Virus record (IMG/VR): IMGVR_UViG_3300035670_001082
Location: 1 to 26,814 of that record
Direction: 5' to 3' (one strand)
Length of the DNA: 26,814 bases
Origin: a virus
Shown here piece by piece: positions 1 through 26,814 of the stretch (position 1 is its first letter; each line of letters starts with the position of its first letter). Below the pieces are notes generated by a model. It saw only the letters and a list, made by a program, of their open reading frames with translations. It was not told the DNA's origin and did not search any database. Position numbers and translations under genes: made by a program.

Positions 1-3000
1 ACGGGGTCAATCGGCGCGGCAGAGAAGGCTTATCAAAGCTTGTTCGAGTTGTCGCAAAAGACTGGTGTTGCGGTATCCGAAAGCGCCGGAGCTTTTGGGC
101 GCTTTGCCATTGCGGCGCGCGAAATTGGTGCGACCAATAATCAAGTTATAGAGCTTGTCCGCACGGTGCAGCAGGCCGGGATAATCGCGGGCACCACTAC
201 CCAAGAAACCGCATCTGCCACAATGCAGTTAGGCCAGGCGCTTGCATCAGGTCGTTTGCAAGGCGATGAACTCCGGTCAATCATGGAGAACATGCCGACG
301 CTTGGTGCGGCACTTGCGCGCGAATTGGGCGTAGGTGTTGGCGAACTTCGCAAGATGGGCGCCGAGGGCAAGCTAAGTGCTGATGTGGTTTTCCCGGCAT
401 TGTTGCGCGCCGGGCAGTCTATCAATGTCGAATTTGAGAAAATGCCGCTTACCATGGCGCGGTCATTCTCAATTCTTGGCGAGGCAATGACGCGCTTTGC
501 GGCGGACTTGGACCGCGCGCTTGGATTGTCTCAGGCGATTGCGCGGGCGGCACAAAACGCGGCGGCGGCGGTTAATGCGGGACGCGGTGCGCTTGGGCTT
601 GGCACTCCTTTGGAAATGGCAACATCCGGCTATGAAACAAGCCGTGAGCGCGTGACCAATATAGACCGGCAGATTGCCAATGCGGAAGCTGCGCTTGGTG
701 GTGCAATGCCGGGCGGAACTCGCGGCATTATGCGCCGCAATCTCGAAGCTTTAAGGCAAGAGCGTGAACTTGCCATCAAGGAACTCGAAAGGTTCATAGC
801 GCAGCGCAATCGCTTAGAGCGTGAAGCGCAAGAGGCGGGCGAGGCAGAGCAATACACCGCCGGGCAGCGCGCTATTCAATCGCAGCGGACCAGGGATCAG
901 GCGCGGCTAGAGGACCTTTACAAGGCGCTTGATAAGGACCGCACCATTCGCGCCGAACATGCCGAGCGTGTAAGGCAGATTGACGAATTGGCAGCGCGCG
1001 GCACGCTCAATCAAGAAGAAGCAACGCGCCTTCGCACCATTGCCGAACGCGAGCGCGATGAGGCCTTGGCGCGGCTTGTGGAACGCACCGATAAGGCGCG
1101 CGATGCGACCGAACGCTTGACGGATGCCGATCGCGACAATCAAAGGCTTGTGCAACAGGGCGTGTCATTGGCGGAAAATGCTGCCACTGAAAACGAGCGA
1201 TATGAGGCGCAGGTTCGCGCTTTGACGGCGGCTCTGAATGCCGGTCAAATATCTCAGGAACGCTATAACCGCGCGGTGTCGCAGTTAAGCCCTGCCATGC
1301 GTGAGGCGCGGCAGGCAGAAGAGCGCGCATTGCAGGAACGCGAGCGCCTTAACAAGCAGATTACTGATGACATAGTGCGCTATTCGGCGGATAGCTTTGC
1401 CACGCTTTGGAGCAACACCGGGCGCGGATTTGCAGGCCTGATGGAAAGCATGTTGCAGATGGTGCGCCGGACTTTCGCGCGCATCGCGGCAGAGGCGGTA
1501 ATCCGGCCAATCGTGACGCCTATCGTGTCCAGCTTCGTGACGCCTATCATGGGCGCGCTGGGCTTCGGCGGTGGCATGGCGCCGGGCGGGGCGAGTGCGG
1601 GCGGCGGCGGTATTGGCCCGGGTCAGATATTGCAGGCAGGCCAGGCCATTTCTGGTATGGCAGGCGGCGGCGGCGGGCTTATGAGCATGCTCGGGCTGGG
1701 CGGTGCTGGCGCGGGCATTGCCAGCTTTCTGGGGCAGCCTGTTTTTGGTGCGGCGGCGCAAGCTAGTGCAACAAATAGCGCCTTAGCGGCTATGCCAGGC
1801 GGCATGATGGGGCCTGCTACACCAGCCGCAGTAGGCATGCCCGGCATGACCCTCGGCGGCGCGCTTGGGGCTGGCGCGGCAGGCTTTGGCGCGGGTATGT
1901 TGACCGGATCAATCACGGGCAGCATTCGCGGCACCGCTGATCCTACGACTGGCAGCGCCATTGGTGCGGGTCTCGGCACGGCGGCAGGCTTTATGCTGAT
2001 CCCAGTTTTGGGGCCTGCTGGCCCTATCATCGGCGGCGCCATAGGCGGTGCAATCGGCGGCCTATTCGGACCAACCACGCGCGGCATGGCGTCCCGCGCG
2101 GGTGGCGATGTTTTTCTGGGCGTCAATGATGCCGGCCTGCTGAATATCACAAACGCCGCTGGCAAGCGGTGGGATCAGGCTGGCGCGACGGCGGCGGTGC
2201 AGCAGCAACTCGACGCCATCAATCAAGCAGCGGCAGCGCGCGGTCTGACCTTCGCCGCGCCTGGGCAGCACGCGGTCGGCTTTGGGCAGGCGTCCGCATC
2301 GCCGCGCGAATTGCAGCAGGCGGCGTTTATCGCGCAACTGCGCGGCGGCAGCGCAAACCAAATGACCGCCTTCGCCACGCTGGCAGGGCGGCAATCTTCC
2401 ACGCTGGAACAGGCCTTCCAGGCGGCGGATTTCGTCACGCAGATTTATGATCCGCTGACCCGCGCGGCGGAACAAACCAGCGCCTTCACGGCGGCGATGG
2501 AAGCCCTGACCAAGGCTTACGATGACGCCATAACCAAGGCGCGCGACTTGGGCCTGTCTGAGGCTGATCTCGCCGCGCAGCGGGCAGACCGCATCGCCAG
2601 GCTGGAAGCGGACCGCGCGCGTGATCTGGACATCATAGACCGCACCATTGCATCGCGGCGGATGATTGCCGCAGGCGATACGCGCGGCGCGGGCCTGACG
2701 CAGTTTGACCTTCGGGCGGAAGCGGAATTGCGCGCCTTTGGGGACCAGCTTTTCGCGCTTGGGTTTGAGCGCACCGGCGATGAATACCGCCGCCGCGTGG
2801 TGGAATTGGAACAGGTTATCGCCGATGAACGGCTGGCCGTGATGCGCCAGTTTGACAATCAAATGCGCGGCATTACGCAAGGCTTGCTGGAGAGCCTGAC
2901 GCTTGGCGATTTGGGCGGCCTGCCTTTGGAAGCGCGCTACGGCGCCGCGCTGGCAAGCCTATCGGCGGCGCAACAGCCTTTGCTGGACGGCGCGACGCCA

Positions 3001-3309
3001 GAAGAATTGGCTGAATTTGCCCGCGTGGCACAGATTGCGCTGCCCGTCGCGCGGGAGTTCCTCGGCATATCCGGCAGCTTTGCGGAATTGGTTGCCGATG
3101 TTTCCCGCACGCTCCGCACCGCCGCGCCCGGCAGTGACCCGGCCAATCTTGGGGCGCTGCTGGAAGCCCAGGTGGCGGGTGCGGATCGGCTGGAATTGGC
3201 CGTAATCGGCACCGGCCAGGCGCAAACGCAAGTCTTGAATAGCCTGCTGACGGAACTGCGGCGATTGACAGCGCAGAATGAAGCGCTGTTGGCGCGCGCC
3301 ACTGTGTAA
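1..3309 (+). CDS. Tail tape measure protein (5'-partial)
   Basis: The frame is open from base 1, so the gene starts before the window; a TTG at 40 is only an internal codon. About 1,102 residues are visible. Tape measure proteins set tail length and occupy the tail lumen. The first ~165 residues resemble the conserved 'tape measure domain', with phrases such as LRSIMENMP and FPALLRAG followed by MPLTMARSF. Residues ~210-470 are charged and helical, consistent with coiled coil. Residues ~520-690 are extremely Gly/Ala-rich, with glycine-zipper hydrophobic stretches (encoded about 1860-2080) typical of the membrane-active part of tape measures. The C-terminal third is helical again. The next gene follows after 11 bases. 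Basis: visible composition and domain resemblance; family assignment from known tape measures. Confidence 0.9.
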   Translation, partial: TGSIGAAEKAYQSLFELSQKTGVAVSESAGAFGRFAIAAREIGATNNQVIELVRTVQQAGIIAGTTTQETASATMQLGQALASGRLQGDELRSIMENMPTLGAALARELGVGVGELRKMGAEGKLSADVVFPALLRAGQSINVEFEKMPLTMARSFSILGEAMTRFAADLDRALGLSQAIARAAQNAAAAVNAGRGALGLGTPLEMATSGYETSRERVTNIDRQIANAEAALGGAMPGGTRGIMRRNLEALRQERELAIKELERFIAQRNRLEREAQEAGEAEQYTAGQRAIQSQRTRDQARLEDLYKALDKDRTIRAEHAERVRQIDELAARGTLNQEEATRLRTIAERERDEALARLVERTDKARDATERLTDADRDNQRLVQQGVSLAENAATENERYEAQVRALTAALNAGQISQERYNRAVSQLSPAMREARQAEERALQERERLNKQITDDIVRYSADSFATLWSNTGRGFAGLMESMLQMVRRTFARIAAEAVIRPIVTPIVSSFVTPIMGALGFGGGMAPGGASAGGGGIGPGQILQAGQAISGMAGGGGGLMSMLGLGGAGAGIASFLGQPVFGAAAQASATNSALAAMPGGMMGPATPAAVGMPGMTLGGALGAGAAGFGAGMLTGSITGSIRGTADPTTGSAIGAGLGTAAGFMLIPVLGPAGPIIGGAIGGAIGGLFGPTTRGMASRAGGDVFLGVNDAGLLNITNAAGKRWDQAGATAAVQQQLDAINQAAAARGLTFAAPGQHAVGFGQASASPRELQQAAFIAQLRGGSANQMTAFATLAGRQSSTLEQAFQAADFVTQIYDPLTRAAEQTSAFTAAMEALTKAYDDAITKARDLGLSEADLAAQRADRIARLEADRARDLDIIDRTIASRRMIAAGDTRGAGLTQFDLRAEAELRAFGDQLFALGFERTGDEYRRRVVELEQVIADERLAVMRQFDNQMRGITQGLLESLTLGDLGGLPLEARYGAALASLSAAQQPLLDGATPEELAEFARVAQIALPVAREFLGISGSFAELVADVSRTLRTAAPGSDPANLGALLEAQVAGADRLELAVIGTGQAQTQVLNSLLTELRRLTAQNEALLARATV

Positions 3310-3320
3310 GGACGGAACCC

Positions 3321-4817
3321 ATGCCCCTAGCCGCTTACCGCGCGAAACAATCTACTGATACAACTGGCACCGGCACCATTGTGCTGAATGCCGCGGCTTC
3401 CAATGCACAGAGCTTTGCCGCTGCCTTCGGCGCATCATCGCGGCGCGTCATGTATGGCATAGGCTGGTCTACCGGCTATGAGATTGGCCTCGGCGATTTC
3501 AACGGCGGATCACCAGGCAGTTTGACGCGCGCGACGGTGTTGCGTTCTTCGAACGCGAACGCGCTTGTCTCGCTTCCGGCAGGCACCAAAGATGTCTTCG
3601 CCGTGTTCGAACCTGCCGCGCGGGAGGTTGTGTCATTCTCCGCGACCGCCACGCTGGCCCTTGCTGACCTTGGCAATGCGGCGATTTTCACCGGCGCCAG
3701 CGCTGCAACGCTTAATCTGCCCGCGATTGCGACGGCGCCGATTGGTGCGGGCTGGCTTGTGCTGAATACCGGCACGGCGGCACTGACCATTGATCCGAAC
3801 GGCGCCGAACTGATCAACGGCGCAGCGACTTTGGTATTGCAGCCGGCGCAATCTGCCCAGGTGTTGCGTGAATCCAGCGCATGGCGCGCGGCGGTGATGA
3901 TGGGGCCGAACGTCACCGGCAATTTAACCGTGAGCGGAGAAGTTCAATCCACCGGCCCGATACGGATGCAGGCGGGGACTGCGCTGCTGCCTGCCATTAC
4001 GCCAAGCGGCGATCCTGATACTGGCCTTTACGCGCCCGGCGCGAATATCTTGGCGGTGTCGCTTGGTGGTGTGGAGGTCGCGCGGTGGGAAGGCGGGCGG
4101 TATCAAATCGCCGGATCGGATGGCGCCACCTTGCAGCGCGTGGCTGGCGCGTCTTATGCGCTGCGCCTGCAATCCCTGGCCGCCACTGGCATGAATGTGG
4201 AGGCGGTGAACCCGACTGAGGCGAGTTTTCAGCCTTTGCTTTTGGGTGGTTCTACCGTCACGCTTCGCACCAGCGGCACCACGCGCGTCTCGGTGCCAGC
4301 TTCTGGGGCGGTGAATGTTGTCGGGCCTTTGGCGATTGACGGTAAGAATGTCGGTATTCAGCAAGGCACGGAGCAGGCGACCACAAGCGGAACTCAAATT
4401 GATTTCACCAGCATTCCGGCTGGCGTGCGGCGGGTGTCGTTTCTGCTTAATGCGGTTTCGGCGGCGGGCAGTCAGAAATCTTTACGCCTTCGGATTGGCC
4501 CATCAGGTGGTGTCGAGACATCGGGATATTTGTCGGGATCGCAGGCCACTAGTAATGGTACAGCTGTTACAGATTCTTTCGAACTGACTTGGGGGCCGGA
4601 TTGGGCGGATAGCCAAGGTTGTGGCATTGTCATTCTGCAACGCGACACAGCCAGCGGCTGGTTTTTGACATCGGCGCTGCACAATCCTGGCACGCCGAGA
4701 ATTCATTTCGGCGCAGGCCGCAAGGTGATCACTGGCGACCTTTCGCGCGCGCGCTTCTATTGGGCAGACAATACCGCCTTTGATGGCGGCGCCATCACCC
4801 CGACATGGGAGTTCTGA
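3321..4817 (+). CDS. Tail fibre / receptor-binding-type protein
   Basis: A 498-residue protein. ATG at 3321 is preceded by AAGGACGG, a good ribosome site. The N-terminal ~190 residues match a module common in tail proteins of alphaproteobacterial phages (MPLAAYRAKQST..., then GYEIGLGDFNGG and LPAGTKDVFAVFEPAAREV). The middle holds the fibre repeat phrase PSGDPDTGLYAPGANILAVS (~residues 229-248), which is seen in many phage fibres. The C-terminal ~150 residues (from GTQIDFTSIPAGVRRVSF) resemble a widespread fibre-tip domain ending near FDGGAITPTWEF. A distal adsorption role at the tail tip is inferred from order (tape measure, fibre, small proteins, tail-tip proteins) and these modules. The receptor cannot be read from sequence. 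Confidence 0.8.
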   Translation: MPLAAYRAKQSTDTTGTGTIVLNAAASNAQSFAAAFGASSRRVMYGIGWSTGYEIGLGDFNGGSPGSLTRATVLRSSNANALVSLPAGTKDVFAVFEPAAREVVSFSATATLALADLGNAAIFTGASAATLNLPAIATAPIGAGWLVLNTGTAALTIDPNGAELINGAATLVLQPAQSAQVLRESSAWRAAVMMGPNVTGNLTVSGEVQSTGPIRMQAGTALLPAITPSGDPDTGLYAPGANILAVSLGGVEVARWEGGRYQIAGSDGATLQRVAGASYALRLQSLAATGMNVEAVNPTEASFQPLLLGGSTVTLRTSGTTRVSVPASGAVNVVGPLAIDGKNVGIQQGTEQATTSGTQIDFTSIPAGVRRVSFLLNAVSAAGSQKSLRLRIGPSGGVETSGYLSGSQATSNGTAVTDSFELTWGPDWADSQGCGIVILQRDTASGWFLTSALHNPGTPRIHFGAGRKVITGDLSRARFYWADNTAFDGGAITPTWEF

Positions 4818-4819
4818 TC

Positions 4820-5179
4820 ATGACCCCGACACGCATCGAAGTGAATGTCCTTACCGGCGAATCAATCGAAGTGGAATTGACGCCAGAGGAAATCGCGGCG
4901 CTGCCACCGCCGGAAGCGCCAGCCATCCCGCAAGAGGTGACCAATTTCCAGGCGCGCGCCCTGCTGATGAATATGCCGGGCAGCGCGCCGGGCCGCAGCC
5001 TGTTTCAAGACGTGAATGACACGCTTGAAGCAATGGGCGGCGTGGAATGGCAGGCATGGGAATATACCACGATTTTTCCGCGTCATTCTGCCTTAATCGC
5101 GGCGATTGCCATGCAACTCAATCTTACCGAAGCGCAGCTTGACCAGATGTTCATCGCGGCGGCGGCGATTAGCGTTTAA
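4820..5179 (+). CDS. Small protein downstream of tail fibre, possible fibre assembly factor
   Basis: A 119-residue acidic protein. I chose ATG 4820 over ATG 4805 because GGGAG at 4807-4811 is well spaced for 4820, and 4820 starts two bases after the fibre stop. The N-terminus (TPTRIEVNVLTGESIEVELT, then PEEIAALPPP) looks like the short beta/Pro segments of tail-fibre-associated small proteins. The C-terminal half is helical. Position directly behind a fibre gene is where assembly chaperones often sit, so that role is possible but not shown. The stop TAA overlaps the ATG of the next gene (TAATG). Confidence 0.7.
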   Translation: MTPTRIEVNVLTGESIEVELTPEEIAALPPPEAPAIPQEVTNFQARALLMNMPGSAPGRSLFQDVNDTLEAMGGVEWQAWEYTTIFPRHSALIAAIAMQLNLTEAQLDQMFIAAAAISV

Positions 5180-5574
5180 TGAAAACGCTCCGCCTGATCC
5201 TGGCCGAACTCAATACGCCATCGGCGCAGCGTGATCAGTGGTTTCTATGGTGCGCGGCGCAGATGGCCCATGCCCTGATCGGCGCGGCCTTGGCCGGCGC
5301 CTGCATGTTTTGGCTTTCGCCAGCCGTGGCCTTTGCGGCGGCGGCGCTTGGCTATGCGGCGGTGAAAGAAGTGCCTGATTTCTGCCGCGCGCCTTCATGG
5401 GCCACGGCGCGCGATTGCGTGCAAGACGCGCTTTTTGTCACCGCTGGCGCTGCCTTGGCAGTAGCCATCGCGGGCGGTCACGCTGCCTTGTTTGCGGTGT
5501 CAGTAGCAGGCGGCGCGGCAGGGCTTTTCTGGGGTGCGGCGGTGCGGCTGAAAGGGGCGGGCGATGTTCGGTGA
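5179..5574 (+). CDS. Small multi-pass membrane protein of unknown function
   Basis: 131 residues. ATG 5179 overlaps the upstream stop (TAATG). After a short N-terminal segment, residues ~25-60 are Ala/Gly/Phe-rich and strongly hydrophobic (HALIGAALAGACMFWLS, then AVAFAAAALGYAAV). A central polar segment contains DFCRAP and DCVQDALF. Residues ~90-122 are again hydrophobic. Three to four membrane spans are likely. It ends with the basic segment RLKGAGDVR. It lies among tail genes but is not obviously structural; a holin-like or superinfection-type membrane role is possible but unproven. The true lysis genes appear to be at 10691-11565. Confidence 0.7.
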   Translation: MKTLRLILAELNTPSAQRDQWFLWCAAQMAHALIGAALAGACMFWLSPAVAFAAAALGYAAVKEVPDFCRAPSWATARDCVQDALFVTAGAALAVAIAGGHAALFAVSVAGGAAGLFWGAAVRLKGAGDVR

Positions 5575-5722
5575 TGACGCGCCAGCCATGGACGCGCCTG
5601 CCATGTTGGCAGAAAGCCTGTCCAACGCGGGACTTGCCTTTCGCCCGGTGCTAACCATCGGGGATCAGCCGCGCGCCGTGATCCTGGCGCTGGAAATTCA
5701 GGTCAAGGCGGTGGCGGCATGA
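5564..5722 (+). CDS. Small hypothetical protein (52 aa)
   Basis: ATG 5564 to TGA 5722. It overlaps the upstream gene by 11 bases and the downstream gene by 4 (ATGA at 5719). The product begins MFGDDAPAMDAPAMLAESLS and ends IQVKAVAA. The coding chain would otherwise have a ~145-base hole here, and both junctions are of the coupled type used throughout this genome, which supports a real gene. AAGGGGCGGGCG upstream supplies a purine-rich ribosome site. No domain is recognised. Its place just before the tail-tip proteins suggests a small tail or assembly factor, by position only. Confidence 0.65.
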   Translation: MFGDDAPAMDAPAMLAESLSNAGLAFRPVLTIGDQPRAVILALEIQVKAVAA

Positions 5723-7278
5723 TCGCGCTTGACGCGCCGGGGATGCTGGCGCCGGCCTATCTGCCGGATGCCTTTGTCTCGCCCCAAAACATTACGGCGC
5801 TGCGCTTTGCCTCGGCGGGTTTTTACTCTGCCACCACTGACACGCCCGCGCTGGAGTTTTTCGAACCGCGCATCCTGGGCGATATTGAAATCGGGCAATC
5901 TGCCGCAGATGCGGTGGCAGTTGGCGGACGTGTGGCGCTTACCGTGTCTGAAATCGCGCTGGCAGATGCGGATGGCTTCGCCGCCGATCTGGCGCGCTAT
6001 GGCATTGCCGATGGCCGGCAGGCTTGGGTTTTTTCCATCCCCGTCAATGACGCAGGCGCCAGCGATTTCGGCACAAGCCTTGCCAGCGCCGCCGTGCCGT
6101 TTTCGGGCATTGTGCGGCAGGTGGACCGCACCGGCGCCTTTGCCGCGCGCTTGGCCCTGAATGACATCACAGAGCGCCTTTCCACCCCTTTGCAGCCCAC
6201 GCTTTACCAGGGCACCGGTGGCACGGAAGGCGGCACGGATTTGAAAGGCAAACCCAAGCCGGTGGCGCTTGGGCAGGTTTTCAATGTCGCGCCGGTGTTT
6301 CTGGGCAATGTGGACTTAGGCGCGAACAGCCTGCCGACCTATCAATCACATTGGCGACAGATTGCGGGCCATGACGCCATCCGCATCCGGGGCGTGGCGC
6401 AGACCATCATAACATCCGGCACGCCCACGGTGGGCCAAGCGCGCGACTATCCGGCGCAGGGCCTGTTTCAACTCGGCGCATCGCCGGATGGTGACGTTAC
6501 TGCCGATCTGCGCGGCGATGCCGTGCCGATCTACATAAACACGCTGCCCACCATCCTGCGCCGCATGTTGGAAAGCCTTGGCGGCGCGTATGCTGCCAGC
6601 GAGTTTGAAAGCACAGCCTGGGCATTTGCCGAGGTGGACTTGCCGGGCATTGTAGGCTTCTACCAGCCCGCCACGGCCATCAGCGCGCTATCGGCGGTAG
6701 AGGATATGCTGGCAGGCTCAGGCGCCATTTTGGCGGGCGGCAGGGCAGGGCGCTTGATCCTGGCTGATCCGCTGGCGACAGATGCGCCGCAATTCGATGT
6801 GGCCGCTGCCACCATCCTGGAATGTGAACCCCTGCCGCTTCCTGCCAGCCTTCGCCCCCTGCCGCGCGCGGTGGCGGTGCGGTGGGACCGGAACCATGCG
6901 CCGCTTTCCAATATCGCGGGCGCGGTATCGGCGGCGGATCGGCAAAGACTTTCGCAGGAAGGCAGCTTTGCGCGGGCGGAAAGCGCAGTGATCACATCGC
7001 AGGTGGCGCAGCAGCGCGACATCAGCTTTCGCGCCAGCTACGCGCTGGAAGCGGATGCGCTGGCGCGGGCAAACAAGTGGCGCGCGGTTTTGGAAGCCGG
7101 ACCGCGCATGGTGCGGGTGGTGACGGATCGTTACCTGGGTCAGATCGAGATCGGGCAGATTGGCCGCGTCACCTATCCCGCCTTTGGCCTGCAAAACGGC
7201 TTCATTGGTGTGGTGGTGGGCTGGCGCGAAAACCTGAGCGCGCGGCGCGTGGAAATCACACTTTGGGGGGCGGGCTGA
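5719..7278 (+). CDS. Tail-tip / baseplate-type phage tail protein
   Basis: 519 residues, with ATG 5719 inside the ATGA overlap with the previous gene. The N-terminal part has the pattern seen in alphaproteobacterial phage tail proteins (QNITALRFASAGFYSATTDTP, then FEPRILGDIEIGQSAADAV and LADADGFAADLARYGIADGR). The C-terminal part (about residues 380-519) has the helical/beta arrangement that ends in VTDRYLGQIEIGQIGRVTYP and VVVGWRENLSARRVEITLWG, resembling distal-tail or hub components. I infer a structural tail-tip role from these patterns and from the neighbouring tail genes. It is joined to the next gene by TGATG. No enzymatic motif was seen. Confidence 0.75.
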   Translation: MIALDAPGMLAPAYLPDAFVSPQNITALRFASAGFYSATTDTPALEFFEPRILGDIEIGQSAADAVAVGGRVALTVSEIALADADGFAADLARYGIADGRQAWVFSIPVNDAGASDFGTSLASAAVPFSGIVRQVDRTGAFAARLALNDITERLSTPLQPTLYQGTGGTEGGTDLKGKPKPVALGQVFNVAPVFLGNVDLGANSLPTYQSHWRQIAGHDAIRIRGVAQTIITSGTPTVGQARDYPAQGLFQLGASPDGDVTADLRGDAVPIYINTLPTILRRMLESLGGAYAASEFESTAWAFAEVDLPGIVGFYQPATAISALSAVEDMLAGSGAILAGGRAGRLILADPLATDAPQFDVAAATILECEPLPLPASLRPLPRAVAVRWDRNHAPLSNIAGAVSAADRQRLSQEGSFARAESAVITSQVAQQRDISFRASYALEADALARANKWRAVLEAGPRMVRVVTDRYLGQIEIGQIGRVTYPAFGLQNGFIGVVVGWRENLSARRVEITLWGAG

Positions 7279-9197
7279 TGCCAGGCGCTTTTCTGTATGA
7301 TAACGCAATCGCAGCCGCGTCCTTGTCCAGTAATGAAGCCAATGTGCCGACCATGCCGCTGCAAAATCTGCAAGACGCGCAACCGCGCCGCCGCGCGCGG
7401 CTGAATGCTTCCAGCGCGACAATCTATGCCGATTTCAATGCGGAACGATCTGTGGATTGCGCTGCGCTGATTTCCACCACGCTTGGCGCAGGCGCCACGG
7501 TGCGGGCGCGCGTGGGGTCTCAGGAAGCGGTGGTGGAAGCCGTGCCGATGGTAGCGCTGGATTTCATGCAGGCGGTCCCTTCCAGCGTGGCGGGATGGTC
7601 CGCCGCGCGTGGCGGCGGCGGCGGCGTGGGTGAGGCGACGTATTTCGACGCCGATGGCCTGCTGAAAATCGCGACGGCGGGCGAATGGCGCATAGACCAC
7701 ATGCCGGGAACGGGCGAACGGCGCGGCCTGCTACTGGAACCGGGCCGCACCAATGCCGCGTTGCGGGCGCAAGATTTTACGCAGGCGGCATGGGTCAAGA
7801 CCAATATCACCGCCGCGCGTGACGTGGTTGACCTGCGCGGCCTTGCCAATAGCGCATCGCGGCTGACCGCCACGGCGAATAACGCGACCGCGCTGCAAAG
7901 CATCACGGCGGCGAGTGCCACGCGCGTCACGTCCTTTTATCTCAGGCGGATCACTGGCACCGGCACAGTGGAAATTACCCAAAACGGCGGCACGAATTGG
8001 ACGGCCGTGACGCTTTCCGGCGACTGGCAGCGGTTTGCCATTCCTTTCGCCACCATCACCAATCCACAGATTGGTATCCGCCTTGGCACCAGCGGCGATG
8101 TTATCGCGGTGGACGCTGCGCAATGTGAAATCGGCACATTCCCGACCAGTCCAATATTGACGGAAGGCGCCGCGCTCACGCGTCAGGCTGATGGCGGAAC
8201 GCTTTCTATCGCGGTGCCGGACAACTTTACACTGTTCACTGAATCGCGGCACGCGGTGTTCAACAATGATGCGGGTCTGAATTTTCCGAGTGTGTTTGCT
8301 GTAAAAAAACCAAGCGGCATTCTTGGAGATTTGGCCCATCGCGTTTATGGCGATAACGGATCGTTTGTCGCGGATTCTGTTGCAGTCGCTTCAGGTTCTG
8401 CAATTTTTGACTCCGCCGATATTGCAATATCCGCCGGCCAGATGCTTACTCAAGCCACCGCTTATGCTGCTAATGACATGGCTTATTCAGTGAACGGTGG
8501 CGCTGTCCAAACGGATACGTCTGGCGTGCTTCCTTTACTTTCTCAAATCCAGATAGGCCAAGGCGAGGCGGTCACACACCTTCGGCGTTTGAGGCTTTAC
8601 AGTAGGCGATTGTCAAACGCGCAGCTGGTGGCGCTGACCGGCACTGGTTCAACCCTTGTCGCCAGCCAGGTCACCGGCGATACCGGCACCATCGCGGCGG
8701 AAGCGGAAGCGGCAAACCAGGGCAATGTGATCCTGACACTGTCAGCGCCTGCGCTTGGGCGCATTCTTCGCATTGATATTGAAAACCCCACGGCGACCTT
8801 CACAGACATCGGCGTATTGGCGGCGGGACAGCTTTGGAAAACGGAGCGCAGCATCGCATACGGAATTGACGAGGGCCGGTTGATGCTAGACCGCCGCGAC
8901 AGAAACGCCTTTACGGGGGCAGAATTTCCGGTCCCGGCAGTGATCAATCCACGCTACGCGCGCTTTACGTTGCCGGTGCTTTCCGATAACGAGGTTCGCA
9001 CGCAACACCGGGAACTTGTGCGGCAGCTTGGCGCGGCGCGCGACGGGCTTGTGATCCCTGACATCGCCGATGGCCTTGCAGAGCGCAACCGCCGCGCTTT
9101 GTGGGGGGCATTAAACGAGCCGGGGACAAACGCTGGCACGATCATGGCGGCGTTTAATATCAATGAGCGAAGCTTCACAGTGACGGAGCGCGTGTAA
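7278..9197 (+). CDS. Tail protein with carbohydrate-binding-like and LamG-like segments
   Basis: 639 residues from ATG 7278 (TGATG coupling). The frame is open further upstream, but that part is a shadow of the preceding gene. The region around residues 150-315 has the RGLLLEPGRTNAALRAQDFT / AAWVKTN pattern common in phage carbohydrate-binding segments. Residues ~315-455 read like a concanavalin/LamG-type lectin fold, ending LRRLRLYSRRLSNAQLVALT. The DNA encoding that segment (about 8220-8620) is visibly less GC-rich than its flanks (43-50% in two 60-base lines I counted). The C-terminal ~180 residues (from about IAAEAEAANQGNVILTL) resume the high-GC style. A tail-tip, surface-binding protein is the best reading. 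Confidence 0.72.
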   Translation: MPGAFLYDNAIAAASLSSNEANVPTMPLQNLQDAQPRRRARLNASSATIYADFNAERSVDCAALISTTLGAGATVRARVGSQEAVVEAVPMVALDFMQAVPSSVAGWSAARGGGGGVGEATYFDADGLLKIATAGEWRIDHMPGTGERRGLLLEPGRTNAALRAQDFTQAAWVKTNITAARDVVDLRGLANSASRLTATANNATALQSITAASATRVTSFYLRRITGTGTVEITQNGGTNWTAVTLSGDWQRFAIPFATITNPQIGIRLGTSGDVIAVDAAQCEIGTFPTSPILTEGAALTRQADGGTLSIAVPDNFTLFTESRHAVFNNDAGLNFPSVFAVKKPSGILGDLAHRVYGDNGSFVADSVAVASGSAIFDSADIAISAGQMLTQATAYAANDMAYSVNGGAVQTDTSGVLPLLSQIQIGQGEAVTHLRRLRLYSRRLSNAQLVALTGTGSTLVASQVTGDTGTIAAEAEAANQGNVILTLSAPALGRILRIDIENPTATFTDIGVLAAGQLWKTERSIAYGIDEGRLMLDRRDRNAFTGAEFPVPAVINPRYARFTLPVLSDNEVRTQHRELVRQLGAARDGLVIPDIADGLAERNRRALWGALNEPGTNAGTIMAAFNINERSFTVTERV

Positions 9198-10213
9198 TGC
9201 ACGATGCGGTTAAAGAAAAACTCGTTCGGGCGCATGAGGCGGTCAAAGAACATGGCGCAATTCATATCGCGGCCAAAAAAACCGGCACTCCCTTTACGAC
9301 AATACGGAAGCATTACAATGATGCGCTGGCATTACTTGGATTGCCAGACGTGCGGCACCATCCGAGAAGTCTTGCTCACACGCCATTGATGGAGGCGCCG
9401 CAGTCGCCCAAAAGCGAATTGATTTCGCATTTGCCACCAATCCAAGACGCCACGGCGATAGCCTTCTCAGATTGCCATTGGACAAGCCTAGTGCAGCCTC
9501 TATCGCTGGCGCATGAGGCGCTACTTATTATGGCGCGGTATCTCAAGCCGGACTATCTGTTTTGCGTAGGTGACGCCTTAGACATGGGCGCAACGTCACG
9601 CCATGCGCCGATAATGTGGTCAGACGTGTCTAAACCCAAAGTCAAAGACGAACTCGCCGCCGGGCAAACACATTTGCGCGAATTGCGCGAGGCGGCGGGC
9701 AATCCCGCATGTTATTGGATACGCGGTAACCACGATGATCGGTTTGACAAATATCTGGCAGCACACGCGGCGGCGTTTGAAGGCATGGGCGCTTTTACGC
9801 TTGCCGATTGGTTTCCTGACTGGAAAATGTGCTGGCGTCTCGACGTTGGCGAAAACGTGTCTTTGGTGCATCGCTTTCACAATGGCGTTCATGCCGGATA
9901 CAATAACGCCATGAAATCCGCGCGAACGGTTATTTCAGGCGATACGCACGCGCTTGAAGTCAAGCCCTGGAATAATTGGACGCGGCGCCTATGGGGGGTG
10001 CAATGCGGCATGATTGGCGATCCGGCGTGGCCCTGTTTTAATTACCGCTTGGCGCAGCCTGGGCAGCAACAGCCGGGCTTTATTGTGCTGACATGGAAAG
10101 ACGGCGAATTGATGACGCCAGAACCTTGCGAGGTTATTAACGGCGCGGCATGGTTCCGGGGTGAACCCGTTGCAGGGCGCGTGCGTGTTAAGGCGGGAAG
10201 GTCTACCGCATGA
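9197..10213 (+). CDS. Calcineurin-like metallophosphoesterase with N-terminal HTH-like segment
   Basis: 338 residues, ATG 9197 coupled by TAATG. All main metallophosphoesterase motifs are visible: SDCHW with D92 and H94; GDALDMG with D126 and D129; RGNHDD with N178, H179 and D180; and SGDTHA with H251. They are in canonical order and spacing, so a two-metal phosphoesterase or nuclease is very likely. Residues ~1-55 (IHIAAKKTGTPFTTIRKHYN) look like a helix-turn-helix as in small-terminase-type proteins. It sits between tail and lysis genes, so late expression is likely. The substrate is unknown; DNA ends or a nucleotide are guesses. Confidence 0.85.
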   Translation: MHDAVKEKLVRAHEAVKEHGAIHIAAKKTGTPFTTIRKHYNDALALLGLPDVRHHPRSLAHTPLMEAPQSPKSELISHLPPIQDATAIAFSDCHWTSLVQPLSLAHEALLIMARYLKPDYLFCVGDALDMGATSRHAPIMWSDVSKPKVKDELAAGQTHLRELREAAGNPACYWIRGNHDDRFDKYLAAHAAAFEGMGAFTLADWFPDWKMCWRLDVGENVSLVHRFHNGVHAGYNNAMKSARTVISGDTHALEVKPWNNWTRRLWGVQCGMIGDPAWPCFNYRLAQPGQQQPGFIVLTWKDGELMTPEPCEVINGAAWFRGEPVAGRVRVKAGRSTA

Positions 10214-10452
10214 GCGCCGATATTGATGCGATTGTGCATGACGCCGAGACTTGGCGCGGCCAGCGCGATGCCATTGTGCGGGCGGCGTTGCAGGCTTTGG
10301 CGCAGTCGGGCGCGGGGCTAGATTTTCTGGCGATGCAATTCGCGTTGGCAGCGGCCTTTGATGAAGCGGCGCGCCATGAAATGACGCGGCAAGGTTCGAG
10401 CATCGCCTGGGCCGTGCTGAAACGCAATTCGGAACGCTTGACCGCACCATAG
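10210..10452 (+). CDS. Small helical hypothetical protein (80 aa)
   Basis: ATG 10210 lies in an ATGA overlap with the phosphoesterase stop. The product is Ala/Gln/Arg-rich and predicted helical throughout, without a signal peptide or membrane span. No family is recognised. It sits in the late operon just before the holin and endolysin and ends 8 bases before the next start. A lysis-accessory role is possible from position only. Confidence 0.6.
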   Translation: MSADIDAIVHDAETWRGQRDAIVRAALQALAQSGAGLDFLAMQFALAAAFDEAARHEMTRQGSSIAWAVLKRNSERLTAP

Positions 10453-10460
10453 GGGGTTCT

Positions 10461-10688
10461 ATGACCGCAAGCCGTCGCCCGCCCGAGAATAACCCCTTCG
10501 CCGCCGCGCTGCGCTTTCATGTAGAAGAGGCGATTGCCAATGGCGCGCGGGTGGCAGTGCTGATTTATGAAGGCGACAAAGGCATTGAGGTCGCCACCGT
10601 GCCGCAAAGCCGCGCGCTTGCTGTAGGGCTGATAGCCTTGGCGGATGACGCGCTACTGCCGGATGAACCTGACATAGAGGGAGATTGA
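10461..10688 (+). CDS. Small hypothetical protein (75 aa)
   Basis: ATG 10461 is preceded by AGGGGGTT, a good ribosome site. The product has a short disordered N-terminus (TASRRPPENNPF), an alpha/beta middle (RVAVLIYEGDKGIEVATVP) and an acidic end (DDALLPDEPDIEGD). No family was recognised. The tight packing between its neighbours and the ribosome site support a real gene. Late operon, immediately before the holin. Confidence 0.6.
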   Translation: MTASRRPPENNPFAAALRFHVEEAIANGARVAVLIYEGDKGIEVATVPQSRALAVGLIALADDALLPDEPDIEGD

Positions 10689-10690
10689 TC

Positions 10691-11110
10691 ATGGTCCCGA
10701 TTGTAACCGCCCTACTGCCCGCCTTGGGCACTCTAATAGACCGCCTGATCCCGGACCGCGCGGCGGCGGATAAGGCCAAGGCGGAAATGGAGTTGCAGCT
10801 TGTGCAGGCGGCCAACGCGGCTGCGATGGCGCAAGTTGAAGTCAACAAGATCGAAGCCGGGCATTCATCTGTATTTGTCGCCGGGTGGCGGCCTTTTATT
10901 GGTTGGGTCTGTGGCGCAGCCATGGCGCTCTATTACATTCCAATGGCCTTGGTTGGGACAGGCCTGTGGGTTTGGGCCTGCATTCAAGCTGGGGTCATCG
11001 TCCCGCGCCCTGAAATGGGCATTGCTGAAATTATCGGCTTGGTCATGTCGTTGCTTGGAATGGGGACGCTGCGCACAAGCGAAAAAATGCGCGGGGTGGC
11101 CCGGCAATGA
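10691..11110 (+). CDS. 3TM-type holin (GTA_holin_3TM-like)
   Basis: 139 residues. ATG 10691 is chosen over the in-frame TTG 10685 because GAGGGAG at 10677-10683 is ideally spaced for 10691. After an amphipathic N-terminus (LLPALGTLIDRLIPDRAAAD) and a helical linker, the segment VAGWRPFIGWVCGAAMAL begins a membrane region with two or three spans. The end (LGMGTLRTSEKMRGVAR) matches the holin family known from Rhodobacter-like gene transfer agents and alphaproteobacterial phages. Holins permeabilise the inner membrane to trigger lysis. Coupling (ATGA) to the endolysin downstream supports the assignment. Confidence 0.85.
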   Translation: MVPIVTALLPALGTLIDRLIPDRAAADKAKAEMELQLVQAANAAAMAQVEVNKIEAGHSSVFVAGWRPFIGWVCGAAMALYYIPMALVGTGLWVWACIQAGVIVPRPEMGIAEIIGLVMSLLGMGTLRTSEKMRGVARQ

Positions 11111-11565
11111 CCATATCCGCCCGTTGCGAATTACGCCTAGCAGGCGTTCATCCTGACCTGGTGCGGGTGGTGCGGCGTGCGGCGGAAGGCGGCGCGCTGT
11201 TCCGGGTGGTGGAAGGCGTGCGAAGCCTGGAGCGCCAACGCGACCTTGTGGCGTCCGGCGCATCACAAACCATGAACAGCCGTCACTTGACCGGGCACGC
11301 GATTGATATTGCGCCAATGGCGGACGGCGCGGTGTCCTGGAATTGGACGCATTTCTTTCCGCTTGCCGACGCTGTAGCCCGTGCGGCGGTCACTGAGGGC
11401 GTTCCTCTAATCTGGGGCGGCGCATGGGGCAGACTGGTGCAAGACTGGCCCCAGGGCAGCGCAAAACAGGCGCAAGCGGCCTATGTGGCAGAACGGCGGG
11501 CGGCAGGGCGCAAGCCGTTTTTAGACGGGCCGCATTTTGAGTTACCGGAAACGGTCTATCCGTAA
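11107..11565 (+). CDS. Endolysin, M15-family L,D/D,D-peptidase
   Basis: 152 residues, start in an ATGA overlap with the holin. The zinc-peptidase signature SRHLTGHAIDIAP is present, with H60 and D67 as metal ligands. The C-terminal DGPHFELP supplies H143. EGVRSLERQRDLVASG upstream is the usual M15 substrate-side segment. The length is typical for single-domain VanY/endolysin-type enzymes that cut peptidoglycan stem peptides. There is no signal peptide, so access through the holin is expected. It is the last gene of the rightward late operon; hairpins follow at 11571-11662. Confidence 0.9.
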   Translation: MTISARCELRLAGVHPDLVRVVRRAAEGGALFRVVEGVRSLERQRDLVASGASQTMNSRHLTGHAIDIAPMADGAVSWNWTHFFPLADAVARAAVTEGVPLIWGGAWGRLVQDWPQGSAKQAQAAYVAERRAAGRKPFLDGPHFELPETVYP

Positions 11566-11570
11566 CGCAA

Positions 11571-11598
11571 ACCATTTCGCTGACATCAGCAAAATGGT
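11571..11598. terminator. Imperfect hairpin after the endolysin
   Basis: ACCATTT and GCTG pair with CAGC and AAATGGT around an ACAT loop, with one C/A mismatch, giving an 11-pair stem starting 5 bases after the endolysin stop. There is no clear T-run, so it may be a weak or factor-assisted terminator, or an RNA-stability element. It lies between convergent operons. Confidence 0.5.
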
Positions 11599-11637
11599 CG
11601 CGCTGTTGCGATAGAGTTAGACGGTTGCGCTTAGTTG

Positions 11638-11662
11638 AACCTTCAAGTATCGCTTGAAGGTT
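11638..11662. terminator. Perfect 10-bp inverted repeat between convergent operons
   Basis: AACCTTCAAG, loop TATCG, CTTGAAGGTT. The stem is perfect and reads the same on both strands. It contains the stop codon region of the leftward gene ending at 11643. There is no strong T-run on either side. Best read as a bidirectional terminator or mRNA 3'-end protector for both converging operons. Confidence 0.55.
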
Positions 11663-12062
11663 GCGCCGTTGCCCTTGCCCGTAGCGCAAAAGCGCATATC
11701 GCGAGGGCGGATGTTGCGGCTGGCGTGTCGTCTATCCAAGACACCGCTAGGCCTTTGGCAGGCGGATGCCCATAAGCGCAGGGCGGCCCGGCGCCTGTCG
11801 TGCTGACTGCCCAGCCCCACCCTTCCGGCACCAGCGTAACCGCCGCATCGAGGCTGGCGGTGAAACGTGGTGGTGGGCCGTCAGTCGCCAAAGCCGAACA
11901 CCGCACTCCTTTTGGGTCGCGCCACCATTTTCTTTTTTCGAATTTTGCTTTTTCAAAACGATACCCAGCCGCTAAAGCAATCGCAAAATCTAATGAAGCA
12001 TCCGGCCCGGCTGCCTGTTCGCAGCGTTCCGCAAGGGCGAGTAGGATTGCACGGTCAGTCAT
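11643..12062 (-). CDS. Hypothetical phage protein, last gene of the leftward operon
   Basis: 139 residues, starting MTDRAILLALAERCEQAAGP at ATG 12062; an upstream in-frame ATG at 12083 is less likely because 12062 forms the ATGA coupling with the upstream gene and follows AGGTGA. The pattern of a short helical N-terminus followed by WWRDPKGVRC and later ALAICAFALRARA is familiar from accessory proteins of alphaproteobacterial prophages, but no function is known to me. The stop lies in the terminator hairpin. Confidence 0.72.
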   Translation of the reverse strand: MTDRAILLALAERCEQAAGPDASLDFAIALAAGYRFEKAKFEKRKWWRDPKGVRCSALATDGPPPRFTASLDAAVTLVPEGWGWAVSTTGAGPPCAYGHPPAKGLAVSWIDDTPAATSALAICAFALRARATAQPSSDT

Positions 12063-12071
12063 GGCTTCACC
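12053..12071. repeat. Gene-junction repeat, copy 1
   Basis: GGTCAGTCATGGCTTCACC (plus-strand reading) covers the end of one leftward gene (VKP stop) and the MTD start of the next. The same 19 bases recur at 12557-12575 and 12742-12760. Confidence 0.8.
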
Positions 12072-12277
12072 TTTTCCTCCCACTCAATTTCGGGTCCGTG
12101 GTAATTGTTATTTATAAGGTATTCGCCCGCATCCTTTTCATCCAAATCGTTAAGACTTGGTGAGTTACAGCACCCGCACCCCCAAATTATGAGACCATGC
12201 TTTCGGCTAAGCGCGGTCAACTCCTTCAAAAACGCCATTTTCCTTGCGTCATTATCTGCGTCATTATTGTCAGTCAT
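12059..12277 (-). CDS. Small Cys-rich phage protein (72 aa)
   Basis: Starts MTDNNDADNDARK at 12277 and overlaps the upstream gene by 8 bases (ATGACTGA). The core HGLIIWGCGCCNSPSL contains a CGCC cysteine cluster, a pattern shared by small proteins found in many proteobacterial phages; metal or Fe-S binding is conceivable. It is followed by an acidic tail ending VKP. Function unknown. Confidence 0.7.
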   Translation of the reverse strand: MTDNNDADNDARKMAFLKELTALSRKHGLIIWGCGCCNSPSLNDLDEKDAGEYLINNNYHGPEIEWEEKVKP

Positions 12278-12566
12278 TGTCTTGATCCTTCACGGCGGCA
12301 AGCACGGCATCGGCAAGCCATAGGCGCGTTTCCTCTTGCAGTGGGATCGCATCCCAAAACGCGGCACCGCCTTGAGTGTATTGGTCCGGCAGCGAGCGAA
12401 GGAACGCGTTGCTTCCAACCGCTGCCATTTGCCGCCATTTCTGTTTTAACTCTTCGCTCTTTTCCGCCCAACTTTCAGGCTTTTCTATGCCTTGCGTAAG
12501 CCTGAAGGCTTCTCGCCATAATTCTTCTGCCGCCTTCTCCAGCGCGGCGCGGATGGGGTCAGTCAT
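12270..12566 (-). CDS. Hypothetical helical protein (98 aa), MTDPIRA N-terminus
   Basis: ATG 12566 lies in an ATGA overlap with the upstream gene, and GGTGAAG gives the ribosome site. The product is helical, with Trp- and Glu-rich segments (EELWREAFRLTQ, AFWDAIPLQEETRLWLADAV). Its first seven residues are the same as those of its upstream neighbour because both genes carry the same junction repeat. No family is recognised. Coupled on both sides in the leftward operon. Confidence 0.65.
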   Translation of the reverse strand: MTDPIRAALEKAAEELWREAFRLTQGIEKPESWAEKSEELKQKWRQMAAVGSNAFLRSLPDQYTQGGAAFWDAIPLQEETRLWLADAVLAAVKDQDND

Positions 12567-12575
12567 GGCTTCACC
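12547..12575. repeat. Gene-junction repeat, copy 2
   Basis: A 29-base sequence identical to 12732-12760. It includes the 19-base core seen at 12053-12071. It covers the first codons (MTDPIRA) of the gene starting at 12566 and the last codons (VKP, stop) of the gene upstream of it. Confidence 0.85.
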
Positions 12576-12751
12576 TCATGCAGCGCGACGTGGGTAAGGT
12601 ATGCCACGATGATCGCGCGCACCATGTTTGAAACCTCATGCTCAGGCACAGCGCGGCGCCTGCCTGTTACAGACCGCATCCACTGCTCCGCTTCCGTGTC
12701 AGCGACGGCAAGGGCTTCCTTGGTAATTGATGCGCGGATGGGGTCAGTCAT
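12563..12751 (-). CDS. Small hypothetical protein (62 aa), MTDPIRA N-terminus
   Basis: ATG 12751 to stop 12563, with ATGA overlaps at both ends. The product is MTDPIRASITKEALAV followed by a helical, Arg/Val-rich body (MRSVTGRRRAVPEHEVSNMV), ending VKP. No family recognised. The shared ends with neighbouring genes suggest it was inserted or duplicated through the junction repeats. Confidence 0.6.
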   Translation of the reverse strand: MTDPIRASITKEALAVADTEAEQWMRSVTGRRRAVPEHEVSNMVRAIIVAYLTHVALHEVKP

Positions 12752-12760
12752 GGCTTCACC
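12732..12760. repeat. Gene-junction repeat, copy 3
   Basis: Identical over 29 bases to 12547-12575. It spans the MTDPIRA start of the gene at 12751 and the VKP end of the ASCH-like gene. Confidence 0.85.
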
Positions 12761-13458
12761 CTTTCAAACGCCATCGCCCACACCCATGGGTTTGCCTCCC
12801 AGGCGCCGGGACCGTTGATCTTGTTCCACAAGCTGGCGAAGGCCCATTTGGGGCTGTGCAGCGACACGTCGCCTTCGGTTAGCGGAGCCTTAACTCCGCG
12901 TTTTGCGCCTGTCGCATAGTGGGATAACTGCCCGACCTCGCTCCAATCCATGCTCCACCCTGGATACCGGCGCTGAAAGCCGTTGCATGCCGGTCGCATC
13001 GTGGCGCCTTCCGCTTGGGCGTCAGCCTCTGAAATATCCTGCAACCGCTCCACCCGGATGTCCGTGATTCGCAGTGTGATGCGCGATGCCCATCGCGGCA
13101 TGTGGATCGAGGGGCGCCCCCTGCCCCAGAAGTCTTCTTGGCGTGGCGTGGCAAGGTAATCCACGCAATAGGCAACATCGCCGCCCATCGCGCCATAAAC
13201 CCGCGCAGCGTTCAGACTGTCGTAAGATTTGTGAACGCACCAAGTCTCCCGCACCCAAAGATAATCGCCGGGTTTTCCATAGGGGCAAGGATACGCGCTG
13301 GTCATCAGGCTTTCGCCGCCACTTTTCATGCGATACCAGCGCCCGGCATCGTCAACCGTTGAGGGCTGCGGCTTCATTACCCGCCGCGTTTGCGTTTTGC
13401 GGCCATCAAGAATGGCGCGGACCATCGGCGCGCTGAATAGGATTGGACGCTCACTCAT
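12748..13458 (-). CDS. ASCH/PUA-like phage protein
   Basis: 236 residues from ATG 13458 (MSERPILFSAPMVRAILDGR). Another in-frame ATG at 13467 is possible, but AAGGCG sits just before 13458 and the 8-base overlap with the upstream small gene fits the operon style. The N-terminal PILFSAPMVRAILDGRKTQT with RRVMKPQP, the GDYLWVRETW centre and the C-terminal FASLWNKINGPG ... VWAMAFERV are the hallmarks of a phage family with an ASCH (PUA-like, RNA/nucleotide-binding) fold. Role in infection unknown; such proteins are common in early accessory operons. Confidence 0.78.
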   Translation of the reverse strand: MSERPILFSAPMVRAILDGRKTQTRRVMKPQPSTVDDAGRWYRMKSGGESLMTSAYPCPYGKPGDYLWVRETWCVHKSYDSLNAARVYGAMGGDVAYCVDYLATPRQEDFWGRGRPSIHMPRWASRITLRITDIRVERLQDISEADAQAEGATMRPACNGFQRRYPGWSMDWSEVGQLSHYATGAKRGVKAPLTEGDVSLHSPKWAFASLWNKINGPGAWEANPWVWAMAFERVKP

Positions 13459-13561
13459 CGCCTTCATCTTTCAGCGCGCGCATGGCGGCGGCGTTCCGGT
13501 CCATATCAAGGCGGTTCAATATTATCGCCAGCCGTTCCGCTTCTTCTGTTGTGATGCTCAT
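13451..13561 (-). CDS. Very small coupled protein (36 aa)
   Basis: ATG 13561 to stop 13451. Product MSITTEEAERLAIILNRLDM followed by a helical, acidic end (DEGDE). It shares an ATGA overlap with the upstream gene and an 8-base ATGAGTGA overlap with the ASCH-like gene downstream. It fills an otherwise unexplained ~100-base gap in a fully coupled operon and has GGAAGA upstream as ribosome site. No function assignable. Confidence 0.6.
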   Translation of the reverse strand: MSITTEEAERLAIILNRLDMDRNAAAMRALKDEGDE

Positions 13562-13905
13562 TTCTTCCGCGCCTCCATCATTGCATCGGCTATTTCGTAT
13601 ATTTCCGCCGCTATTCTATCGGTAAATTCATAATTGGCGGATAGCAAACCCATCAGCGCCGCCATCGCAAATTCATCGCGCAGGGTTTTGGCTTCTGGCG
13701 CAAACGCATCGGCTGGCGGCGTGTCGCTGACATAGACTTCGGCAATGAGGTCATATTCATGTCCTAAACCAAGAACATAAGACCCGTTTTCATGCCATGT
13801 CATATCTGCCGCCATAAAAGTGCGGTCGCACCAAGTCACTCCGGTTAATGGCCCGACAACATCGCCGCGCCGCCTCCGATAATACGCGCCTTCACTGATT
13901 TTCAT
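13558..13905 (-). CDS. Hypothetical phage protein (115 aa)
   Basis: ATG 13905 (MKISEGAYYRRRRGDVV) is preferred to the ORF start at 13947 because it forms the ATGA overlap with the upstream membrane-protein gene. The N-terminal half is beta-rich, with the pattern YYRRRRGDVVGPL and MTWHENGSYVLG. The C-terminal helix (LRDEFAMAALMGLLSANYEF) is a phrase seen in many short phage accessory proteins, suggesting a fused shared tail module. Function unknown. Confidence 0.72.
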   Translation of the reverse strand: MKISEGAYYRRRRGDVVGPLTGVTWCDRTFMAADMTWHENGSYVLGLGHEYDLIAEVYVSDTPPADAFAPEAKTLRDEFAMAALMGLLSANYEFTDRIAAEIYEIADAMMEARKK

Positions 13906-14033
13906 ATCACCGCCCCCAAAACAGCCAGCGCCAGAATAGCGCCGCATATTGCCAAGATTGCCAGCGCCTGGCCGCGCGTGATCGGCGTGTATTGCCGATC
14001 AGGGCCAGGGCCGGGATATATGCCGCCGGTCAT
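13902..14033 (-). CDS. Small single-span membrane protein (43 aa)
   Basis: ATG 14033 (MTGGIYPGPGPDRQYTPITR) lies in an ATGA overlap with the ParB-like gene. The N-terminus is Gly/Pro-rich and polar. The C-terminal ~22 residues (GQALAILAICGAILALAVLG) form one clear membrane span. In-frame starts further upstream lie inside the neighbouring gene and are unlikely. Function unknown; small membrane proteins in early operons often modify the host envelope or exclude other phages. Confidence 0.6.
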   Translation of the reverse strand: MTGGIYPGPGPDRQYTPITRGQALAILAICGAILALAVLGAVI

Positions 14034-14848
14034 GTGCAAGGCTCCTGATGCAAAAGCTGGCCAGCGTTTTCGCAAAACTGAATGTGACGAGAAAGCCCCA
14101 AAGACGCTTGATCCAAAGCCCAATCAATCAATCCCGCCCGCATTTTAACGACATTTCGATGGCCTTCAGAAAACATAATGAAAGAGCGGGCCAAAAGATC
14201 AAACCGATCTTTGCCGGCGCTTGTTTGGCCGCTATCAATTTGGCGTATTAGCGCCATAGCTACAGGCGGCAGGTTATCCCGCAAAGACGAGAAACCGCTC
14301 ATTAAGTCCAAAACATACTCTTCCTTTTCTCCCATAAGAATTTTGATAACTGCCGCAAGCTTTACGGGCGAGCTGGTCCTTTTTGTCTTGCCGTTTGCGG
14401 CGTCAGAAACAGCATGCATAGTTAGAAGGCAGGCTTCAAGAACACGCTTTTGATCGGCATGAGTTAAGGTGTTTGCCGATCTACCATTCAATAATCTTGC
14501 GCCCAAATAAGCAATCTGAGCGACTGCGGGGCTAACGCCTTGGTTGTCTGCAAAGCTGCGCCGCCTATGAGTATCCATAACGTCAAAAGACTCGTCAGGC
14601 ACGTCAGTAAAAAGCCAAACGGGAACCTTGCCGCCCGTTTCTTTGATCGCCGTCAAACGATGCTGCCCGTCCATAAGGCGCCCCGTAACGGATACCGCTA
14701 TTCCTTGGTGAGAAACCTTCCAGGTTCCAAGCAAAATTTCCTTTTTGTAGCTTTCGCAAGCGTGGCGGTTAAAGGGCCGGTTGACCCTGTTTTTTTTCAG
14801 CAACGCCTCTGCATATTCAGGCGTCATAATGACAAATTCTGCTTTCAT
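14030..14848 (-). CDS. ParB/sulfiredoxin-fold-like protein
   Basis: 272 residues. ATG 14848 is preceded by GAGGAGGAAG, the strongest ribosome site of this operon. The N-terminal ~90 residues (PEYAEALLKKN, then TGRLMDGQHRLTAIKETG) match the ParB N-terminal-like fold with its GQHRL motif. The C-terminal part is helical. The gene is clearly less GC-rich than its neighbours (about 40-50% in two lines counted) and uses more A/T-ending codons, suggesting separate acquisition. It follows ssb after 11 bases, one of the few gaps in the operon. ParB-like phage proteins can act as nucleases or DNA-binding regulators; which applies is not clear. Confidence 0.78.
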   Translation of the reverse strand: MKAEFVIMTPEYAEALLKKNRVNRPFNRHACESYKKEILLGTWKVSHQGIAVSVTGRLMDGQHRLTAIKETGGKVPVWLFTDVPDESFDVMDTHRRRSFADNQGVSPAVAQIAYLGARLLNGRSANTLTHADQKRVLEACLLTMHAVSDAANGKTKRTSSPVKLAAVIKILMGEKEEYVLDLMSGFSSLRDNLPPVAMALIRQIDSGQTSAGKDRFDLLARSFIMFSEGHRNVVKMRAGLIDWALDQASLGLSRHIQFCENAGQLLHQEPCT

Positions 14849-14859
14849 GTGCTTCCTCC

Positions 14860-15294
14860 TCAGAACGGAATTTCATCGTCAAGCGCGCGGTCATCCGCAA
14901 CGCTCCGGCGAGGCGCGTCATTGGCCGGCGCGTCACTGCCCCCATCGCCCCTGCCGCCGATCAGCGTAATCGCCCCGCCAAACCGTGGCAGCACAATCTC
15001 AGTCGTAAGGCGATCTTGCCCAGATTGGTCCTGCCATTTCCGGGTCTGCAACTGGCCTTCGAGATATACCAAAGAACCCTTGCGGAGATACTTCTCGGCA
15101 ATACCGGCAAGATGTTCATTGAAGATCGCCACGTTGTGCCATTCGGTGCGCTCTTTCTGGTTGCCGTCGCTGTCCTTCCATCGCTCGGACGTGGCGAGGC
15201 TGAAATTCACCACCCTGCCTCCGTTCTGAAAATTGCGCACTTCCGGGTCCCGCCCCAAGCGCCCCAGCAAGGTGACTTTGTTGACGCTGCTCAT
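14860..15294 (-). CDS. ssb: Single-stranded DNA-binding protein
   Basis: 144 residues, start in an ATGA overlap. Classic SSB: the OB-fold begins [20 protein letters not shown], continues [14 protein letters not shown], and has [20 protein letters not shown] and [21 protein letters not shown] short disordered linker follows, then the acidic tip DDEIPF used to recruit partner proteins. Length is slightly shorter than host SSB. It coats single-stranded DNA in phage replication and recombination and sits with the exonuclease and putative annealase. Confidence 0.95.
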
Positions 15295-15959
15295 TCTGCG
15301 ATTTCCTTTTCAGTGATTTCGTCAAGACGTGCCGCAATCGCCGCGCGAATATCGGCAACGGTGTCAGGGTAACGCGCTTCCACCGTGGCGAAGGCGCCGG
15401 CGTTGGCGTCAGCCCATGCGCGCAAGGCGGCGGGATCATCAGCCAAAAGGCCAATCGCCTTCATGGCGGCGCGGTGCCATAGCTCAGGGCCTGCAAGCGC
15501 GTGTTCCTTGGTGTGGGGGTCAATGAACGGCAAAGGCGCCTCTGTGGCCTTCGCAGCGGGCGCTGGGGCGGTCGCCAGCGGCTTGACCGTGAAAGGCTTG
15601 CGCTTGGCTTTGGTGGCGGTCAGCGCCATTGTAGTCTCGCGCTGCAGGTGACTCATGTGCGATATGCGGATACCGCCAACTTCTACACCGCCAAACACCA
15701 CCTGTTCATCGCGGTAGAGCGTCAGGGATCGTCCGACATAGGCCGCGCCGTCTGGTCCCCATAGGTTCACCAAAACCCGCCGCATAGATTTTCCCGGCTT
15801 GAACGGCTTGCCGCCGTCACCCTCAAAAGAAATCGAAACCGGCTGATCCCCTTCGCTTACCGAAACACCAGTAATGCGGATGGTAACAGGTCCGCCGATT
15901 AAGTCATCAGCGTTAAGCTGATCAGATTTCGGCTTGATCGTGCCGCGTAAGTCAATCAT
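15291..15959 (-). CDS. Unknown protein in the annealase slot of the recombination cassette
   Basis: 222 residues ([20 protein letters not shown]...), coupled by ATGA to the exonuclease upstream and to ssb downstream. The first ~125 residues are beta-rich ([43 protein letters not shown]), compatible with an OB-like fold. A Pro/Ala/Lys linker follows, then a helical C-terminus. I do not recognise RecT, Redbeta, ERF or Rad52-type signatures. Its slot between exonuclease and SSB is where single-strand annealing proteins usually lie, so it may be an unrecognised annealing or ssDNA-binding protein. That is inference from context. Confidence 0.7.
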
Positions 15960-16762
15960 TGGACAAACTCCTCATCCATAGCCCATGCGGGCAGGTCAAC
16001 CATCACAACATCCGGTGAATAGCCGGGCCAAATGCCGGTGCGCTCGCACTCGGCATATTCGGCTAAGGCGCGCATGACTTCGCGCTTGCCTTGCGCTACG
16101 GCGCCTGACGATAATTCGTAAATGCCGATCAGAAACGGCGGCGCGCGTTCCAGCGCAATAAAGATGAAGCGGTCAGCCTCAAAACCTCCAGGCGCGGCAT
16201 TCACGCCGTGACGATAAAACGCTTCCTGCCAATGGTGACGCCAATTCGCCGCGCCGCGCGCAAAATCATCCGGGCTGGCGTCAACCGTTGTTTTCAAGTC
16301 CACAATAAGCCGCTCTTGCGGGCGCAATCCATCAACACGGCCACGGCAAGGCATTTTGGTTGCCTCGTCATTCCAGAAAACCGACGCCTCCGGCATTAAC
16401 CCCGGCCCCAGCAATTCGCGCGCAGTCGGATGCGACATTACTGCGTCGCGCATAGTCGCCAATTCGCACCAATCGGCGCGCTTTATAAGCAATTTTCCTT
16501 CTGCCGCAGCTTCGGCTTCGGCGGCTTCCCATGCTTTGGTGCCGCGCCGATCAAGATCAGTCCAAGCATAGCGCGCCTCAAACAAATGCGGCTCCAACAA
16601 GGCGATATGAATCATCCGGCCAGCGTTCATCGCGGGGCTGTCTTTGGAGGGCACCAGCGCCTTCGCCGGGGCTTCTGCAAACCGCTTTAAGGTAGAGCAT
16701 GATACCGCCTTGGTCGCGCGGTAATCGGCATCGGACATCTTAGGATAAATGCCGGGCGTCAT
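15956..16762 (-). CDS. RecE/YqaJ-like PD-(D/E)XK exonuclease
   Basis: 268 residues from ATG 16762 (MTPGIYPKMSDADYRATKAV), in a TGATG coupling with a small membrane protein gene. The ORF extends upstream, but that part overlaps another gene. Nuclease motifs of the RecB/RecE superfamily are visible: GRMIHIALLEP with H52, EASVFW with E125, RVDGL with D144, IVDLKTT with D155 and K157, and the QxxxY motif HHWQEAFY with Q179 and Y183. The N-terminal 'IYPKMSDADYRATKAVSCST' is typical of phage exonuclease VIII. Such enzymes resect double-strand ends to feed an annealase; SSB and the unknown protein are downstream. Confidence 0.87.
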   Translation of the reverse strand: MTPGIYPKMSDADYRATKAVSCSTLKRFAEAPAKALVPSKDSPAMNAGRMIHIALLEPHLFEARYAWTDLDRRGTKAWEAAEAEAAAEGKLLIKRADWCELATMRDAVMSHPTARELLGPGLMPEASVFWNDEATKMPCRGRVDGLRPQERLIVDLKTTVDASPDDFARGAANWRHHWQEAFYRHGVNAAPGGFEADRFIFIALERAPPFLIGIYELSSGAVAQGKREVMRALAEYAECERTGIWPGYSPDVVMVDLPAWAMDEEFVQ

Positions 16763-16929
16763 CACACAAACCCCAACATCGCCAGCCAAACCAGCACAAC
16801 CCATGCGATACCGTCAAACAGCCATTCAAAGGCGGCATTGACCGGGCCGGGGCCAATCGCCAGCGCCAGCGCCAGAATCAAGCACAGCGGCGCCAGGATC
16901 ACAAACCATATTGCGCGTTCTGGGGTCAT
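16762..16929 (-). CDS. Small two-span membrane protein (55 aa)
   Basis: ATG 16929 to TGA 16762. Upstream AGGTGA gives a good ribosome site and the start lies in an ATGA overlap with the pentapeptide gene. The product starts MTPERAIWFVILAPLCLILA; two hydrophobic segments (about residues 6-27 and 36-55) are separated by GPGPVNAAFEWLFDG. It ends AMLGFV. It is easily missed because the exonuclease frame runs through the region. Function unknown. Confidence 0.65.
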   Translation of the reverse strand: MTPERAIWFVILAPLCLILALALAIGPGPVNAAFEWLFDGIAWVVLVWLAMLGFV

Positions 16930-17498
16930 GATTTCACCTGCCTTTCGATTGCTTTCTCAAACATATTGAGGATGTCTTGCGTTTCATCGCCAAGCGGCGT
17001 TCCGGCGCGGGTGGCGGTCCAATGTTGACGCGCTTCGGCTATGTCAAAAAACCGGCAACCGGCTTTGATGTAAAAGTTTTCCTGGCAATGCCACAAGAAA
17101 AACTCATAGCCATCTGACCGCGTGGCGCGGCGCAAAATGCCGATAGCGGTTTTGTTGTTGTTGATTTTGGCGCCGACGAGGCTGGCGCGGTAAAGGCTGG
17201 CGCCGCGAAGGCTGGCGCCGTCAAGGTTGGCGCCGACAAGGCTGGCGCCGACGAGGCTGGCGCGGTAAAGGCTGGCGCCGCGAAGGCTGGCGCCGTCAAG
17301 GTTGGCGCCGACAAGGCTGGCGCCGACGAGGCTGGCGCGGTAAAGGTTGGCGCCGCGAAGGCTGGCGCCGACAAGGCTGGCGCCGTCAAGGCTGGCGCCG
17401 TCAAGGCTGGCGCCGTCAAGGTTGGCGAGCTTTCCGCCCTTGCCTTCAATCCATAATTTGTGATCCGCCAGAACAGCGGCAATTTCCTCTCGGGTCAT
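16926..17498 (-). CDS. Pentapeptide-repeat protein
   Basis: 190 residues, ATG 17498 in an ATGA overlap. Residues ~25-112 are tandem A(N/S)LxG pentapeptides (ANLDGASLDGASLVGASLRG and so on), which fold as a right-handed beta-helix. A non-repeat C-terminal domain follows (TAIGILRRATRSDGYEFFLW ... GCRFFDIAEARQHW ... GDETQDILNMFEKAIE). A similar tail is seen in other phage pentapeptide proteins. The repeat DNA contains a perfect 75-base tandem duplication (separate entry). Known pentapeptide proteins include DNA-mimic gyrase binders, but nothing here proves such a role. Confidence 0.87.
   Translation of the reverse strand: MTREEIAAVLADHKLWIEGKGGKLANLDGASLDGASLDGASLVGASLRGANLYRASLVGASLVGANLDGASLRGASLYRASLVGASLVGANLDGASLRGASLYRASLVGAKINNNKTAIGILRRATRSDGYEFFLWHCQENFYIKAGCRFFDIAEARQHWTATRAGTPLGDETQDILNMFEKAIERQVKS
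17171..17370. repeat. 75-bp tandem repeat in the pentapeptide gene
   Basis: Bases 17171-17245 and 17246-17320 are identical by direct reading. A third partial copy from 17321 matches for about 50 bases with one substitution (C to T at ~17347), then diverges. The unit encodes 25 residues, five pentapeptides, so copy-number change keeps the frame. The fine unit is 15 bases (GGCTGGCGCCGNCNA-like). Confidence 0.92.
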
Positions 17499-17866
17499 TG
17501 CGCGCCATCCCGCCGCATGTTCGCGGCATCAATCGCGCGATAGAAAGCGCCATTGACCGCGTCATCTTCGGCGCGGCGCTTCGCTTCCTCAGTCAAAGTG
17601 CCGGCGGTATCGCAAAGCTGCTCAATAGCGTTATCAATCGCCTCACGTGCGATTGACCCTGCCACATCAAAGCGTAGGTCAATAAGCTGCGCCACCATTC
17701 GCTCGAATTGCAGCATGGCGGTCCAAGCGGTGGTTGCGGCCTCGTGCCAATCGCCGCGCCTGTCATTTGGGCAGGCTTCCAATTCGGCGCGGCATTTCGC
17801 CAAAATTACCAGCGCCTTATGCTGCGCCGGCGCCTCACCTGGTTGTTGCGGTAGGAGTTTGAGCAT
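17495..17866 (-). CDS. First gene of the leftward operon, helical unknown (123 aa)
   Basis: ATG 17866 (MLKLLPQQPGEAPAQHKALV) is preferred to the in-frame start at 17926 because the latter lies in the promoter -35 element, and AGGA lies just upstream of 17866. The protein is helical with a conserved-looking core (AWTAMLQFERMVAQLIDLRF) and a charged C-terminus. No family recognised. It is the first product expected from the leftward early promoter. Confidence 0.65.
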   Translation of the reverse strand: MLKLLPQQPGEAPAQHKALVILAKCRAELEACPNDRRGDWHEAATTAWTAMLQFERMVAQLIDLRFDVAGSIAREAIDNAIEQLCDTAGTLTEEAKRRAEDDAVNGAFYRAIDAANMRRDGAQ

Positions 17867-17897
17867 TGCGGGTTCCTGTTCGGGTTGCGATACGCTT

Positions 17898-17926
17898 ACC
17901 CTATGCCCTGCCGTGGCGCGTGTCAA
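17898..17926 (-). promoter_or_regulatory. Leftward early promoter
   Basis: On the minus strand: TTGACA (17926-17921), a 17-base spacer starting CGCGCC, and TAGGGT (17903-17898). Expected start of RNA is near 17891, giving a ~25-base leader to ATG 17866. The same -35 and -10 hexamers occur in the divergent promoter at 17961-17990. Confidence 0.7.
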
Positions 17927-17960
17927 ACATAAAATAAATGCGCTGTCCTTTTTTTTATGA

Positions 17961-17990
17961 TTGACACGTGTCCGCGCCTTGCGTTAGGGT
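17961..17990 (+). promoter_or_regulatory. Rightward early promoter with palindromic operator
   Basis: TTGACA (17961-17966), an 18-base spacer, TAGGGT (17985-17990). The -35 overlaps the perfect palindrome GACACGTGTC (17963-17972), a likely operator. Expected start of RNA is about 17997-17999, so the transcript for ATG 17999 would be leaderless or nearly so. A run of 8 T (17949-17956) lies just upstream. Confidence 0.68.
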
Positions 17991-17998
17991 TACGTCCC

Positions 17999-18199
17999 AT
18001 GACAGTTTCAGACCTTATCCATCATGCAGGCGGCACGCGAAAACTAGCGGAAACGCTAGGCTGTCGCCCGAATGCCGTCGCAAATTGGCGCTTTCAGGGC
18101 GTCCCGTATAAGCATCACGCGCGCCTGCGGGCCATGCTGCGCCGACGCGTCCCAAGCCAAGCGCTTTCCGAGGCGCTGGAATGGAGACCTGCGAAGTGA
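17999..18199 (+). CDS. Cro/C1-like HTH regulator (66 aa)
   Basis: ATG 17999 (MTVSDLIHHAGGTRKLAETL). The in-frame ATG at 17957 lies upstream of the -35 and is excluded. The core LIHHAGGTRKLAETLGCRPN followed by AVANWRFQGVPYKHHARL is a DNA-binding HTH of the Cro type. The small size and position at a divergent promoter pair fit a Cro-like repressor acting on sites such as GACACGTGTC. There is no Shine-Dalgarno sequence before the start, consistent with a leaderless message. The stop overlaps the next gene's GTG start. Confidence 0.82.
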   Translation: MTVSDLIHHAGGTRKLAETLGCRPNAVANWRFQGVPYKHHARLRAMLRRRVPSQALSEALEWRPAK

Positions 18200-18981
18200 A
18201 TAATTACGATTGGACGCGCGAAAGCATCGCCACCCTGCGCCAGCTTTGGGATCAGGGCCTTACTGCAACCGAAATTGGTTGCAGGATGGGCCTTAATAAA
18301 AACCAGGTCGTTGGCAAAGCGCATCGTGAAGGCTTCCCCAGGCGCCAGCCTTGCAACGCGCATCATGCCAGCGTCAAACCGACTACGGATCAGCAGCGCC
18401 AGATTGTGCGCGACTTGTGGCACACGGCGTCCTATGAGCGCATCGCGCAATGCACCGGCTTGGGCCAGCGGCGCGTCAAAGACTTGGCGCGCGAATTGGG
18501 CCTGCCAGAGCGTGATCCATCCTTAGCGCACATGCTTTCCGCAAGCGCGCAAAGAAAAAGCCGTGCCGTGGTGGCGCGGCCTGCCGCCCGTAATAATCGA
18601 GAACTCCCCCGTTCCGATACGCGGGCGGCTTTTCCATCGCGGCCAGGTGCCGCTTCTGTCTCCGGCGTCTCCTCCCCCGCCGTTGAGCGCCAGGCTTCTT
18701 CCCGGCCTGAGCGAAACTTGCCCGGCGCTGGCGCTGATGAAGCGCCGCGCCGGGTCTTTTCGGATACGCAATGCCAATTCATATATGGCGATGATCGGCG
18801 CGCATATCGCTTTTGCGATGCGCCATGCGTAGCGCGCGATAATGGCGCGCCTTCGCCATATTGCGCGGAACATTATGCGGTATGCCTGATTTCCCTGCCC
18901 AAAGCCGAGGCGGCGCGGAAGGCGCAACGTGCGGCGACTTGGGGACGGTTGCGCTTGCAAGTGGCGAGCGCTTGGCGGTAA
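18196..18981 (+). CDS. GcrA-like transcription regulator with an extra HTH
   Basis: 261 residues from GTG 18196, chosen because it forms the GTGA overlap with the Cro-like stop and GGAG (18183-18186) is well spaced; ATG 18181 is an alternative. Residues ~4-50 (WTRESIATLRQLWDQG, then LTATEIGCRMGLNKNQVVGK) match the N-terminal DNA-binding domain of GcrA. The C-terminus has the GcrA-type Cys-rich end: C193, FCDAP with C207 and C211, then SPYCAEH with C223 and H226. In between lies a second HTH-like stretch (residues ~70-105, LWHTASYERIAQCTGLGQRR) and a disordered linker. Host GcrA binds RNA polymerase sigma70 and stimulates methylated (GANTC) promoters. The target of this phage version is unknown. 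Confidence 0.82.
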   Translation: MNNYDWTRESIATLRQLWDQGLTATEIGCRMGLNKNQVVGKAHREGFPRRQPCNAHHASVKPTTDQQRQIVRDLWHTASYERIAQCTGLGQRRVKDLARELGLPERDPSLAHMLSASAQRKSRAVVARPAARNNRELPRSDTRAAFPSRPGAASVSGVSSPAVERQASSRPERNLPGAGADEAPRRVFSDTQCQFIYGDDRRAYRFCDAPCVARDNGAPSPYCAEHYAVCLISLPKAEAARKAQRAATWGRLRLQVASAWR

Positions 18982-19018
18982 CCAATTTTCACAACAACCA
19001 GCAACCAAAGAGGAAAAG

Positions 19019-21553
19019 ATGAACCACATAAACAAAGCCGGTCTTTTGGATTCCGGCGCCTATCTCGAATTTCTGCAAAGCAAGTTTCGCTTTGGTGCGG
19101 AACATGGCTTTTCAGTGCCACGCAATGCGATAACGCCGCTTGCCAAGCCTCACCAAGCGGACCTTATTCAATGGGCTTGCCGAAAGGGACGCGCGGCGAT
19201 TTTCGCCAGCTTCGGCCTTGGCAAATCTATCATGCAACTTGAAATCGCGCGGCTGATGTTGGCAGAAGTCGGCGGGCGTGGCCTGATCATCATGCCGCTA
19301 GATGTGCGCCATGAGTTTATGGCGGATGCTGCCATGCTTGGCATTCAGGTGAAGTTTATTCGCAGCACTGAGGAAATCGGCGGCGCTGGCATTTACCTAA
19401 CAAATTATGAGAGCGTGCGCGAAGGCAAGATTGACCTTTCGCTTTTCACGGTGGCGAGCCTGGATGAGGCGAGCGTGTTGCGGTCCTACGGATCGAAAAC
19501 CTATCAGGTTTTTATTGATCTGTTTCAGATTGTGCCATATCGCTTTGTCGCCACGGCTACGCCTTCGCCAAACCAATACAAGGAGCTGATTCATTACGCG
19601 GGCTTCCTTGGCATTGCCGATACGGGCCAAGCCCTGACGCGGTTTTTCCAGCGCGACAGTGAACAGGCGAACAATCTGACGCTCTATTTGCACATGGAAA
19701 AAGAGTTTTTTCTCTGGCTTCATTCATGGGCCGCATTTGTCCAAAAGCCGTCTGACCTGGGCTATTCTGATGAGGGCTATTCCTTGCCCGAATTGGTAGT
19801 GCGCTGGCACGAGGTGCCGGTGGATAGCCTGCAAGGCAAGGTGGAGCGCGACGGGCAGGGTGTATTGATCACCGATGGCGCAGTTGGGCTGGCGCGTGCG
19901 GCAGAGGAAAAGCGCAACACATTGGAGCGTCGCATTGCAAAAATGTGCGAGATTGTGAACGCCTCGCCGGATGAGCATTTTATTTTGTGGCATGATCTTG
20001 AAAGCGAACGCCATGCTATTGGCGCGGCATTGCCGGAAGCGCGGGCCGTTTATGGGTCACAAGATGACGAAGATCGCGCCCGAACCATTATGGATTTCAA
20101 AGAGGGCAAGCTTAGGTTGCTGGCGACTAAAAAGGAAATCAGCGGATCAGGCGGCAATTTCCAGCGCTTTTGCCATAGGGCAATTTTTGTCGGGATTGAT
20201 CACAAATTCAATGACTTTGTGCAAGCTATCCATCGCATTCACCGCTTTTTGCAACCGCACCCTTGCGAGATTGACATTATCTTTGCGGAGACTGAAAGGC
20301 CTGTCCGGGAAAGCCTAGAGCGCAAATGGGGCGAGCATCGGGAATTGACGGAGCGCATGTCTGACTTGATCCGGGAGCATGGCCTTGCGACGGCAGGAGT
20401 TGAAGCCGAACTCGCCCGCACCATCGGAGTTGAGCGCAAGGAAGCGCGCGGCGCCGGGTGGACCGCCGTGCATAATGATACGGTGCTTGAGGCTGACCGG
20501 ATGGAAAGTGATAGCGTGGACCTGATCGTTACTAGCGTTCCTTTCGGCAATCATTATGAGTATTCCGAAAGCTATGAAGACTTTGGCCACAATTCCGATA
20601 ATGGCCGTTTCTTTCAGCAAATGGAGTTTCTAACGCCTAACATGCTTCGCATTCTGAGGCCGGGGCGCCTAGCCTGCATCCATGTCAAAGATCGGATCAG
20701 ATATGGCAATGTGACGGGCCTTGGAATGCCTTCCGTCGAGCCGTTTCATGTCGATTGCATTCAGCATTACCGGCGTCACGGCTTCGTTTATATGGGCATG
20801 ATAACGGTGGTGACGGACGTTGTGCGGGAAAACAACCAGACTTACCGACTGGGCTGGACGGAGCAATGTAAAGACGGCAGTAAGATGGGCGTAGGTTGCC
20901 CTGAGTATGTGTTGCTTTTCCGCAAGCTTCCAAGCGATACCAGCACGGCCTATGCCGATGTGCCGGTGGTGAAGGATAAGGCGCAATACACGCGCGGGCG
21001 CTGGCAAGTTGACGCTCACGCATTCTGGCGCAGCAGCGGCAATCGTTTTCTGACCGCCGATGAACTGCTTGGCTTTGGGCCTGATGTATTGGCAAAGCAT
21101 TTCACATTGATGACGCGGGAACGGATTTATGATCACGGCGCGCATGTTGCGGTGGCAGAGGATATGGACCGGCGCGGCGTATTGCCGGCGACCTTCATGG
21201 CGGTTGCGCCTGGCTCGCATGATCCTACGGTTTGGGATGATGTTATCAGAATGCGGACCCTCAACGGCGCTCAAGCGCAGCGCAATCTGCAACAGCATGT
21301 TTGCCCGTTGCAGTTTGACATTGTGGAAAGGCTCATCAATCGCTACACCAATCCGGGAGAATTGGTTTATGATCCTTTTCATGGTCTCGGCACGGTATCC
21401 TATTGCGCTTTGAAGCTGGGCAGGAAAGGCGCCGGGGTGGAACTCAATCATGAGTATTGGACAGATAGCCTGCGCCATTTACGGGAAGCCGAGCGTGAAG
21501 CTTCTATGCCTTCGCTTTTCGATGTTGCAGAAATCGCGGCGGTCGCATCATGA
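19019..21553 (+). CDS. SF2 helicase-DNA methyltransferase fusion
   Basis: 844 residues. ATG 19019 follows AGAGGAAAAG; the frame is open to 18929, but that part overlaps the GcrA-like gene. N-terminal SF2-type ATPase: FGLGKS at 65-70, DEAS in place of DEAH/DExD (D149, E150), TATPSPN near 178, and QAIHRIHR at 402-409. C-terminal methyltransferase: motif IV reads TSVPF (505-509), a variant of TSPPY/DPPY, and the AdoMet-binding motif I comes last as DPFHGLGT from D785, the permuted order of beta-class N4/N6 enzymes. PEYVLLFRK and ENNQTYRLGWTEQCKDGSKM are characteristic of this phage family. Likely phage DNA modification with helicase assistance, maybe anti-restriction like P1 DarB (inference). 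Confidence 0.87.
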   Translation: MNHINKAGLLDSGAYLEFLQSKFRFGAEHGFSVPRNAITPLAKPHQADLIQWACRKGRAAIFASFGLGKSIMQLEIARLMLAEVGGRGLIIMPLDVRHEFMADAAMLGIQVKFIRSTEEIGGAGIYLTNYESVREGKIDLSLFTVASLDEASVLRSYGSKTYQVFIDLFQIVPYRFVATATPSPNQYKELIHYAGFLGIADTGQALTRFFQRDSEQANNLTLYLHMEKEFFLWLHSWAAFVQKPSDLGYSDEGYSLPELVVRWHEVPVDSLQGKVERDGQGVLITDGAVGLARAAEEKRNTLERRIAKMCEIVNASPDEHFILWHDLESERHAIGAALPEARAVYGSQDDEDRARTIMDFKEGKLRLLATKKEISGSGGNFQRFCHRAIFVGIDHKFNDFVQAIHRIHRFLQPHPCEIDIIFAETERPVRESLERKWGEHRELTERMSDLIREHGLATAGVEAELARTIGVERKEARGAGWTAVHNDTVLEADRMESDSVDLIVTSVPFGNHYEYSESYEDFGHNSDNGRFFQQMEFLTPNMLRILRPGRLACIHVKDRIRYGNVTGLGMPSVEPFHVDCIQHYRRHGFVYMGMITVVTDVVRENNQTYRLGWTEQCKDGSKMGVGCPEYVLLFRKLPSDTSTAYADVPVVKDKAQYTRGRWQVDAHAFWRSSGNRFLTADELLGFGPDVLAKHFTLMTRERIYDHGAHVAVAEDMDRRGVLPATFMAVAPGSHDPTVWDDVIRMRTLNGAQAQRNLQQHVCPLQFDIVERLINRYTNPGELVYDPFHGLGTVSYCALKLGRKGAGVELNHEYWTDSLRHLREAEREASMPSLFDVAEIAAVAS

Positions 21554-21744
21554 CCCCCGCCTTCATCCTGCTTTTCCTAATCTGCCCAGCCGAGGGCGCC
21601 ATGTGCGAGGAAGGCCATGTCGCGCATCGCACATGCGCGGCGGGTGAGGCATACATGCGCGAAGGGCTACAAGACGGGCAATCGCTGCACGTTACGGAAT
21701 GCCTGACGGTGGCGGAGTTTAAGGAAAGGGAGAAAGAGCGATGA
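21550..21744 (+). CDS. Small secreted-type Cys protein (64 aa)
   Basis: ATG 21550 lies in an ATGA overlap with the fusion gene. MTPAFILLFLICPAEGAMCE looks like a short signal sequence, with little positive charge. Cysteines at CPAEGAMC, RTCAAG and TEC could form disulphides outside the cytoplasm. It ends charged (FKEREKER). Function unknown; a periplasmic or envelope-acting small protein is possible. Confidence 0.6.
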   Translation: MTPAFILLFLICPAEGAMCEEGHVAHRTCAAGEAYMREGLQDGQSLHVTECLTVAEFKEREKER

Positions 21745-21878
21745 CCAGTGACGAATACCGCGCTTTGGTGGAAGCCGGGCCTGCCGTGGTGATGGTGGCG
21801 AAAGAGGATATGCTAAGGCTGGTGGATTTGGTAAAGGAACTGGAAAAGATTGTTGCAGAATTGAAGGCAGCGCGATGA
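21741..21878 (+). CDS. Small helical protein (45 aa)
   Basis: ATG 21741 to TGA 21878, ATGA overlaps on both sides, with AGGGAGAAAGAG upstream. Product MTSDEYRALVEAGPAVVMVA followed by an amphipathic helix (LVDLVKELEKIVAELKAAR) with leucine/valine heptad spacing, suggesting a coiled coil or dimer. It fills the gap between flanking genes. Confidence 0.6.
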   Translation: MTSDEYRALVEAGPAVVMVAKEDMLRLVDLVKELEKIVAELKAAR

Positions 21879-22048
21879 CCCCCGCAACACCACAACGCGC
21901 CCGCAAGCTGACGGATGATCAGGTGCGGGAAATTCGCAGCAACACCATATCCGGGCCGGTGCTGGCGAAGCACTACGGCGTCACCCAAAAGGTTATCTGG
22001 AGCATCCGTAACCGGCAAAGCTATCAGCATGTGAAGGACACGCCATGA
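21875..22048 (+). CDS. Small HTH protein (57 aa)
   Basis: ATG 21875 to TGA 22048, ATGA overlaps on both sides. The core LTDDQVREIRSNTISGPVLA followed by KHYGVTQKVIWSIRNRQSY is a familiar phage HTH pattern, also seen in N-termini of HNH endonuclease-type and small regulatory proteins. It lacks any nuclease domain. Probably a DNA-binding accessory regulator. Confidence 0.68.
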   Translation: MTPATPQRARKLTDDQVREIRSNTISGPVLAKHYGVTQKVIWSIRNRQSYQHVKDTP

Positions 22049-22515
22049 TCATCGGAATTGACCCCGGCGCCAAAGGCGCGCTCGCTTGGTTGTCAGGTGA
22101 TGGGCACCTCATCGCAGTCCAGGACCTGCCTTGGATCAAGGGACACGGCTTGAATGCTGCAAGCTTTGCCGCATGGATTGAGTTGCGCGATGACATCCGC
22201 CATGCATTTGTGGAGCGCGTGGCATCTCGCCCTGGGCAAGGGGTGGTCTCGGTATTCACCTTTGGGATGAATTACGGGCAGATTATCGGCGTTCTAACTG
22301 GGCTGAAAATCCCGGTGACGCTTATAGCTCCGACAAAATGGAAGCCTGCTGTCGGGCTTCCTACCGGCAGCAATAAGGCAGCATCACGCGCCCGCGCGGC
22401 ACAGCTTTGGCCAGGCGCGGCGGATAGTTTTGCCCGCGTCCGGGATGATGGCCGGGCCGAGGCGGCGCTTATTGGGATGTATGGCGCCCGCACACTTTCG
22501 ACGGGGTCCAAATAA
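22045..22515 (+). CDS. RuvC-like Holliday junction resolvase
   Basis: 156 residues, ATG 22045 in an ATGA overlap. The RNase H-fold motifs are visible: IGIDPGAKGALAW with D6, then VERVASRPGQG with E57, and DDGRAEAALIGMYG with D134/D135 and E139. SPECIFIC for this phage group is the TKWKPAVGLPTGSNKAASRA loop. Phage RuvC-like proteins cut branched DNA before packaging or during recombination. Neighbours are replication and recombination genes. Confidence 0.88.
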   Translation: MIIGIDPGAKGALAWLSGDGHLIAVQDLPWIKGHGLNAASFAAWIELRDDIRHAFVERVASRPGQGVVSVFTFGMNYGQIIGVLTGLKIPVTLIAPTKWKPAVGLPTGSNKAASRARAAQLWPGAADSFARVRDDGRAEAALIGMYGARTLSTGSK

Positions 22516-22531
22516 GGACATGTCCGGTGCG

Positions 22532-22690
22532 ATGAACGATGAACCCCTCCCTTCCACCCTAGAGCAGCACCTCGCCTTTTACGCGCGGTTTCTGCATAAT
22601 CTGCAAACCCGCGTTCCGGACCCGGTGGAAGACGCGGAACGGGAGGCGCATTTTGAGACATGGAAGCGGAAAGGCGCCAAACGGAAATGA
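22532..22690 (+). CDS. Small acidic protein (52 aa)
   Basis: ATG 22532 (MNDEPLPSTLEQHLAFYARF) or ATG 22520 (four residues longer). AAGGAC at 22514-22519 is too close to 22520 and rather far from 22532, so the start is uncertain. It ends WKRKGAKRK, with an ATGA overlap into the prim-pol gene. Helical, no recognised family. Confidence 0.6.
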   Translation: MNDEPLPSTLEQHLAFYARFLHNLQTRVPDPVEDAEREAHFETWKRKGAKRK

Positions 22691-24702
22691 GCCTGACCCA
22701 AAGCGCCATCTGGCTTGCCCAGGAAATGCGCCTGCCGGTATTCGCCTGCGGGCCGGACAAGCGCCCGGTAACGCAACACGGCTTCCATGACGCCACGCAT
22801 GACACGGCAGAGATTGAGCGCCAATTCGCCATGCCTGGCGCGGCCATGATCGGCGTTCCCACAGGCGACACGTCCGGCTTTTTCGCGCTTGACCTAGACG
22901 TGAAAAACGGCGGCGGCGGATTGGAATGGCTGGCAGCAAACCAGCATCGAATACCGGACACGCGCCGGCACCGCACTCGATCCGGCGGGGTTCACCTGCT
23001 ATTCGCCATGCCGGAAGGCCGCACGATCCGCAATAGCGCCGGGCGCATCGCGCTTGGCGTGGACGTGCGCGGCAACGGCGGCTACATCATCGCGCCACCA
23101 AGCCCAGGCTATCTGGTGGATCAGGCCATCGCGCCCGCGCCCGCGCCGGCATGGTTGCTGGACCTCATAGACCCGCCCAAAGCCCCAGAAGCGCCGCGCC
23201 CGGCACCTGCGCCGCGCCAATCCGGCGATGGCACAAGATACGGCCTAAGCGCCTTGGACAATGAGTGCCAGGCCATCCTGAGCGCGCCCGACGGGGCAAA
23301 GCATGACACCCTAAACCGCGCGGCGTTCTCGATCGGCGGCCTAGTCGCGGCAGGCGAATTGATTGAGGGACCAGCCTTCGCCGCCTTAACCTCTGCCTTG
23401 GCAGGCATCCGGCACCGCTGCGATGATTTCCGGTCAGCCGAGAAAACCCTACGCGACGCATTCCGGGCCGGCATGGCAAAGCCGCGTGAAAACCCGCCGC
23501 GCCTGATCCGCCGAATTGTCGAGGAATACACCCCCACCCGCCCGGAGCCGCCGCCGCTTGATCAAGCGCCCGACCATTGGAGCGCGGAGCCGGAGCCGGA
23601 CATAGGCCTGCCGGTGGAAAAAATGGAAGGCACCAGCGGCGCCGGTAAATCCACCGGCCTGCCGCTGATCTATTTCCAGGACGTCAAGCCTGCCCTTAAG
23701 GCTGAAGACTTTGTCGAAGGTCTGATCATTAAGGCGGCCATGTCAGTGATTTATGGCCCGTCCAACTGCGGCAAGACTTTCTTTATGACGGACCTGGCCC
23801 TTCACGTCGCGCTTGGCTTGGAATGGCGCGGGCGTGAGGTAGAGCGCATGGGCGTGATTTACTGCGCTATGGAAGGCGCGCATGGGATACAAAACCGGGT
23901 AGCAGCTTTTGCGATGGCGTGCGGGCTAACTGGGCAGGAAATCCCGTTCGCTATCATCCCGGTGGCATTGAATTTGCTAGACCCCAAGGCTGACACGTCC
24001 CGGCTGATCGACGCAATCATGGCGGCAGCCGAACGCATGGCAATTCCGGTAGGGCTTGTGGTGATGGATACGCTGAGCCGTGCGATGGCGGGGGGCAACG
24101 AAAACAGCGCAGAGGATATGGGCGCACTGGTAGTCAATTCTGACCGGATCAGGCAGGCCACCGGCGCGCATGTAGCCTGGATACACCATAGCGGCAAGGA
24201 CCAAGCCCAGGGCGCAAGAGGCCATAGCCTGCTGCGCGCGGCAACCGATACCGAGATTGAGATTAGCCGAGCGGATAGCGAAAGCCCGTCCATCGCCAAG
24301 GTCACCAAACAGCGCGAATTGGAAATCGACGGCGTGTTTGGCTTTACGCTCAAGCGCGTGGAATTGGGCCTAAACCATCGCGGGAAGCCGGTCACGTCAT
24401 GCGTGGTCGAGGCTACCGATGACCGGCCCGCCAAGCCTCGTATGAGCCTCACCAATGGCGAGGCCATGGCCCTGCGTATCCTGCATGACGTGATGGCGAC
24501 GCAACCCTGCCAGGTGCCATTTCAGGCCGCAGAAGCGGGGGTGAAATCGGCAACTAGTAAGCACGCATGGCGCGAGACATTTTTTGCTCGCTCAACTGCT
24601 GAGACGCACGAGGCAAAGAAAAAAGCATTCAGCCGGGCCGCCGATGGGCTGGCACAAAAGGGCCAAATAGGGGTTCACCATGACACGGTTTGGGCGGTCT
24701 GA
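22687..24702 (+). CDS. Primase-polymerase / RecA-fold helicase replication protein
   Basis: 671 residues from ATG 22687 (ATGA overlap). N-terminal prim-pol (AEP-like) domain: FALDLDVKN with D69 and D71, TRSGGVHLLFA with H103, and GVDVRGNGGYIIAPPS. A Pro-rich linker follows. The C-terminal RepA/DnaB-type RecA-fold ATPase has Walker A GPSNCGKT (357-364), Walker B VVMDTLSRA with D461, and WIHHSGKD near 499-505 followed by ARGHSLLRAATD. This organisation makes primers and unwinds DNA at a phage origin. A second P-loop lookalike (GTSGAGKST) occurs at 315-323 in the linker. The GGGACA array begins about 50 bases after its stop. Confidence 0.88.
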   Translation: MSLTQSAIWLAQEMRLPVFACGPDKRPVTQHGFHDATHDTAEIERQFAMPGAAMIGVPTGDTSGFFALDLDVKNGGGGLEWLAANQHRIPDTRRHRTRSGGVHLLFAMPEGRTIRNSAGRIALGVDVRGNGGYIIAPPSPGYLVDQAIAPAPAPAWLLDLIDPPKAPEAPRPAPAPRQSGDGTRYGLSALDNECQAILSAPDGAKHDTLNRAAFSIGGLVAAGELIEGPAFAALTSALAGIRHRCDDFRSAEKTLRDAFRAGMAKPRENPPRLIRRIVEEYTPTRPEPPPLDQAPDHWSAEPEPDIGLPVEKMEGTSGAGKSTGLPLIYFQDVKPALKAEDFVEGLIIKAAMSVIYGPSNCGKTFFMTDLALHVALGLEWRGREVERMGVIYCAMEGAHGIQNRVAAFAMACGLTGQEIPFAIIPVALNLLDPKADTSRLIDAIMAAAERMAIPVGLVVMDTLSRAMAGGNENSAEDMGALVVNSDRIRQATGAHVAWIHHSGKDQAQGARGHSLLRAATDTEIEISRADSESPSIAKVTKQRELEIDGVFGFTLKRVELGLNHRGKPVTSCVVEATDDRPAKPRMSLTNGEAMALRILHDVMATQPCQVPFQAAEAGVKSATSKHAWRETFFARSTAETHEAKKKAFSRAADGLAQKGQIGVHHDTVWAV

Positions 24703-25141
24703 AATGGTAATCGCGCGCAACCAACTATCACTTTTTACCCCTGAAACTAGCCGGGACATACCGGGACAAAACGGGACAAAACGGGACATTTTAGGCGGGG
24801 GCGAGGGACACATAACGGGACATTCTATCCCCCCCCCCCTAAAGGGGGGGGGATTTTGTCCCGGTGTCACGGGTCGGGACATGTCCCGGTCCAGTCCCGT
24901 CCCGGCTGAACGAATTACAAAGCGCAACGAAAGAGAAGAAGGCAATTTTGACCCCGCCCGGAACTTCCCCACCAAGGCCAGCCTGGATGCCGCCTGGGCG
25001 GAATACAATGGGCGATGGGAAGCCTGGGAAGCGGCAGGCAAAATCGGAGAGGAACCCCACCTTCCAGCGGGGATGCTTTCGGCAATGGCCGATCGACTAA
25101 TCCCCCGCCGTAACCCGCACCAGGGCAAGCGGTGGCGCTGA
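24680..25141 (+). CDS. Hypothetical protein spanning the GGGACA array (153 aa)
   Basis: ATG 24680 follows AGGGGTTC and overlaps the prim-pol end by 23 bases; ATG 24704, two bases after that stop, is an alternative start. Residues ~25-75 are encoded by the repeat region and look unstructured (DIPGQNGTKRDILGGG, IPPPLKGGG). The C-terminal half (ASLDAAWAEYNGRWEAWEAA ... LPAGMLSAMADRLI) is a convincing helical domain. The homopolymer tracts at 24829-24852 lie inside the reading frame, so slippage would truncate or swap the C-terminus. Downstream coupling is TGATG. Confidence 0.6.
   Translation: MTRFGRSEMVIARNQLSLFTPETSRDIPGQNGTKRDILGGGEGHITGHSIPPPLKGGGFCPGVTGRDMSRSSPVPAERITKRNEREEGNFDPARNFPTKASLDAAWAEYNGRWEAWEAAGKIGEEPHLPAGMLSAMADRLIPRRNPHQGKRWR
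24753..24903. repeat. GGGACA iteron array, candidate replication origin
   Basis: Four tandem 10-bp units, each containing GGGACA, at 24753, 24763, 24773 and 24783 (exact 10-base phasing). Further GGGACA at 24805, 24817 and 24876; TGTCCC at 24857 and 24882; GTCCC at 24894 and 24899. CGGGACATGTCCCG (24875-24888) is a perfect 14-bp palindrome. It is adjacent to the prim-pol/helicase gene. Role as origin is inferred. Confidence 0.8.
24829..24852. repeat. C11-TAAA-G9 homopolymer hairpin
   Basis: Eleven C (24829-24839), TAAA, then nine G (24844-24852). Forms a very GC-rich hairpin of at least 9 pairs, followed by ATTTTG. It lies inside the iteron array and inside an ORF. May pause polymerases, fold as structured ssDNA or slip during replication. 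Confidence 0.85.
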
Positions 25142-25335
25142 TGGACCTAACCCCGGCCCAAGTCGCGCGCGCCCATGCGGACGAGGCACTTGCCGATGAA
25201 TGCCAGCGCCGCGCCAGAGAGGCCCAGAAGGGGCTAGAGCATCCGAACCTAGACCTACCTAGCCGGGAATACCTGGAAGCCCTTGTAGCCCGTTTTACGG
25301 CCCTTGCAGGCCGGTTACGCGGCATAACCCCATGA
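25141..25335 (+). CDS. Small helical protein (64 aa)
   Basis: ATG 25141 (MDLTPAQVARAHADEALADE) in a TGATG coupling; a GTG at 25132 is less likely. Continuous helices, Ala/Arg/Glu-rich, ending RFTALAGRLRGITP. No family recognised. The next gene starts after 15 bases. Confidence 0.62.
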   Translation: MDLTPAQVARAHADEALADECQRRAREAQKGLEHPNLDLPSREYLEALVARFTALAGRLRGITP

Positions 25336-25350
25336 CAGGAGCCTTTAGCC

Positions 25351-25812
25351 ATGCCCAAGCCCAAGAAACGCCTCCAGCAAGGCGCCGAAGCGGACCTAGG
25401 GCCATCCGTCCGGGTGGCGCGCGGGGACGTCGCAGTTGGCTTCCGGGCAGACCCGGATCAACCTAGCCGCACGGTCAAAGGCGCCCGCGTCCGGGTTTGG
25501 TATCACGCCGAATGGTGCGAGGGCAGGCTCACAGACGCCGAACACGAGGCGGCGGATCGCTACAGCCTATGGAGCGAGGAAGCCGAGCTACTGCGCCATG
25601 GCAAGCCGCGCGGCGCCGGTATAGGCGGCGGCGGATATACCGGGCCAGGCGATAGACTGGTATGGCTTCTGGCGCAGCTCCGGGCAGCAGATGAGGCAAT
25701 GGCGCAATACTGCGCGGCAGTTCGGTGGGCCATCTGCTGGAACCTGACGCCTAAACACCCCGAGGCCGTGCGGACAGGATTGCGCCGCTTGGCCGAATTT
25801 TGGGGCATGTAA
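25351..25812 (+). CDS. Unknown protein at the end of the early rightward operon, possible late regulator
   Basis: 153 residues, ATG 25351 preceded by AGGAGCC. The N-terminus is basic (PKPKKRLQQGAEAD). The middle has WYHAEWCEGRLTDAEHEAAD, and the C-terminus WAICWNLTPKHPEAV then RTGLRRLAEFWGM, which could be a degenerate HTH. In lambda-like phages this position, after replication genes and before HNH/terminase, often holds an antiterminator or late activator. I do not recognise the family, so that role is only positional. Confidence 0.62.
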   Translation: MPKPKKRLQQGAEADLGPSVRVARGDVAVGFRADPDQPSRTVKGARVRVWYHAEWCEGRLTDAEHEAADRYSLWSEEAELLRHGKPRGAGIGGGGYTGPGDRLVWLLAQLRAADEAMAQYCAAVRWAICWNLTPKHPEAVRTGLRRLAEFWGM

Positions 25813-25816
25813 AAAA

Positions 25817-25863
25817 ATGCGCGCAATGCGTTTTTTATGCTTGACCGCGATGCGCGTTTTGCG
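25817..25863. promoter_or_regulatory. Two direct repeats flanking the -35, candidate operators
   Basis: ATGCGCGCAATGCG (25817-25830) and ATGCGCGTTTTGCG (25850-25863) share ATGCGCGnnnTGCG and are 33 bases apart, about three helical turns. The second copy abuts the -10 hexamer. Likely bound by a regulator, perhaps the HTH protein at 26087. Confidence 0.55.
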
Positions 25864-25869
25864 TATAAG
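25841..25869 (+). promoter_or_regulatory. Strong sigma70-type promoter
   Basis: TTGACC (25841-25846), a 17-base spacer, TATAAG (25864-25869). Expected RNA start near 25876 and a ~38-base leader to ATG 25914, with AGGAG at 25901-25905. It shares the upstream string TTTTTTATGnTTGAC with the promoter at 17961. It lies in the only gene-free gap over 100 bases in this half. Confidence 0.75.
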
Positions 25870-25913
25870 GATTGCACCGAGGCGATGGTGCCCGGTAACG
25901 AGGAGATAACCCG

Positions 25914-26090
25914 ATGACAAACGCAATTGCCGCTAAAATTATTGTAAATTCTGCCTTGGAAGAAATGGCCCGCACAAGCGGCGCCGAAATTGGCGAAATC
26001 TTAACCGTCATGCTGGCCTCCCCCGATGGCGCCGCTGCGGTTCGCTTTCGTAAGCTGGTGGCGCTTGGCACTAAGACCCTCGCGCCATGA
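25914..26090 (+). CDS. Small protein driven by its own promoter (58 aa)
   Basis: ATG 25914 to TGA 26090. AGGAG at 25901-25905 with 8-base spacing is one of the best ribosome sites in the window. The product begins MTNAIAAKIIVNSALEEMAR, is helical and ends ALGTKTLAP. It is coupled by ATGA to a Cro-like gene. No family recognised. The strong promoter and ribosome site imply high expression. Confidence 0.68.
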   Translation: MTNAIAAKIIVNSALEEMARTSGAEIGEILTVMLASPDGAAAVRFRKLVALGTKTLAP

Positions 26091-26302
26091 CCCCCACGCA
26101 CTTCCGCCAATGCCTAACCCTGCTGGACTGGACCCAACGGGGACTAGCCCGGCAGCTAGGCTATGCCGAAGGAACCGTCCGGCAATGGGCGCGCGGGGCT
26201 ATGCCTATCCCTGACGCGGTAGCCGATTGGCTTGCGGCACGGGCGGATCATGCCGAGGCTACGCCAGCGCCTATCAGAAAAAGACTTGACAAGCCCGCTT
26301 AG
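26087..26302 (+). CDS. Cro/C1-type HTH regulator (71 aa)
   Basis: ATG 26087 in an ATGA overlap. The HTH LDWTQRGLARQLGYAEGTVR followed by QWARGAMPIPDAVADWLAA is a clear Cro/XRE-type fold. The C-terminus is a short basic tail (PIRKRLDKPA). It probably represses its own promoter at 25841 or the early promoters. Its stop codon lies inside an inverted repeat (26289-26309). Confidence 0.82.
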   Translation: MTPTHFRQCLTLLDWTQRGLARQLGYAEGTVRQWARGAMPIPDAVADWLAARADHAEATPAPIRKRLDKPA

Positions 26303-26309
26303 GGCTTGT
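26289..26309. repeat. Perfect 8-bp inverted repeat over the HTH gene stop
   Basis: ACAAGCCC, loop GCTTA, GGGCTTGT. It covers the stop TAG (26300-26302). No T-run follows, so it may be an operator or mRNA hairpin rather than a complete terminator. Confidence 0.6.
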
Positions 26310-26340
26310 AAGCGCGATTTATTGGTTAAAGTTGTGTCCG

Positions 26341-26366
26341 GAGCCCAAAAGGCTACCGGGCTTTTT
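26341..26366 (+). terminator. Probable intrinsic terminator
   Basis: GAGCCC (26341-26346) pairs with GGGCTT (26358-26363, one G-T pair) and five T follow (26362-26366). A short stem with an 11-base loop, so modest strength. It lies between the HTH gene and the HNH gene and supports a start for HNH after this point. Confidence 0.5.
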
Positions 26367-26463
26367 AACGCCCTCGGCTTTCTCAACGCCTGACCGGGCC
26401 GGCGTATCGCTCATTCCAGCGCAACAGCGTCAACGCGGAGCCGAGGCGCAGTCATTGCCCGCG

Positions 26464-26781
26464 ATGGAATGGACCCGGATGACCTACTACCAGACAGCCG
26501 AGTGGAAGGCGCTGCGCCTCGCCACCCTGCGCCGCGATGGCTTCCGATGCGTCATACCAGGCTGCGGCGCCCGCGCCTCAGTCGTGGATCATATCAAACA
26601 GCGCGAAGCAGGCGGCGCCGATGCCCTGCCAAACCTGCGGAGCCTCTGCCAGCGTCACCACAACATGCGCCCGCGCCTGTTTCAGGGCCGTGTGGCGGGT
26701 TGCGACGTTGAAGGCTGGCCGATACCAGCCCAGCCCGCCAAACCCGCCCAGCGCCCGCGCTTTGGCCGCGCGAAGGGGTAG
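26464..26781 (+). CDS. HNH endonuclease next to putative cos
   Basis: 105 residues if started at ATG 26464 (MEWTRMTYYQTAEWKALRLA). ATG 26479 and GTG 26332 are alternatives; the latter would run through the probable terminator, and no start has a strong ribosome site. The HNH motif is complete: C29 and C34 zinc ligands (CVIPGC), VDHI with D42 and H43, N57 in LPNLRS, then CQRHHN with C62, H65 and H66. The C-terminus is basic and Pro-rich. In HK97-like phages such HNH proteins work with the terminase in cos cleavage and packaging; the location at the end of the early region fits. Confidence 0.85.
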   Translation: MEWTRMTYYQTAEWKALRLATLRRDGFRCVIPGCGARASVVDHIKQREAGGADALPNLRSLCQRHHNMRPRLFQGRVAGCDVEGWPIPAQPAKPAQRPRFGRAKG

Positions 26782-26814
26782 GGGGGGCAAAATCTCGGGC
26801 CGGGGGGCGGACAC
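26782..26814. other. G-rich, possible cos-proximal segment
   Basis: Directly after the HNH stop comes a G7 run (26781-26787 counting the stop codon's last G), AAAATCTC, then GGGCC and another G-run. A G-run followed by (A)AATCTC after an HNH gene and before the small terminase is a pattern I associate with cos regions of HK97-like siphophages. The window ends here, so it cannot be confirmed. Confidence 0.4.

Follow-up and report, generated by a model that had tools for sequence, protein, structure and literature searches.

The primase-helicase gene and the adjoining repeats

The window (the whole stretch of DNA analysed, a linear IMG/VR record of 26,814 bases) contains a forward-strand gene at 22660-24702 that encodes a 680-residue prim-pol/RepA-type helicase, the proposed initiator; translation might instead begin at an internal ATG (residue 10). 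Pfam places a Prim-Pol domain (PF09250) at residues 17-165 and a RepA-type helicase domain (PF13481, AAA_25) at residues 349-516, and the protein matches phrog_906 (DNA polymerase/primase) in PHROG. Its sole sequence relative in the PDB is RepA of RSF1010 (E 0.0049), and the helicase part has a RecA/KaiC-like fold and does not qualify as an SF3/D5-type AAA+ domain. AlphaFold predicts a winged helix in the last ~95 residues, and this domain (residues 597-680; 24448-24699, + strand) is the proposed iteron reader. The models have helices at 599-614, 634-644 and 650-666 and wing strands at 670-673 and 676-679, with pLDDT mostly above 90; the PDB folds that match the domain are winged helices, but the matches are weak. 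The third helix (24607-24657, + strand) is the putative recognition helix, an assignment that rests on the mutual-information scan and held-out prediction described below. No HUH endonuclease was found among the ten window proteins scanned with Pfam and PHROG; the other genes were not scanned, and the record is a fragment.

A cluster of repeats begins 50 bp 3' of the primase-helicase stop codon. Four copies of CGGGACA on the + strand (24752-24758, 24762-24768, 24772-24778 and 24782-24788) follow one another at start-to-start steps of exactly 10 bp, and a fifth (24816-24822) lies directly 5' of a hairpin at 24827-24854, whose C11 arm (24829-24839) and G9 arm (24844-24852) flank a central CTAAAG (24839-24844). 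Beyond the hairpin there is an inverted copy, TGTCCCG, at 24857-24863, then the palindrome CGGGACATGTCCCG (24875-24888), made of CGGGACA on the + strand (24875-24881) and TGTCCCG on the - strand (24882-24888), and finally two partial inverted GTCCC sites at 24894 and 24899 (GTCCCGTCCCG, 24894-24904, - strand). A plain GGGACA is present additionally at 24805. The direct repeats, inverted sites, palindrome and C11/G9 hairpin of the original prediction are thus all present in the window where it had placed them. Nine of the 13 GGGACA/TGTCCC sites of the whole window fall inside one 135 bp stretch, whereas the richest 150 bp stretch in 200 first-order Markov resamplings held three. Folded as single-stranded DNA, the repeat stretch is more stable than all 200 of 200 shuffles (z = -4.96). 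An AT-rich melting region, which many origins have, is absent, the centre in the window's clade being the GC-rich C11/G9 hairpin; some other clades have AT-rich palindromes.

The repeat region matches no Rfam family, and a DNA search of it against named phages gave only short matches at chance level. At positions 3001-3049 of Escherichia phage rolling (Dhillonvirus), 26 bp are 96% identical to iterons 2-4 (E 0.2, possibly chance) within an annotated repeat_region between tail genes. GC skew in the window tracks gene direction and does not place an origin.

Alignment with 29 close relatives shows that the five CGGGACA copies, the hairpin and the inverted copies after the hairpin are all retained at the same place. 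The hairpin arms co-vary, such that AT..AT in some genomes corresponds to GGA..TCC in others (compensated changes), and 1 bp shifts in spacing offset one another. The palindrome noted in the original prediction is perfect in the window, but neither it nor the GGGACA at 24805 is conserved among these relatives: the left half is not kept in all of them, only TGTCCC of the right half is kept, and the two partial sites are variable.

An open reading frame runs through the repeats and the hairpin (24704-25141, + strand; 145 aa, or 153 aa from an ATG at 24680), and its frame is intact in 24 of 25 relatives. The upstream ATG is ACG in two relatives and the ATG at 24704 is retained, so the product is probably 145 aa. 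It has no Pfam or PHROG match. The 153-aa product had been put forward as a possible partner in origin recognition, and we considered the protein as the specificity factor. This was rejected, since the 3' half of the frame exists in several interchangeable versions while the iterons remain CGGGACA, and the protein is thus not the reader of the iterons. These 3' halves (24900-25141 in the window and the equivalent region in relatives L005-L036) are unrelated in sequence and mostly share the ending GKRWR or KWR, a pattern suggestive of cassette shuffling 3' of the repeats. In L035 the hairpin's G run differs by one base, which disrupts the frame (76 aa); the difference is seen in this contig only and is likely a homopolymer error or slippage.

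Repeat clusters in distant relatives

Relatives of the primase-helicase gene were represented by 172 distinct sequences among the matches listed, with several hundred further relatives outside them, and each was scanned over the 350 bp 3' of the stop codon for significant clustering of a 6-mer. Such a cluster is present in 72% of the 172, as against 2% of control stretches within the gene and 1% of those farther downstream, and in every clade that has clusters it adjoins the helicase gene. The repeated word itself changes: about 45 iteron words occur across the relatives (for example CGTAACA, TGCAACA, CCGGACA and TGCACCA), and many distant clades carry repeats at the same place with another word. 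Because the words come from automatic counting of 6-mers, their registers and flanking bases are approximate. If the repeats marked an origin, they were expected to persist in relatives with the same replication protein; close relatives do keep them at the same position, and distant relatives keep a cluster of different sequence.

The layout recurs as well, with direct copies mostly 5' of the hairpin and inverted copies 3' of it. The exact 10 bp phasing noted in the original prediction holds in the window and is not a property of the family, spacing elsewhere being 8-12 bp. The motif CTWWAG centres an inverted repeat in 63% of iteron-bearing loci and essentially never does so in shuffles or controls. 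The automatic scan also recovers this signature in two cultured phages, Rhizobium phage 16-3 (GCGTGACA, with the core at +337) and Roseobacter phage CRP-823; in the former the gene is p101, and the intergenic stretch downstream of it lies at about 56250-56606 of DQ500118.1. The scan found no significant cluster in BFK20, Caulobacter phage GB2A or plasmid pPNAP03, and a search by genome class gave six hits in 385 genomes, too few for use.

Co-exchange of the protein tail and the iterons

Pairs of loci were compared in which the two helicase domains share 85% identity or more. Helicase identity is alike whether the iterons are the same (median 0.95) or different (0.96). The C-terminal domain, however, has a median identity of 0.91 in the 205 same-iteron pairs and of 0.49 (range 0.28-0.57) in the 22 different-iteron pairs, and wherever near-identical helicases have different iterons the C-terminal ~95 residues differ in every case. 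The 22 pairs amount to about seven independent contrasts. In the cleanest pair, L040 and L042, the helicase parts are identical and the iterons are TGCAACA and CGTAACA; DNA identity is 50-75% from about -310 to +165 around the stop codon and mostly 88-100% outside, such that in this pair the tail domain and the repeats form one exchanged cassette. Similar two-sided drops are seen in L187/L324 and L342/L360, and in other pairs the downstream DNA differs as well, which leaves a drop on one side alone. Three loci (L038, L039 and L058) are natural chimeras of another sort, combining a prim-pol N-terminus and distal downstream DNA like those of the window's clade with a different helicase, tail and iteron (ATCGGGG).

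Mutual information between tail columns and iteron bases peaks where position 4 of the iteron is paired with residues 652, 655 and 656 (z 11-13); for position 2 it peaks at residue 654. All four residues (A652, K654, K655 and A656 in the window) belong to the opening turns of the modelled recognition helix, whose second half scores lower (about -1 to 6). Since relatedness inflates these covariation z-scores, rules relating residues to bases were fixed beforehand and then tested on 51 newly fetched loci. A 'KH' helix group (with iterons such as GCACCGA and TACCGCA), whose register cannot be aligned with the others, was excluded from the rules.

Clusters are present in 44 of the 51 held-out loci (86%), compared with 4% and 4% of control stretches; no significant cluster was found in the remaining 14%, or in 28% of the original 172. 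The rules named the right iteron in 24 of 27 cases (TGCAAC 11/11, TGCACC 7/7, CGGACA 3/3, GGGACA 3/6). Since the held-out loci were drawn from the same collection and lack phylogenetic independence, comparison with nearest neighbours is the relevant control: by the same criterion the nearest helicase relative is right in 10 of 27 and the nearest tail relative in 17 of 27, and in the 17 cases where the helicase neighbour is wrong the rule is right in 14. One prediction failed, in that the CTWWAG core, expected in at least 50% of the held-out loci, occurs in 25%; several clades have hairpin centres other than CTWWAG. Strong hairpins are found in 77% of these loci and in 6% of shuffles, although this is partly due to the inverted iterons themselves. 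The earlier suggestion that the prim-pol/helicase binds the iterons is supported by both the co-exchange and the covariation in the recognition helix.

A proposed origin and its initiator

Several short direct repeats beside an initiator gene are what is expected of an iteron origin, and the window has this arrangement. We consider it very probable that the cluster is a phage replication origin and that the upstream prim-pol/helicase is its initiator, bound through the C-terminal winged helix, though there are no binding or replication data. The conserved position and layout, the turnover of the iteron word, the co-exchange of the tail and the covariation that predicts unseen iterons are observed, and this comparative evidence favours the origin proposed in the original prediction; replication itself is inferred.

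A plausible scenario is that the C-terminal winged helices of several prim-pol/helicase molecules bind the CGGGACA iterons, which are oppositely oriented on the two sides of the hairpin. This inferred binding would load two face-to-face helicase assemblies and open the DNA, although both loading and melting remain inferences. The central palindrome may then be extruded or made single-stranded, and the prim-pol domain would prime at the opened centre, from which forks would depart; extrusion and priming are likewise inferred, and that the hairpin is the priming site, in the manner of the RSF1010 ssi sites, is a guess by analogy. The initiator tail and the iterons would constitute one fast-diverging specificity cassette exchanged by recombination, and if so the origins of related phages are probably not cross-reacting, which is also an inference.

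An unlikely alternative is that the iterons are an operator, bound by the primase-helicase winged helix or by another regulator that controls the downstream genes, with replication starting elsewhere. Winged helices are common among regulators, the sites precede and enter the next reading frame, and covariation concerns recognition, not purpose. However, at least 8-10 copies in both orientations around a palindrome and beside a replicative helicase look more like an origin, no sigma-70-like promoter was found in 24400-25400 (other promoter types were not covered), and known systems of similar construction use the site as an origin (PMC7581432, PMC6092414). It is still less likely that the tail and the downstream DNA are co-exchanged through adjacency alone and that another protein reads the repeats. 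Neighbouring DNA does recombine jointly, and most of the exchanges are in few lineages (the seven or so contrasts above), but the signal is confined to specific residues in one half of one helix, and these predict held-out words better than overall helicase or tail similarity does.

We give very little weight to a third reading, in which the hairpin serves to terminate transcription and the repeats are no more than low-complexity coding sequence within the frame that crosses them. There is a terminator-like call at 24828-24852 with the tail ATTTTGTCCC, and the frame does span the repeats in nearly all relatives; yet most relatives lack a T-rich tail after the hairpin (GGGTCCAATGTCCC), a terminator would interrupt a conserved frame, and the repeats fall in several different reading frames, with other clades having them in the absence of the 145-aa frame. 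A packaging (pac/cos) or partition site can be set aside almost entirely, for although such sites also carry repeats and there is an HNH gene (26332-26781) towards the window's right end, specificity tracks the primase-helicase tail and not a packaging gene, and the cluster adjoins the helicase gene wherever it occurs.

As a proposed origin read by its neighbouring primase-helicase, the locus can be compared first with those of the PICIs and SaPIs. In PICIs the origin follows the replication gene, with a set of iterons on either side of an AT-rich centre (PMC6092414), and in SaPI Rep and SCCmec Cch2 the helicase C-terminal domain recognises the iterons (PMC7581432). The window shares the origin directly 3' of the replication gene and the two iteron sets around a centre; iterons vary between elements in the PICI/SaPI and Cch2 systems too (PMC6092414, PMC7581432), and specificity set by the C-terminal domain is met here by comparative evidence only. 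The differences are that the PICI/SaPI and Cch2 helicases are of the SF3/D5/DUF927 type, whereas the window has a RecA-type RepA helicase fused to a prim-pol, in phages, and that its clade has a GC hairpin in place of an AT-rich centre.

ORF904 of pRN1 and the BIP-1-type phages also combine prim-pol, helicase and C-terminal winged helix in a single polypeptide, and replication of pRN1 depends on a stem-loop 3' of its gene, but pRN1 is without iterons, has an SF3 helicase, and its protein shows no specific binding in assays (PMC4234260). RSF1010 has a RepA-family helicase, a primase, iterons and hairpins, such that the window's single chain is functionally like RepA, RepB' and RepC combined; it differs in that a separate RepC reads the iterons, the primase is a separate polypeptide and ssi consists of two inverted hairpins (PMC4234260). 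No separate RepC-like reader is indicated here, the reader being, by co-exchange, the tail of the helicase protein. Synthesis by the NrS-1 phage prim-pol starts at a specific template sequence, but there the prim-pol part recognises single strands and no iteron-reading tail is described (PMC8718748). Geminivirus Rep offers an analogy of logic only: virus-specific iterons lie near a conserved stem-loop and iteron-related domain residues covary with them, but it is an unrelated rolling-circle endonuclease of ssDNA plant viruses (PMC10653810). Origins of the lambda type have iterons inside the initiator gene, whereas those of the window are 3' of the initiator and in a different reading frame. 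The winged helix of phage P4 alpha binds short origin repeats, which differ from those in the window. Alpha is likewise a primase-helicase with a C-terminal winged helix, but has a TOPRIM primase and an SF3 helicase (PMC4234260).

Systems of this kind, in which the tail of a primase-helicase recognises the iterons of an origin, are already known. What appears to be new, as judged from open-access literature only, is the family of the helicase, the hairpin as centre, the extent of the turnover and the existence of readable residue-base rules; an earlier description is not excluded. A broader proposal, which we favour with considerably less assurance than the origin itself, is that prim-pol/RepA phages have a large family of non-cross-reacting origins, in which a winged helix fused to the helicase recognises an iteron of 6-7 bp according to a few residue-base rules that can be decoded. 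Tail and origin would be swapped together as one cassette, possibly as a way out of competition for origins when related phages infect the same cell. Sequence alone seldom locates a phage origin; here, searching just 3' of the prim-pol/RepA helicase gene yields a candidate in most relatives, with an iteron that is often predictable from four residues. The dozens of initiator-origin pairs would provide a natural mutational scan of winged-helix DNA recognition and candidates for orthogonal replicons, and the exchange would mark a place where recombination gives phages that are otherwise nearly identical a different replication specificity. The cultured Rhizobium phage 16-3 and Roseobacter phage CRP-823 render the idea testable.

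Among the various other features of the window, we note a 190-aa reading frame (16926-17498, - strand) with long pentapeptide-like repeats (ANLDGASLDGASL...) beside phage exonuclease and SSB genes, and a single 874-aa gene (18929-21553, + strand) in which a DNA helicase is fused to an N6/N4 DNA methyltransferase. To the right of the repeat cluster, the gap before a small reading frame (25914-26090) contains GCGCGCAATGCG/ATGCGCG repeats and a TTGACC..TATAAG-like stretch (25810-25915), an arrangement resembling a promoter with its operator.
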